Assembly: GCF_009866655.1 (NCBI RefSeq) | Contig: NZ_CP047420.1 | Location: 2,666,001 to 2,730,000 of the forward strand | Direction of reading: 5' to 3' | Source of the DNA: Rathayibacter sp. VKM Ac-2804 | GTDB lineage: Bacteria > Actinomycetota > Actinomycetes > Actinomycetales > Microbacteriaceae | DNA: 64,000 bases | Shown: piece by piece, positions 1 through 64,000 of the stretch | How positions within the stretch are numbered: the stretch's first letter is position 1 | How the letters are laid out: each line of letters opens with the position of its first letter | Made by a program: the position numbers and the translations under genes | Notes under the pieces: model-generated | What the model saw: the letters and a program-made list of their open reading frames with translations, nothing else | The model's database searches: none | What the model was told of the DNA's origin: nothing

Positions 1-741
1 CCGCGCCGCCGGGAAGCGCTGCAGGATGAGCGGCTCCGGATCCGGCCGGTGGGAGTCGCGCCCGGCACTCGGGTTCAGCACCACCAGCAGCTGCGCCCCG
101 TCGCCGAGCGGCCGCACGTCGACCGGCGGCCGGCTCGCCCGCTCCGAGACGGGGATGTGCCGCGGACGCGCCGGGACCAGCGCCTTCCCGAGGCCCGCGA
201 CGGCCGCCCCGAGCGTGGCTCCGCCGACCACGTCCGAGAGCCAGTGCACCCCGACGTGCAGGCGCGAGAAGGCGACGGCCGCGGCGAGCGGCGCGACGGC
301 CAGCCCGACGCGCGGGTTCTCCAGCGCGACCCCGGCGGCGAAGGCGGCGGCGCTCGCCGCGTGGCCGGAGGGGAAGCTGGGCGAGGTGGGCACGCGAGCG
401 AGCCGGCGCCCCACCGGCACGTCGACGACGAGCGGTCGCACCCCGCCGAAGAGCTGCTTGCCGACGAGGTTCGCCGCGGCGCTCGCGACGGCCAGCGAGG
501 CCGCTCCGCGCGCCGCCTCCCGGGGCCGCCCGGCGATCAGCAGCAGCGCACCCAGCCCGAACCAGAGCACGCCGTGATCGGCGGCCCGGGAGAGCCCGAC
601 GAGCGCGCCGTCCACGAGCGGCACCGGGCGGCGAGCGTTCAGCGTCCGGGCGGCGCGGGCGTCGGCCCGGCGGATCACCCGCGGCACCCCGAGGACGCGC
701 CGGAGCAGGACGGACGGGGGTCGGGTTCCGCGCAGAGGCAT
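1..741 (-). CDS. PAP2 phosphatase / diacylglycerol kinase fusion, 3' part missing
   Basis: Reads leftward from ATG at 741 and runs off the window; 247 residues are visible. Residues 1-185 form a PAP2-type acid phosphatase with all three signature blocks: K95...R102-P, PSGH at 124-127, and S159-R160...H166...D170. Hydrophobic stretches suggest several membrane helices. From about residue 217 a second domain begins with LLVVLNPSAG, the first nucleotide-binding motif of diacylglycerol kinase/lipid kinase catalytic domains. Such PAP2-DAGK fusions are known in actinobacteria and probably act on membrane lipid phosphates; the exact substrate cannot be read here. The gene is 47 bases downstream of dhaM on the same strand. 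It is missing from the supplied protein list, but codon structure and motifs are clear. Confidence 0.88.
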   Translation of the reverse strand, partial: MPLRGTRPPSVLLRRVLGVPRVIRRADARAARTLNARRPVPLVDGALVGLSRAADHGVLWFGLGALLLIAGRPREAARGAASLAVASAAANLVGKQLFGGVRPLVVDVPVGRRLARVPTSPSFPSGHAASAAAFAAGVALENPRVGLAVAPLAAAVAFSRLHVGVHWLSDVVGGATLGAAVAGLGKALVPARPRHIPVSERASRPPVDVRPLGDGAQLLVVLNPSAGRDSHRPDPEPLILQRFPAAR

Positions 742-788
742 GCCCTCAGGGTAGGAGGCGCCTCCGGGCGCCCCCTGAGCCCGCGTCG

Positions 789-1466
789 CTAGACCTCGCC
801 GAAGCCCGACTCGACCAGCTCCGCGAGCCGGCCCACGGCCTCCTCCGCCTCGGGCCCGGTCGCCGAGATCGCGACCTCGTCGCCGCGGTCCAGCCCCAGC
901 GACATCACGCCGAGCAGACTCGTCGCGTCCTTGCCGTTCACGTCGATCCGCGCGTCGAAGCGGGTCGCGAGCGTGACGAAGTCGGCCGCCGGGCGGGCGT
1001 GCAGCCCGTTCGGGTTGACCAGCCGCACGGTCCGCCGGGTGCTCGGACTCCCGGCCGCCGCCGCGGTCGGCTGCTCGGCGAGGAGCGCGCCCCTCGCGGA
1101 CTCGGCCGCCGCGAGCACGTCGGCCAGGGCGGCCCCGGTCCCGGCCGCGACCGCCGCCGCGATCGCGCCCTCCACGAGCGGAGCGTCCGCGATCCGCACC
1201 CGCTCCCGCGCCTCGTCGTCCAGGAACTCCACTGCGGTCTCGGCCGTCATGATCGCCGAGCCGAGGTCGCAGAGCACCACGGCGCCGTCCCCGGAGTCGG
1301 CCTCGGCCAGCGCCGCGGTGATCCGCTCAAAGCTCGTCCCGATGCCGCCGTCGTCCGTGCCGCCCGCGGCGATGAGGGCGACGTCCGGCGCCATCTGCGC
1401 CGCCAGCTCCGCCAGCCCCTCCGCCAGCCGCGCGCTGTGCGAGACGAGGACGAGCCCGACGCTCAC
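789..1466 (-). CDS. dhaM: PEP-dependent dihydroxyacetone kinase phosphoryl donor subunit DhaM
   Basis: Protein of 225 residues with two domains. Residues 1-130 are an EIIA-mannose-like domain with the phospho-acceptor His10 in VLVSHSARLAEG and the conserved CDLGSA loop near 66-71. Residues 145-225 are an HPr-like domain with NPNGLHARPA, His156 being the expected phosphorylation site. DhaM takes phosphate from the PTS and passes it to ADP bound on DhaL. The start overlaps the dhaL stop by four bases (ATGA), so translation is probably coupled. The E. coli protein carries a further EI-like domain that is absent here, so it depends on EI encoded elsewhere (family knowledge). Confidence 0.93.
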   Translation of the reverse strand: MSVGLVLVSHSARLAEGLAELAAQMAPDVALIAAGGTDDGGIGTSFERITAALAEADSGDGAVVLCDLGSAIMTAETAVEFLDDEARERVRIADAPLVEGAIAAAVAAGTGAALADVLAAAESARGALLAEQPTAAAAGSPSTRRTVRLVNPNGLHARPAADFVTLATRFDARIDVNGKDATSLLGVMSLGLDRGDEVAISATGPEAEEAVGRLAELVESGFGEV

Positions 1467-2146
1467 GCCGCCGCCTCGGCCGCCGCGCGCAGCAGCAGGA
1501 CGCTCGAGACGCTGCCCGGGTCGCGGTGCCCGACGGCCCGCTCGCCCAGATAGCTCGCCCGGCCCTTCCGCGCCACGAGCGGGTCGGTCGACTCCGCGCC
1601 GATCTGCGCCGCGTCCGCGGCTGCCGCGAGCACCGCCGACGGCGAGGCTCCGCCCTCAGCGGCACCCGCCGCCGCCTCGACCGCCGGGGTCCAGGCGTCG
1701 ACCATCGTCTTGTCGCCGACCTCGGCCTTGCCGCGCAGCACGACGCCGTCGCGGGCCGCCGCCAGCAGAGCCGCGACCGCCGCACCGTCGAGCGACTCCT
1801 GCCCGGCGACCGCGCCGGACGCCTTGAGGAACGCGGTGCCGAAGAGCGGGCCGGAGGCGCCGCCCACCGTCGAGATCAGCGTGGTCGCCACCAGCTTGAG
1901 CACCTCGGCGGGCGTCGTCGGCTCGGGAGCCGCATCGAGCTTCGCCACCACGGCCTGGAAGCCGCGGTCCATGTTCTCGCCGTGGTCGCCGTCGCCGATC
2001 GCCCGGTCGAGCGTGATCAGCTCCACCCGGTGCTCCGAGACCGCCTGCGCCGCCCCGCGGACCCAGGCCACGGCCCATGCCGCGTCGAGCCCCTGCGCCC
2101 CCCGTCCGCCCTGCCCCGGTGCGTCCTGCACTGATCCGTCCTGCAT
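1463..2146 (-). CDS. dhaL: Dihydroxyacetone kinase ADP-binding subunit DhaL
   Basis: Protein of 227 residues; DhaL proteins are usually about 210, the excess being a low-complexity N-terminus. [14 protein letters not shown] (about 46-59) contains the Asp residues that chelate the two Mg ions holding permanently bound [16 protein letters not shown] further on is the phosphate-loop region. DhaL transfers phosphate from ADP-derived ATP to dihydroxyacetone on DhaK. ATG at 2146 is preceded by AGAGGAC, which supports this start. It lies 105 bases downstream of dhaK and overlaps dhaM, forming a K-L-M operon. Confidence 0.93.
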
Positions 2147-2251
2147 CGGTCCGTCCTCTTCCCTGTGCCGCCTCTGCGGCGGTCGTGTCCTCGTGCCGTC
2201 GTCCTCGCGCGTCCCGTCCGGGCCGCACGCCCGCCCCGTGCTCGGGCGGGC

Positions 2252-3253
2252 TCAGCGCCCCCAGCGCAGCGCCGCGGTCTGCACCGGCGCGTCCCAGAGC
2301 TCGGTCAGCGCCGCGTCGAGCTTCAGCAGCGTGATCGAGACGCCCTGCATCTCGAGCGAGGTGACGTAGCTGCCGACCAGGCTCCGCTGCACGGTGACGC
2401 CCTTCTCGGCGAGCACCTCCGCCGCGCGGCGGTAGACCAGGTAGAGCTCAATCTGCGGGGTGCCGCCGAGTCCGTTGACGAAGAGCAGCACCTCGTCGCC
2501 GGAGGAGAGGGGCAGGTCCTCGAGGATCGGAGCGAGCAGGCGGTCGACGATCCGGTCGGCCGGCTCGAGCGGGATCCGCTCTCGGCCGGGCTCCCCGTGG
2601 ATGCCGATGCCGATCTCGATCTCGTCCTCGGCCAGCTCGAAGCTCGGCTCCCCCGCGTGCGGCACCGTGCACGGCCGCAGCGCGACGCCCATCGAGCGGA
2701 CGTTCGCGACGACCGTCTCGGCGATCGCCGCCACCTCGTCCAGCGAGTCGCCGCGCTCGGCGGCAGCGCCGGCGATCTTCTCCACCATCACGGTCCCGGC
2801 CACGCCGCGCCGTCCGGCCGTGTAGAGGGAGTCCTTCACCGCCACGTCGTCGTCGACGATCACCGAGCGGACCTCCACGCCCTCGGCGAGGGCCAGGTCG
2901 GCCGCGGTCTCGAAGTTCAGCACGTCGCCGGTGTAGTTCTTCACGATGTGCAGGACGCCCGCACCGCCGTCCACCGCCTGGGTCGCCGCCACGATCGGAT
3001 CGGGGGTCGGCGAGGTGAAGACCGGCCCGGGCACCGCCGCATCCAGCATCCCGAACCCGACGAACCCCGCGTGCAGCGGCTCGTGCCCGCTGCCGCCGCC
3101 GCTGACGATGCCGACCTTCCCCTGCCGCGGCGCGTCGACGCGCACCACGAACAGCGGGTTCGGCTCGACCCGCACCAGGTCGGCGTGCGCGAGGCCGAAT
3201 CCGGCCACGGACTCCGCGACGACGTTCTTCGGGTCGTTGATGAGCTTCTTCAT
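2252..3253 (-). CDS. dhaK: Dihydroxyacetone kinase substrate-binding subunit DhaK
   Basis: Protein of 333 residues from ATG 3253, chosen because GGAGGAG stands 7-8 bases upstream; the frame stays open 21 codons further. SGGGSGHEP at 51-59 and [10 protein letters not shown] at 105-114 are family signatures. IGIHGEPG near 216-223 carries His219, equivalent to the E. coli histidine that binds dihydroxyacetone covalently as a hemiaminal. The product phosphorylates dihydroxyacetone to DHAP together with DhaL and DhaM in the cytoplasm. First gene of dhaKLM. trpD lies 114 bases upstream on the same strand, so read-through from trpD is possible. No DhaR/DhaS-type regulator is next to it. Confidence 0.94.
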
Positions 3254-3367
3254 CGAGGTCTCCTCCAGGGCGCGCCGCACCGTCGCGGACAGCGGCTCCA
3301 CGTTACGCCCGAGCACCGTCCCGGCACAGACTCCGTTCCGGGCGCGGGCGCCGGTCTCCGAGCGGGC

Positions 3368-4426
3368 TCAGCTCGAGCGCTGCGTCTCGTCGACCCACTG
3401 GTCGAGCTTCGCCGTCGCGGCACCGGAGTCGACCGCGTCCGCGGCGCGCTCGAGCGCCGAGCGGAAGCGGTCCAGGATCGCCGTGCGGATCAGCCCGGGG
3501 TCGCGCGCCAGATCGAAGGCGATCAGGCCCGCCGCCGCGTTCAGCAGCACGATGTCGCGCACCGGCCCCTCCTCGCCGGCCAGGACCGAGCGGACGACCT
3601 GCGCGTTGTACGCGGCGTCGCGCCCGCGGAGCTGGTCGATGCTGGCGCGGCGGATGCCGAGGTCGCGCGGGTCGAGGTCGTGCTCGACGACCGAGCCGCG
3701 CGAGACCTCCCAGATGTGGCTGTGCCCGGTGGTCGACAGCTCGTCGAGTCCGTCGTCCCCGCGGAAGACCAGCGCGGTCGCGCCCCGGGTCTGGAACACC
3801 CCGACGAAGAGCGGCACCCGGTCGAGGTGCGCCACGCCGACGGCGGAGGCCTCGGGGCGCGCCGGGTTGCAGAGCGGCCCGAGGAAGTTGAAGACGGTGG
3901 GCACGCCGAGCTCGGCCCGCACCGGGCCGGCGTGGCGGAAACCGGGGTGGAACATCGCCGCGAAGACGAAGGCGATGTTCGTCCGGCGGAACACCTCGGC
4001 CACCCGCTCGGCCGGCAGCGTCAGATCGACGCCCAGCGCCGCGAGCACGTCGGAGGACCCCGACGACGAGGACGCCGCGCGGTTGCCGTGCTTGATCACC
4101 GGAGTGCCGGCCGCCGCCGCGATGATCGACGCGGTGGAGGAGATGTTGACCGTGCCGAAGCGGTCCCCGCCGGTCCCGACGATGTCGAGGGCCATCGGAT
4201 CCACGTCCAGCGGCACCGCGTGCTCGAGGATCGCGTCGCGGAAGCCGACGATCTCGTCGACCGTCTCGCCCTTGGCGCGCAGCGCGATCAGGAGGCCGGC
4301 GAGCTGCGCCGGCGTCGCCTCGCCCTGCATCACCCGCTCCATGGCCCAGGTCGCCTCCGACACCGAGAGATCGGAGGAGTCGAGGAGGGAGCCGAGAATG
4401 CGCGGCCAGGACAGGGTTTCCGACAT
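3368..4426 (-). CDS. trpD: Anthranilate phosphoribosyltransferase TrpD
   Basis: Protein of 352 residues that converts anthranilate and PRPP to phosphoribosyl-anthranilate in tryptophan synthesis. The PRPP-binding loop DIVGTGGD is at 81-88 and the anthranilate/catalytic loop [17 protein letters not shown] is at 112-128. ATG 4426 is preferred over the longer upstream frame because it begins the family N-terminus and lies 9 bases after a CATAAT -10 box, implying a near-leaderless mRNA. Gene order trpD divergent from ctaE matches M. tuberculosis Rv2192c/Rv2193. No other trp genes are in the window. Confidence 0.94.
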
Positions 4427-4435
4427 GGCTCTCAG

Positions 4436-4497
4436 ATTATGCGACGACGAAGGCCCTACGGGAAGTGCGAGTTCCCCCCCTTGCGATCGTCCATAAT
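4436..4497. promoter_or_regulatory. Divergent promoters for trpD and ctaE
   Basis: The 69-bp trpD-ctaE gap holds two CATAAT -10 boxes facing away from each other. One is on the minus strand (4441-4436), 9 bases before the trpD ATG. The other is on the plus strand (4492-4497), 7 bases before the ctaE GTG. The spacing predicts transcription of ctaE starting at the initiation codon (leaderless). No strong -35 is visible for either, which is usual for high-GC actinobacteria. Confidence 0.65.
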
Positions 4498-4504
4498 GGT
4501 CTGT

Positions 4505-5134
4505 GTGACGAGCACCTCTCTCTCCCCCACGGCCACCGTGCCCGCAGTGAACCGACCCAACCCGGTCGCGGTCGGAACGATCGTCTGGCTGGGCAGCGAG
4601 GTCATGTTCTTCGCGGGCCTGTTCGCGATCTACTTCACCCTCCGCAGCACCTCCCCGGAGCTGTGGTCGGCCGAGACCAGCATCCTGAACGTCCCCTACG
4701 CGAGCGTTAACACGGTCATCCTGGTCGCCTCGTCGTTCACCTGCCAGTTCGGCGTCTTCGCCGCTGAGCGCCTGCAGCCCCGCTCCACCGGGCTGAGCCC
4801 GTTCAAGTGGGGCATGGTCGAGTGGTTCTTCCTCACCTACGCCCTCGGCGCGGTCTTCGTCTGCGGTCAGGTCCTCGAGTACGCGACCCTCGTCTCCGAG
4901 GGCGTCACGCTCTCGAGCAACGCCTACGGCTCGGCCTTCTACCTCACGACCGGCTTCCACGCCCTGCACGTGACCGGCGGCCTCATCGCCTTCCTCCTCG
5001 TCATCGGCCGCGCCTTCGCCGTCAAGAACTTCGGCCACAAGGAGGCGACCAGCGCGATCGTCGTGTCCTACTACTGGCACTTCGTCGACGTCGTCTGGGT
5101 CGGCCTGTTCGTCGTCATCTACTTCCTGAAGTGA
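4505..5134 (+). CDS. ctaE: Cytochrome c oxidase subunit III CtaE
   Basis: Protein of 209 residues, mostly hydrophobic, with about five membrane helices typical of the short actinobacterial subunit [20 protein letters not shown] and the C-terminal [15 protein letters not shown] are family signatures. GTG 4505 is chosen because a CATAAT -10 box ends 7 bases upstream, a leaderless arrangement; ATG 4496 is the alternative but lies inside that promoter. It supports aa3 oxidase assembly in the cytoplasmic membrane. It heads the ctaE-qcrCAB cluster, so oxidase subunit III is probably transcribed with the bcc complex. Confidence 0.94.
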
Positions 5135-5190
5135 GGCCAGCCGCCTCCATGCCCCACCACACTCCCGAACCCCGCAGGAAGGTTGCCTCG

Positions 5191-5997
5191 ATGGCCTCCC
5201 CGAAGACGAAGAGCCGCGCCAAGAAGGGTCGCCGTCACCCGCTGGCCACGCTGGCCCTGATCGCGATCGGCCTCGGCCTCACCGGCGGCACCTACGCGGC
5301 CGTCGGCGTCGCGACCTCCGCCTCCGCCGAGACGTCGGCCACCAGCCAGCAGACGATCGACGAGGGCTCGAAGCTCTTCGCCGCCAACTGCGCCACCTGC
5401 CACGGCCTCGACGCCGCGGGCACCGACAACGCCCCGTCGCTGATCGGCGTCGGCGCCGCCTCCGTCGACTTCCAGGTCGGCACCGGCCGCATGCCGATGC
5501 AGATGCACGGTCCGCAGGCCCTCGAGAAGCCGGTGCAGTTCACCGACGACCAGGTCGCCGAGCTGGCGGCGTACGTCGCCTCGCTGGCGCCCGGCCCCGC
5601 CATCCCCACCGGCGAGGTCCTCGACGCCCAGGGCGACTCGGCCAACGGCGCCGAGCTCTTCCGGATCAACTGCGCCATGTGCCACAACGTCGCCGGCGCC
5701 GGCGGCGCCCTCACGGAGGGCAAGTTCGCTCCCCCGCTGGGCGGCGTGACCGAGGCGCACATCTACGAGGCGATGGTCACCGGCCCGCAGAACATGCCGG
5801 TCTTCAACGACCTCAACATCTCGCCGGAAGACAAGCGCGACATCATCTCCTACCTCAAGTACATCGAGGCCAACCCCTCCCCGGGCGGATTCGCCCTGGG
5901 CTCCCTCGGCCCCGTCGCCGAAGGCCTCTTCCTCTGGATCTTCGGACTCGGTTCCATCGTCGCCTTGACGGTGTGGATCACCGCACGATCCAACTAG
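5191..5997 (+). CDS. qcrC: Cytochrome bcc complex diheme cytochrome c subunit QcrC
   Basis: Protein of 268 residues. A positively charged N-terminus and a hydrophobic segment (about 18-42) form a signal anchor; two CXXCH heme c sites follow, CATCH at 67-71 and CAMCH at 161-165, then a C-terminal membrane helix near 244-264. The diheme c subunit replaces free cytochrome c in actinobacteria and passes electrons directly to CtaC of the aa3 oxidase. ATG 5191 has AGGAAGG eight bases upstream; an ATG at 5150 in frame is less likely. Lies between ctaE and qcrA. Confidence 0.95.
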   Translation: MASPKTKSRAKKGRRHPLATLALIAIGLGLTGGTYAAVGVATSASAETSATSQQTIDEGSKLFAANCATCHGLDAAGTDNAPSLIGVGAASVDFQVGTGRMPMQMHGPQALEKPVQFTDDQVAELAAYVASLAPGPAIPTGEVLDAQGDSANGAELFRINCAMCHNVAGAGGALTEGKFAPPLGGVTEAHIYEAMVTGPQNMPVFNDLNISPEDKRDIISYLKYIEANPSPGGFALGSLGPVAEGLFLWIFGLGSIVALTVWITARSN

Positions 5998-6073
5998 CAG
6001 ACACCGGCGCCCTGGCGGGCGCTCGACCCCCCACGACGCCGAGCGGCGTCGACACGGCGTGAAAAGGAGAACC

Positions 6074-7132
6074 ATGGCAGAGCACGATGAGGGTGGCACC
6101 GACCTCGCCACCTCGTCGGCCACCGGGCACGGGAGTGCTCCGGCCGGCACCGCGGTCGTGACGCGGGACCGCGTCCAGGACCCGGGCCTCCCGCCGCACC
6201 GTCCCCGGATGACCGACGTCGACCCCAAGGTCGCGAAGCGGGCCGAGCGCACGGTCTACACGCTCTTCTACCTCTCCTTCGCGGGCTCGATCTTCGCGGT
6301 GGCCGCCTACATGGCGTTCCCGATCACGGAGAGCATCGAGTCGGTCCGGCTGAACACCCTGTTCATCGGTCTGGGCATGTCGCTCGCCCTCCTGGCCATC
6401 GGCATCGCCGCGGTCCACTGGGGCAAGCAGCTCATGTCCGACCACGAGGGCATCGACATCCGCCACCCCGTCCGCAGCGCGGAGGACACCCGCGCCCGCG
6501 CGCTCGAGATCTTCGACCAGTCGGACAAGGAGTCCGGCTTCGGCCGGCGCTCGCTGATCCGCAACAGCCTCATCGCCTCGCTGGTCGTCTTCCCCCTGCC
6601 CGCCGTGATCCTGTTCCGTGGCCTCGGACCGCAGGACCAGAACCCCGTCGCCCTCCTCAAGACCACGATGTGGCGCGAGGGCACGCGGCTCACCCTGGAC
6701 CCCTCCGGAGCGCCGATCCTCGCGTCGGACGTGACGCTGGGCTCCGCGTTCCACGTCATCCCCGAGGGACTCGACGAGGTCGAGGGCAAGCTGGAGGAGA
6801 AGGCCAAGGCCGCCGTCCTCCTGATGCGCCTGAAGCCCGAGGACCTCACCGTCAGCGAGGGTCGCGAGACCTGGAACTACGACGGCATCGTCGCCTACTC
6901 CAAGATCTGCACGCACGTCGGCTGCCCCGTGGCGCTGTACGAGCAGCAGACCCACCACCTCCTGTGCCCGTGCCACCAGTCGCAGTTCGACATCAAGCGC
7001 GAGGCCGAGGTCATCTTCGGTCCTGCGAAGCGCCCGCTTCCGCAGCTCCCCATCACCATCGACGCCGACGGATACCTGGTCGCCCGCAGCGACTTCACGG
7101 AGCCGGTCGGACCATCCTTCTGGGAGCGATGA
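6074..7132 (+). CDS. qcrA: Cytochrome bcc complex Rieske iron-sulfur subunit QcrA
   Basis: Protein of 352 residues with three membrane helices (about 62-82, 94-114, 165-184), the enlarged actinobacterial Rieske form. The 2Fe-2S site is CTHVGC at 279-284 and CPCHQS at 298-303. It takes electrons from menaquinol at the Qo site and passes them to QcrC. ATG 6074 follows AAAAGGAG directly, ruling out the GTG at 6059 that overlaps that site. Its stop overlaps the qcrB start (ATGA at 7129-7132), indicating coupled translation. Confidence 0.95.
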   Translation: MAEHDEGGTDLATSSATGHGSAPAGTAVVTRDRVQDPGLPPHRPRMTDVDPKVAKRAERTVYTLFYLSFAGSIFAVAAYMAFPITESIESVRLNTLFIGLGMSLALLAIGIAAVHWGKQLMSDHEGIDIRHPVRSAEDTRARALEIFDQSDKESGFGRRSLIRNSLIASLVVFPLPAVILFRGLGPQDQNPVALLKTTMWREGTRLTLDPSGAPILASDVTLGSAFHVIPEGLDEVEGKLEEKAKAAVLLMRLKPEDLTVSEGRETWNYDGIVAYSKICTHVGCPVALYEQQTHHLLCPCHQSQFDIKREAEVIFGPAKRPLPQLPITIDADGYLVARSDFTEPVGPSFWER

Positions 7133-8793
7133 CACACATGTCCACCACCACACCCTCCCGCCCCGCGGCCTCGCCCGCGGAGCCCGGCGACGGCGTCATC
7201 CTCGGCAGCGGCAAGCTGCAGAAGGGATACGTCGGCAAGGCCTCCAACTACATCGACGAGCGCACGAGCATCTCGGCTGTCGTCAAGGAGTTCGGCCGCA
7301 AGATCTTCCCGGACCACTGGTCGTTCCTCCTCGGCGAGGTCGCGCTCTACAGCTTCGTGATCATCCTGCTCTCGGGCACCTTCCTCACGTTCTTCTACCA
7401 GGCCTCGATGGTCGAGACGCACTACGAGGGCAGCTACCTGCCGCTCAAGGGCATCGAGATGTCCGCGGCGATGGCCTCGTCGCTCGACATCTCGTTCGAC
7501 ATCCGCGGCGGTCTGCTGATGCGCCAGATCCACCACTGGGCGGCTCTGCTGTTCGTGGCCTCGATCGGCCTGCACATGCTGCGCATCTTCTTCACCGGTG
7601 CGTTCCGCAAGCCGCGCGAGATCAACTGGGTCATCGGCTTCGTCCTCTTCATCCTCGCGATGGCCGAGGGCTTCACCGGCTACTCCCTCCCCGACGACCT
7701 GCTCTCGGGCAACGGTCTCCGCATCATCGACGGCATGGTCAAGGGCATCCCGATCGTCGGCACCTGGGTCTCGTTCCTCCTCTTCGGCGGCGAGTTCCCG
7801 GGCACCGACATCGTCGGCCGCCTCTACACCCTGCACATCCTGCTGCTGCCGGCGCTGGTGCTCGCCTTCATCGCCCTGCACCTCGTCTTCGTGGTCGTGC
7901 ACAAGCACACCCAGTTCCCCGGTGCGGGCAAGACCGAGCAGAACGTCGTCGGCTACCCGGTGCTGCCGGTCTACGCCGCCAAGGCCGGTGGATTCTTCTT
8001 CATCGTCTTCGGCGTCGTCGTCCTCATCGCCTCGCTGTTCACGATCAACCCGATCTGGAACTACGGCCCGTACGACCCGTCGCCCGTCTCCGCCGGCACC
8101 CAGCCGGACTGGTACATCGGCTTCGCGGACGGCGCGCTGCGTCTGGTCCCGCCGGGACTCGAGTGGGCCATCCCGGGCCTCGGCACGATCTCGTTCAACA
8201 TCCTCCTGCCGCTCTCGGTGGTCGGTCTGTTCATCGTCGTGGTGCTGCTCTACCCGTTCCTCGAGGCCTGGATCACCGGTGACAAGCGCGAGCACCACCT
8301 GCTCGACCGCCCGCGCAACGCCGCGACCCGCACCGCGATCGGTGCCGCCGGAGTCACGTTCTACGCCGTCCTCTGGGCTGCGGCGTCCTCCGACATCATC
8401 GCGACGCACTTCCACCTCACGATGGAGGGCGTGATCCACGCCCTGCAGTTCCTCCTCTTCGCAGGCCCGGTCATCGCGTACTTCGTCACGAAGCGCATCT
8501 GCCTCGCCCTGCAGAAGAAGGACCGCGAGATCGCTCTGCACGGCTTCGAGTCCGGCCGCATCGTCCGCCTCCCCGGCGGCGAGTTCATCGAGGTGCACCA
8601 GCAGATCGACGCCTACGAGCGCTGGAAGCTGGTCGGCCAGGAGGAGTACGAGCCCCTCATGATCCGTCCGGACTCCCGCGGCCGCATCACCGCCCCGCAG
8701 CGCGTCCGCGCCGGCCTCTCCCGCTGGTTCTTCGAGGACCGGATCACCCCCGTCACCCAGAAGGAGCTCGAGAGCTCGCACAGCGAGCACTGA
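7129..8793 (+). CDS. qcrB: Cytochrome bcc complex cytochrome b subunit QcrB
   Basis: Protein of 554 residues with eight or more membrane helices. Candidate heme b ligands are His135 or His136 with His149, and His236 with His251, in helices RQIHHWAALLFVASIGLHML and TLHILLLPALVLAFIALHLV. It oxidises menaquinol and is the target site of Q203/telacebec-type inhibitors in mycobacteria (family knowledge). ATG 7129 overlaps the qcrA stop; ATG 7138 is an alternative. A hydrophilic C-terminal tail of about 100 residues follows the last helix, as in other actinobacteria. A strong hairpin lies ten bases downstream. Confidence 0.95.
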   Translation: MTHMSTTTPSRPAASPAEPGDGVILGSGKLQKGYVGKASNYIDERTSISAVVKEFGRKIFPDHWSFLLGEVALYSFVIILLSGTFLTFFYQASMVETHYEGSYLPLKGIEMSAAMASSLDISFDIRGGLLMRQIHHWAALLFVASIGLHMLRIFFTGAFRKPREINWVIGFVLFILAMAEGFTGYSLPDDLLSGNGLRIIDGMVKGIPIVGTWVSFLLFGGEFPGTDIVGRLYTLHILLLPALVLAFIALHLVFVVVHKHTQFPGAGKTEQNVVGYPVLPVYAAKAGGFFFIVFGVVVLIASLFTINPIWNYGPYDPSPVSAGTQPDWYIGFADGALRLVPPGLEWAIPGLGTISFNILLPLSVVGLFIVVVLLYPFLEAWITGDKREHHLLDRPRNAATRTAIGAAGVTFYAVLWAAASSDIIATHFHLTMEGVIHALQFLLFAGPVIAYFVTKRICLALQKKDREIALHGFESGRIVRLPGGEFIEVHQQIDAYERWKLVGQEEYEPLMIRPDSRGRITAPQRVRAGLSRWFFEDRITPVTQKELESSHSEH

Positions 8794-8803
8794 CCCGCTC
8801 CCC

Positions 8804-8838
8804 CGAAGGGCCCGGACGCACAGCGTCCGGGCCCTTCG
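8804..8838 (+). terminator. Hairpin terminator after qcrB
   Basis: A perfect 15-bp stem (8804-8818 with 8824-8838) and a 5-base loop begin ten bases after the qcrB stop. The stem is very GC-rich and only a weak T-tract follows. It should end the ctaE-qcrCAB transcript. Confidence 0.85.
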
Positions 8839-8916
8839 TCGTCCCCGCCGCCGCCCGACCAGCCCGTGCAGGGCACGGAGCCCCACTGACGAGGGCGCCC
8901 GCCGGCAGCGGAGCCG

Positions 8917-9044
8917 TGCTGATCGAACGACGCCAGCGCGCGCGATCGTGCTGCTCGGATGACGCCAGCCCGAGGGACCATGCTGATCAAGTCACGCGAA
9001 CGCGCACATTCATGCTGATCGAGCAGCCCGCGAAGCGGGCGTAT
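8917..9044. repeat. Degenerate 32-bp phased array with TGCTGATCGA headers
   Basis: The motif TGCTGATCGA or a one- to three-base variant starts at 8917, 8949, 8981 and 9013, exactly 32 bases apart each time. The remaining 20-22 bases of each unit are mostly unlike each other, although two units share GACGCCAGC. The fourth unit is also the left arm of the first 125-bp element. Confidence 0.7.
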
Positions 9045-9137
9045 CGAGATCCACCACTCTCCGGACAGGAGCCTGCAGACCCGCCCTGCTGAGGACGCCT
9101 GGTCTCGATACGCCCCTGCGGGGCTGCTCGACCAGCA
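9013..9137. repeat. 125-bp inverted-arm repeat, copy A
   Basis: The left arm (from TGCTGATCGAGCAGCCCGC through CGTATCGAGA) and the right arm (TCTCGATACGCCCC through GCTCGACCAGCA) are near-inverted copies of each other and flank a 45-bp centre. Nearly identical in sequence and length to copy B at 9403-9527. Confidence 0.85.
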
Positions 9138-9229
9138 GGGAGTGGCTCGGCTCCTCCCCCACTCACCATGGGGAGGCGACGCGGGACCGTCGCTCGGCGG
9201 CTCGGACGGCGTCCGCCTGGCGGGACCCG

Positions 9230-9355
9230 TGCAGATCGACTAGCGCCCTCAGGGCGCGTGTCGAGATCCACCCACGTCAGAAGACGCCGTGCGCAAACCT
9301 GCACTGCCGAGTGGCCCGAGTTCCGATACGCCCCTGCGGAGCGACTCGACCGCCA
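9230..9355. repeat. 125-bp inverted-arm repeat, degenerate copy C
   Basis: Same layout and length as copies A and B, with arms TGCAGATCGACTAGCGCCC and GATACGCCCCTGCGGAGC, but the centre and many arm positions have diverged. It looks like an older copy. Confidence 0.65.
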
Positions 9356-9402
9356 TGTCAGCGTGCCTCTGTCGAACGCCCTTGTCGGTGTGGTGTCGAT
9401 GA

Positions 9403-9527
9403 TGCTGATCGAGTAGCCCGCGAAGCGGGCGTCTCGCGATCCACCACTCTCCGGACAGGACCCTGCAGACCCGCCCTGCTGAGGACGCCTGGTCTCGATA
9501 CGCCCCTACGGGACTGCTCGACCAGCA
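9403..9527. repeat. 125-bp inverted-arm repeat, copy B
   Basis: Differs from copy A at only a handful of positions over 125 bases, including the centre (ACTCTCCGGACAGGA, GAGGACGCCTGG), which points to recent duplication or gene conversion. Confidence 0.85.
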
Positions 9528-9748
9528 GGAAGGGATCTCTGCCCTTCCGTGTTCCCCGGAACGGACGCACGCCGCCGGCTGACGCCCGTTACGGCTCCGC
9601 TCGCACCCCAGCGGCGGCGTGAGTGGACTCGGAGCGGCCTCAGGGGGGCTCATTAGAGCCCGTTTCGCGTCCGTTCGACGGCCCGACGCTCCGAGGAAGG
9701 CCGCAGACGCCCGCGCCCGCCCTGCGGGCTCCTTCGCCCCACGAGAAA

Positions 9749-9788
9749 GGGCCGGGTGCCGGAGGTGGAGACCTCCTGCACCCGGCCC
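9749..9788 (-). terminator. Hairpin terminator after ctaF
   Basis: Arms 9749-9766 and 9771-9788 pair over 18 bp with one mismatch and a 4-base loop. On the minus strand the stem is followed by TTTCTCG. It lies 20 bases past the ctaF stop and should end the ctaC-ctaD-ctaF transcript. Confidence 0.85.
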
Positions 9789-9807
9789 TCACGGCCGTCC
9801 TGCTCGC

Positions 9808-10224
9808 CTAGCGGGCGAAGTAGCCGCGGTAGTACTCGTACACCCAGCCGGCGATCGCGACCAGGAAGAGGCCGACCGCGATGTAGGTGATCCAGAAGCC
9901 GACCGCGAGGCCGAGGAAGGCCAGCGCGGCGGAGCCGCCGAGGATCAGCGGCCACCAGCTCCACGGGCTGAAGAAGCCCAGCTCGGGGTCGCCGTCGTCG
10001 ATGTCGGCGTCGAGGCGGTCCTCGGGCAGCTCGGCGCCCTGGGCCTTGTGCACCCGGCCGACGTAGAAGGCGATGAACCCGCCCAGCACCGACGAGAGCG
10101 CGATGCCCACGGTGCCGACCCACTCGATCTGACCGGTGTCGATCAGGGACCAGAGGATGTAGGTGACGTCCGCGAGGAGGAAGAACCCGGCGAGGAGCCA
10201 GAACAGATTGACGTTGGCGCGCAT
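9808..10224 (-). CDS. ctaF: Cytochrome c oxidase subunit IV CtaF
   Basis: Protein of 138 residues with four predicted membrane helices (about 7-27, 36-56, 90-108, 110-130) separated by an acidic loop (PEDRLDADIDDGDPELG). This is the layout of the actinobacterial oxidase subunit IV that stabilises the aa3 complex. It starts four bases after the ctaD stop, so it belongs to the ctaCDF operon. No catalytic residues are expected in this family. Confidence 0.92.
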   Translation of the reverse strand: MRANVNLFWLLAGFFLLADVTYILWSLIDTGQIEWVGTVGIALSSVLGGFIAFYVGRVHKAQGAELPEDRLDADIDDGDPELGFFSPWSWWPLILGGSAALAFLGLAVGFWITYIAVGLFLVAIAGWVYEYYRGYFAR

Positions 10225-10228
10225 GGCC

Positions 10229-11953
10229 CTACTTCACCGTGCCTTCGGACTTGTCGTACGTGGGGGCGTCCGGAGCGTCCTTCGCCGGGCCGATGCCGAC
10301 GGGGATGCCGGCCTCGGGGTGGTTGAGGTCGAAGGCCGGAGCCTCGCTGCGGATGCGCGGGATGGAGGTGAAGTTGTGCCGGGGCGGCGGGCAGGAGGTC
10401 GCCCACTCGAGCGACCGCGAGAAGCCCCACGGGTCGTTGACGGTGACCTTCGGCGCCTTGCGGGCCGTGATGTACACGTTCAGGAAGAACGGGATCAACG
10501 AGACGGCGAGGATCATCGCACCGACCGTCGACAGCTGGTTCATCCAGGTGAAGCCGTCCTCGGGCAGGTAGCTCGCGTAGCGGCGGGGCATGCCCACGAC
10601 GCCGAGCCAGTGCTGGATGAGGAAGGTGGTGTGGAAGCCGATGAACAGCAGCCAGAAGTGCCACTTGCCCAGCGTCTCGTTCAGCATCTTGCCGGTCCAC
10701 TTGGGCCACCAGAAGTAGAAGCCCGAGAACATCGCGAACACGACGGTGCCGAACACGACGTAGTGGAAGTGCGCGACGACGAAGTACGAGTCGGACACGT
10801 GGAAGTCGAGCGGCGGCGACGCGAGGATGACGCCGGTGAGTCCACCGAAGGTGAAGGTGATCAGGAAGCCGATCGCCCAGATCATCGGGGTCTCGAACGT
10901 CACGGATCCGCGCCACATGGTGCCGATCCAGTTGAAGATCTTCACGCCGGTCGGGACCGCGATGAGCATCGTCATCAGCGAGAAGAACGGCAGCAGCACC
11001 GAGCCGGTGACGTACATGTGGTGCGCCCACACCGTGACCGAGAGGGCCGCGATGGCGATGGTCGCGTAGATCAGCGTCTTGTAGCCGAAGATCGGCTTGC
11101 GGCTGAACACCGGGAAGACCTCGGAGACGATGCCGAAGAACGGCAGCGCGATGATGTACACCTCGGGGTGGCCGAAGAACCAGAAGAGGTGCTGCCAGAG
11201 CAGCACGCCGCCGTTGGCCGCGTCGTAGATGTGGGCATCGAACACGCGGTCGGCACCGAGGGCGAACATCGCCGCCGCGAGGACCGGGAAGGCCAGCAGC
11301 ACGAGGATCGACGTCACCAGGATGTTCCAGGTGAAGATCGGCATGCGGAACATCGTCATGCCGGGGGCGCGCATCGTGATGATCGTCGTGATGAAGTTCA
11401 CCGCGCCGAGGATCGTGCCGAAGCCCGAGAGTGCGAGGCCGAACACCCAGAGATTCCCGCCGAGCCCTGGCGAGAACGTGGTGCTCGAGAGTGGCGCGTA
11501 GGCGAACCAGCCGAACGACGCGGCGCCCTGCGGGGTGATGAAGCCGGCGACCGCGATCAGCGAGCCGAAGCTGTAGAGCCAGTAGGCGAACGCGTTGAGC
11601 CGCGGGAACGCGACGTCGGGGGCGCCGATCTGCAGCGGCATCAGGACGTTGGCGAAGCCCGCGAAGAGCGGCGTCGCGAACATCAGCAGCATGATCGTGC
11701 CGTGCATCGTGAAGAGCTGGTTGTACTGCTCGCGGGTCTCGACCACGGCGAGGCCGGGCTCGAAGAGCTGGGCGCGGATGACCAGGGCCATCACGCCCGC
11801 GATGCAGAAGTAGATGAACGAGGTGATCAGGTACATGTACCCGATGACCTTGTGGTCGGTGGACGTCATCCAGCGAACGAGGACGTTCGCCTTGCGCTCG
11901 ACCGGCGGTGTGCCGAATGCGCGGGACGGGGCGGGTGCGGTGGCGGTGCTCAT
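10229..11953 (-). CDS. ctaD: Cytochrome c oxidase subunit I CtaD
   Basis: Protein of 574 residues with about twelve membrane helices; the catalytic subunit that reduces O2 and pumps protons. His84 and His397 are in the positions of the low-spin heme a ligands, and His395 in VVAHFHYV binds the high-spin heme. The CuB site is His262 in [10 protein letters not shown] (with cross-linking Tyr266) plus His311-His312 in HHMYVTG. ATG 11953 has AGAGGGAG just upstream and lies 7 bases after the ctaC stop. In corynebacteria ctaD is usually unlinked (family knowledge); here it sits between ctaC and ctaF. Confidence 0.96.
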
Positions 11954-11960
11954 GCTCCCT

Positions 11961-12845
11961 CTACTCCTCGTTCTCGGTTCGGGCCGGCGCGCCGGTGCCG
12001 GGCAGGTTGCTGTTGCGGTCGTACTCGGCGCCGAGCTGGCCGGTCTGGCCCGCGTCGCGCAGCGACTGGATGTAGTCGTCGTACTCGCCCTGCGAGACGA
12101 CCTTCACGTTGAAGAGCATCGCGGAGTGGTACTCGCCGCAGAGCTCGGCGCACTTGCCGGCGTAGGTCCCCTCCTTGAGCGGCGTGACGTACATGTAGTT
12201 CGTCTTGCCGGGGATCATGTCCTTCTTGTAGAGGAAGTCGACGACCCAGAAGGAGTGGATGACGTCGCGCGCGTCGAGCTGGATCTTGATCTTCTGGTTC
12301 ACCGGCAGGTAGAGCGTCGGGACCTCGGACTCGACCAGCGAGCCGACGCCGTCGGCGCTGTCCTCGTACTGGCCCTGGATGCCTGCCGAGTAGACGTCCT
12401 CGTCGACGTAGTTGAAGTCCCACGCCCACTGCTTGCCGTACACCTGGATGGTCTCGTCCGGGTCGTCGTAGGCCTGCTCGATGGCGGCCTGGTCGCGCGC
12501 GGTGAAGGCGAAGAAGCCGATCACGAGGATCAGCGGCACGATCGTGTAGAAGATCTCGATCGGCATGTTGTAGCGCAGCTGCACCGGCAGGCCGGTCTGG
12601 CCCTTCCGGCGGCGGTAGACGACGACCGCCCAGATCGTCAGGCCCCAGGTGATGACACCCACGGCGAGGAGGACGATCCAGGAGGTGACCCAGAGTCCGA
12701 TGACCCGGTCGACGTGGTTCGTCGTGCCGGGTTCGGTGGGGAGCCAGCCCTGCAGCTGCTCCTGCGTGCAGCCCGCGAGGACGAGGGCGAGAGCTCCTGC
12801 GACGGGTACTGCGACCCATCGGCGGAGACGGCGATTGAAGCGCAC
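11961..12845 (-). CDS. ctaC: Cytochrome c oxidase subunit II CtaC
   Basis: Protein of 294 residues starting at GTG 12845 with AAAGG upstream. The lipobox LAGC places lipidated Cys26; two membrane helices (about 50-76 and 96-116) precede the external cupredoxin domain. CuA ligands are His197, Cys232, Cys236, His240 and Met243 ([12 protein letters not shown]). It receives electrons from QcrC. First gene of ctaC-ctaD-ctaF; maturation should involve LspA, encoded at 23228-23821. Confidence 0.95.
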
Positions 12846-12871
12846 CGGTGACCTTTCGGAAGACTGGGGAC

Positions 12872-12893
12872 CAGTTCACACGAAACTGTATTA
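12872..12893 (-). promoter_or_regulatory. Probable ctaC promoter
   Basis: On the minus strand TAATAC (12893-12888) overlaps TACAGT, a TANNNT -10 candidate, about 40 bases before the ctaC GTG. A short palindrome, CAGTT-7-AACTG (12872-12888), covers the expected start site and could be an operator. Confidence 0.45.
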
Positions 12894-12980
12894 GACCGGC
12901 CCTAGCCTACCCGCCGTCGTCGGCAGGGAGTGCACCGGCACCCGCTCTTGACCTCGCGCCGAAGTGGTGCTGCGACGACG

Positions 12981-13024
12981 AACGGCGCCCGACCGCCCGC
13001 CGGAGCGGGGTGTCGGGCGCCGTT
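12981..13024 (-). terminator. Hairpin terminator after erpA
   Basis: A perfect 13-bp stem (12981-12993 with 13012-13024) encloses a second GC-rich stem. It lies 33 bases beyond the erpA stop and is followed on the minus strand by TTCGTCG. Confidence 0.8.
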
Positions 13025-13057
13025 CGAGCGGGCCGTGCGGCGTGTCGCCGCGGACGA

Positions 13058-13423
13058 TCAGTGGAAGCTGTCGCCGCAGGCGCAGCTGCCGCCGGCGTTG
13101 GGGTTGTCGATGGTGAAGCCCTGCTTCTGGATGGTGTCCTCGAAGTCGATCGAGGCGCCGTCGAGGTAGGGGACGCTCATCTTGTCGACGACGAGGCCGA
13201 CGCCCTCGAACTCGACCGCGGCGTCGCCGTCCAGCGTGCGCTCGTCGAAGTAGAGCTGGTAGATCAGGCCGGAGCAGCCGCCGGGCTGCACGGCGACGCG
13301 CAGGCGCAGGTCGTCGCGGCCCTCCTGCTCGAGGAGGCTCTTCACCTTGGCGGCGGCGACGGGGGTCATCGAGACGCCGTGCGCCGCGGTGGTCGTGCTG
13401 GCGGTCAGTGTCGTGTCGGACAT
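13058..13423 (-). CDS. erpA: Iron-sulfur cluster insertion protein ErpA/HesB family
   Basis: Protein of 121 residues of the A-type Fe-S carrier family. The three cluster-binding cysteines are Cys50 in QPGGCSGL and Cys114/Cys116 in the C-terminal CAC motif. It probably delivers 4Fe-4S clusters to apo-enzymes. ATG 13423 has GAGGAG at ideal distance. Single gene ended by its own hairpin; an erpA-like gene near cta genes is also found in M. tuberculosis (Rv2204c). The erpA name is by family; other A-type carriers are similar. Confidence 0.9.
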   Translation of the reverse strand: MSDTTLTASTTTAAHGVSMTPVAAAKVKSLLEQEGRDDLRLRVAVQPGGCSGLIYQLYFDERTLDGDAAVEFEGVGLVVDKMSVPYLDGASIDFEDTIQKQGFTIDNPNAGGSCACGDSFH

Positions 13424-13531
13424 GTCACTCCTCGGTGGGATGGGCGATAACGCGCAGGACGGGATCGGTCGGCGTGCGTCCGACGATTCTACGGTGGCAA
13501 CCCGGATGCGGGCCGGGCTATTCCGAATCGC

Positions 13532-14950
13532 TCAGGCGCGGTGCCCGGCCGCGCGCAGCAGGAACAGCGCCTCCGTCTGCGCCGCGCGCTTGAAGACCCC
13601 CAGGTGCAGCGACTCGTTCGGGCTGTGGGCGCGCGAGTCGGGGTCCTCGACACCGGTGACCAGGATCTGCGCCGTCGGGAACTCGCGGACGAGATCGGCG
13701 ATGAAGGGGATGCTGCCGCCGACACCGGTCTCCAGCGGCGCGCGGCCCCACGCGTCCGCCATCGCCTGCTCGACCAGGCCGACGGCCCAGCCCGAGGTGT
13801 CGACGAGGAAGGGCTCCCCCGTGTCGACGTCGGCGATCTCGAGGTGGGCGCCGAACGGGGCGTGTGCCCGCAGGTGCCGCTCGAGCGCGGCGAAGCCCTC
13901 GGGCGCCTCCTGCCCGGGCGCGATCCGCGCGCTGATCTTGACCCGCACGGAGGCGCTCAGGGTGTTGGAGGCGTCCACGACGCTCGGCGCATCGATGCCG
14001 GTGACGGTGATCGACGGCTTCGACCAGATGCGGGAGAGGAACGGCCCGGAGCCGATCGGCGAGACGCCGTCGAGGAGGCCCGCGTCGCGGCGCAGGTCGT
14101 CCTCGGTGGTCTCGGGGACCGCCCCGTCGTGCTCCGTGAGCCCCGCGACGGCGACCGAGCCGTCCTCGTTCCAGAGCGTGTCGAGCAGGCGGATCGTCGC
14201 GAGCATCGCGTCGGGGACCGCGCCGCCGAGCATGCCCGAGTGCGACGCGTGGTCGAGGGTGCGCACGGTGAGGGTCAGGGTGACGTTGCCGCGCAGCCCG
14301 ACGGTGAGCGACGGGGTGTCGACGTCCCAGTTGTCGCTGTCGGCGACGACGATCACGTCGGCCCGCAGCGCGTCGTGGTGCTCGCGGAGGAAGGTGGGGA
14401 ACGAGCGGGAGCCGAACTCCTCCTCGCCCTCGATGAAGAGCACGAGGCCGAGGTCGTGGTCGTCGCCCGCCACGCGGCGCAGGGCGCGCACGGCCGCGAG
14501 GTGCGAGACCACGCCGGCCTTGTCGTCGGCGGCACCGCGGCCGTACAGGCGGTCGCCGCGCACGGTCGGCTCGAACGGCGGCGTCTCCCACACCTCCTCG
14601 GCGCCCTGCGGCTGCACGTCGTGGTGGGCGTAGAGCAGCACGGTGGGCGCTCCGTTGCGGGCGGCCCGCGTCGCGAGGACGGCGGGCTGGCCGAGCCGGT
14701 CCGAGTCTCCGATCGTGGAGCTGCGGATCGAGACGTCGTCGAAGACGCCGGTCTCGCGGGCGAGCTCGGCGATCGCCTCGGCGCTGGCGGCGACGCGGGT
14801 GGCGTCGAAGCCGTCCCAGGAGACGGAGGGGATCCGGACGAGGCGCCCCAGCTCGGCGAGCGAGCGGGGCAGGTCGTCGAGCACGGCGGCGAGGACCGCC
14901 TCCTCGTCGGCGGGCAGGGTGGAGGACGGAGTCGGAGCGTCGTGAGCCAT
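13532..14950 (-). CDS. M20-family metallopeptidase (dipeptidase)
   Basis: Protein of 472 residues, full length for M20 dipeptidases. Metal-binding and catalytic motifs are YAHHDVQP (His110, Asp112 region), GRGAADDKAG (138-146, bridging Asp) and EGEEEFGS (general-base Glu). Predicted cytoplasmic, hydrolysing dipeptides or N-acyl amino acids; the substrate is unknown. ATG 14950 is preferred over longer upstream frames because TAAGAT ends 7 bases before it, a leaderless start. Divergent from the DUF3043 gene. Confidence 0.9.
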   Translation of the reverse strand: MAHDAPTPSSTLPADEEAVLAAVLDDLPRSLAELGRLVRIPSVSWDGFDATRVAASAEAIAELARETGVFDDVSIRSSTIGDSDRLGQPAVLATRAARNGAPTVLLYAHHDVQPQGAEEVWETPPFEPTVRGDRLYGRGAADDKAGVVSHLAAVRALRRVAGDDHDLGLVLFIEGEEEFGSRSFPTFLREHHDALRADVIVVADSDNWDVDTPSLTVGLRGNVTLTLTVRTLDHASHSGMLGGAVPDAMLATIRLLDTLWNEDGSVAVAGLTEHDGAVPETTEDDLRRDAGLLDGVSPIGSGPFLSRIWSKPSITVTGIDAPSVVDASNTLSASVRVKISARIAPGQEAPEGFAALERHLRAHAPFGAHLEIADVDTGEPFLVDTSGWAVGLVEQAMADAWGRAPLETGVGGSIPFIADLVREFPTAQILVTGVEDPDSRAHSPNESLHLGVFKRAAQTEALFLLRAAGHRA

Positions 14951-14955
14951 GGAGG

Positions 14956-14963
14956 TAATCTTA
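14956..14963. promoter_or_regulatory. Overlapping divergent -10 boxes, M20 peptidase and DUF3043 gene
   Basis: TAATCT on the plus strand (14956-14961) and TAAGAT on the minus strand (14963-14958) overlap. The minus box ends 7 bases before the peptidase ATG. The plus box would give a leader of about 26 bases for the DUF3043 gene. The two promoters are likely mutually exclusive. Confidence 0.5.
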
Positions 14964-14993
14964 AGAGACCCTCGATTCCAAGGACGTTCCCCT

Positions 14994-15566
14994 GTGGCCA
15001 AGCACCCGATCGCACCCGACACCCCCGACGACGCCGACGTGACGGCCGTCGGGAAGGGCCGACCGACCCCGACGCGCCGCGAGCAGGAGCTCGCCCGCAA
15101 GCGTCCGCTGGTCGTCACCGACCGCAAGCAGGCCGCGCGCGACGCCCGCGTGAAGACCGCGGAGCTGCGCGAGCAGGCCCGTGTGGGCATGGCCGCCGGC
15201 GACCAGCGCTACCTGCCGGTGCGCGACAAGGGCCCGCAGCGCAAGTACGTCCGCGACTACGTGGACGCGCGCTTCAGCTTCGGCGAGTTCCTCATCCCGG
15301 TGATGGTCGTCGTCCTGCTGATCAGCTTCTTCCCGCAGCCCGAGCTCGCCTCGCTCACGCTGATCGTGCTGTGGGCGTTCTTCCTGCTCGCCGTTCTCGA
15401 CTGCGTCCTGCTCGGCCGTCGCCTGAAGAAGAAGCTCGCCGAGCGCTTCGGCGGCGCCGACAAGGTCGAGAAGGGCATCCCGTGGTACGCCGCGATGCGC
15501 GCCCTCCAGCTGCGCGTGATGCGCCTCCCGAAGCCGCAGGTCAAGCGCGGGGCGTTCCCGGCCTGA
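14994..15566 (+). CDS. DUF3043 family membrane protein
   Basis: Protein of 190 residues recognised as the actinobacterial DUF3043 family. A charged N-terminal half (RREQELARKRPLVVTDRKQAAR) is followed by two membrane helices near residues 83-102 and 105-125, then a basic tail. Function unknown. GTG 14994 with AAGGAC upstream gives the family N-terminus (VAKHP); an in-frame ATG at 14949 overlaps the divergent promoter and is less likely. Confidence 0.85.
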   Translation: MAKHPIAPDTPDDADVTAVGKGRPTPTRREQELARKRPLVVTDRKQAARDARVKTAELREQARVGMAAGDQRYLPVRDKGPQRKYVRDYVDARFSFGEFLIPVMVVVLLISFFPQPELASLTLIVLWAFFLLAVLDCVLLGRRLKKKLAERFGGADKVEKGIPWYAAMRALQLRVMRLPKPQVKRGAFPA

Positions 15567-15642
15567 CCTCGTCGTCCCGGGCCTGAGCCGATCGGCGCGG
15601 GCCGCGTCGGGCGCGGAACCGCACCCGCTACGGACCCGGCCG

Positions 15643-16680
15643 CTACGCCGAGCGCAGCCGCGCGAGGCCGCGGTTGATCTGCCGGCCCCAGAGGGGACCG
15701 CGGAAGACGAACGCCGAGTAGCCCTGCACCAGGGTGGCGCCGGCGTCGAGGCGCTCCTGCACGTCCTCGGCGGTGTCCACTCCCCCGACGGAGATCACGC
15801 AGAACTCCGCGGGCACGACGCCGCGGATGACCCGCAGCACCTCGAGCGCGCGCACGGCGAGCGGAGCGCCGGACAGGCCGCCGGCTCCCGCGCGCTCGAC
15901 GACGGCCCGCTCGGTGCGCAGGCCCTCGCGGGAGAGCGTCGTGTTCGTCGCGATGACGCCCGCGAGGCCCAGGCGCACGGCGAGCTCCGCGACGCGGACC
16001 ACCTCGTCGTCCGAGAGGTCCGGCGCGATCTTGACGAGCAGCGGAGTCGTGTCCGCCGCCTCCGCGACCGCGGCGAGCAGCGGCTCGAGCTTGTCGATCT
16101 CCTGCAGGCCGCGCAGGCCCGGGGTGTTCGGCGAGCTGACGTTGACGACGAGGTAGTCGGCGAGCGGCGCGAGCATCCGCGCGCTGATGAGGTAGTCCTC
16201 GACGGCGTCGTCGACGTCGACCACCCGGCTCTTGCCGATGTTGACGCCGATGACGGGGCGTCCGCGTGCGCCGCGGAGGCGGGCGAGACGCCCGGCCGCC
16301 GCGCGGGCGCCGCGGTTGTTGAAGCCCATCCGGTTGATCAGCGCGCGGTCGGCGATCAGCCGGAAGAGCCGCGGGCGGTCGTTGCCGGGCTGGGCGCGAG
16401 CGGTGAGCGTGCCGACCTCGACGTGGCCGAAGCCGAGCGCGCCGAGGCCGAGCACGGCGGTCGCGTCCTTGTCGAAGCCGGCGGCGACGCCGAACGGGGT
16501 GGCGAAGCGCAGGCCGAGCGCCTCGACCGAGAGGTCGGCGCGCGGCACGGTCAGCCGGCGGACCAGCGGGCCCACGGGCCCGAGCGCCTGGATGACCGGG
16601 AAGGCGAGGTGGTGGGCGCGCTCGGGATCGAGGCGCTTGAGCACGGTGGAGAACAGCAGCGGGTACACGGCGGCGCTCAC
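15643..16680 (-). CDS. pyrD: Quinone-dependent dihydroorotate dehydrogenase PyrD (class 2)
   Basis: Protein of 345 residues. [21 protein letters not shown] and VNVSSPNT mark a class 2 enzyme; the serine in VNVSSPNT is the catalytic base of this class. An N-terminal helix of about 40 residues associates with the membrane quinone pool. It oxidises dihydroorotate to orotate in pyrimidine synthesis, feeding electrons to menaquinone and so to the bcc-aa3 complex. GTG 16680 overlaps the nrdR stop by four bases. Confidence 0.94.
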
Positions 16681-17153
16681 AGCTCGTCGGCGGTGTGCAG
16701 GGCGGCGGGGCGCTCGGCGCGCAGCAGCGCGATCGCCGACTCGAAGTCGTCGAGCGAGTCGAACGCCTGGTAGACGCTCGCGAAGCGCAGGTAGGCGACC
16801 TCGTCCAGCTCGCGCAGCGGCAGGAGGATCGCGAGTCCGATGTCGTTCGCGTCGATCTGCGAGGCGCCGGTGGAGCGGAGGTTCTCCTCCACCCGCTGGG
16901 CGAGCACGGCGAGATCGGTGTCGGTGACCGGGCGGCCCTGGCAGGCCTTCCGGACACCGCTGACGATCTTCTCGCGGCTGAAGGGCTCGACCACTCCGCT
17001 GCGCTTGATCACGACGAGGCTCGCGGTCTCGGTGGTGGAGAAGCGGCGGCCGCAGGACGGGCACTGGCGGCGGCGGCGGATGGAGAGGCCGTCGTCGCTG
17101 GTGCGCGAGTCGATGACGCGGGAGTCGGGGTGACGGCAGAAGGGGCAGAACAT
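16677..17153 (-). CDS. nrdR: Transcriptional repressor NrdR
   Basis: Protein of 158 residues with an N-terminal zinc ribbon (CPFC at 3-6, CPSC at 31-34) followed by an ATP-cone domain containing [17 protein letters not shown]. NrdR represses ribonucleotide reductase genes in response to bound ATP/dATP. No nrd gene or NrdR box is visible in the window. It overlaps pyrD and lies 18 bases downstream of hisD, an operon mixing histidine, nucleotide and pyrimidine functions. Confidence 0.95.
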
Positions 17154-17171
17154 CTCGGGTGCCTCTCGAGG

Positions 17172-18476
17172 TCAGGCGAAGCGGGCGTCGACGGCGTCGC
17201 CGTGCGCGGGCAGCGCCTCGGCGTCGCTCAGCGCGCGGATGTGCGGGGCGACCCGCTGCAGGGCGGCGCGGTCGTAGGAGACGAGCTGCTGCGGGCGGAG
17301 GAAGGTGTGCGCGCCGAGCCCGGAGGAGAAGCGCGCCTGCCCGAGGGTCGGCAGCACGTGGTTCGAGCCGGCGAGGTAGTCGCCGAGGCTGACCGGCGTC
17401 GTCGGGCCGAGGAAGACGGCGCCGGCGTCGTGGATCCGCTCGGCGGTCACCTCGGGATCGACGGTGTGCAGCTCGAGGTGCTCGGGACCGTAGGCGTCGC
17501 TGAAGGCGCAGGCGATCTCGAGGTCGTCGACGATCACGAGCGCCGACTGCGGGCCGGCGAGGGCGATGCCCACCCGCTCGGAGTGGTGGGTGCGCGCGGC
17601 CTGCTCGGCGATCTCGCGCTCGACGGCCTCGGCGAGGGCCGGGTCGTCGGTGACGAGGACGGCGGAGGCGGCCTCGTCGTGCTCGGCCTGGCTGACCAGG
17701 TCGGCGGCGATCAGGCGGGGGTCGGCGGTGGAGTCCGCGATGACGAGGATCTCGGTCGGTCCGGCCTCGGAGTCGATGCCGACCTGGCCGAGCACCTGGC
17801 GCTTGGCGGTGGTGACCCAGACGTTGCCGGGGCCGGTGATGATGCTGACGGGATCGAGGCCGAGGGAGTCGACGCCGTAGGCGAGGGCGGCGACCGCACC
17901 GGCCCCGCCCATCGCGTACACCTCGTCGACGCCGAGGAGTCCGGCGGCGGCGAGGATCGTCGGGTGCACGGAGCCGCCGAACGCCTTCTGCGGCGGCGAG
18001 GCGATCGCGACGGAGCCGACGCCGGCGGCCTGGGCGGGCACGGCGTTCATGATCACGCTCGAGGGGTAGACGGCCTTGCCGCCGGGGACGTAGAGGCCCG
18101 CGCGGCCGACGGGCTGCCAGCGCTGGGTCACGGTGGCGCCGTCGTCGAGAACGGTCGTGCGGGCCGGCGGGATCTGCGCGGCGCTGGCCTTGCGGACGCG
18201 GACGATCGCCTCCTCGAGGGCCGCGCGGATCGCGGGGTCGAGGTCGCGGACCGCGGCGGCGATGTCCTCGGCGGGGACGCGCAGGTGCGGCGGGCGGACG
18301 CCGTCGAGGCGCTCGGCCTGGTCGAGCAGCGCCTCGGCGCCGCGCGCGCGGACGTCGGCGATCAGCTCGGCGACGACGGGTCCGACGGAGGCGGAGGTGC
18401 CGGGGTTGCGCGGAACGAGGGCGAGGAGCTCGGCGGCGGACGGGCGCCGCCCCCGCAGATCGAGAGTCTGAATCAT
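17172..18476 (-). CDS. hisD: Histidinol dehydrogenase HisD
   Basis: Protein of 434 residues, full length. GPGNVWVTTAKR, DSEAGPTEI, the zinc-ligand segment SQAEHDE and GSNHVLPT are conserved. It catalyses the last two steps of histidine synthesis (histidinol to histidine, two NAD reductions). ATG 18476. Other his genes are not in the window; hisD begins 264 bases downstream of dnaE, separated from it by repeats. Confidence 0.95.
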   Translation of the reverse strand: MIQTLDLRGRRPSAAELLALVPRNPGTSASVGPVVAELIADVRARGAEALLDQAERLDGVRPPHLRVPAEDIAAAVRDLDPAIRAALEEAIVRVRKASAAQIPPARTTVLDDGATVTQRWQPVGRAGLYVPGGKAVYPSSVIMNAVPAQAAGVGSVAIASPPQKAFGGSVHPTILAAAGLLGVDEVYAMGGAGAVAALAYGVDSLGLDPVSIITGPGNVWVTTAKRQVLGQVGIDSEAGPTEILVIADSTADPRLIAADLVSQAEHDEAASAVLVTDDPALAEAVEREIAEQAARTHHSERVGIALAGPQSALVIVDDLEIACAFSDAYGPEHLELHTVDPEVTAERIHDAGAVFLGPTTPVSLGDYLAGSNHVLPTLGQARFSSGLGAHTFLRPQQLVSYDRAALQRVAPHIRALSDAEALPAHGDAVDARFA

Positions 18477-18561
18477 GGCCGCCCCAGCCTACCGGCCGCA
18501 CTCGCGCGCTCCCCCGCGGGCGCCTCCCGCGCCGCCGACCGCGGGGACTCGATCCGTCGCC

Positions 18562-18600
18562 GGGTCTCGATGCGCCGCTGCGCGGCTACTCGACCAGCAT
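18562..18600. repeat. Single arm of the CTCGACCAGCA repeat family
   Basis: The sequence from GGGTCTCGATGCGCC to CTACTCGACCAGCA matches the right arm of the 125-bp elements at 9.0-9.5 kb. It directly precedes the 117-bp two-hairpin element. Confidence 0.7.
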
Positions 18601-18617
18601 GCACTGCGCGCGGCCCG

Positions 18618-18734
18618 AGGCGAACCGGCGATCCGCGTGCCGGCGGATCGCCGCAGCCGAACGCAGGACGCTCTGCAGAACGCGACCACCCGCACGAGCC
18701 GACCGCGGCGAGCCGGGCAGCGACCGGCTCGCAC
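18618..18734 (-). repeat. 117-bp two-hairpin element, copy 3 (after dnaE)
   Basis: Aligns without gaps to the two copies at 52.1-52.3 kb. Hairpin 1 (18627-18636 with 18643-18652, GGCGATCCGC stem) and hairpin 2 (18708-18716 with 18724-18732, GCGAGCCGG stem) differ in sequence from the other copies yet pair perfectly. The conserved centre is GACGCTCTGCAGAACGCG. The element ends six bases beyond the dnaE stop codon. Confidence 0.8.
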
Positions 18735-18740
18735 GAAGGC

Positions 18741-22253
<3,513 letters not shown>

Positions 22254-22304
22254 AGGATGCGCCTCCGACGGACTGCGGGCAGGGAGACCGAAAGTCTACC
22301 CGCG

Positions 22305-23228
22305 TCACTCCCCGCGGAGGACGCCCAGCGCGTGCGCGAGGTCGTCGGGATAGGTCGCCTCGAACTGCACCCACTCCCCCGTCCCCGGGTGCGCGAAGGC
22401 CAGCCGGACGGCGTCGAGCCACTGCCGGGTGAGGCCGAGGCGCTTGGAGAGCGTGGGGTCGGCTCCGTACATCGCGTCGCCCACGCAGGGGTGGCGCTGC
22501 GCGGCCATGTGCACGCGGATCTGGTGGGTGCGGCCCGTCTCCAGACGGATCTCGAGGAGCGAGGCGAACGGGAACGCCTCGATCGTCTCGTAGTGCGTGA
22601 CCGACGGCTTGCCGTCGGCGCGGATCGCGAACTTCCAGTCCGAGGAGGGGTGGCGTCCGAGCGGCGCGTCGATCGTGCCGGTCAGCGGATCCGGGTGCCC
22701 CTGGACCACGGCGTGGTAGATCTTCTCGACCTGGCGGTCGTGGAAGGCGCGCTTGAGGTGGGTGTAGGCGCGCTCGGACTTCGCGACGACCATCAGTCCG
22801 CTCGTCCCGGCGTCGAGGCGGTGCACGATGCCCGCGCGCTCGGCGGCGCCGGATGTCGAGATCGTGAAGCCGGCGGCGGCGAGCGCGCCGAGGACGGTGG
22901 GGCCCTCCCAGCCGACGGCCGGGTGCGCTGCGACGCCGACCGGCTTGTCGATCACCACGATGTCGTCGTCGTCGTGGACGATGCCGAGCTCGGGGACCGC
23001 GATCGGGACGATGCGCGGCTCCTCGCGCGGGCTCCACTCGACGCTCAGCCAGGCACCCGCGGCGACGCGGTCGCTCTTGTCGAGCACCCGGCCGTCCGCC
23101 GTGACGCCGCCGGCGTCGATGACCTCGGCGGCGAAGGTCCGTGAGAAGCCGAGGAGCTTGCCCACGGCGGCGTCGGCGCGGAGACCGGCCAGGCCGTCGG
23201 GGACGGGCAGCGAGCGCGACTGCACCAT
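22305..23228 (-). CDS. RluA-family ribosomal RNA pseudouridine synthase (RluD-like)
   Basis: Protein of 307 residues with an N-terminal S4-like domain (1-75) and a catalytic domain holding [15 protein letters not shown], whose Asp139 is the nucleophile. [10 protein letters not shown] is the second family motif. By length and domain order it is closest to RluD, which modifies 23S rRNA helix 69; the exact target site is inferred. ATG 23228 shares one base with the lspA stop, as in many bacteria where lspA and rluD are paired. Confidence 0.9.
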
Positions 23229-23821
23229 CAGGCGCCGCCGCGCGGCTCGGACTCGACGGCCTCGGTGTCGTCCCTGTCCTCCGCGGCGGCCTGCTCGGCC
23301 TTCCGCGAGGTGCGCGTGCCGTCGAGGTTCACACCGCGCAAGCTGAGGACCACGAAGAGCCCCATCGCCGTGCAGATGGCGATGTCGGCGACGTTGTAGA
23401 TCGCCGGCAGCAGCCACGGCGTGTAGAGGAAGTCGACGACGTGGCCCAGGCCGAACGACGGCTCGCGGAACAGGCGGTCGAACAGGTTGCCGAGCGTGCC
23501 GCCGAGCAGCAGGCCGAAGAACAGCGCCCAGGCCGTCGAGCGGATGCGCCGGGCGAACCAGATCACCGCCACGACCACGCACGCGGCGATGATCGAGAAG
23601 ATCCAGGTGGAGCCGCTCGCGAGCGAGAACGCGGCCCCGGGGTTCTTCACGTAGTGCAGGATCAGCACGTCGCCGAGGACGTGGACGTCCTCGCCGAGGG
23701 TGAGCCGGGTGCTGACGAGGTGCTTCGCGGTCTGGTCGATCGCGAACACCGCGAGCGCAACGAGGCCGAGGGTGACAAGCACCCTCGGCCTGACGTTCGC
23801 TGCGGTGGTGCTACGCCCCAA
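23228..23821 (-). CDS. lspA: Lipoprotein signal peptidase LspA
   Basis: Protein of up to 197 residues with four membrane helices. NPGAAFS (60-66), GHVVDF (Asp130) and YNVADIAI (Asp146) supply the aspartate pair of this type II signal peptidase. Substrates in this window include CtaC. The longest start is TTG 23821, overlapping divIVA by 11 bases; GTG 23782 is an alternative that better fits family length. A hydrophilic, acidic C-terminal tail of about 30 residues is an extension. Confidence 0.93.
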
Positions 23822-24464
23822 AGCCGGGGAACGAGGACGACTCGGCCGACACCGGCTGGGTGTCGAGGTCGCGGAGCTGGCCCTCGATGTAGCTCTTCAG
23901 CTTCTGGCGGTACTCGCGCTCGAAGGTGCGGAGCTCGTCGATGCGGTGCTCGACCGTCGCGCGCTCCTCCTCGAGCTTCGCGACCTGGGCACGCTGCTTG
24001 GCCTCGGCCTCGGCGACGATGCGCGCGGCGGTGGCACGGCCCTCGGCGACGAGCGCGTCGCGCTTCTCGGCGCCCTCGCGGACGTGCTCCTCGTGGAGAC
24101 GGCGCGCGAGCTGCAGGAGTCCGCTGGAGCTCTCGGCCTCGTCGACCGGAGCCGACTGCGAGGCGGCGGGAGCGGCCTGTGCGGGAGCCGGGGTGGGCTC
24201 CGGCTCGGGCTCGGGCTCGGCCTCGGGCTCGGGGGCCTCGTCGACCACGGGAGCGGGAGCCGGAGTGGAGGCCACGGGGGCGTCCATCGGCCGCGAGTCG
24301 CCCGAGGAGAGGCGCTGGCGCAGCTCCTCGTTCTCCTGGTTCAGGCGGCGGAGCTCCACGACGACCTCGTCGAGGAAGTCGTCGACCTCGTCCTGGTCGT
24401 ATCCCTCGCGGAACTTGGTCGGCTGGAACCGCTTGTTGACAACATCTTCGGGAGTGAGCGCCAT
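23811..24464 (-). CDS. divIVA: Polar growth and septum protein DivIVA/Wag31
   Basis: Protein of 217 residues. The N-terminal membrane-curvature domain is canonical (MALTPEDVVNKRF, FREGYDQDEVDDFLDE), followed by a coiled coil, an E/P/A-rich linker of about 25 residues near 75-100 and a second coiled coil (about 110-195). In actinobacteria it marks the poles and directs tip growth, and in mycobacteria it is phosphorylated by PknA/B. ATG 24464 has AAGGTGG upstream. Preceded by a 170-bp region rich in short palindromes, so it probably has its own promoter. Confidence 0.95.
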   Translation of the reverse strand: MALTPEDVVNKRFQPTKFREGYDQDEVDDFLDEVVVELRRLNQENEELRQRLSSGDSRPMDAPVASTPAPAPVVDEAPEPEAEPEPEPEPTPAPAQAAPAASQSAPVDEAESSSGLLQLARRLHEEHVREGAEKRDALVAEGRATAARIVAEAEAKQRAQVAKLEEERATVEHRIDELRTFEREYRQKLKSYIEGQLRDLDTQPVSAESSSFPGFGA

Positions 24465-24495
24465 GGCTTTCCACCTTCGATTTCAAGTAGGTACA

Positions 24496-24542
24496 CGTTC
24501 AAGAACGTTCGGCTGGAGCTAGCAACGACTAAAGCTAGCAAC
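24496..24542. promoter_or_regulatory. divIVA upstream region with palindrome and 10-bp direct repeats
   Basis: Contains CGTTC-AA-GAACG (24496-24507) and two direct copies of AGCTAGCAAC (24517-24526 and 24533-24542, 16 bases apart), each holding the palindrome GCTAGC. The stretch is AT-rich for this genome. It is likely promoter and operator sequence for divIVA; the binding factor is unknown. Confidence 0.45.
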
Positions 24543-24634
24543 TGGGAGCGCGCGGCGCAGTGCGGGCACAGCGGAGCACGTCCGATCGACGCCAACGATA
24601 CAGGGGCCGCCGGGGGCCCGCGCACCGCCGGGGA

Positions 24635-24940
24635 TCAGACGCGCTGGAGCCAGGTGGCGATGTACATGCCCACGATCACGCAGAGCATGGTGAGACTCCA
24701 GCCGAAGTCCAGCGCGATCGGGCCGATCGAGACCGGCTTGATCACCCGGCGGAAGAAGGAGATCGGCGGGTCCGTGACCGTGTACACCGTCTCGGCAGCG
24801 ACGAGTCCGACGCCGCGGGGGCGCCATTCACGACGGATCACCCGGACGAGATCGAGCACGAAGCGCGCCCACATCGCGAAGAAGTACAGCAGGAGGACGA
24901 AGTAGAGGACGCTCGCGAAGAGCGAGATGACGGAGCTCAC
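24635..24940 (-). CDS. YggT family membrane protein
   Basis: Protein of 101 residues with two hydrophobic helices (about 8-30 and 78-97) and the family segment TDPPISFFRRVIKP. YggT proteins are commonly encoded between sepF and divIVA in Gram-positive bacteria. Function is not established; links to osmotic tolerance and division are proposed. It lies 21 bases downstream of sepF. Confidence 0.9.
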   Translation of the reverse strand: MSSVISLFASVLYFVLLLYFFAMWARFVLDLVRVIRREWRPRGVGLVAAETVYTVTDPPISFFRRVIKPVSIGPIALDFGWSLTMLCVIVGMYIATWLQRV

Positions 24941-24961
24941 CGAACGACAGGGCTCCCGGGA

Positions 24962-25477
24962 TCAGGACTTCGCGAAGAACGACGCATCGGCGTCGCTCTC
25001 GGCGGAGGCCGAATCGCCCGCGACCGTGATGTGCGACGGGGAGAGGAGGAAGACCTTGCTCGTGACGCGCTCGATGCGCCCGTAGAGGCCCTGCGAGAGG
25101 CCGCTCGCGAAGTCGATCAGGCGGCGCGCGTCGGCGTCGCTCATCTGCGAGAGGTTGATGATGACGGGGATGCCGTCGCGGAAGTTCTCCGCGATGACCT
25201 GCGCGTCGCGGTACTGCTTGGGGTGGACGGTGAGGATCTCGTTCATCTCAGCGTGTGCCGTCGCCTTCGGGGTCTGGGGGGTGGGCTTGCGGAGCGGGGT
25301 GACCGTCGCGCGGGGCTGCTGCGGGGTCTGCTCGACCGGCGGGACCGGCTGCACCGGGGAGACCGGGGCGCGGTGAGCTGTCGCGGGAGCCGCCTCGACG
25401 GTCTCGGCACGCTCGTACTCGACCTCTTCGTCGGCGAGTCCGAGGTACACCATCGTCTTCTTCAGCGGGTTGGCCAT
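24962..25477 (-). CDS. sepF: Cell division protein SepF
   Basis: Protein of 171 residues. An N-terminal amphipathic membrane-binding segment ([14 protein letters not shown]) is followed by a proline-rich linker and the SepF core from about 75 ([33 protein letters not shown]). SepF anchors FtsZ to the membrane in actinobacteria, which lack FtsA. ATG 25477 has GGAGG about six bases upstream, so the longer frame to 25507 is rejected. Confidence 0.95.
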
Positions 25478-25525
25478 CAGTGTCCTCCGTGTTGTCGTCG
25501 CACCCACAGCTGGGTCACGACGAGG

Positions 25526-26218
25526 CTACGGGCGGGCGGGCCGATTGCCGGTGATTGCCGACCCGATTCGCAGGTGTGTCGCACCCTCCGCGATCGCCTC
25601 GGCGAAGTCGTTCGACATGCCGGCCGAGATCGCGCTCGCCGCGGGGTCGATCGAGCGCACCCGCTCCGAGATCCCGCGCAGCCGCGCGAAGGCCGGGCGC
25701 GGCTCCTCGCCGAGCGGAGCGACGGCCATCACGCCGCGCAGGGCGAGCCCGCGAGCCGCGGCCAGGGCCTCCGCCAGCGGCTCGACCTCGTCGGGCGACG
25801 CTCCCCCGCGGTCGGGGTCGTCCGTCAGGTTCACCTGCAGGAAGACGTCGAGCGGCGACTGCCCGGGCTCCGGCACGCCGGTGTCGAGCAGCGGGACGAG
25901 CGCGAGCCGGTCGACCGAGTGGATCGAGCTCGCGTAGCGCCTCACCTGCCGCGCCTTCTTGCTCTGCAGCTGGCCGATGTAGTGCCAGCGCGCCGGAGTG
26001 CCGGCGAGCTCGGCCGACTTCTCCTGCGCCTCCTGGTGGCGGTTCTCCCCGAAGTCGGCGACGCCGAGCTCGAGCAGATCGCGCAGGAGGGCGACGGGGT
26101 GGTACTTGGTGACCACGATCGTGGTCAGCTCGGAGGGGTCGCGGCCGGCCGAGCGCGCGGCCTCGGCGACCTGCTCGGTCACCGAGGCCCAGCGCTCGGC
26201 CAGGTCGCGATCCACCAC
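25526..26218 (-). CDS. Pyridoxal phosphate homeostasis protein YggS
   Basis: Protein of 230 residues of the YggS/PROSC family, a single-domain TIM barrel binding PLP through Lys38 (VVTKYHP). FGENRHQEAQEK and HYIGQLQSKK are further signatures. It buffers free PLP and is routinely found next to sepF and ftsZ. GTG 26218 starts 8 bases after the ftsZ stop. The pgeF/yfiH gene that often sits between ftsZ and yggS in actinobacteria is absent. Confidence 0.93.
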   Translation of the reverse strand: MVDRDLAERWASVTEQVAEAARSAGRDPSELTTIVVTKYHPVALLRDLLELGVADFGENRHQEAQEKSAELAGTPARWHYIGQLQSKKARQVRRYASSIHSVDRLALVPLLDTGVPEPGQSPLDVFLQVNLTDDPDRGGASPDEVEPLAEALAAARGLALRGVMAVAPLGEEPRPAFARLRGISERVRSIDPAASAISAGMSNDFAEAIAEGATHLRIGSAITGNRPARP

Positions 26219-26226
26219 GGCGGCGA

Positions 26227-27387
26227 CTACTTGAGGAAGTCGGGGATGTCGAGGTCGCTCTCGTCGTCGTCGAACGACGGGTCGGCGACGGGAGCCGGCG
26301 CGGCGACCGGCGTGCTCGACCAGATCGACCCGGCGGACGGAGCCGCGACCGGGGCCGGCGCGGGCTCGCTCGACGCCTCCGCGGGCAGGCTCTGCTGCGC
26401 GCGCGGCTGGGCGACGGCGGCCGGGCCGGTCGCGCCGGGCTCACCGCCGTCGAAGCCGGCCGCGATCACGGTCACGCGCACCTCGTCGCCGAGGGTGTCG
26501 TCGATGACCGCACCGAAGATGATGTTCGCCTCGGGATGCACCGCCTCCTGGACCAGGCGCGCCGCGTCGTTGATCTCGAAGATGCCGAGGTTCGACCCGC
26601 CCTGGATGGACAGCAGCACGCCGTGCGCGCCGTCGATGCTCGCCTCGAGCAGCGGGGACGCGACGGCCAGCTCGGCCGCCTTGATCGCCCTGTCCGCACC
26701 GCGCGAGGAGCCGATGCCCATCAGCGCGGAGCCGGCGCCCTGCATGACCGACTTCACGTCGGCGAAGTCGAGGTTGATCAGACCCGGCGTGGTGATCAGG
26801 TCGGTGATGCCCTGGACACCGGCGAGCAGGACCTGGTCGGCGGTGGCGAAGGCCTCGAGCATCGAGATGCCGCGGTCGCTGATCTCGAGCAGGCGGTCGT
26901 TCGGCACGACGATGAGGGTGTCGACCTCGTTCTTCAGGGTCGCGACACCCGCCTCGGCCTGGGTCTGGCGGCGCCGGCCCTCGAAGCCGAAGGGCTTCGT
27001 GACGACACCGATGGTGAGCGCGCCGATCGACTTGGCGATGCGCGCCACGACGGGCGCGCCGCCGGTGCCGGTGCCGCCGCCCTCGCCCGCGGTGACGAAG
27101 ACCATGTCGGCGCCCGCGAGCACCTCCTCGATCTCCTCCGCGTGGTCCTCGGCGGCGCGGCGGCCGACCTCGGGGTCGGCGCCCGCGCCGAGTCCGCGGG
27201 TCAGCTCGCGGCCGACGTCGAGCTTGACGTCCGCGTCGCTGAGCAGGAGCGCCTGCGCGTCGGTGTTGATCGCGATGAACTCGACGCCGCGGAGGCCGAG
27301 CTCGATCATGCGGTTGACGGCGTTGACGCCGCCACCGCCGATGCCGACGACCTTGATCACGGCGAGGTAGTTCTGGTTTGAAGTCAC
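26227..27387 (-). CDS. ftsZ: Cell division GTPase FtsZ
   Basis: Protein of 386 residues. The tubulin signature GGGTGTG is at 103-109, the T7 synergy region (NLDFADVK) is present, and the acidic C-terminal peptide [14 protein letters not shown], used to bind SepF and other partners, ends the protein. The start is GTG 27387 with GGAGG upstream. It is separated from ftsQ by 163 bases containing an inverted repeat and TA-rich -10 candidates, so ftsZ likely has its own promoter. The encoded MerR-type FtsR at 57.5 kb is a candidate activator. Confidence 0.97.
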
Positions 27388-27407
27388 GTGTCCGGCCTCC
27401 GGGCTGA

Positions 27408-27440
27408 ACCTTAAACCTGTAGTTGAGGCTTAAAGTTATG
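27408..27440 (-). promoter_or_regulatory. ftsZ promoter region with 27-bp inverted repeat
   Basis: Arms CCTTAAACCT (27409-27418) and AGGCTTAAAG (27426-27435) match as an inverted repeat at 8 of 10 positions with a 7-base spacer. TAAGGT on the minus strand (27413-27408) could be a -10 giving a short leader that includes the GGAGG site; CATAAC at 27440-27435 is another candidate. The repeat has the form of a MerR-family operator. Confidence 0.5.
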
Positions 27441-27550
27441 CTGAGTATGCATTTGGGGTGTGGGGTCGACGGTAGGCGGAGTGCGCTCCGCCCCGCGCCA
27501 GACACGCCCGCAATCGGCAAAGAGCCGCGCGGATCCGTCCGGCGCGCCGC

Positions 27551-28774
27551 TCATCGCCGGGCGACGACGGCGGCCTGGGGCGAGGAGACGTCGTAGGAGG
27601 CGACGGTCGCCGGATCGGTCGCCGCCATCAGCTTCTCGAGGACGACCGCCTTGAGGGCCGAGTCGTCCGAGCCGCCCCAGAAGACGACCGCGCCGTCGGT
27701 GAGCGTCAGCGAGACGTCGTCCCCCGTGGTCGCCGCGGCCGAGGCGACCTGCCCCTCGAGCGACTCCGGCAGGGTCAGCAGCACCCGCGCCGTCGTGCGG
27801 AAGGCGGCGCCGGACGCCGAGCCGGTCGGCGTGCTGAGCAGCGGGTACCCCTCCTGGGCGGCCGGCGCGGTCTCGATGACGACGCCCGCCGGGTCGACGA
27901 GGTCGAACTCGGCCCCGTCGGCGATCACGCCGACAGGGGTCCGCTCGACGACGCTGACGATCAGGGTGCTGGGCGGCCGCGTCTGCACGGAGTAGCTCCG
28001 CACCAGGGGGTAGCTGCCGAGCACGCGCCCGACGGCGGCGCGGTCCACCAGCGTGAGCGGCACCCCGACCTGGTCCGAGAGCGAGTTCTGGATGTCCTGG
28101 GCGCTGACGCGCTGCGTGCCCGTGATCTCGATCGTCTTCACGGCCATCAGCGGCGAGTACGCCGCGACCGCGACGACCAGGGCGAGGAGGACCAGCGAGC
28201 CGGCCGTGACGAGGGCGATCGTGCGCCGGCGGCGGGCCCGACGGGTGAAGCGGCGGACCTCGCCGCGCTCGAAGCGCCGGCGCTCCCGCCCTGCCTTCGC
28301 GAGGGCGCGGCCCTCCGAGCCGGGCAGCACGAGGCGACGGAACGGGGTGCGTGGCGTCCGCTCCGGCTCAGCGGCCCCGGCGGAACGGGGCTTCGCGGGC
28401 TCGGCGCTCTCGGGCTTCGCCTTCTCGGGCGTCGTTCTTTCCGGCTTCGCTCTCTCGAGCCTCGCCTTCTCGGGCGTCGGAGCCGAGGCCTCCGGTACCG
28501 AGGGCGCTGCCTTCTCGGCCTTCTCCGCCCTCGCCGCCTTCTCCGCCTTCTCCGCCTTCAGGCGCTCGGCCTGCAGCTTCCCGGCCGCGCTGCGGGGCGC
28601 GGACGGCACGCGCAGCGGCGACGGCGTCGTGAGCCGGATCGGCTCGGTGGGGTGCTCGTCGCCACCGGACGGACGCCGATCCTCCGGACGAGGATCCGCG
28701 GGCGCGGGACCCACCGGACGTGCGGGCGCGGGACGCGCTCCACTCGGCGGCCGCACGCCGTCCGGCCGCTTCAT
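27551..28774 (-). CDS. ftsQ: Cell division protein FtsQ with long repetitive N-terminus
   Basis: Protein of 407 residues. Residues 1-180 are a cytoplasmic region rich in Pro, Ala, Lys and Glu with KAEK and KPE/PEKA repeats (about 70-125) and a basic stretch up to 184. A single membrane helix follows (185-206), then the POTRA domain ([18 protein letters not shown]) and the beta domain. FtsQ bridges early and late divisome proteins. The N-terminal tail is far longer than the E. coli one. ATG 28774 overlaps the murC stop by four bases. Confidence 0.93.
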
Positions 28775-30183
28775 CGTGCGACCGGCGCGACCTCGCTCGC
28801 GCCGAGCGACTCGAGCAGCTGGGGGATGATCCGGTAGACGTCGCCGCAGCCGAGCGTGATCACGAAGTCGCCCTCGCGCGCGATCTCGGCGGTGCGCCGG
28901 GCCGCGTCCTGCCAGTCGGCGAGGAACGAGACGTGCGACGGGTCGGCGAACCTCTCGCTGACGAGCGCCCCGGTGACGCCGGGCTCCGGGTCCTCGCGGG
29001 CGCCGTAGACGTCGAGGACGATGGTCTCGTCGGCGTGCTGCTCCAGCGCCTCGGCGAACTCGCGGGCGAAGAGCCGGGTGCGGCTGTAGAGGTGCGGCTG
29101 GTGCACGGCGATGATCCGGCCGGTGCCCACGACGGTCCTCGCGGCCGAGAGGGCGGCGGCGACCTCGGTGGGGTGGTGCGCGTAGTCGTCGTAGACGCTC
29201 ACGCCGCGCACTGCGCCGTGCAGCTCGAAGCGGCGCTCGGTGCCGCCGAACCCGGAGATCGCGGCGAGTGCGGGCGCGGGCTCGAAGCCGAGACCGACGA
29301 GCACGGCGAAGGCGCCGGCCGCGTTGATCGCGTTGTGGCGGCCGGGGATGCGCAGCCGCGTCGTGTACCGGCGGCCCTCGTACTCGACGGTGAAGCCGAC
29401 CGGGCCGACCAGCTCGAGGTCGACGACGCGGACGTCCGAGCCCTCGGCCTCGCCGAACGTCAGGACCTTCGGGCCGTCGATGCGGCGGGTCACGCTGACG
29501 GCGCCGGCGTCGTCGGAGGAGATCACGACCAGCTCGCGCGCACTCGAGGTGAAGGTGACGAACGCCTCCTCGAACGCCTCGAGCGAGCCGTAGTGGTCGA
29601 GGTGGTCCGGGTCGACGTTGGTGACCAGCGACACCGCGGTGTCGTAGAGCAGGAAGCTGCCGTCGGACTCGTCCGCCTCGACGACGAAGACCTCGCCGGA
29701 GCCGGCCGCGGAGGAGGTGCCGAGACCCTCGATGATGCCGCCGTTGACGAAGCTCGGGTCGGCGTCGAGACCGAGCAGACCGGTGACGATCATGCCGGTC
29801 GAGGTGGTCTTGCCGTGCGCGCCCGCGACGGCGACGAGGCGCTTGCCGCGGACCAGCCAGGCGAGCGCCTGCGAGCGGTGCAGGACGGGCAGGCCGCGCT
29901 CCTTCGCCAGCAGGTACTCGGGGTTGTCCGGCCAGAGCGCCGAGGTGACGACGACCGCCTCGGCGTCGCCGAGGTGGGCCGCGTCGTGCCCGATCGCGAC
30001 GGGGATGCCGAGCTCGCGGAGCTGCTCGATCGGGTGCGACTCGCGCACGTCGGAGCCGGTGACGCGGTGACCGGCGCGGTGGAACAGCCGCGCGATCCCG
30101 CTCATCCCCGAGCCGCCGATGCCGATGAAGTGGACCGAGCCGAGCTCGTCGGGGACGGTGATGCCGAGGTCGGGCTTGATCAC
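28771..30183 (-). CDS. murC: UDP-N-acetylmuramate--L-alanine ligase MurC
   Basis: Protein of 470 residues. GIGGSGMSG (21-29) binds the UDP-sugar, the ATP P-loop [10 protein letters not shown] is at 120-129, and HHPTEV near the C-terminal domain is conserved. It adds the first amino acid of the peptide stem. GTG 30183 lies 81 bases after the murG stop; TAAACT on the minus strand at 30252-30247 could be an internal promoter for murC-ftsQ. This is the largest gap inside the mraZ-ftsQ run. Confidence 0.96.
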
Positions 30184-30246
30184 GGGGCTCTCGCTTTCGG
30201 ATGGTCGGCGCGGCGTGCGGGGTGCAGCAGGCCGGACGAAGAAATC

Positions 30247-30252
30247 AGTTTA
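30247..30252 (-). promoter_or_regulatory. Candidate internal -10 box ahead of murC
   Basis: TAAACT lies in an unusually AT-rich patch of the 81-base murG-murC gap. It would give a leader of about 57 bases. No clear -35 is visible. Confidence 0.35.
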
Positions 30253-30264
30253 ACCGCGGAGGGA

Positions 30265-31341
30265 TCAGTGCGGACGGAGACCGGACCCGATGAGGTCGAC
30301 CAGTCGGCCGGAACCGTCCCGCACGCCGACGGAGGCGGCGCGGCGGCCCATGTCCGCCAGTCGCGGGACGTCCTGCAGGAGCGGCACCAGGTCGCTCGCG
30401 ACCCAGGCGGGCGTGAACGCCGCGTCCTCGACGAGGACCGCGCCGTCCGCGTCGACGACCCCGCGCGCGTTGAAGCGCTGCTCGCCGTTGCCGACCGGGT
30501 ACGGGACGTAGACCGCGGGCAGCCCCAGCGCGCTGAGCTCGCTCACGGTGGCGGCTCCCGCGCGGGAGACGGCGGCGTCCGCGGCGGCGAGGGCGAGGTC
30601 CATCCGGTCGCAGTAGGCGAGGAGATGGTAGCCGGGGACGCCGGGGTCGGTGATCTCGGCGCGGTCGCCGGTGATGTGCAGCACCTGGAACCCGGTCGCG
30701 ACGAGCGCGGCGGCACTCGCGTGCACGGTCGCGTTGATCCGCCGGGCGCCGAGCGAGCCGCCGGTGACGAGAAGGGTCCGGCGCGCGGGATCGAGACCGA
30801 AGGCGGCCATCGCCTCGTCGCGTGCGGCCGCGCGGTCCAGCTGCGCGATCTCGCGGCGCAGCGGCATGCCGACGACCTGCGCGTTCCGCAGCGGCGTGCC
30901 CTCGAAGGCGACGCCCACGAACGGCGTGAAGCGGGCGCCGAGCCGGTTGGCCAGGCCGGGCCGGGCGTTGGCCTCGTGCACCACGAACGGGACGCCGGCG
31001 CGGCGGGCCGCGAGGTAGGCGGGGGCGGCCGCGTAGCCGCCGAAGCCGACGACCGCGTCGATCCGGCGCTCGCGGAGGGTGCGGACGATGCCGTCGATCG
31101 TCGCGCGGAGGGCCGAGGGGAAGCGCAGGGCGGCGCCGTTCGGGCGGCGCGGGAAGGGCAGGCGCGGGATGACCGACAGCTCGTAGCCGCGCAGCGGGAC
31201 GAGGCGGGCCTCGAGCCCCTCGGCGGTGCCGAGCACGAGGACCTCGTCGTGAGGGTTCCGCGCGCGGATCTCGTCGGCCGTGGCCAGCAGCGGATTGACG
31301 TGGCCGGCGGTGCCGCCGCCGGCCAGGAGGAACCGGGTCAT
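30265..31341 (-). CDS. murG: Lipid II synthase MurG (UDP-GlcNAc transferase)
   Basis: Protein of 358 residues. GGGTAGHVNP (8-17) binds the lipid I pyrophosphate region and GGSLGARRIN is the second glycine loop; EANARPGLANR and the sugar-nucleotide site SRAGAATVSE are typical. It adds GlcNAc to lipid I on the inner membrane face. ATG 31341 overlaps the ftsW stop by four bases. Confidence 0.96.
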   Translation of the reverse strand: MTRFLLAGGGTAGHVNPLLATADEIRARNPHDEVLVLGTAEGLEARLVPLRGYELSVIPRLPFPRRPNGAALRFPSALRATIDGIVRTLRERRIDAVVGFGGYAAAPAYLAARRAGVPFVVHEANARPGLANRLGARFTPFVGVAFEGTPLRNAQVVGMPLRREIAQLDRAAARDEAMAAFGLDPARRTLLVTGGSLGARRINATVHASAAALVATGFQVLHITGDRAEITDPGVPGYHLLAYCDRMDLALAAADAAVSRAGAATVSELSALGLPAVYVPYPVGNGEQRFNARGVVDADGAVLVEDAAFTPAWVASDLVPLLQDVPRLADMGRRAASVGVRDGSGRLVDLIGSGLRPH

Positions 31342-32609
31342 CGGGCCGCGGCCTTCCGGGCGGCGCGCGCGGCGGCGCCGTCGCTCGGGGAGGTCTGGTT
31401 CCGCGCGAAGGAGAGCACGACGCCGATGGCGAGGAGCGAGCTGAGCAGGGCGGTGCCTCCGGAGGAGATCAGCGGCAGCGGCACTCCGAGCACCGGGAGC
31501 ACTCCGAGCACCACCCCGATGTTGACGAACGCCTGGCCGATCAGCCAGACCATGACGGCACCGGTCGTGATGCGGACGAACGGGTCGGTGGACGCGTGGA
31601 TGATGCGGAAGAACGCGATGGCGAGGACCACGAACAGCGCGAGGACCACGATCGCGCCGATCAGGCCGAGCTCCTCGCCGATGATCGCGAAGATGTAGTC
31701 GTTGTCGGCCGCGGGCAGCCAGGACCACTTGGCCTTGGAGTTGCCGAGGCCGACGCCGAAGATGCCGCCGGAGGCCATCGCCCAGGTGCCGTGCACGGGC
31801 TGCCAGCAGGAGGTCTCGTACTGCTCCGACCCCGAGCAGTCGCCGAGGAAGGACATGATCCGGGTCAGCCGGTTCTCGCTGGAGACCGCGAAGAGCACGG
31901 CGCCCACCGCGCCGACCAGCACGATCGGGACGAGCACCTTCATCTGCACGTTCGCGTAGAAGAGCGCGGCCAGCACGATGCCGGCGAGGATCAGGACGGT
32001 GCCGAGGTCGCCGCCGCCGAGGACGAGGCCGATCGAGCCGCCCGCGACGATCAGGACGGGCATCAGCGCGTCCTTCCAGTCCTTCGGACCGCGGTAGCGG
32101 CGCGCGAGCAGCAGACCGAGCCAGAGCGCGAGCGCGAGCTTGATGATCTCGGACGGCTGCATCGTGAAGCCGCCGATGCGGAGCCAGTTGCGGTTGCCGC
32201 CGACCTCCCAGCCCAGCGGGGAGAAGAGCACGAGCAGCTGCAGGAAGCAGCCGGCGCCGAGCAGGAGCGGCGTGGCCTTCTTCCAGAACCGGATCGGCAC
32301 CCGCGAGACGACGAGCATCAGCGGCACGCCGAGCAGGGCGAACCCGCCCTGGCGGAAGAACCCGCCGAAGGAGTCGTCGCTGCGCACGTAGGACGTGACC
32401 GACGAGGAGGACAGCACCATGGTCAGGCCGAAGAGAACGAGGAACAGGGTGGTGCCGAAGAGCAGGAAGAAGTTGGGCGATCCCGAGGCGAGGACGCGGG
32501 CGAGAACGATGCGCGCGGTGCGGAGGCGACCGTGCTCCCGGCCCTGCTCGTCCCCGGGCGCCTCAGTGCGCGAGCGGCCCGGGCTGCGGTTCGTCGTCGG
32601 AGCGGTCAT
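31338..32609 (-). CDS. ftsW: Septal peptidoglycan polymerase FtsW
   Basis: Protein of 423 residues of the SEDS family with about ten membrane helices. The catalytic-loop region GGNRNWLRIGGFTMQPSE and the conserved GVPLPLISSGGT segment are present. It polymerises lipid II together with FtsI. ATG 32609 lies 47 bases inside murD and is supported by GGGAGGGGGAG directly upstream. A large extracellular loop (CSGSEQYETSCWQP) contains two cysteines. Confidence 0.95.
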   Translation of the reverse strand: MTAPTTNRSPGRSRTEAPGDEQGREHGRLRTARIVLARVLASGSPNFFLLFGTTLFLVLFGLTMVLSSSSVTSYVRSDDSFGGFFRQGGFALLGVPLMLVVSRVPIRFWKKATPLLLGAGCFLQLLVLFSPLGWEVGGNRNWLRIGGFTMQPSEIIKLALALWLGLLLARRYRGPKDWKDALMPVLIVAGGSIGLVLGGGDLGTVLILAGIVLAALFYANVQMKVLVPIVLVGAVGAVLFAVSSENRLTRIMSFLGDCSGSEQYETSCWQPVHGTWAMASGGIFGVGLGNSKAKWSWLPAADNDYIFAIIGEELGLIGAIVVLALFVVLAIAFFRIIHASTDPFVRITTGAVMVWLIGQAFVNIGVVLGVLPVLGVPLPLISSGGTALLSSLLAIGVVLSFARNQTSPSDGAAARAARKAAAR

Positions 32610-34107
32610 CGGCTCCCCCTCCCAGATACGTCGCCACGGCGGCCGCGAAGAAGCGGCCCCGCTCCGCGTAGTCGCGGAACTGGTCCATCGACGCCGCGGC
32701 GGGTGCGAGCAGGACGACGTCGCCCGTGCGGGCGAGCACCGCGGCGGCCTCGACGGCCGCCTGCATCACCGCCCCAGTGTCATCCGGGACCACCTCGGTC
32801 ACGGGGAGGGCGGGCGCGTGTCGCCGGAATGCCTCGAGGACCTCCGCGCGGTCCGCGCCGATGACGACGGCACCGCGCAGCCGACCGGTGTGCGCGGCGA
32901 CGAGCGCGTCGATATCGACGCCCTTCAGCAGCCCGCCGACGAGCCAGACCACGGACGGGTAGGCCCGGAGCGAGGCGTCGGCGGCGTGCGGATTCGTCGC
33001 CTTGGAGTCGTTCACCCACACCACGCCGGAGCTCTCCGCGACCACCTGGATGCGGTGGGCGTCGAGCTCGAAGGTCGCCAGAGCGCGGCGGACGGCGCCC
33101 GGCTCGATCCCGCAGGCCCGCGAGAGCGCCGCGGCCGCGAGCACGTTCTGCACGATGTGCGGGGCGGCGAGTCCGCGGGCGGCGAGCTCGTCGACCGTGG
33201 CGATCTCGATCGCGCTGGTGGCGCGGTCCTCGAGGAAGGCCCGGTCGCAGAGGATGCCGTCGACGACGCCGAAGTCGCTCGGCCCGGGGACGCCGAGGCC
33301 GAAGCCGATGGCGCGGGCGCCCTCGATCACCTCGGCGTCGACGACCATCTGCTCGGTGACGGCGTCGGCGCGGTTGTAGACGCAGGCGACCCGCGTGTTC
33401 GCGTAGACCTTCGCCTTCGCGTCGCGGTAGGCCTCGAAGGAGCCGTGCCAGTCCAGGTGGTCCTCGGCGATGTTGAGGCAGGCGCTCGCGAGCGGCTCGA
33501 TCCGGCCCAGGTAGTGCAGCTGGTAGCTGGAGAGCTCCACCACCAGCACGTCGAAGCCCTGCGGATCGCGGACGGCGTCGAGCACCGGGATGCCGATGTT
33601 GCCGCACGGCGCCGCGCGCAGCCCGCCGGCGACGAGCATCGTCGCGGTGAGCTGGACGGTCGTGGTCTTGCCGTTGGTGCCGGTCACCAGCACCCAGTCG
33701 GCCGGAGTGCCGTCGGCCCGGACGACCTTGTCGCGCACGCGCCAGGCGAGCTCGACGTCGCCCCAGAGCGCGATGCCGGACTCCCCCGCCCACGCGACTA
33801 TCGGGTGAGTCGGGGCGAAGCCGGGCGAGACCACCACGAGCTCGGGGGCGAACGACGCCAGCTCCTCCGGCACGCGGTCGAGCTGCTCGGCGCGGTGCAG
33901 GCGCGCGCCGATGACCTCGAGCAGGCGCTCCCGCTCCTCGTCGGCCCGGTCGGCCAGCACGAGGACCTCGGCGCCCAGCTCGGTCAAGGTGTCGGCGACG
34001 GAGAAGCCGGTGACGCCGAGCCCCAGCACTGCCACGCGGAGACCGCGCCAGTCGGAGTGCCAGCTGGTCAGGGAGTCGGGGCGGGCGGACTGCGCGGGAT
34101 CGGTCAT
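32563..34107 (-). CDS. murD: UDP-MurNAc-L-Ala--D-Glu ligase MurD
   Basis: Protein of 514 residues. N-terminal [13 protein letters not shown]-loop [10 protein letters not shown] (141-150), ELSSYQL and [13 protein letters not shown] are conserved. It adds D-glutamate. The C-terminus runs on about 20 residues past the usual end ([19 protein letters not shown]), and this tail is what overlaps ftsW. ATG 34107 overlaps the mraY stop by four bases. Confidence 0.95.
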
Positions 34108-35198
34108 GCCAGGGAGAGCCATTCCAGGTAGAAGAGCCCGACGCCGGCCGCGACGAAGATGCCGGCGATGATCCAGAAGCGGACCACCACCGTGATCTCG
34201 GCCCAGCCCTTGAGCTCGAAGTGGTGGTGGAGGGGGCTCATCAGGAAGATGCGCTTGCCCCGGGTGAGCTTGAAGTAGATCCGCTGCACGATCACCGAGC
34301 CGGTGACGATCACGAACAGGCCGCCGATGAGGATGACGAGCAGCTCGGTGCGGGTGAGGATCGCGAGGGCGGCGAGCGCGCCGCCGAGGCCCAGCGAGCC
34401 GGTGTCGCCCATGAAGATCTGCGCGGGCGAGGTGTTCCACCAGAGGAAGCCCACGAGGGCGCCCGAGATCGCCGCCGCGATGATCGCGAGGTCGAACGGA
34501 TCGCTCACCTGGTAGCACTTGTCGGCCACCTCGGGGTTCAGCTGCGCGTCGAAGCACCACTGGTTCGACTGCCAGAAGCCGATGATGACGTAGGAGCCGA
34601 TCGCGAGGATCGACGAGCCGGTCGCCAGGCCGTCGAGTCCGTCCGCGACGTTGACGCCGTTGGACGTGCTCGTGACGATCACGCAGATCCAGAGCACGAA
34701 CAGCCCGATGCCGATCCAGCCGAGCGTCGCGAAGTCGAACGGCAGGTCGCGGATGAACGAGATCGACGTCGAGGCCGGCGTCAGTCCGTTGGAGTCGCGG
34801 ACCATGATCGCGATGACCGCGAAGGCCGCCGCGACGATGATCTGCCCGGCGATCTTCGCCCAGCCGCCGAGGCCGAGGCTGCGCTGGTTGCGGGTCTTCA
34901 GGAAGTCGTCGATGAAGCCGACGAAGCCGAGCCCCACCATCATGAACAGCACCAGCAGCGCCGACGGCGCGAGCGCCCGGTTGCCGAAGAGCGAGCCGAG
35001 GAAGTATCCCGCCACAGTGGCGATGATGATGACGATGCCGCCCATCGTCGCCGTGCCGTGCTTGACGTGGTGCGACTTCGGCCCGTCCTCGCGGATGAAC
35101 TGCCCCCACTGGAGGCGGTGGAACAGCCGGATGAACAGCGGCGTCAGCAGCAGCGTGAAGGCGCCGGAGAAGGCTCCGGCCAGAAGGAGTGCTCTCAT
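34104..35198 (-). CDS. mraY: Phospho-MurNAc-pentapeptide transferase MraY
   Basis: Protein of 364 residues with ten membrane helices. Active-site motifs are [17 protein letters not shown] and HHHFELKGW. It forms lipid I from UDP-MurNAc-pentapeptide and undecaprenyl phosphate. The loop between helices near 200-230 ([20 protein letters not shown]) is longer than in E. coli. ATG 35198 overlaps the murF stop. Confidence 0.96.
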
Positions 35199-36619
35199 CG
35201 GTGGCGCTCTCCCAGTCGGTCGCCCAGGAATCGCAGCCCGGCGGAGTTGGACGACTTCACCAGGACGGTGTCGCCGCTCCGAAGATAGCCGTCGAGGAGG
35301 TCGTAGGCCTCGTCCGCGGTCTCGACGAAGACGGACTCGCCGCTCCAGGAGCCCTCGCGCTCGGCGGCGACGTGGATCCGCCGCGCCTTGGCGCCGACCA
35401 CGACGATCTGCGCGATGTTGAGCCGGACGGCGAGCAGGCCCACGCGGTCGTGCTCCTCGTCGGCCCACTCCCCCAGCTCGCTCATCTCGCCGAGGACCGC
35501 GACGGTGCGCCCCTCGGGCTTCGCGATCTGGGCGAGGGTCCGCAGGGCGGCGGCGGTGGAGTCGGGGCTGGCGTTGTAGGCGTCGTTGACGACCGTGACG
35601 TCGGCGCCGCCGAGCACCTGCATGCGCCAGCGCTCGGCGAGGGTGACCGTGCCGAGGGCGTCGACGACCGCGTCGAGCGGGACGCCGACGGAGAGCGCCG
35701 CGGCGGTCGCGGCCAGCGCGTTCATCACGTGGTGCTCGCCGAGGACGCGGAGGAACAGCTCGGCGCGGGCGGCCTCGCGGCCCTCCCCTGCGGCGACCTC
35801 GATGGCGAACCGGGTGCCCTCGGCCGTCGGCTCGATGTCGACGGCGCGGACGTCGGCCTGCTCGCCGTGGCCGAACCACAGCACGCGGGCGGCGGTCCTC
35901 GCCTGCATGGAGGCGACGCGGCCGTCGTCGGCGTTGAGCACCGCGACGTCGTCCGCGGTGAGATCGGCGACCATCTCGGTCTTCGCCTCGAGCGTGCGCT
36001 CGATCCCGCCGAACTCGCCGGCGTGAGCGAGGCCCACCGCGAGGACGATCCCGACGTCGGGCTTGGCCATCCGGACGAGGCGGCGGATCTCGCCGACCGC
36101 GCTCGCACCCATCTCCGCGACCAGGTACCGCGTCGACGGCGACACCTTCAGCATCGTGATCGGCGCGCCGACCTCGTTGTTGAACGAGCCCTGCGGCGCG
36201 ACGGTCTCGCCGTGGCGCTCGAGGATCGTGCGGAGCAGGTTCTTGGTGGTCGTCTTGCCGTTGGAGCCGGTGACGGCCAGGACGGTGAGGTTCCCGAGTG
36301 CGCGCACGCGGCGGACGACCTCGGTCGCGAGGGCGCCGAGCGCCTCGACGGAGTCGTCGACGAGCACCTGCGGCACGTCCAGGTCGAGCGGGCGCTCGAC
36401 GATCAGCAGCGCGGCGCCGCGCTCGACGGCGACCGGAGCGAAGAGGTGGCCGTCGGTGTGCTCGCCGCGCTTGGCGACGAAGATCCCGCCGGGCGCGATC
36501 TCGCGGGAGTCGGTCTCGGTCGCGCCGTCGACGACGGTGCTCGCGTTCGCGGAGGAGCCGGCGAGGTGCAGCCGACCGGAGACGGCCGCGGCGATCTCGG
36601 TGAGGGTCAGGGCGATCAT
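35195..36619 (-). CDS. murF: UDP-MurNAc-tripeptide--D-Ala-D-Ala ligase MurF
   Basis: Protein of 474 residues. P-loop [12 protein letters not shown] begins at 117 and [10 protein letters not shown] is the family signature. It adds D-Ala-D-Ala to complete the pentapeptide. ATG 36619 immediately follows the murE stop with no spacer (TAGATG), so translation is probably coupled. Confidence 0.96.
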
Positions 36620-38293
36620 CTAGAGCCAGCCCGCCTCGCGCAGGGCCTGCCGGACGTCGTCTCTGGCCGAATACGGCATGTGCACTCCTGCAATCTCCTG
36701 GTGGTCCTCGTGGCCGGGTCCGGCGTAGAGGATTGCGTCGCCCTCGTCCGCGAGGGCGATGGCCGCCCGCACGGCGGCGCGCGGGTCGGGGATCTCGTGG
36801 ATCTCCCGGCCGGGCACGGCCTCGGTCGCCGCGCCGACGAGGACGGCGCGGATCGCCGCCGGGTCCTCCCAGCGCGGGTGGAAGTCGGTCACGACGACGA
36901 CGTCCGACAACTCGGCGGCGATGCGCCCCATGTCGGCCCGCTTGGTGGTGTCGCGGTCGCCGTCGGCGCCGAAGACCATGATCAGCCGTCCCGGCGTCAG
37001 CGCCCGCAGCGCCTCGAGCGCGTTGGAGAACGCGTCCGGGGTGTGGCCGTAGTCGACGTAGACGCGCGGGCCGCGGTCGCCGGAGACGCGCTCGGCGCGC
37101 CCCGGGATGTAGACGTCGAGCGCGCCCTCCTCGAGGGTGTGCGCGATCGCCTCGAGATCGAAGCCGGACTCGACGAGCATGACGATCGCGAGCGCGGCGT
37201 TCGCCGCCATGTACCAGCCGATCAGCGGGATGCGCACCACGACGGAGCGGTTCTCCGGCCCCTCGAGGTGGAAGGTCGTGCCGTCCGCTGTGCCCTCGAC
37301 GACCGTCATCGACCAGTCGGCCGGCGTCGTCGGTGCGACACCGACGACCGGCGAGCTGGCGAGCGTGGTCACGGGGATGCGGCTGCGCTCGACGAGCTCG
37401 CGGCCCCAGCTGCTGTCGACGGTGACGACGCCGCGGCGGGCGCGGTCCGGTCCGAACAGGTCCGCCTTCGCCTCGAAGTACTGCGCCATGTCGGTGTAGT
37501 CGTCGAGGTGGTCGTGCGTGAGGTTGGTGAAGCCGACGACGTCGAAGACGAGGCCGTCGATCCGGTGGCGGGTGAGCGCCTGGGCGGACACCTCGATCGA
37601 GACCGCGCGGACGGCGGCCTCGCGCATGCGCGCCAGCAGCCCGTGCAGCTCGCTCGCCTCGGGGGTGGTGAGGGCGCTGACGACGGCCACGTCGCCGATC
37701 CGGCGCTCGGCGGTCGAGCTGAGCCCGGAGACGACGCCGAGGCGGCGCAGCAGCGCGTCGAGGAGGTAGACGACGCTGGTCTTGCCATTGGTGCCGGTCA
37801 CGCCGAAGAGCGTCGGGGTGTCCTCGCGGGTGCGGTGGATCCAGGCGGCGACGGCGCCCAGGGCGGCCCGCGGATCGGGGGTGACCAGGACGGGCAGACC
37901 GCTGGCGGCGGCGAGCTCGGCGCCCTCGGGATCGGTCAGAACCGCGACCGCTCCTGCGGCGGCGGCACCGACGGCGAAGGCGGCGCCGTGCGCGGCGCGG
38001 CCGGCGACGCCGACGTAGAGGTCTCCCGGCTCGACGCAGCGCGAGTCGAGGGTGACCCCGCTGACCTCGACGCCCTCGACGCCGCGGACCGGGCCGAGCG
38101 AGAACTCGGCGACCAGCTGCGAGAGCGCGCGGGGCGCCGGGTGCTCGGGCCGGAGGGAGGTCTGCGGGCGAGTGTCGTGCAATGCCCGCCCTCTCTCTCC
38201 TGCTGGTGCTGTCTCTCGTGCCGGTGCTGTCTCTCGTGCCCGCGCCCGTGCTGGTTCTGGTCTGCTCGGTCGTGTCCCGGGGAGGGCGGTCAC
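36620..38293 (-). CDS. murE: UDP-MurNAc-dipeptide ligase MurE, atypical amino-acid motif
   Basis: Protein of 557 residues from GTG 38293, which overlaps the ftsI stop. The P-loop VTGTNGKT is near 165-172 and the family YGHTPDA motif near 415-421. The third-residue specificity motif, DNPRxEDP in meso-DAP enzymes, reads FHPRWEDP (36860-36886). The first 37 residues are low complexity with a duplicated RETAPA unit; TTG 38182, preceded by AGAGGG, would remove them and give 520 residues, closer to the family norm. Given the likely taxonomy, the amino acid added may be L-diaminobutyrate (inference). Confidence 0.92.
38205..38240. repeat. 18-bp perfect tandem duplication in the 5' end of murE
   Basis: GGTGCTGTCTCTCGTGCC occurs twice in direct contact (38205-38222 and 38223-38240). 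It encodes a doubled RETAPA unit on the minus strand if murE starts at 38293. Confidence 0.9.
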
Positions 38294-40062
38294 CACGTGG
38301 TGGGGTACTCCACCGGCGGGACCGTGGACGGCTCAACCCGGTTGGTCTTGAGCACCTGGGTCATGACCTGCTGGAACACGGGGGCCGTCGCCTGGGACGT
38401 GTTCATCTTAACCGGATCGGCGATGGTGACCGTCACGACGTACTCCGGGTCCTCCGCGGGCGCGAGGCCGGCCAGCGAGACGGTGTAGCTCGACGAGTAG
38501 CCGCCGTTGCCGTCCGGCTGCTGCGCGGTGCCCGTCTTGGTGGCGATGTTGTAGCCGTCGACGTGGATGTCGTTCGCGAGCCAGCCCTGGTTGTAGTGGG
38601 TCTGCAGCATGTCGACGACGTCCTTGGCCGCACCGGCGGAGACGACCTGGGTGCCGGTCGTGTCGGGCACGTCGATCACCGAGCCGTCGGGCGTGGTGCA
38701 GCCCTCGACCAGCTGCGCGGGCAGGCGGACGCCGCCGTTGCCGAGGGTCTGGTAGATGCCCGCGACCTGGACCGCGGTCGCCGAGACGCCCTGGCCGAAC
38801 ATGGTCGTGTAGTTCGTCTGGCCGTCCCAGTCGGCGGCGTCGGCGAGGAGACCGCCGGACTCGCCGGGGAAGTCGACGGCCGTCGAGGCGCCGAGGCCGA
38901 ACTTCTTCAGGTAGTCGTAGCGCTGCGAGGCGGAGAGCTTGGAGCCCATCATCGCGATGCCGACGTTCGAGGAGTCCTTGAGGATGCCGGTCAGCGTGTA
39001 GTTCGTCGGCGTGTGCGCGAAGTCGTCGCTGAACGAGGCGCCGTCCTTCTCGAACGTGTCGGGGACGACGACCTGGCTGGTCGGGCTCGCGAGGCCCTGA
39101 TCGATCAGCATCGCCGCGGTCATCGGCTTGAAGGTCGACCCGGGCTCGAACGGGCTCTGGAAGGCCCGCGAGCCGCGGTCGTCCGGCGCGCTGGCCGACA
39201 CGTTGTTGGGGTCGACCGTCGGAGTCTCGGCGACGGTCAGGAGCTTGCCGGTCTTGACCTCCTGCACCACGACGATCCCGTAGCTGCCGCCCACCTCGGC
39301 CACGCGCTGAGCGAGCACCTGCTGCGAGTAGTACTGCAGATCGGCGTCGATGGTGAGCTCGAGCGTCCCGCCGTCGACCGCGGGGGTCTCGGCCACGGTG
39401 CTGCCGGGGATGCGGACGAAGTCGGCGCTGCGCTCGTAGCTCTCGGAGCCGTTGGCCCCGGCGAGGCAGGCGTTCTCGGCGTACTCCATGCCCTCCTGGG
39501 CGGCGCCGTCGCCGCCCACGTAGCCGACGAGGTTGCCCGCGACCGCGCCGTTCGGGTAGGTCCGGCCCTGCTGCGTCTCGAAGTAGGTCCACGGGATGTC
39601 GAGCGCGACGAGCTTCTGGTACGCCTCGAGGTCGAGCCCTTCGGAGAGGACCAGGTAGTTGGCCTTCGGGTCCTTCGCGACCGCGTCGCTCACCGCGGTT
39701 ACGATCTGCGGGACGGTCTGCCCGGTGATCGCGCCGATCTCGGAGGCGGCCTGCTCGACGCTGACCACGACCTCCTGGCCGTCGGGCATCTCGCGGAGGA
39801 ACTCCGCGACGTTCTTCGGCGAGGTCGTCAGCCGGTACCGCGTGGTGGCGTCGGCGAGCACCGTGCCGGAGCGGTCGACGATCGACCCGCGGGTGCCGTA
39901 GGTGATGACGCTGTTCGACTGGTTCTGCGCCGCCTCGTCGGTCAGCTCGTTGGCCCGGACGACCTGGATGTCGACCAGCTTGCCGATGAAGAGTCCGACG
40001 ACGGCGGCGATGACGAGGAAGGTGACGGCGGTGCGTCGCCTGCTCGAACGGTGATGTCTCAC
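38290..40062 (-). CDS. ftsI: Septal transpeptidase FtsI (PBP3/PbpB type)
   Basis: Protein of 590 residues: a short basic tail, one membrane helix (11-30), a dimerisation domain starting at [11 protein letters not shown] (57-66), and a class B transpeptidase domain with STFK (Ser309 nucleophile), SSN (364-366) and KTGT (509-512). It cross-links septal peptidoglycan with FtsW. It sits between the ftsL-like gene and murE as in other actinobacteria. M. tuberculosis PbpB is its likely counterpart. Confidence 0.95.
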
Positions 40063-40118
40063 GGCGCTAGGGGCCCTTCGGTGCGTGGTCGGAGCGGCTC
40101 AGTGCGTGCTCGAGTGGA

Positions 40119-40673
40119 TCAGTGCGTGATCGGGGCGGGCAGCTCGCCCTGCAGCGGTGCGACGGCGGTCGCGGAGCCCGCGGCGGCAGCGGCCGCCGGC
40201 GGTGCGATCAGCGCGTTCGGCACCGCGGAGGCGGCCGCGGTGGTGCCGACCTCGCTCGCGGCGGCGGTGGCCGGGTCGCCCAGCACCGCGCCGTCGGAGA
40301 GGCGGAGGTAGACGGGAGCGGTGTTCGCCACCATGCCGAGACCCTGCGCGGCGGTGGCGAGGTTCTGCGGCGAGCTGAGCGTGTCGACCGCGTCCTGCTT
40401 CTCCGCGTTGCCCCGGGTCAACGTCTTCTGCTCGCCCTGCAGCGTCGCGATCTGGTACGCGCCCTCGGAGAGGCCGACGCTGACCAGCAGCTGGATCACG
40501 ATGATCGCGAAGAGGCCGGCGACGGCGACGATCCCGTAGACGAGCTTCGGCCGGGCCTGGCGCTCGGGAGCGGGGACGGCCTCGATCCGGGGTCGCCGAG
40601 CCGGCTCGGCGGGCTGCGCCGGTCGTGCGGTGCTGCGGTCGATGACGGGGTCGATGACGGCGGTCGCGCTCAT
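40119..40673 (-). CDS. FtsL-like divisome membrane protein
   Basis: Protein of 184 residues at the ftsL position between rsmH and ftsI. A cytoplasmic tail rich in Pro and Arg is followed by one membrane helix (about 44-66) and a short coiled coil ([23 protein letters not shown]), then the [16 protein letters not shown] segment common to FtsL/FtsB-like proteins. The last 50 residues are Ala-rich. Sequence identity to E. coli FtsL is not expected; the assignment rests on topology and position (M. tuberculosis Rv2164c equivalent). ATG 40673 overlaps the rsmH stop. Confidence 0.82.
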
Positions 40674-41698
40674 GCGGTGCTCCTGATCCTCTCGGCCGCG
40701 CGCAGACGCACGGGTGTCGCTCGGGGGTTGACGGCCTTCTCGTCGTCCGAGGCGAGCTCGGCGCCGCGGATGACGAGTCGGAACTCTGGTCGGTGCTCGG
40801 GCAGCTCCATCGGCAGGCCGACGGGCGCCGTGGACGAGGAGGCGGCCTGCAGGGCGCGCTTGACGATGCGGTCCTCGAGCGACTGGTACGCCTCGACGAC
40901 GATGCGCCCGCCGACGGCGATCCGGCCGAGCGCGGCGGGGATCGCCCGCTCGAGCACGGAGAGCTCCTGGTTGACCTCGATGCGCAGCGCCTGGAAGACG
41001 CGCTTGGCCGGGTGGCCGTTGCGCTGGATCGCGACCGGGGTCGCCGCCTGGATGATCTCGACGAGCCGGCCGGAGCGCACGATCGGCGCCGACGCGCGCG
41101 CCTCGACGATCTTCTTCGCGTAGCGGGCCGCGAGCCGCTCCTCGCCGTACTCGTGGAAGATCCGCCGGAGCGCGATCTCGTCGTAGTCGGCCAGGATGCT
41201 CGCCGCGGTGAGCGGCGCCGTCGCGTCCATCCGCATGTCCAGCGGGGCGTCTTTGGAGTAGGAGAAGCCGCGCTCGGTCTCGTCGAGCTGCAGCGAGGAC
41301 ACGCCGAGGTCGAAGAGGGCCCCGTCGATCGTGTCGATGCCGAGCTCGTCGAGGACGTCGGGCAGCTCGTCGTAGACGGCGTGCACCAGGTCGACCCGGG
41401 CGGAGTGCGCGGCGAGCCGGGCGCCGGCGAGCTGGAGCGCCTCCTGGTCGCGGTCCAGACCGACGAGGTGCAGGCGCGGGAAGCGCTCGAGCAGCGCGAG
41501 CGAGTGCCCGCCCATGCCGAGCGTCGCGTCGACCAGCACGGCGCCGTCGCGCTCCAGCGCCGGAGCCAGCAGCTCGACGCAGCGCTCGAGCAGCACGGGG
41601 AGGTGCCGCTCCTCGGTCGGGCGCGCGTCGGCGCGGGTCGTGTCGTCGGGGCGCACGTCGGCGCGGTGCGCAGGGGTGCTCTCGGTGTTCTCTGCCAT
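40670..41698 (-). CDS. rsmH: 16S rRNA C1402 N4-methyltransferase RsmH
   Basis: Protein of 342 residues. [13 protein letters not shown], the SAM loop [10 protein letters not shown] (57-66), [10 protein letters not shown] and [16 protein letters not shown] are signatures. It methylates C1402 in the ribosomal P site. ATG 41698 is preferred over 41746 because the family core starts soon after, although both lack a strong ribosome site. Second gene of the cluster behind mraZ. Confidence 0.94.
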
Positions 41699-41806
41699 GG
41701 CGGTCCCGCCGTCCCGTTCCTGCCGTCCGATCCCCATCCAGCTCACGACCGGACACCGGGGAAGGTGCGTCCGGGCGCCGAGTGGCTGGGAGTCGCGCGG
41801 CAGGAG

Positions 41807-42238
41807 CTAGAACAGGCCGGGGATCACCTCCTCCTCGGTGTCGGAGAACACGGACTCCTGCTCGGTCAGGTAGCTGTCCCAGGCGTCCTGGGCCCAGATC
41901 TCGGCGCGATTGCCCGCACCGATGACGGTGAGGTCGCGGTCGAGACCGGCGTAGGCCCGCAGCGGCGCCGGGAGGGTGATGCGGTTCTGCTTGTCCGGCG
42001 TCTCGGCGCTGGCGCCGGAGAGGAACACGCGCAGGAAGTCGCGGGCCTGCTTGCTCGTGACGGGCGCCTGGCGGATCTTCTCGTGCATCGCCTCGAACTC
42101 GCGCTGGCTGAAGACGTAGAGGCACCGCTCCTGGCCGCGCGTGACGACGACTCCGGAGGAGAGCTCGTCGCGGAACTTGGCGGGAAGGATGACGCGGCCC
42201 TTCTCGTCGAGCTTGGGGGAATGAGTGCCGAGGAACAA
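41807..42238 (-). CDS. mraZ: Transcriptional regulator MraZ
   Basis: Protein of 143 residues, exactly the usual MraZ length, when started at TTG 42238 ([22 protein letters not shown]). Two AbrB-like SpoVT domains each carry the DxKGR-type motif (DEKGRVILP and DKQNRITLP). MraZ forms ring oligomers that bind repeated GTGGGG-type boxes and control the division cluster. A frame extension to 42310 would run through the promoter and is rejected. Confidence 0.94.
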
Positions 42239-42278
42239 CGGACTGCCCCCACTTCTCTCCGGCCAAGGTTGGTGTGGG

Positions 42279-42310
42279 CCCCACAGTACTCCACTTCCCC
42301 CCACCCACAA
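42279..42310 (-). promoter_or_regulatory. mraZ promoter with three overlapping MraZ boxes
   Basis: On the minus strand GTGGGG, GTGGAG and GTGGGG (42304-42299, 42294-42289, 42284-42279) recur with a 10-base period, the form bound by MraZ. They overlap a -35 TTGTGG (42310-42305), a 16-base spacer and a -10 TACTGT (42288-42283), so bound MraZ should block RNA polymerase. The leader to TTG 42238 is about 38 bases. Confidence 0.75.
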
Positions 42311-42426
42311 CCCTCCCGACCGTCCCGGCGCGCCGCGATCGGGCCGTCGATCCGCGCCGTTGCAGGGATCGGCCGCGGTGGAGCGCAGTGGAGGGCAATC
42401 GCACTCCCGGGGAGCGTCCGGGCACG

Positions 42427-42457
42427 AAAAAAGGGCCGATCCGTGAGGATCGACCCT
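42427..42457 (-). terminator. Intrinsic terminator after the DUF3040 gene
   Basis: Arms 42432-42442 and 42447-42457 pair over 11 bp with one G-T pair and a GTGA loop, followed on the minus strand by six T residues. This is the most classical terminator in the window and insulates the mraZ promoter from upstream transcription. Confidence 0.92.
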
Positions 42458-42494
42458 GGGGTGGTGCGGGGTGGAGGACCCGCGCCGTGGAGCT

Positions 42495-42887
42495 CTAGGA
42501 GCGGCCGTCGCCGCGGTTGTCCCACCGGTCGTTCAGACGGTCCATGAAGTTGGACCCCTGGCCGCCGCTCGCCGAGCGCGGCTTCGAGGGCCGGCCCGCC
42601 TCGGGGATGCCGGACGTGGTGGAGCCGCCGGGTGCCGGACGCATCGCGACGACCACGCCCGCGAGCATCAGCGCGAAGCCTCCGACGCCCACGAGGGGCT
42701 GTCGGACGATGACGCCGGTGACGAGCACGCCGAGGCCGACGATGGCGAGGAGGATGCCGAGCACGAGGGCCCGGTAGTTGGTGCCGCCCCGGCCCTTGCT
42801 GACCGCCGCGACGAAGTCGGCGTCGTTCTGATAGAGATTGCGCTCCATCTCGTCGAGGAGCCGTTGCTCGTGTTCCGAAAGCGGCAT
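42495..42887 (-). CDS. DUF3040 membrane protein
   Basis: Protein of 130 residues of the actinobacterial DUF3040 family. The N-terminus ([22 protein letters not shown]) is the signature, followed by two membrane helices near residues 43-60 and 65-85 and a Ser/Gly/Pro-rich tail ending in [12 protein letters not shown]. Function unknown; the gene is often near mraZ, as in M. tuberculosis Rv2169c. ATG 42887 has GAAGGGG upstream. Divergent from the polyprenyl synthase gene. Confidence 0.88.
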
Positions 42888-43018
42888 CGGGACCCCTTCA
42901 GGGAGTGGCGTCGACCCGGCGGGGACGGCACCGAGGTGGGCGGGCGGTCTGCTCGACCGGGCTGGTGGCGCTTCAGTGTAGACCGAGGCCCGCCGAGGCG
43001 CCAGGCGCCATCGGTGCA

Positions 43019-43024
43019 TAGGCT
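43019..43024 (+). promoter_or_regulatory. Leaderless -10 box for polyprenyl synthase gene
   Basis: TAGGCT ends six bases before GTG 43031, so transcription should begin at the start codon. No ribosome-binding site is present. Confidence 0.6.
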
Positions 43025-43030
43025 GGTCGG

Positions 43031-44131
43031 GTGAACCACAGCACTCGTCTGGTCGATCGCGTCCAGTTCCGAATCGATGAATTCCTCACCGGGCGCACGC
43101 CAATTCTGCGCTCCATCGGAGAGGACGTCTCCGCCCTCGGCGACCTTTCGCGGGACTTTCTCAGCGGGGGCAAGCGCTTCCGGGCGCGCTTCTGCGAGGC
43201 GGGCTGGACGGCGGTCTCCGCGGTGCCGAGCGACGTCCACCGGAGCGCGTCCGATCCGATCGCGCGCGTCGGCGCGAGCCTCGAGCTCTTCCACGCCGCG
43301 GCGCTCGTCCACGACGACGTGATCGACAACTCCGACACCCGCCGGGGGGCGCCGGCGGCGCACCGCCGGTTCTCCGCGCTGCACGAGGACGGCGGCTGGT
43401 CGGGCTCGGCGGACGAGTTCGGCCGCTCCTCCGCGATCCTGCTCGGCGACCTGCTGCTGGTCTGGTCGGACGAGATCTTCGCGGACGCCGAGTGGGCGCT
43501 CGAGGACCGCACCGCGGCGGCGCGGGCCCGCGCAGAGTTCAACCTGATGCGCACGGAGGTGACGCTGGGCCAGTACCTCGACATCCTCGAGGAGAGCGCG
43601 TGGGTCCGCCACCCTGAGCACGAGCACCTCGAGCGCTCGGAGCGCGTGGTGGTCTTCAAGAGCGCCAAGTACAGCATCGAGGCGCCGCTCGCCATCGGCG
43701 GCTCGCTCGGCGGCGGCGACGACGCCCAGATCGACGCGCTGCGCGGATTCGGCCTGCCGCTCGGCATCGCCTTCCAGCTGCGCGACGACGTCCTCGGCGT
43801 GTTCGGCGACCCGGTCGTGACGGGCAAGCCGGCGGGCGACGACCTCCGCGAGGGCAAGCGGACCGTGCTGCTCGGCCTCGCCCGCGCCGCGGCGTCGTCG
43901 AGCGAGCGCGACGAGCTCGACGCCGTCGTCGGCCGCACCGACGCGAGGGCCGACGACATCGCCCGGGCTCAGGAGATCGTCGCCGGCTCCGGAGCGCTCG
44001 ACCGGCTCGAGGAGCGCATCGCCCGCGAGGTGGCGGCGGCCCTGGCCGTGCTGCCCGACGCCCCGCTGCGCGAGGAGGGCCTGGCGGAGCTGCGCGAGCT
44101 CGCCGACCGCGTCACCGCGCGCACGGCGTAG
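43031..44131 (+). CDS. Polyprenyl diphosphate synthase (IdsA-like)
   Basis: Protein of 366 residues, trans-isoprenyl diphosphate synthase. The first Asp-rich motif is DDVID (95-99) in LVHDDVIDNSDTRRG; the second is RDDVLGVFGD (251-260). GGKRFR at 47-52 is the substrate-binding motif. The product chain length (geranylgeranyl or longer) cannot be set from motifs alone. It may supply menaquinone side chains or carotenoid precursors. Position before the Rv2175c-like and kinase genes matches M. tuberculosis idsA2. Confidence 0.9.
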   Translation: MNHSTRLVDRVQFRIDEFLTGRTPILRSIGEDVSALGDLSRDFLSGGKRFRARFCEAGWTAVSAVPSDVHRSASDPIARVGASLELFHAAALVHDDVIDNSDTRRGAPAAHRRFSALHEDGGWSGSADEFGRSSAILLGDLLLVWSDEIFADAEWALEDRTAAARARAEFNLMRTEVTLGQYLDILEESAWVRHPEHEHLERSERVVVFKSAKYSIEAPLAIGGSLGGGDDAQIDALRGFGLPLGIAFQLRDDVLGVFGDPVVTGKPAGDDLREGKRTVLLGLARAAASSSERDELDAVVGRTDARADDIARAQEIVAGSGALDRLEERIAREVAAALAVLPDAPLREEGLAELRELADRVTARTA

Positions 44132-44165
44132 GACCTGAGGTCGCGGGCGGCTCAGCCCTGTCCGG

Positions 44166-44531
44166 TCAGGCCAGCGCCTGGGCGACGCGGCGCACCTCGG
44201 CCTTGCGGCCGGCGAGCAGCGCCTGCACGGGGCTGGTGCCGAGGCTGTCCTCGTCCGCGAGCAGCCAGTCGATCGCCTCGTCGTCCGAGAAGCCCTGGTC
44301 CGAGAGCAGGATCGCCGTGCCGCGGATCTCGCTCAGCGGCTCGCCGTCGCGGAGGAAGACGGAGGGGACTACGAGCCTGCCGTCGCGGCGCGTGCCGAGC
44401 AGGTGGCGCTCCTCGAGGAGGCGGCGCACCCGGCTGACGCCGAGACCGGTGACCTCGACCAGGTCGGGAACGGTCAGCCACTCGATCTCGGGAGTGGACG
44501 GGGAGGCGGAGGCAGCGGACGAGTCGGTCAC
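44166..44531 (-). CDS. Rv2175c-family DNA-binding protein
   Basis: Protein of 121 residues with a winged helix-turn-helix (WLTVPDLVEVTGLGVSRVRRLLEERHLL) followed by VPSVFL and a C-terminal region (SDDEAIDWLLADEDSLGTSPVQALLAGRKAEVRRVAQALA) that matches the Rv2175c family. In M. tuberculosis Rv2175c is a DNA-binding substrate of the adjacent kinase PknL; the same neighbour is present here, divergent by 72 bases. Targets are unknown. Confidence 0.85.
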   Translation of the reverse strand: MTDSSAASASPSTPEIEWLTVPDLVEVTGLGVSRVRRLLEERHLLGTRRDGRLVVPSVFLRDGEPLSEIRGTAILLSDQGFSDDEAIDWLLADEDSLGTSPVQALLAGRKAEVRRVAQALA

Positions 44532-44591
44532 CCGTCAAGAGTGCCACGAGCCGCCTCCGCGTTGCACGCCGGTTGTCCGGAGGGTCTTGCC

Positions 44592-44597
44592 TAGACT
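44592..44597 (+). promoter_or_regulatory. Leaderless -10 box for the PASTA kinase gene
   Basis: TAGACT ends six bases before GTG 44604, in the 72-base divergent gap with the Rv2175c-like gene. Predicts a leaderless mRNA. Confidence 0.6.
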
Positions 44598-44603
44598 CGT
44601 CGC

Positions 44604-46553
44604 GTGACCACCAGCCAGCTCGACCCTCTCCTCGGCCGTCTCGTCGACGGCCGGTACGAGGTGCGCTCCCGCATCGCGCGGGGCGGCATGGCCACCGTCT
44701 ACCTGGCGCACGACCAGCGCCTCGAGCGCCGGGTCGCCATCAAGGTCATGCACGGGCACCTCTCCGACGACGCGACGTTCAAGAACCGCTTCGTCCAGGA
44801 GGCGCGCTCCGCCGCGCGCCTGGCCCACCCGAACGTGGTCAGCGTCTTCGACCAGGGCCAGGACTCCGACATGGCCTACCTGGTGATGGAGTACCTCCCC
44901 GGCATCACCCTGCGCGACCTGCTCAAGGAGCGCGGACGGCTCACGGCCCAGCAGGTCGTCGACATCATGCACTCGGTGCTGTCCGGGCTCGCGGCCGCGC
45001 ACCGGGCGGGGATCCTGCACCGCGACCTCAAGCCGGAGAACGTGCTGCTGGCCGACGACGGCCGGATCAAGATCGGCGACTTCGGCCTCGCTCGGGCCGC
45101 GAGCGCGAACACCGCGTCCGGTCAGGCGCTCCTCGGCACGATCGCCTACCTCTCCCCCGAGCTGGTGACCCGCGGCACCGCCGACACCCGCAGCGACATC
45201 TACGCCATCGGCATCATGATCTACGAGATGCTCACCGGCGAGCAGCCCTTCACGGGCGAGCAGCCGATGCAGATCGCCTACCAGCACGCCAACGACTCGG
45301 TCCCCTACCCCAGCGCGAAGGTGCCCTCGGTGCCGACCTCGCTCGACGAGCTCGTGCTCTGGGCGACCGAGCGGGACCCGGACATGCGCCCGCGCGACGC
45401 CGGCGTGATGCTGGCGCAGCTGCTCGAGGCCGAGCGCCTGATGGGCATCACGCCGACCGACCGCCGCGGCGCGGACACCCAGGCCGTCACCCCCCTTCCG
45501 GTGGCGGAGCCCGCCACCGCGCTGCTGTTCGACGAGGCCGTCACGGGGCACACCTCGGTGATCGAGGGACCGCCCGCGGAGCTCGAGCAGCGCGACGACG
45601 ACGACGCGGTCGCCCGCCTCGCGACGAAGCGCCGCACGCGCCGCCGACGCGGCGTGCTGCTGACGGTGATCGTCCTGCTGCTCGCCCTCATCGGCGGCGG
45701 GACCGCCTGGTGGTACGGCGAGGGCCCCGGCGCGATCGTGAACGTGCCGGACGTGGTGAGCCGCTCGCAGGACGAGGCGACGGCCGCGCTGGTCAGCCAG
45801 GGCTTCGAGGTCTCGCCGCAGCAGGCGAACGACCTGACCGTCCCCGCCGGCACGGTGCTCAGCACCGATCCGCCCGGCGGCCAGGGACTGCACAAGGGCG
45901 ACGTCGTCACCCTCGTCGTCTCGAGCGGCCCGCGGCAGCTGCCGGTGCCCGCGCTCGCCGGCGTCTCCGAGGAGGAGGCTAGGGCCGCGATCCAGGCGGC
46001 GCCGTTCACAGTCGGCGACGTCACCCGGATCTTCGACGCCGACGTCCCCGCCGGCGTCGTCGTCTCGGCGTCGCTGCCCGACGGCGGCGAGCTGCCCGCG
46101 ACGATGTCCGAGACCAGCACGATCGCCATGGTCGTCAGCCTGGGCGCGATCCCGAACGTCGTCGGCCTCACGGTCGACGAGGCGACGGCGGCCGCGAAGG
46201 ACGCCGGGCTCGCCCTCGACCGCGAGCGAGAGGACTGGAGCGACACGGTCGCGGCCGGAGTGGTCCTCACGCAGATCAATCCCGAGGCGCCGGCGACCAC
46301 CGGCGACACCGTCTCCGTCGTCGTCTCGAAGGGCCCGCAGCCGGTCGCCGTCCCCAACGTCGTCGGGATGACCCGCGACCAGGCGAAGGCCGCGCTCAGC
46401 GCCGTCGACCTGAAGTGGAGCTACGGCCTGACCACCCCGCTGATCGACCAGGTGCCGGACGAGGTGACGAAGGTGACCAACCAGTCCGACAAGGAGGGCG
46501 CCCTCGTGCAGCGCGGCACGACGGTGCAGCTCTCGATCACGATCTCCATCTGA
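44604..46553 (+). CDS. pknL: Serine/threonine protein kinase with four PASTA domains (PknL position)
   Basis: Protein of 649 residues. Kinase domain about 12-285: glycine loop IARGGMATVYLA, Lys47 in VAIKVM, catalytic HRDLKPEN (Asp141) and DFGLA (159-163). A juxtamembrane linker leads to one membrane helix (about 347-369) and four extracellular PASTA repeats (about 378-645), which typically sense muropeptides or lipid II. By neighbourhood it is the PknL counterpart, although M. tuberculosis PknL lacks PASTA domains; by architecture it resembles PknB. Likely substrates nearby are the Rv2175c-like protein, GarA and DivIVA (inference from mycobacteria). Confidence 0.93.
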   Translation: MTTSQLDPLLGRLVDGRYEVRSRIARGGMATVYLAHDQRLERRVAIKVMHGHLSDDATFKNRFVQEARSAARLAHPNVVSVFDQGQDSDMAYLVMEYLPGITLRDLLKERGRLTAQQVVDIMHSVLSGLAAAHRAGILHRDLKPENVLLADDGRIKIGDFGLARAASANTASGQALLGTIAYLSPELVTRGTADTRSDIYAIGIMIYEMLTGEQPFTGEQPMQIAYQHANDSVPYPSAKVPSVPTSLDELVLWATERDPDMRPRDAGVMLAQLLEAERLMGITPTDRRGADTQAVTPLPVAEPATALLFDEAVTGHTSVIEGPPAELEQRDDDDAVARLATKRRTRRRRGVLLTVIVLLLALIGGGTAWWYGEGPGAIVNVPDVVSRSQDEATAALVSQGFEVSPQQANDLTVPAGTVLSTDPPGGQGLHKGDVVTLVVSSGPRQLPVPALAGVSEEEARAAIQAAPFTVGDVTRIFDADVPAGVVVSASLPDGGELPATMSETSTIAMVVSLGAIPNVVGLTVDEATAAAKDAGLALDREREDWSDTVAAGVVLTQINPEAPATTGDTVSVVVSKGPQPVAVPNVVGMTRDQAKAALSAVDLKWSYGLTTPLIDQVPDEVTKVTNQSDKEGALVQRGTTVQLSITISI

Positions 46554-46585
46554 CCGCGGAGCACTGCGGCCGAGCGCCGTCGGCA

Positions 46586-46750
46586 CGCTGGTCGAGCAGC
46601 CCCGCAGGGGCGTATCGAGACCCGCCCGTCGGACGACGGTGGATCTCGATACGCCCGCTCCGCGGACTCCTCGATCAGCATGCAGGTGCCCGCTCCGCGG
46701 GCTCCTCGATCAGCACGCAGGTGCCCGCTCAGCGGGCTCCTCGATCAGCA
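46586..46750. repeat. CTCGATCAGCA repeat cluster between convergent genes
   Basis: One inverted-arm unit (GCTGGTCGAGCAGCCCCGC ... CTCCTCGATCAGCA, 46586-46680) is followed by two direct 35-bp units (46681-46715, 46716-46750) that each end in GGGCTCCTCGATCAGCA. Related to the elements at 9.0-9.5 kb. Fills most of the gap between the kinase gene and aroG. Confidence 0.8.
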
Positions 46751-46780
46751 GGGAGCGTCCGCCGGCGAGCAGCGCGCGGC

Positions 46781-48154
46781 TCAGCGCTGGCGCAGCTCCT
46801 CGGCCACCAGGAAGGCCAGCTCGAGCGACTGCATGTGGTTGAGGCGCGGGTCGCAGACCGACTCGTAGCGGGTGGCGAGGGTCGCCTCGTCGATGTGCTC
46901 CGAGCCGCCGAGGCACTCGGTGACGTCGTCGCCGGTGAGCTCGACGTGGATGCCGCCCGGGTGCGTCCCTGCGGCGCGGTGCGCCTCGAAGAAGCCCTTG
47001 ACCTCGTCGACCACGTCGTCGAAGCGACGGGTCTTGTAGCCGGTGGGCGTCGTCAGGCCGTTGCCGTGCATCGGGTCGGTCACCCAGAGCGGCAGCGCAT
47101 CGCTCGCCTTGACCGCCTCGAGCAGCGGCGGGAGGGCGTCGCGGATCTTCCCGGCGCCCATCCGCGTGATGAAGGTGAGGCGCCCGGGCTCGCGGTCCGG
47201 GTCGAGCTTGTCGATCAGCTCGAGCATCGTCTCGGGGGTCGTCGACGGGCCGAGCTTGACGCCGATCGGATTGCGGACGCGCGAGAGGAAGTCGACGTGC
47301 GCGCCGTCGAGTTCGCGGGTGCGCTCGCCGATCCAGATGAAGTGGCTGGAGGTGTTGTACGGCGTGCCGGTGCGCGAGTCGATCCGCGTCATCGGGCGCT
47401 CGTAGTCCATCAGCAGGCCCTCGTGGCCGGTGTAGAACTCGGTGCGCTTCATGCCCTCGAAGTCGGCGCCGCAGGCCACCATGAACTTCACCGCGCGGTC
47501 GATCTCGCGGGCGAGCTGCTCGTAGCGCTGGTTCTGCGGGTTCTCGGTGAAGCCCTTGTTCCAGTAGTGCACGAGGCGGAGGTCGGCGAAGCCGCCCTGG
47601 GTGAAGGCGCGGATGAGGTTCAGCGTCGAGGCGGCCGTGTGGTAGCCCTGGACGATCCGGCGCGGGTCGGCGGTGCGCGACTCCGGAGTGAAGTCGTAGC
47701 CGTTGACGATGTCGCCGCGGTAGGCGGGCAGCGTCACGTCGCCGCGGGTCTCGAGGTCGCTCGAGCGGGGCTTCGCGAACTGGCCGGCCATGCGGCCCAT
47801 CTTGATGACGGGCATGCTCGCGCCGTAGGTCAGGACGACGGCCATCTGCAGCACGGTCTTCACCCGGTTGCGGATCTGGTCGGCGGTCGCGCCGGCGAAG
47901 GTCTCGGCGCAGTCGCCGCCCTGGAGTAGGAAGGCCTCGCCGCGGGCCGCGGCACCGAGGCGCTCGCGCAGCTGGTCGACCTCGCCCGCGAAGACGAGCG
48001 GGGGCAGCGCCGCGACCTCGGCGGACGCGGCGGCGACCGCGGCGGCGTCGGGCCAGTTCGGCTGCTGCTTGATCTCGAGCTCGCGCCAATAGTCCAGGCC
48101 GGCGACCACGGAGGGGGCGGCGAGGACGTACGGTTCGTTCGGATCGATGACCAC
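46781..48154 (-). CDS. aroG: Class II 3-deoxy-7-phosphoheptulonate synthase AroG
   Basis: Protein of 457 residues, class II (plant/mycobacterial) DAHP synthase. Signatures are QGGDCAETF, KMGRMAGQFAKPRS, GDIVNGYDF, WIGERTREL and HVELTGDDVTECLGG. It condenses PEP with erythrose 4-phosphate to open the shikimate pathway. GTG 48154 has AGGAAC upstream; TAAGCT at 48232-48227 on the minus strand could be a -10. Convergent with the kinase gene, as Rv2178c is near pknL in M. tuberculosis. Confidence 0.95.
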   Translation of the reverse strand: MVIDPNEPYVLAAPSVVAGLDYWRELEIKQQPNWPDAAAVAAASAEVAALPPLVFAGEVDQLRERLGAAARGEAFLLQGGDCAETFAGATADQIRNRVKTVLQMAVVLTYGASMPVIKMGRMAGQFAKPRSSDLETRGDVTLPAYRGDIVNGYDFTPESRTADPRRIVQGYHTAASTLNLIRAFTQGGFADLRLVHYWNKGFTENPQNQRYEQLAREIDRAVKFMVACGADFEGMKRTEFYTGHEGLLMDYERPMTRIDSRTGTPYNTSSHFIWIGERTRELDGAHVDFLSRVRNPIGVKLGPSTTPETMLELIDKLDPDREPGRLTFITRMGAGKIRDALPPLLEAVKASDALPLWVTDPMHGNGLTTPTGYKTRRFDDVVDEVKGFFEAHRAAGTHPGGIHVELTGDDVTECLGGSEHIDEATLATRYESVCDPRLNHMQSLELAFLVAEELRQR

Positions 48155-48291
48155 GAGGGTTCCTGGTTCTGACGGGCGCGCGGCGCGCGCAGTGATCGCC
48201 GCCCGGTCGGACGGCGACGGTTGACGAGCTTATCGGCTCGGCGGGGCCTTCTCCGGAGGTGCGCCCAGCCGGGAAGCCCGGTGGAGCAGGC

Positions 48292-48981
48292 TCAGCGCAG
48301 CAGGGCCGCGCGCTTCTCCTTGACCGAGGTCGCGTAGACGTCGAGATACTCCTGGCCGCTGAGCGCCAGCAGCTCGTACATGATCTCGTCGGTGATCGAG
48401 CGGAGGATGAAGCGGTCGCCCTCCATGCCCTCGAAGCGGCTGAAGTCGAGCGGCTCGCCGAAGACGATGCCGATGCGGCCGAGCTTCGGCAGCCGGCTGC
48501 CGATCGGCATGATGCGGGCGGTGTCGATCATCGCCACCGGGATGACGGGCACCCGCGCCTCGAGGACCATCCGCGCGACGCCGGTGCGGCCGCGGTACAT
48601 CCGCCCGTCGGGGCTGCGGGTGCCCTCGGGATAGATGCCGAGGGCCTCGCCGCCGGCCAGGACGCGGAGCCCGGTGTTGAGCGAGGCCTCCGAGGCCTTG
48701 CCGCCCGAGCGGTCGATCGGGAGCATGCCGGTGGCCGTGAAGAAGAGCTTCGTCGCCCAGCCCTTGAGGCCCTTGCCGGTGAAGTAGTCGCTCTTGGCGA
48801 GGAAGACCATGTTGCGCTCGATCACCAGCGGGAGGAACACCGAGTCGATGAAGGAGAGGTGGTTGCTCGCGAGGATGACGCCACCGGTCGCCGGGACGCG
48901 GTCGGCGCCGACCACCCAGGGCCGGAAGATCGTCTTGAGCAGGGGCCCCGCGACGATGTGCTTCATGAACCAGTAGAACAA
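48292..48981 (-). CDS. 1-acyl-glycerol-3-phosphate acyltransferase (PlsC family)
   Basis: Protein of 229 residues. The catalytic NHLSFID (His41, Asp46) and the glycerophosphate-binding EGTRSPDG are intact, with VPVIPVAMIDT further on. It acylates lysophosphatidate in phospholipid synthesis or a related acceptor. A hydrophobic N-terminus suggests membrane association. It lies 30 bases downstream of the glucokinase gene, with matching order at Rv2182c in M. tuberculosis. Confidence 0.9.
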   Translation of the reverse strand: MFYWFMKHIVAGPLLKTIFRPWVVGADRVPATGGVILASNHLSFIDSVFLPLVIERNMVFLAKSDYFTGKGLKGWATKLFFTATGMLPIDRSGGKASEASLNTGLRVLAGGEALGIYPEGTRSPDGRMYRGRTGVARMVLEARVPVIPVAMIDTARIMPIGSRLPKLGRIGIVFGEPLDFSRFEGMEGDRFILRSITDEIMYELLALSGQEYLDVYATSVKEKRAALLR

Positions 48982-49011
48982 GGGGCGCTCCTCAGCGGTC
49001 CGCGACCGGGG

Positions 49012-49971
49012 TCACAGCGAGCTCGCGTGCAGGCGGGCGAGGTCGGCGGCGCCGACGACCCCCGCGTCGTTGACGAGCTCCGCGATGCGGAACTCGGGCT
49101 CGGGGTGGTACCCCCGGGCGGGCAGGTTGTCGAGGTAGGCCTGGCGGATCGGATCGAGCAGCAGGTCGCCGGCCTGCGCCACTCCCCCGCCGATCACGAA
49201 CATCTGCGGGTCGAGCACCGCGCTGAGACTCGCCGCGGCCTCGCCGAGCCAGTGGCCGAGCTGTCGCAGGGCCGCGAGGGCGCCCAGGTCGCCGGCGCTG
49301 ATCAGCTCGGCGATGACGCCGCCGTCGAGCTCGCCGCCGTTCTTCGCGCGCGCATCGGCGATGCCCTGACCGATCCCGCCGGCGTCGGCCAGCTCGGCGG
49401 CGAAGCGCTGCAGCGCCCGGCCGGAGCCGTACTGCTCGATGCAGCCGCGGGCTCCGCAGCCGCAGGGCAGCCCGCCGGGAACGACCCGCATGTGGCCGAT
49501 CTCCGCCGCCGCGCCGAAGCCGCCGCGCAGGAGCCGGTCGTTGATGACGATCGCGCCGCCGACGCCGGTGCCGATGGTGAGCATCAGCATGTCGCTGACG
49601 AGGCGTCCGGCGCCGTAGCGGAACTCGGCCCAGCCGGCCGCGTTGGCGTCGTTCTCGATGATGATCGGGAGGTCGATGCGCGCCGAGAGCTTCTCGCGGA
49701 AGGGCTCGTTGCGCCAGTTGATGTTGGGGGCGTAGTAGACGATCGACTGCGAGGCGTCGATGAAGCCGGCCGCGGCGACTCCCACGGCCGAGACGTCGCC
49801 GGCGGGGAGGCCCTCGCGCAGGCGCGCCACCATCTCGACGACGACGTCGACGATGAGCTCCGGGTGCCCGGCGGGCGTCGGCTGGCGGTCCTCGCGGACG
49901 ATGCCGCCGAACTCGTCGACGAGCGCTCCCGCGATCTTCGTGCCGCCGATGTCGATACCGATCGCGTGCAC
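49012..49971 (-). CDS. ROK-family glucokinase
   Basis: Protein of 319 residues. ATP-binding IDIGGTKIAGAL (5-16), the sugar site ENDANAAGWAE, TIGTGVGGAIV and the zinc-binding CGCGARGC with upstream GH identify a ROK kinase. No helix-turn-helix domain is present, so it is an enzyme rather than a repressor. Glucose is the likely substrate. GTG 49971; divergent from the acyl-CoA ligase gene by 182 bases. Confidence 0.9.
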   Translation of the reverse strand: MHAIGIDIGGTKIAGALVDEFGGIVREDRQPTPAGHPELIVDVVVEMVARLREGLPAGDVSAVGVAAAGFIDASQSIVYYAPNINWRNEPFREKLSARIDLPIIIENDANAAGWAEFRYGAGRLVSDMLMLTIGTGVGGAIVINDRLLRGGFGAAAEIGHMRVVPGGLPCGCGARGCIEQYGSGRALQRFAAELADAGGIGQGIADARAKNGGELDGGVIAELISAGDLGALAALRQLGHWLGEAAASLSAVLDPQMFVIGGGVAQAGDLLLDPIRQAYLDNLPARGYHPEPEFRIAELVNDAGVVGAADLARLHASSL

Positions 49972-50153
49972 GCGAACCGCCTTCCCCTCGCCTCCGGCGC
50001 CGCTGCGCCGCGGGTCCGCCCTGGAGCGGCGGCCACAACGAGTGTAGTGACCCGCCGAGAACCGACGTGCGGATCGTTATCCTGAGTGGATGCACAGTCG
50101 CGGAGCGCCGGTAGGCTGGACCCGACAATCATTCAGGTACCGAAGGAGTTGCC

Positions 50154-51977
50154 GTGGAGCAGTTCGATTCCCCCCTCGTGGTCGCGCCGGATCCGCAGGC
50201 CAACACGACGGCGCTGCTGCTCGACCGGGTGCGGGAGACCCCTGACCGAGCGCTCTTCGCCCTTCCCGAGGGCGGCGGCTGGCGCGACGTCACCGCCCGC
50301 GAGTTCCTCGACCAGGTGACCGCGCTCGCGAAGGGCCTCGTCGCGGCCGGCATCGAGCCCGGCGACAAGGTCGGACTGATCTGCAAGACCCGCTACGAGT
50401 GGACGCTGATCGACTTCGCCGTGTGGTTCGCCGGCGGCGTCCTCGTGCCGGTCTACGAGACCTCCTCCCCCGCGCAGGTGCAGTGGAACCTGTCCGACTC
50501 CGGTGCGCACGCCGTCATCGTCGAGACGGCCGAGCACTTCGCCCGCTTCGACGAGATCCGCGCGGACCTCCCCGACGTCCGGCTCGCCTGGCAGATCGGT
50601 CTGGGCGACCTCGACAAGCTCGCCGCCCGCGGGGTCGACGTGCCCGACGCCGAGATCGAGCGCCGCCGCTCGCTCGCCACCGGCGCGGACGTCGCGACGA
50701 TCATCTACACCTCCGGCTCGACCGGCCGGCCCAAGGGCTGCATCATCCGGCACTCCAACTTCGTCGAGCTCAGCCGCAACTCCGCGGTCGCGCTGACCGA
50801 GCTGATCCACCAGCCGGGCGCGTCGACGCTGCTCTTCATCACGACGGCGCACGTCTTCGCGCGCTTCATCGCCATCCTCTGCGTGCACGGCGGGGTGAAG
50901 GTGGGGCACCAGGCCGACACGAAGCAGCTGCTCCCCTCGCTCGGCTCGTTCAAGCCGACGTTCCTCCTGGCCGTGCCGCGGGTGTTCGAGAAGGTCTACA
51001 ACTCGGCCGAGCAGAAGGCCGAGGCGGGTGGGAAGGGGAAGATCTTCCGCCGCGCGGCCGATGTCGCCGTCGCGCACTCGATCGCGGTCGAGGCGGGCTC
51101 GGTGCCGCTCGCGCTGAAGCTGCAGTTCCTGCTGTTCGATCGGCTCGTCTACTCGAAGCTGCGCACCGCGATGGGCGGCAACGTCCGCTACGCCGTGTCG
51201 GGCTCCGCTCCGCTCGGCGACCGGCTCGGTCACTTCTTCCACAGCCTCGGCATCAAGATCCTCGAGGGCTACGGACTCACCGAGACGACGGCGCCCGCGA
51301 CGGTCAACCGGACAGAGCGCTTCAAGATCGGCTCCGTCGGCCCGGCGATGCCCGGCTGCTCGATCCGGATCGCCGCCGACGGCGAGATCCAGGTGCGCGG
51401 CATCGACGTCTTCGGCGGGTACTGGAACGACGAGAAGGCGACGGCCGAGGCCTTCGACGGCGAGTGGTTCAAGACCGGCGACCTCGGCTCGCTCGACGAG
51501 GAGGGCTACCTCCGGGTCACCGGGCGGAAGAAGGAGATCATCGTCACCGCCGGCGGCAAGAACGTCGCGCCGGCCGCGCTCGAGGACCCGATCCGCGCCA
51601 ACCCGCTCGTCGGCCAGGTCGTCGTCGTCGGCGACCAGCGCCCGTTCATCGCGGCACTGGTGACCCTCGACCCCGAGATGCTGCCGACCTGGCTCGCGAA
51701 CAACGGGCAGGACGCGACGCTCACGCTCGAGCAGGCGGCCGTGAACCCGGCGGTCCTCGCCGAGGTGCAGCGCGCCGTCGACGCCGCGAACGCCCGCGTC
51801 TCCCGCGCCGAGTCCATCCGCAAGTTCGTCATCCTGCCCACCGAGTTCACCGAGGCGAGCGGCCACCTCACCCCGAAGATGAGCATCAAGCGGAACGTCA
51901 TCCTCGACGACTTCGCGGCGACGATCAGCAGCGTCTACAGCGCCGCCCCCGCCACAGAGGGCATCAGCCTCCGCTGA
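50154..51977 (+). CDS. Long-chain fatty-acid--CoA ligase (FadD15-like)
   Basis: Protein of 607 residues, AMP-forming acyl-CoA synthetase. The P-loop TSGSTGRPKG is at 186-195; EGYGLTETTAPATVN, FKTGDLGSLDEEGYLRVTGRKKE and the C-terminal catalytic lysine segment MSIKRNVI are present. It activates fatty acids for lipid synthesis or degradation. GTG 50154 has GAAGGAG six bases upstream; TAGGCT at 50112-50117 is a likely -10. Counterpart by position of M. tuberculosis fadD15 (Rv2187). Confidence 0.92.
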   Translation: MEQFDSPLVVAPDPQANTTALLLDRVRETPDRALFALPEGGGWRDVTAREFLDQVTALAKGLVAAGIEPGDKVGLICKTRYEWTLIDFAVWFAGGVLVPVYETSSPAQVQWNLSDSGAHAVIVETAEHFARFDEIRADLPDVRLAWQIGLGDLDKLAARGVDVPDAEIERRRSLATGADVATIIYTSGSTGRPKGCIIRHSNFVELSRNSAVALTELIHQPGASTLLFITTAHVFARFIAILCVHGGVKVGHQADTKQLLPSLGSFKPTFLLAVPRVFEKVYNSAEQKAEAGGKGKIFRRAADVAVAHSIAVEAGSVPLALKLQFLLFDRLVYSKLRTAMGGNVRYAVSGSAPLGDRLGHFFHSLGIKILEGYGLTETTAPATVNRTERFKIGSVGPAMPGCSIRIAADGEIQVRGIDVFGGYWNDEKATAEAFDGEWFKTGDLGSLDEEGYLRVTGRKKEIIVTAGGKNVAPAALEDPIRANPLVGQVVVVGDQRPFIAALVTLDPEMLPTWLANNGQDATLTLEQAAVNPAVLAEVQRAVDAANARVSRAESIRKFVILPTEFTEASGHLTPKMSIKRNVILDDFAATISSVYSAAPATEGISLR

Positions 51978-51990
51978 CGACTCCGCCCAC

Positions 51991-52020
51991 GCCGGCTCCG
52001 CGGGCTACTCGATCAGCATG
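51991..52020. repeat. Single arm of the CTCGATCAGCA repeat family
   Basis: The sequence from GCCGGCTCCGCGGGCTAC to CTCGATCAGCATG matches the right arms at 46.7 kb. As at 18.56 kb, it lies just left of 117-bp elements. Confidence 0.65.
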
Positions 52021-52058
52021 ATGCGCCAGCCAGCCAGAGGGCGATGGCCGAAGACCGA

Positions 52059-52175
52059 GCCGTATCCGGGAAAGCGCGTCCCAGCGCTTTCCCGTCGGCG
52101 GACGCACGACGCTCTGCGGAACGCGGCCACCTCTGAGAGCCGACCGCGCCGAGCCGGGCAGGGACCGGCTCGGAA
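52059..52175 (-). repeat. 117-bp two-hairpin element, copy 1
   Basis: Hairpin 1: 52068-52077 with 52084-52093, stem GGGAAAGCGC, loop GTCCCA. Hairpin 2: 52149-52157 with 52165-52173, stem CCGAGCCGG, loop GCAGGGA. The hairpins start 81 bases apart, as in the other copies. The conserved centre is GACGCTCTGCGGAACGCG. Confidence 0.85.
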
Positions 52176-52183
52176 TCAGCGCA

Positions 52184-52300
52184 GCCGTATCCGGCGAAGC
52201 GCGTTACAGCGCTTCGCCGTCGGCGGACGCACGACGCTCTGCGGAACGCGCCCACCTCAGGAGGCCGACCGCGCCGAGCCGGGCAGGGACCGGCTCGGAA
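52184..52300 (-). repeat. 117-bp two-hairpin element, copy 2 (after def)
   Basis: Hairpin 1: 52193-52202 with 52209-52218, stem GGCGAAGCGC, loop GTTACA. Hairpin 2: 52274-52282 with 52290-52298, stem CCGAGCCGG. It ends six bases beyond the def stop codon, the same distance as copy 3 from dnaE. Confidence 0.85.
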
Positions 52301-52306
52301 ACGAAC

Positions 52307-52798
52307 TCAGAACCAGGAGCTCTCGCGGACTTCCTTCATGGCGGCCCGCCGGTCGTCCTTGGAGAGGCGGTCGAGGTAGAGGCGGCCGTCGAGGTGGTCG
52401 CATTCGTGCTGGAGGGCCTGGGCCATCAGGCCGTCGCCCTCGAGGACGACCTCGTTGCCGTCGAGGTCGGTGCCGCGGACCTTGGCGTGCGGGTAGCGGA
52501 TCGCGGGGTACCAGAGGTTCGGCACGGAGAGGCAGCCCTCGTCGACGGGCTCGGGCTCGCCGCTGAGCTCGACGATCTCGGGGTTGAGGATGTAGCCGAC
52601 GACCCCGTCGACGTTGTAGCTGAACGCGCGGAGGTTGACACCGATCTGCGGTGCGGCGACGCCGGCGCGGCCGGGGGTGCGCACGCTGTCGACGAGGTCC
52701 TCGACCAGTCCGCGGATCCCGTCGTCGACGGTCTCGATCGGGGCGGACACCGTCTTCAGGACGGGATCGCCGAAGATGCGGATCTGGCGTTCGGTCAT
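52307..52798 (-). CDS. def: Peptide deformylase Def
   Basis: Protein of 163 residues. Motif 1 is GVAAPQIG (46-53; the usual form is GLAAPQIG), motif 2 EGCLSVP (87-93, metal ligand Cys89) and motif 3 QHECDHLDG (130-138, ligands His131 and His135, catalytic Glu132). It removes formyl groups from nascent N-termini. ATG 52798 overlaps the mycothione reductase stop by four bases. Confidence 0.95.
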
Positions 52799-54243
52799 GC
52801 GGTGCGCTCCCTCAGTGCCTCCTCGGCGGAGAGGAGGGCGTTCTCGACGACTTCGCTCGCCGCGGGGTGCGGCCAGTACTGGCTGCGGGCGAGTCCGCGG
52901 ATCCCGACCCCCGCACTGGCGGCCTGGACGAGCGGCTGAATGAGGATACTCGCCTGCGGGCCCATCAGGTGCGCGCCGAGCAGCTCGCCGTCGAGTCCGA
53001 CGACGAGGGTGCAGACGCTGGAGTCGTCCTCCATGGCCCAGCCGTAGGCGGTGGAGCCGAACTTCTGGGTGACGGCGACGACGTCGATGCCGCGCTCCCC
53101 CGCCTCCCGCTCGGTGAGGCCGAAGTGCGCGATCTGCGGGTGCGCGAAGATCGCGCCGGGCACGGGCGCGAGGGTGTTCGAGAGCATCTCCTGCGGGTGC
53201 AGCAGGTTGTGCGCGACGAGCCGCGCCTCGTGGTTGGCGACGTGCTTGAGCTGCCACTCGGAGGAGACGTCGCCGAGCGCGAAGAGCCCGGGGACGACGC
53301 GGCCGCCGGAGAGGACGCGCTGCTCGTCGTCGACGACGACGCGGCCGTCGGGGTGCAGGTCGATGCCGACGGAGGCCGCGGCGATGGTGTCGCTGTTCGG
53401 GTCGCGCCCGGTGGCGACGAGGATCGTGTCGGTCTCGACGCGGGAGCCGTCGTCGAACGTGGTGACGAGCCCGCCTGGAGTGGCCTCGACGCTCTCGGCG
53501 GAGACGCCGGTGCGGACGTCCCAGCGCTCGCGCGCCAGCGCCGTGAAGCCGCGGGCGATGCCCTCGTCGAGCGAGCGGAGCAGCCGGTCGCCGCGGACCG
53601 CGACGGTGACCGCGGTGCCGAAGGCCGAGAAGATGTGCGCGAACTCGACCGCCACCGCGCCGCCGCCGAGGACGAGCATCCGCGCGGGGAGCTCGTCGAT
53701 CCGCATGATCGAGTCGGAGTCGTGGATCCGCGGGTCGGGCTCGTAGGCCGCGAGGAGGGGGCGCGGACGCGAGCCCGCGGCGACCACGACCTGCGGGGCG
53801 CTGATCCGCAGACCGCTCGCGCTCACCAGCACGTGCGGCCGGACGCCGTCGCCGAGCGACTCGAAGCCGAAGCTCTCGCGCAGCACGGTGACGTTCTCGG
53901 AGCGGTTCGCCCGGTAGTCCAGCCCGCCGGCGCTGATCGCGTCGGTCCGTCCGAAGACGCGGTCGCGCACCTCGGCCCACTCGGGCCGGGCCACCCGGCC
54001 GTGCACGCCGACCCGGTCGCCCTGGTCGACGTCGGTCACGATGTCGGCGACGTGCACGAACATCTTCGTGGGGATGCAGCCGGCGTTGAGGCAGGTGCCG
54101 CCGAACCACTCGCCGTCGTCGAGGATCGCGACGCGGGAGCCGGCCCACTCGGGGCCGACGATCGAGTTGCCGGATCCGGCGCCGAGCACGATCAGGTCGA
54201 AGGCGAGGTCGTCGGCGATGCCGTCCACGACCGCCTCAGGCAC
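52795..54243 (-). CDS. mtr: Mycothione reductase Mtr
   Basis: Protein of 482 residues of the pyridine nucleotide-disulfide reductase family. [14 protein letters not shown] (15-28) is the form typical of mycothione reductase; the redox disulfide is Cys51/Cys56 in [13 protein letters not shown]; a second dinucleotide fold begins [12 protein letters not shown]. The C-terminal [15 protein letters not shown] carries the catalytic His. It uses NADPH to reduce oxidised mycothiol. Dihydrolipoyl dehydrogenase is the main alternative but lacks the GSGNS signature. Overlaps the next gene upstream by 8 bases. Confidence 0.88.
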
Positions 54244-55648
54244 GACGGACCGGGATGCCCTCGACGACGAGCGCGGCCAGCACGCGCGCCGCCTCCTGGG
54301 TCGCGGGGCGCAGCTGCTCCCACTTCACGACCGAGCCGGCGGCGAGCACCGGGTCGTACGGGATGCGGACGATGTCGCGCACCCGCGAGCGGAAGTGCGA
54401 CTCGATCTCCTCGAGCTTCACCAGGCTGGTGCCCTGCGTCGCGGTGTTCAGCGCGACCACGGCGTTCCGGACGAGATCGCCGTAGCCGTTCGCGTCGAGC
54501 CAGGTGAGGGTCTCGGAGGCGAGGCGCGCCTCGTCGACGCTGCCGCCGGAGACGATCACCACGCTGTCCGCGCGCTGCAGCGTGGCGCGCATCACCGAGT
54601 GCACGATGCCGGTGCCGCAGTCGGTGAGCATGATCGAGTAGAAGCGCTCGACGAGGTCGGCGACGACGTTGTAGTCGTCCTCGTCGAAGGCCTCGGAGAG
54701 CTGCGGGTCGGTGTCGGAGGCGAGCACGTCGAGCCGGGTCTCGTCGCGCGAGACCATCGTGGAGAACTCGGTGAAGCCGGTGACTCCGGCGGCGCGGTTG
54801 ACGACGTCGCGGACGGTGGAGCGGGTCTGCTTGGGGACGCGCTCGGCGAGAGTGCCGCGGTCGGGGTTGGCGTCGACCGCGATGATGCGGTCCTCGCGCG
54901 AGTCGGCGAGGGCCATGCCCAGGAGGGTGGTCACGGTCGTCTTGCCGACGCCGCCCTTGCGGGTCATCACCGGGACGAAGCGGGTGCCGCCCTCGAACTG
55001 GCGGCCGATCCGCTCGTCCATCGCCTTCCAGGCCTGGACCTTCGCGGAGTCGCCGAGGTTGACGGTGTGGAAGGTGAGGCTGTAGACGAAGCGGTTCCAG
55101 CCGCCGGTCGGCGCCGGCCGGGTCTTGCGGTTGACCTCGAGCAGGCGGTCCGGCGTGAGCATCGAGGCGGACTCGGGCGCCGACGACGTGCCGGCGGTGC
55201 CGGACTCGGCGCGGAGGCGGTCGCGGCGGGTTACCCCGGGACTCGACTCGGCGGCGGTGGCGACGGCGTCGGGCTCGCGCTCGGGCTCGGCGGCGGGCTC
55301 GGCCGGGCGCTGCTCGCCGCGGCCACGCGGTCGCTCGCCGGAGTCCTCGGGCAGCACGGACACCTCGTCGCGCGCGGCGATGCCGGCCGAGACGGGACGG
55401 ACGGCGCCGGGGGCGTCGGGGATCCCGAGACGGCCGACGTCGACCGTGGGGTCCTCGACGGGCGCCGGGGCGCTCGACCGGCGCCGCGCGGGCGCCGGAG
55501 ACTCGAGCCGGATGCCGTCCGGGATGCGGGTGGGAGCGGTGTCGCTCGCGCGCGGGGCGTACTGCTCGGAGTCCCGCGCCGCGTCGAGCGCCGTCCGAGG
55601 AGTCGGGCCGGTATCGAGATCGGGCTGGTCGTCGTTGCGCTCATCCAT
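54236..55648 (-). CDS. MinD/ParA-like ATPase with long disordered N-terminus
   Basis: Protein of 470 residues. Residues 1-165 are low complexity, rich in Pro, Glu, Arg and Ala. The ATPase domain starts about 180 with Walker A RKGGVGKTTVT (230-240) and AVDANPDRGTL as the second motif. The layout resembles EspI-like and other actinobacterial MinD-type proteins; the partner is unknown, and no ESX genes are nearby. The last 8 bases overlap mtr. Divergent from a separate parA with a 157-base gap. Confidence 0.8.
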   Translation of the reverse strand: MDERNDDQPDLDTGPTPRTALDAARDSEQYAPRASDTAPTRIPDGIRLESPAPARRRSSAPAPVEDPTVDVGRLGIPDAPGAVRPVSAGIAARDEVSVLPEDSGERPRGRGEQRPAEPAAEPEREPDAVATAAESSPGVTRRDRLRAESGTAGTSSAPESASMLTPDRLLEVNRKTRPAPTGGWNRFVYSLTFHTVNLGDSAKVQAWKAMDERIGRQFEGGTRFVPVMTRKGGVGKTTVTTLLGMALADSREDRIIAVDANPDRGTLAERVPKQTRSTVRDVVNRAAGVTGFTEFSTMVSRDETRLDVLASDTDPQLSEAFDEDDYNVVADLVERFYSIMLTDCGTGIVHSVMRATLQRADSVVIVSGGSVDEARLASETLTWLDANGYGDLVRNAVVALNTATQGTSLVKLEEIESHFRSRVRDIVRIPYDPVLAAGSVVKWEQLRPATQEAARVLAALVVEGIPVRRA

Positions 55649-55805
55649 GCGAACGAGCCTCCTTCCGCTTGCCGTCAGTGTATCGGCGGGCCCGGCGGCG
55701 CGCCCCGGGCTGCGATCCCGGCCGCGAGCCTGCTAGGCGGCGGTCGGACCCGTGTGCAGGGAACGGTTAGGTTCTCCCACCCGAGGGAAAGTAAAGTACT
55801 CAGCC

Positions 55806-56621
55806 ATGCATGTACTCAGCGTGAGCTCCCTCAAGGGCGGCGTCGGCAAGACCACCGTGACGCTCGGCCTTGCATCCGCGGCGTTCTCGAAGGGCCTGCG
55901 AACGCTGGTCGTCGACCTCGATCCGCAGTCCGACGTCTCGACCGGGATGGACATCAACGTCGCCGGTCACCTCAACATCGCGGACGTCCTCACGTCGCCC
56001 AAGGAGAAGATCGTCCGCTCGGCGATCGCGCCCTCCGGCTGGACGAAGGAGCGCCAGGGCACGATCGACGTCCTGATCGGCAGCCCCTCCGCGATCAACT
56101 TCGACGGCCCGCACCCCAGCATCCGCGACATCTGGAAGCTCGAGGAGGCGCTCGCGAGCGTCGAGGCCGACTACGACCTCGTGCTGATCGACTGCGCGCC
56201 CTCGCTCAACGCGCTCACCCGCACCGCCTGGGCCGCGAGCGACCGCGTCGCCGTCGTCACCGAGCCCGGTCTGTTCTCCGTGGCGGCCGCCGACCGCGCG
56301 CTGCGGGCGATCGAGGAGATCCGCCGCGGCCTGAGCCCGCGGCTGCAGCCGCTCGGCATCATCGTGAACCGCGCCCGCGTGCAGTCACTCGAGCACCAGT
56401 TCCGGATCAAGGAGCTGCGCGACATGTTCGGCCCGCTGGTCCTCAGCCCGCAGCTGCCCGAGCGCACGTCGCTCCAGCAGGCGCAGGGTGCCGCGAAGCC
56501 GGTGCACGTCTGGCCCGGCGAGAGCGCGCAGGAGATGGCGCACAACTTCGACCTGCTGCTCGACCGCGTCATCCGCACGGGGCGCATCGGCGAGCAGGCG
56601 GTGCCGGCGGCGACGAGCTAG
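55806..56621 (+). CDS. ParA-family ATPase without adjacent ParB
   Basis: Protein of 271 residues with deviant Walker A LKGGVGKTTVT (9-19), Walker A' DLDPQSDVSTG and Walker B VLIDCAPSLN. No parB or parS-like palindromes follow, so it is an orphan ParA, perhaps for division-site or cargo positioning rather than the main chromosome segregation pair. ATG 55806 begins the conserved strand; TAAAGT at 55792-55797 may be the -10, giving a very short leader. Convergent with mcdR. Confidence 0.85.
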   Translation: MHVLSVSSLKGGVGKTTVTLGLASAAFSKGLRTLVVDLDPQSDVSTGMDINVAGHLNIADVLTSPKEKIVRSAIAPSGWTKERQGTIDVLIGSPSAINFDGPHPSIRDIWKLEEALASVEADYDLVLIDCAPSLNALTRTAWAASDRVAVVTEPGLFSVAAADRALRAIEEIRRGLSPRLQPLGIIVNRARVQSLEHQFRIKELRDMFGPLVLSPQLPERTSLQQAQGAAKPVHVWPGESAQEMAHNFDLLLDRVIRTGRIGEQAVPAATS

Positions 56622-56636
56622 CCGGCGAGGTCCGCG

Positions 56637-56668
56637 GACGGCGTCGCAGCTCCGGCTGCGGCGCCGTC
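56637..56668 (+). terminator. Hairpin after parA
   Basis: GACGGCG-T-CGCAG (56637-56649) pairs with CTGCG-G-CGCCGTC (56656-56668) around a CTCCGG loop. It lies 15 bases beyond the parA stop and has no T-tract. Confidence 0.55.
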
Positions 56669-56745
56669 GCTGTCTGCCGGGGCGGGTCCCGCCGGCATGG
56701 CGGCGTCGGACGGCGGGTCTGCAGGCGCGGCGTGGCGGGGACGGT

Positions 56746-56860
56746 GGGTCTCGATACGCCCCTTCGGGGCTACTCGACCAGCATGAGGGGCGCCGAGCGC
56801 GTGCTGCTCGACCAGCATGGGGGGCGCCGCGCGAGGGCTACTCGACCAGCATGCTGCGCG
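56746..56860. repeat. 34-bp phased CTCGACCAGCA repeats
   Basis: After an opening TCTCGATACGCCCC arm, CTCGACCAGCATG recurs at 56773, 56807 and 56841, 34 bases apart. It belongs to the same family as the repeats at 9.0, 18.6, 46.6 and 52.0 kb and again lies between convergent genes. Confidence 0.75.
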
Positions 56861-56874
56861 CGGTCGAGGGCGGG

Positions 56875-57420
56875 TCAGCCGACCTTGCGGGAGGCGCGGC
56901 GGCGGGCGAGCTCGTCGGCGGGGTCGACCGACTGGTGGTCGAGCTCGACGAGGCTGGTCTCGACCTCGCGGAGGACCTTGCCGACGGCGATGCCGAAGAC
57001 GCCCTGGCCGCGGCTGAGGAGGTCGATGACCTCGTCGTTCGAGGTGCAGAGGTAGACGCTGGCGCCGTCGCTCATCAGCGTGGTCTGCGCGAGGTCGTCG
57101 ACGCCGGACTCGCGGAGCTGGTTGACGGCGGTGCGGATCTGCTGCAGCGAGATGCCGGTGTCAAGGAGGCGCTTGACCAGCTTGAGCACGAGGATGTCGC
57201 GGAAGCCGTAGAGGCGCTGGGTGCCGGAGCCGGACGCGCCGCGCACCGTCGGCTCGACGAGCTCGGTGCGCGCCCAGTAGTCGAGCTGACGGTAGGTGAT
57301 GCCGGCGGCCCGGGCGGCGACGGCGCCGCGGTAGCCCGCGTCAGCGTCGAGATCGGGCAGACCGTCGGTGAAGAGGACGAGGTCGCGCTGGCCGCTGACG
57401 TCGCGGCTGACTTCTCTCAT
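56875..57420 (-). CDS. MerR-family regulator McdR-like (Rv1830 type)
   Basis: Protein of 181 residues. A MerR helix-turn-helix is seen in AGITYRQLDYWARTELVEPTV and YGFRDILVLKLVKRLLDTGISLQQIR, followed by a C-terminal domain (SVYLCTSNDEVIDLLSRGQGVFGIAVGKVLREVE) characteristic of the Rv1830 family. In mycobacteria this regulator, named McdR, affects cell division. ATG 57420 has GGAAGG upstream. It follows ftsR and garA on the same strand; the DUF151 gene usually between the two regulators is missing. Confidence 0.87.
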   Translation of the reverse strand: MREVSRDVSGQRDLVLFTDGLPDLDADAGYRGAVAARAAGITYRQLDYWARTELVEPTVRGASGSGTQRLYGFRDILVLKLVKRLLDTGISLQQIRTAVNQLRESGVDDLAQTTLMSDGASVYLCTSNDEVIDLLSRGQGVFGIAVGKVLREVETSLVELDHQSVDPADELARRRASRKVG

Positions 57421-57544
57421 CCCTGTGCCTTCCGGATACGAACGCCGGTCGCTCCGAACGCGCTCCCTAAGCTACCCACCCCGGGATGCCGAGTAAACGA
57501 CATCCGCTCTTCCGGGAGGGCGTGTCGCCGGGCTCGGCCCCGCA

Positions 57545-58249
57545 TCACGAGCGCGCGAGCCGTGAGAGCGCGCTGCGCACCATCGCCTCGCGGATGGTGC
57601 CGAGGTGCGCGGCGAGGCCGATCGCGTTCTCGGCGGCGCCGGCCGACCCGGAGGCCTCGCCGCGGCGGGCGCTCGAGGCGACGACGCTCTCGATGAGGGA
57701 CATCTCGCGCTCGACGGCGATGCGCAGCGGGCGGAGGTGGCGCGGCTCGATGCCCGAGCGGCCGAGGTCGACGAGCGCCTTGAGCGTCGTGACCGCCTCC
57801 TCGCCGAAGACGTCGCCGCCGCGGACGAGACCGGCGGCGATCGCCTCGCGGACGAGCGCCGGGCTCGCGCCCGACTCGCTCGCGAGGCCGTCCCGGGTCA
57901 GCCGGGTGGCCGGGGCCAGCAGGGAGGGAGCGGCACCGCCCGCACCGGCGGGGAGGGACGGCTCACGGCCGGCGTCGACGTCGTCGAGGTAGCCGCGGAT
58001 CACCTTGAGCGGCAGGTAGTGGTCGCGCTGCAGCGCGAGGATCATCCGCAGGCGCTCGACGTCTCCGGAGGAGAACTTGCGGTAGCCCGACTCGGTGCGG
58101 GCGGGTGACACGAGACCCTGCTCCTCGAGGAACCGGAGCTTCGACGGGGTGACGTCGGGGAACTCGGTGGTGAGGTGCGAGAGGACCTGGCCGATGCTCA
58201 GCAGAGCGGCCGAGCCGGACGGGAGTGCGCGGGCGGTCGAACGGCCCAC
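57545..58249 (-). CDS. ftsR: MerR-family regulator FtsR-like (Rv1828 type)
   Basis: Protein of 234 residues. N-terminal winged helix SIGQVLSHLTTEFPDVTPSKLRFLEEQGLVSPARTESGYRKF matches the Rv1828/FtsR family, with the typical follow-on RDHYLPLKVIRGYLDD. The C-terminal half is Ala/Gly-rich and then helical. In Corynebacterium glutamicum FtsR activates ftsZ; an inverted repeat is present upstream of ftsZ here. GTG 58249 starts two bases after the garA stop codon. Confidence 0.87.
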   Translation of the reverse strand: MGRSTARALPSGSAALLSIGQVLSHLTTEFPDVTPSKLRFLEEQGLVSPARTESGYRKFSSGDVERLRMILALQRDHYLPLKVIRGYLDDVDAGREPSLPAGAGGAAPSLLAPATRLTRDGLASESGASPALVREAIAAGLVRGGDVFGEEAVTTLKALVDLGRSGIEPRHLRPLRIAVEREMSLIESVVASSARRGEASGSAGAAENAIGLAAHLGTIREAMVRSALSRLARS

Positions 58250-58251
58250 GG

Positions 58252-58737
58252 CTACGCGTCCGGAGCGGCGACGAGGTCGGCGCGGGACGCGTAGAAGGTG
58301 AGGCGGAACTTGCCGACCTGCACCTCGGAGCCGTCGGTGAGGATCGCGGACTCGATCCGGACACCGTCGAAGTAGGTGCCGTTCAGCGAGCCCAGGTCGC
58401 GGACCTCGAACGAGGTGCCGCGGCGGACGAACTCGGCGTGACGGCGCGAGACCGTGACGTCGTCGAGGAAGATGCCCGCATCGGGGTGACGACCGACCGT
58501 CGTCGAGTCGGTGTCGAGCAGGAACCGGGCCCCGGTGTTGGGCCCCCGCCGCACGACGAGCAGCGCCGAGCCGGAGGGCAGGGCGCCGACGGCCTCGGCC
58601 TCCTCGCGGGACGCCCGGTTGTCGAGCGCCGCCAGCTGGGCGCCGATGTCGTCGGTGAACGTGAGGGTCGTCTCCGTCGACGGCTCGACGGGAACGGACG
58701 GATCTGCGGATGACGCTCCGCGCACGGACTCGACCAA
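58252..58737 (-). CDS. garA: FHA-domain metabolic regulator GarA/OdhI
   Basis: Protein of 161 residues from TTG 58737, which has GAGGAGG six bases upstream. An N-terminal ETT motif at 22-24 is the site phosphorylated by PknB/PknG in GarA, and the FHA domain (VGRHPDAGIFLDDVTVSRRHAEF, LNGTYFDG) occupies about 70-150. When unphosphorylated, GarA inhibits 2-oxoglutarate dehydrogenase and controls glutamate metabolism. The order garA-ftsR-mcdR is the actinobacterial one. The ETT residue following is Leu rather than the usual Ser. Confidence 0.9.
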   Translation of the reverse strand: MVESVRGASSADPSVPVEPSTETTLTFTDDIGAQLAALDNRASREEAEAVGALPSGSALLVVRRGPNTGARFLLDTDSTTVGRHPDAGIFLDDVTVSRRHAEFVRRGTSFEVRDLGSLNGTYFDGVRIESAILTDGSEVQVGKFRLTFYASRADLVAAPDA

Positions 58738-58751
58738 GACGTACCTCCTCG

Positions 58752-59372
58752 CTATCCCCTCAGCGTATCGGAATCGGAGGGCCCGCCGGTCGCCGGGAAC
58801 GCTCCGTCGACCCCCCGGACGAGGTCCCGGGTCTGCACGGCGTAGACGATCCCGGCCCACCAGTAGAGGAACGCCCCCCAGAGCGCGAAGGCCCAGGCGA
58901 TCGGGAGCGACGCCGGCGCGAGCGCGGGGAACGCCTGGCCGAGCATGATCAGCGGCAGCGCGTAGAACAGGCAGAACGTGGCGAACTTGCCCAGGTGGTG
59001 CACCGGCAGCGGTCCGTAGCCGTGGTTCGCGAGGATCACGGCCAGCACCACGAGCATCAGATCGCGCGCCACCAGCACCGCCACGAGCCACCAGGGCACC
59101 AGCTCGCGGACGGCCAGGCCGATCACCGTCGCGAAGATGTAGAGGCGGTCGGCGGCCGGATCGAGGACAGCGCCCAGGCGCGTGATCTGGTCGAAGCGGC
59201 GCGCGATCCAGCCGTCGAGGTAGTCGGTGAGGCTGGAGAGCACGAGGGTCAGCAGGGCGAGCGCGTCCTCCCCCTCGACGATCAGCAGCAGGAAGACCGG
59301 CACCAGGGCGAGCCGCACCATGCTGAGGATGTTCGGGACCGTCCAGATGCGGTCCTCGGCCGCGCGCGTCAT
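58752..59372 (-). CDS. CDP-alcohol phosphatidyltransferase (PgsA-like)
   Basis: Protein of 206 residues with about five membrane helices. The family signature D-x2-DG-x2-AR-x8-G-x3-D-x3-D is complete in TDYLDGWIARRFDQITRLG followed by AVLDPAADR. Head-group acceptor (glycerol phosphate, inositol phosphate or another) is not decided by the motif; by position it matches M. tuberculosis PgsA2. ATG 59372 is 14 bases downstream of zwf, and garA follows 14 bases later. Confidence 0.87.
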   Translation of the reverse strand: MTRAAEDRIWTVPNILSMVRLALVPVFLLLIVEGEDALALLTLVLSSLTDYLDGWIARRFDQITRLGAVLDPAADRLYIFATVIGLAVRELVPWWLVAVLVARDLMLVVLAVILANHGYGPLPVHHLGKFATFCLFYALPLIMLGQAFPALAPASLPIAWAFALWGAFLYWWAGIVYAVQTRDLVRGVDGAFPATGGPSDSDTLRG

Positions 59373-59386
59373 GCCGGGAGCCCTCC

Positions 59387-60856
59387 TCAGCGCTTGTCGC
59401 GCCAGACCCGCTCGAACGGGAGCCGCCACGCGTGCGGGGCGATCAGCTGGTGGATCGCGTTCGGACCCCACGAGCCGGGCGCGTAGAGGCGCACGGGCGG
59501 CGGATCCTGCAGCAGCGGCGCCGAGACCTCCCAGAGGCGCTCGATGCCCTCGGCCGTGGTGAACAGCGTGTGGTCGCCGCGCATCGCGTCGAGGATCAGC
59601 CGCTCGTAGGCCTCGAGGGCGTCGCCCGCGCGGTCGGTCTCCTGCAGCGCGAACTGCATGCTCAGCTTGTCGAGCCGCATGCCCGGCCCCGGGCGCTTGC
59701 CGTAGAAGGACAGAGACACCTTGGAGGCGTCGGCCAGATCGAAGGTGAGGTGGTCGGGGCCGTGGGCGCCGACTCCGGACCCCTGCGGGAACATGCTCTT
59801 CGGGGGCTCGCGGAAGGCGATGGAGATGATGCGCTGCCCCTCCGCCATCCGCTTGCCGGTGCGCAGGTAGAACGGGACGCCGGCCCAGCGCCAGTTGTCG
59901 ATCTCGCACTTGAGGGCGACGAAGGTGTCGGTCTCCGAGTCGGGGGCGACGCCCGGCTCCTCGCGGTAGCCGATGTACTGCCCGCGGACGACGTTCTCGG
60001 GGTTGAGCAGCCGCATCGAGCGGAAGACCTTGTTCTTCTCCTCGCTGATCGCCTTCGGCTCGAGGGCGGTCGGCGGCTCCATCGCCATGAAGGCGAGGAC
60101 CTGGAAGAGGTGGGTGACGACCATGTCCTTGTAGGCGCCGGTCGACTCGTAGAACTCGGCGCGGCGGTCGAGGGTGAGCTTCTCGGGGATGTCGATCTGG
60201 ACGTGGTCGATGAAGTTGCGGTTCCAGATCGGCTCGAAGAGGCCGTTGGCGAAGCGGAAGGCGAGGATGTTCTGCGCGGGCTCCTTGCCGAGGAAGTGGT
60301 CGATCCGGAAGATCTGCTCCTCGTCGAAGGTCTCGTGCAGCTCGGCGTTGAGGACGACGGCGCTCTCGAGGTCGACGCCGAAGGGCTTCTCCATGATGAT
60401 CCGCGAGCGCTCGACCAGGCCGGCCTCGGCGAGCATGCGGACGACCGAGAGGGCGGCGCGCGGCGGGACGCTGAGGTAGTGCAGGCGGCTGACGTCCGGG
60501 CCGAGCACCTTCTCGGCGTCGGTGACCGCCTTCGCCAGCGCCGCCGGGCCGGCGGACTGCGGCACGTAGCGGAGCTTGGAGGCGAACTCGTCCCACTGCG
60601 CGGGGGTCAGCGAGCGGCTGCCGAACTCGTCGTAGGCGAGCTTGGCGAAGGCGCGGAAGGACTCGTCGTCGTGCTCCTCGAGCGAGGTGCCGACGATCTG
60701 GAGGTCGGGCGCGAGCGAGGACAGCGCCAGGTGAGCCATGCCCGGGATGAGCTTGCGCCGGGACAGGTCGCCCACGGCACCGAAGAGGACGACGACGTGG
60801 GGGGCGGCCTGCTCGGTCTGGACGGCGGGGGTGGGAGGTGCAGCGGTCACGGTCAC
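59387..60856 (-). CDS. zwf: Glucose-6-phosphate 1-dehydrogenase Zwf
   Basis: Protein of 489 residues. The coenzyme loop reads FGAVGDLSRRKL (usual form GASGDLAxRKL), and the active-site RIDHFLGKEPAQNI and EKPFGVD are intact. It feeds the oxidative pentose phosphate pathway and makes NADPH, which mycothione reductase can use. GTG 60856, divergent from ppc with 73 bases between. The Ser to Val change in the GASGD loop is notable and may affect NADP binding. Not linked to opcA or gnd as in some actinobacteria, so a second zwf may exist elsewhere. Confidence 0.93.
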   Translation of the reverse strand: MTVTAAPPTPAVQTEQAAPHVVVLFGAVGDLSRRKLIPGMAHLALSSLAPDLQIVGTSLEEHDDESFRAFAKLAYDEFGSRSLTPAQWDEFASKLRYVPQSAGPAALAKAVTDAEKVLGPDVSRLHYLSVPPRAALSVVRMLAEAGLVERSRIIMEKPFGVDLESAVVLNAELHETFDEEQIFRIDHFLGKEPAQNILAFRFANGLFEPIWNRNFIDHVQIDIPEKLTLDRRAEFYESTGAYKDMVVTHLFQVLAFMAMEPPTALEPKAISEEKNKVFRSMRLLNPENVVRGQYIGYREEPGVAPDSETDTFVALKCEIDNWRWAGVPFYLRTGKRMAEGQRIISIAFREPPKSMFPQGSGVGAHGPDHLTFDLADASKVSLSFYGKRPGPGMRLDKLSMQFALQETDRAGDALEAYERLILDAMRGDHTLFTTAEGIERLWEVSAPLLQDPPPVRLYAPGSWGPNAIHQLIAPHAWRLPFERVWRDKR

Positions 60857-60917
60857 CCCTCGATCATTCCATTCCGCCGCGTGACAGTGGCGTCATCCGC
60901 CGGACACGCGCCGCCGC

Positions 60918-60923
60918 TAAGGT
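60918..60923 (+). promoter_or_regulatory. Leaderless -10 box for ppc
   Basis: TAAGGT ends six bases before GTG 60930. No ribosome-binding site precedes the start codon, consistent with a leaderless transcript. Confidence 0.6.
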
Positions 60924-60929
60924 CGTGCC

Positions 60930-63611
<2,682 letters not shown>

Positions 63612-63628
63612 TCGGGCCCTCGCTCGAA

Positions 63629-63673
63629 CGACGGAACCCCCGGCGGCCTGAGCGGCTGCCGGGGGTTCCGTCG
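63629..63673. terminator. Bidirectional hairpin between ppc and thioredoxin-like gene
   Basis: A perfect 16-bp stem (63629-63644 with 63658-63673) with a 13-base loop between two convergent genes. Either strand could use it. Confidence 0.85.
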
Positions 63674-63705
63674 TCGTGCGGGTCGTGCACGGGAGGCGGT
63701 GCGGA

Positions 63706-64000
63706 TCAGATCTGCGCGCCGTGGTCGAACTGCTGGGGGGCGCCGGACTCCTGCGCGGCCTTCGCCTCGTCGTACTGCTTGCGGACGGCGACCATGTCGA
63801 GGCCGCGGACCTGCTCGAGCAGGGCGTCGAGAGCCGGAGCGGGGAGGGCGCCGGGCTGCGCCATCAGCGGGATGCCGTCGCGGTAGACGACGAGCGTCGG
63901 GATGGACGAGATGCCGTAGCTGCCGGCGAGCTGCTGCTGGTCCTCCGTGTCGACCTTCGCGAAGGTCACATCGGGGTTCTTCTCGCTGGTCGCCTCGAAG
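63706..64000 (-). CDS. Thioredoxin-fold protein, C-terminal part only
   Basis: The reading frame enters from the right edge (no start in the window) and gives 97 residues plus stop. The segment FAKVDTEDQQQLAGSYGISSIPTLVVYRDG contains the cis-proline of a thioredoxin fold (SIPT) and the helix after it. The redox CXXC, if present, lies beyond the window. It ends with an extra hydrophilic tail (DEAKAAQESGAPQQFDHGAQI). Thioredoxin or a co-chaperone-like thioredoxin cannot be told apart. Confidence 0.85.
   Translation of the reverse strand, partial: FEATSEKNPDVTFAKVDTEDQQQLAGSYGISSIPTLVVYRDGIPLMAQPGALPAPALDALLEQVRGLDMVAVRKQYDEAKAAQESGAPQQFDHGAQI

Follow-up and report, generated by a model that had tools for sequence, protein, structure and literature searches.

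The window analysed here, a stretch of 64,000 nucleotides from the genome of Rathayibacter sp. VKM Ac-2804, a member of a plant-associated genus, contains three copies of an element of 117 bp (Table 1). All three are described on the given (+) strand, and the genes behind whose stop codons they lie are read from the opposite one: a dnaE-like gene has one copy, and the peptide deformylase gene def is followed by a tandem array of two. In each copy an outer stem enclosing hairpin 1 comes first, followed by a conserved centre and then by hairpin 2.

Table 1. The three copies, their parts and their surroundings. Positions are those of the window, except in the last row.
Feature	Position	Strand	Remark
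Element copy 1	18618..18734	+	6 bp from the stop codon of the dnaE-like gene (- strand)
Copy 1, outer stem	18619-18621 with 18656-18658	+	fold, covariation
Copy 1, hairpin 1	18626-18636 with 18643-18653, loop 18637-18642	+	fold, covariation
Copy 1, outer stem and hairpin 1, joint span	18619..18658	+	
Copy 1, conserved centre GACGCTCTGCAGAACGCG	18667..18684	+	pattern search
Copy 1, hairpin 2	18708..18732	+	9-bp stem, loop GCAGCGA
Element copy 2	52059..52175	+	distal unit of the two-unit tandem array
Copy 2, hairpin 1	52067..52094	+	alignment, fold, covariation
Copy 2, conserved centre	52108..52125	+	pattern search
Copy 2, hairpin 2	52149..52173	+	loop GCAGGGA
Element copy 3	52184..52300	+	proximal unit of the tandem array; 6 bp from the def stop codon (- strand)
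Copy 3, hairpin 1	52192..52219	+	alignment, fold, covariation
Copy 3, conserved centre	52233..52250	+	pattern search
Copy 3, hairpin 2	52274..52298	+	loop GCAGGGA
DNA polymerase III alpha subunit gene (dnaE-like), neighbour of copy 1	18741..22253	-	match of 40 bits, below the whole-protein cut-off; the search took in only the C-terminal 119 aa
Peptide deformylase gene (def), neighbour of copy 3	52307..52798	-	
Separate REP-like palindrome	18572..18610	.	distal (hairpin 1) side of copy 1
Separate REP-like palindrome	51991..52025	.	distal side of copy 2
Stretches with REP-like palindromes	9012-9532, 18535-18610, 46567-46757, 51989-52025, 56719-56870		
Retron-like reverse transcriptase, same genome	L212, C1:542467-543096		

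An earlier sequence-only reading had described the three copies as aligning without gaps over 117 bases, and the alignment bears this out, with 117 columns and a mean column identity of 89%. The stems of hairpin 1 read as that description gave them: their right arms are complementary, and among the three copies 4 of the 10 pairs have changed on both sides. In hairpin 2 the end pair changes from C-G to G-C, again with the matching change opposite. For the centre, said to be nearly constant, a pattern search gave three exact matches, and six when up to 3 mismatches were allowed, compared with a mean of 0.94 and a maximum of 4 in shuffled sequences. When each copy was folded against 200 dinucleotide shuffles, z scores of -2.7 to -3.4 were obtained on the given strand and of -2.3 to -2.8 on the opposite strand, and 0 to 4 of the 200 shuffles fold as well as the copy they were made from, on either strand. 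The outer stem round hairpin 1, the usual position and direction relative to stop codons and the frequency of tandem arrays go beyond that first description.

A covariance model (R1) was built from 17 of the 30 copies then fetched from the same genome, picked for a regular hairpin 2. It found 46 strong copies at E ≤ 2.7e-6 and 3 weak ones in this genome (4.09 Mb), where blastn gave 49 matches at E ≤ 10, the last dozen of them chance-like. In the 17 copies the 24 pairs of the fold are formed in 89.9% of cells, and the covariation score is 0.473, compared with 0.153 in shuffles and at most 0.071 when the pairing partners were slid. Collecting further copies with a covariance model yielded many more, and these also covary. 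In 91 distinct copies from other loci, which had entered through the core pattern or as best model hits and whose alignment was fitted to the model, 92.7% of cells are paired, 21 pairs have changed on both sides, and the score is 0.560 versus 0.132 in shuffles. When every pair of columns was scored in 87 of the 91 copies, the top 16 places all went to proposed base pairs, while columns 45-95, the centre, contain none of the 45 best covarying pairs. Because its columns are nearly invariant, a helix within the centre drawn by RNAalifold is neither supported nor refuted by covariation. Nearly invariant, too, is the tip of hairpin 1. In 83 of 158 copies the loop between the outer stem and hairpin 1 has a side of 4 bases with A opposite, and in 37 a side of 5 bases with C opposite; these two coupled forms predominate, the remaining 38 being mixed. 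Counts for the tip and for the G-A apposition described below, as well as the clustering, the column-pair scan and the tandem and convergent counts, omit copies shorter than 100 nt and repeats of identical sequence. The stems are held by selection on pairing, and the centre and the tip of hairpin 1 by sequence. The proposal that a structure is maintained here, in RNA or as a cruciform, is thereby supported by covariation in many more copies and, as described below, across species at the same genes.

Hairpin 2 is more variable in kind. A second class, with a long loop resembling GACGACGAAGGAGGA, was seen in the position of the GCAGGGA class (L132:2055, L122:1706 and L126:1746), and some copies carry plain palindromes where a hairpin 2 of the GCAGGGA class usually sits. 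The pattern of the class-A hairpin has 19 matches in the genome of the window, and the reversed pattern has 8. Since 15 of the 19 (arms CCGG/CCGG or CCGC/GCGG) fall within model hits, one of these weak (E 0.003), the hairpin mostly belongs to the element, and we rejected the idea that hairpin 2 is simply the host gene's own terminator. The other four matches lie outside model hits, two of them with complementary arms, and in some copies other hairpin types replace the class-A hairpin 2.

The covariance model detected the element in all 15 Rathayibacter genomes, with 12 to at least 61 copies listed per genome, and in none of 45 others (22 from the same family and 23 from the same order), to which stricter filters were applied. 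The exact core pattern, a search that would miss distant relatives, occurs in 33 stretches among 84,980 species genomes (one each), all of them from Rathayibacter. With a second model, R2, run on the genome of the window and on 39 other genera of the family, matches at E 0.077-1 and none stronger were obtained in 15 other genomes; the best of these candidate distant relatives, at E 0.077, was judged to be due to chance. The element family is thus specific to the genus Rathayibacter. Tandem arrays recur within it, most unit spacings being 121-136 bp. The longer arrays include one of six units (L092:2612-3348) and one of five (L160:1999-2626), with periods of 124 and 127 bp; the units of the former differ among themselves, and three of the five units of the latter score alike.

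Position and direction relative to genes were determined for 169 distinct placements. The neighbour on the hairpin 2 side faces the element with its stop codon in 141, with its start in 20, and is uncalled in 8; since genes were called by a heuristic codon-usage finder, these and the other neighbour counts are subject to some error. The facing stop codon is no more than 60 bp from hairpin 2 in 93 of the 169, within 15 bp in 54 and at 5 or 6 bp in 27; among the placements more than 100 bp away are additional units of tandem arrays. The hairpin 1 neighbour is stop-facing in 104 placements, yet within 60 bp in just 2. At sites between co-directional genes in the genome of the window, no next start is closer than 89 bp. 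A convergent neighbour is present at 58 of 88 element genes versus 34 of 104 control genes, which come from these loci and have a gap of 60 bp or more (Fisher p 6e-6), and by site type the 158 copies divide into 77 convergent, 53 tandem, 23 other and 5 unknown. The stop-facing genes form 43 groups. NCBIfam names among 20 scanned neighbour proteins include DNA polymerase III alpha (a fragment), peptide deformylase, PurH, ribosomal protein S20, nucleoside-diphosphate kinase, acetate/propionate kinase and a FabF-like synthase. No tRNA gene was found in seven loci around copies that lack a close stop-facing neighbour, five of them strictly such.

At two of these sites, copies that follow one and the same gene can be compared between species. 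Downstream of dnaE the element occurs in 10 of 15 genomes as 11 copies, with one further copy cut by a contig end. At the def locus it is present in 12 of 15 genomes as 25 copies. This set mixes orthologues with other copies: 22, counting tandem units, run in the def direction, and the other 3 face the neighbour on the opposite side. In the dnaE copies both sides have changed at 7 pairs, pairing holds in 93.6% of cells and the covariation score is 0.296 versus 0.123, with two of five measures reached by some shuffles (both-side changes by 22 of 500, further pair types by 77 of 500). For the def set, the corresponding values are 15 pairs, 95.8% and 0.285 versus 0.076. Since copies at both genes covary across species, the structure seems to be maintained in place at orthologous sites. 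Among 112 copies at shared sites, 70 have their best match at the same site in another genome; the other 42 match best elsewhere, and exchange between sites may therefore occur. One genome, G007, lacks the element on the 3' side of dnaE, and G005 and G014, whose DnaE C-terminus is identical, have it; the element is thus dispensable at single genes. As other species also carry the dnaE copy, this locus, the one element-less locus compared with relatives in a check for target sites, suggests loss rather than an empty site. In another genome (G001, L146), the dnaE stop codon is followed only by a sequence like a remnant of hairpin 2 and then by foreign sequence, which we take to resemble the start of an IS3-type transposase gene.

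Across 136 distinct copies, hairpin 1 has 64 cells with G-T and 14 with A-C in + notation. When the 158 copies were clustered to three degrees, the ratios became 45:12, 33:11 and 20:11 (binomial p 1e-5, 0.001 and 0.15), the coarsest not being significant, and tandem sites (13:3) share the direction of the G-T excess with convergent ones (23:7). Fitting of the alignments to a + strand model may add to the bias; a MAFFT alignment shows the same direction in few cells. In the same 136 copies neither hairpin 2 (G-T 9, A-C 16) nor the outer stem (7:9) has such a bias towards the + strand. A G-A apposition stands atop the outer stem in 78 of 129 copies and is tied to the 4-base loop side, as C is to the 5-base side. 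Folding energies over the whole element favour the gene-sense strand in 110 of 158 copies and the + strand in 46, and those of the hairpin 1 and hairpin 2 ends alone favour the + strand (123 and 125 of 158). Because of the G-T over A-C bias and the common G-A apposition, the data suggest, as a lean rather than as proof, that the folded strand of hairpin 1 is the one antisense to the adjacent gene. As between RNA and DNA, the asymmetry of hairpin 1 leans towards a single folded strand. Upstream on the + strand, no enrichment of -10-like sequences was detected in 122 flanks of 200 bp (TANNNT occurs 5 times on + and 15 on -); a local promoter for a + strand transcript was thus not seen, and any + strand RNA must come from elsewhere.

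The element is accompanied by palindromes of another type. These REP-like palindromes, with the core TCTCGATACGC ... TACTCGACCAGCAT, occur, often clustered, in several intergenic stretches of the window. Their core is found within 200 bp on the hairpin 1 side in 77 of 122 flanks and never within 60 bp on the hairpin 2 side in the flanks examined. A link to a retron-like reverse transcriptase was considered and rejected. One such gene is present in 12 of the 15 Rathayibacter genomes, and two that were scanned have RT_other or RT_outgroup as their best PADLOC models. In 4 of the 12 loci, where about 1.5 kb around the gene was examined, no element was found at E < 0.18. The distributions do not match either: 3 element-bearing genomes lack the gene, and of 39 other genera, none with the element, 6 have it.

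The earlier reading had not recognised the element as a named family, and no Rfam family matches it. In Rfam 15 nothing exceeds the gathering threshold at the element; across the whole window, only the mraW RNA motif (RF01746) was matched, at 41708-41811 (-) and just above its gathering score, and at E ≤ 1 the region 51990-52320 gave two miRNA matches far below threshold. Among the literature matches listed (titles and abstract openings), no description of the element was found. Nor did a transposon end or a described REP family turn up in searches against Rfam, the Y1/RAYT transposase, plasmids and phages. The Y1/RAYT transposase (PF01797) was found in none of the 15 Rathayibacter genomes, a control being positive in 5 of 14, and mobilisation of the RAYT/REP type was rejected for this reason. 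Plasmid and phage collections gave no blastn match and viral contigs no exact core pattern, and an origin from phage or plasmid was rejected on these grounds. Terminal inverted repeats were not found in the three window copies, compared without a shuffle control: near the ends, at all offsets, the best arrangement has 11 of 15 complementary bases, and the longest shared word is 6-7.

The element very probably does something, and it probably acts in RNA as a transcription boundary. The reading that we favour, tentatively, is that of a family of cis-acting structural elements with a long history in Rathayibacter, mostly passed on by inheritance at their existing sites. Placed where transcription units have their 3' ends, the element would set an RNA-level boundary to transcription. 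In the arrangement observed, hairpin 2 usually faces the stop codon of the neighbouring gene and is followed by the centre and then by hairpin 1 with the outer stem. A polymerase coming from the antisense side, from a convergent neighbour or through spurious antisense transcription, would make + strand RNA in which hairpin 1 and the centre would fold and be met by the polymerase or by a factor. For such a polymerase hairpin 2 would be the last structure before the gene body, and, as a near-perfect palindrome, it may also set the 3' end of the sense mRNA itself. The boundary reading accounts for the position, the direction, the enrichment between convergent genes, the covariation in place and the strand lean. 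It would require + strand transcripts, for which the upstream flanks show no -10-like enrichment; against it also stand the whole-element energies, which favour the gene-sense strand (110 of 158), the missing + bias of hairpin 2, the non-significant hairpin 1 ratio at the coarsest clustering, the 20 of 169 placements that face a start and the 8 with no called gene, and the dnaE gene of G007 without an element. An extended form of this reading, which we consider improbable, holds that the element is a genus-confined class of cis-acting RNA, a direction-specific gene-end insulator that would fold in antisense RNA and stop or redirect polymerase (or Rho) before it enters a gene from behind, kept by compensatory evolution in a dozen to several dozen copies per genome behind housekeeping genes.

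Position and direction are explained equally well if the element works in the sense mRNA, as a 3'-UTR structure whose hairpin 2 ends, protects or processes the message or slows terminating ribosomes, the centre and hairpin 1 being a factor site of the same mRNA. For ribosome stalling there is a precedent in E. coli, where REPs at most 15 nt from a stop codon are reported to have this effect (PMC12306157); here 54 of the 141 stop-facing placements have hairpin 2 within 15 bp of the stop codon. A hairpin of at least 8 bp occurs in the first 60 nt past the stop codon in 63 of 88 element genes versus 22 of 104 controls, and three species without a full def element (L159, L162 and L163) still have, as judged by eye, a hairpin behind def. 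The greater stability of the gene-sense strand over the whole element points the same way. The asymmetry of hairpin 1 is what the sense reading does not explain: G-T is tolerated over A-C on the + strand, the opposite of what selection on sense RNA would give, and the G-A apposition becomes a C-U mismatch on the sense strand. Moreover, few element genes (7 of 88, versus 1 of 104 controls) have a site like an intrinsic terminator, with a hairpin and then a T run within 60 nt past the stop codon, and a species without the element behind dnaE (L148) shows, by eye, no hairpin there. We regard this sense-strand function as somewhat unlikely. Dispersal and folding of a single strand would both follow if the element were instead mobile but non-autonomous, in the manner of a REP or a MITE, travelling as a folded strand with a preference for gene ends, its fold being needed for mobilisation and most copies now being resident. 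Its 12 to at least 61 listed copies per genome, the tandem arrays with most spacings at 121-136 bp, the single-strand bias of hairpin 1, which fits an ssDNA hairpin, and the 42 shared-site copies with a best match away from their own site agree with this. It does not explain why copies behind one gene covary in place, and the 70 copies whose best match lies at the corresponding site of another genome, the lack of the Y1 transposase in 15 of 15 genomes, of plasmid, phage or viral-contig matches and of terminal inverted repeats in the window copies make mobility an unlikely account. Very unlikely, in our estimate, is a structure acting at the DNA level, a cruciform or a site for a nucleoid or topology protein that would relieve supercoiling between convergent genes. 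The convergent enrichment, the strand-neutral hairpin 2 and the palindromic stems fit it, but the asymmetric hairpin 1 and the coupled internal loop are unexpected for a symmetric duplex site, and about a third of the copies (53 tandem of 158) lie between genes of the same direction. If the boundary reading is true, a high-G+C actinobacterium would possess an insulator of gene ends that is natural and directional and directly testable by reporter assays; a simple scan suggests that U-run terminators are rare in this host.

Several known systems resemble the element in part. Like intrinsic (Rho-independent) terminators it places a G+C-rich hairpin past the stop codon at the ends of transcription units, but it has in addition a large conserved centre and a second hairpin. 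With the REP/BIME sequences of enterobacteria it shares the form of dispersed intergenic palindromes, some just past stop codons, and the placement near gene 3' ends (93 of 169 within 60 bp of a facing stop codon). REPs are short palindromes of conserved sequence with a GTAG-type 5' tetranucleotide, whereas the stems of the element are not conserved in sequence. At about 117 nt, with two different hairpins, a conserved centre, a preferred direction and stem letters that vary, it is unlike REP/BIME, and these pair with RAYT (Y1) transposases, of which none was found in the genus. RIME1 of rhizobia, which measures about 108 bp, lies between genes and contains two large palindromes, is alike by description in location, palindromes and size; the exact core pattern of the element was found solely in Rathayibacter among the 84,980 species genomes, in a search that would miss distant relatives. 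MIRU of Mycobacterium tuberculosis are short oriented repeats at gene ends with a variable tandem number, and the element, again compared by description only, shares these traits; we know of no covarying two-hairpin fold in MIRU. The element is a variant of the interspersed gene-end palindromes. Bacterial palindromes of this kind are often taken as selfish or incidental, partly because copies share their sequence and structural selection is hard to see; here such selection is measurable, because the stems diverge without losing their pairing, and do so at orthologous sites of different species too.
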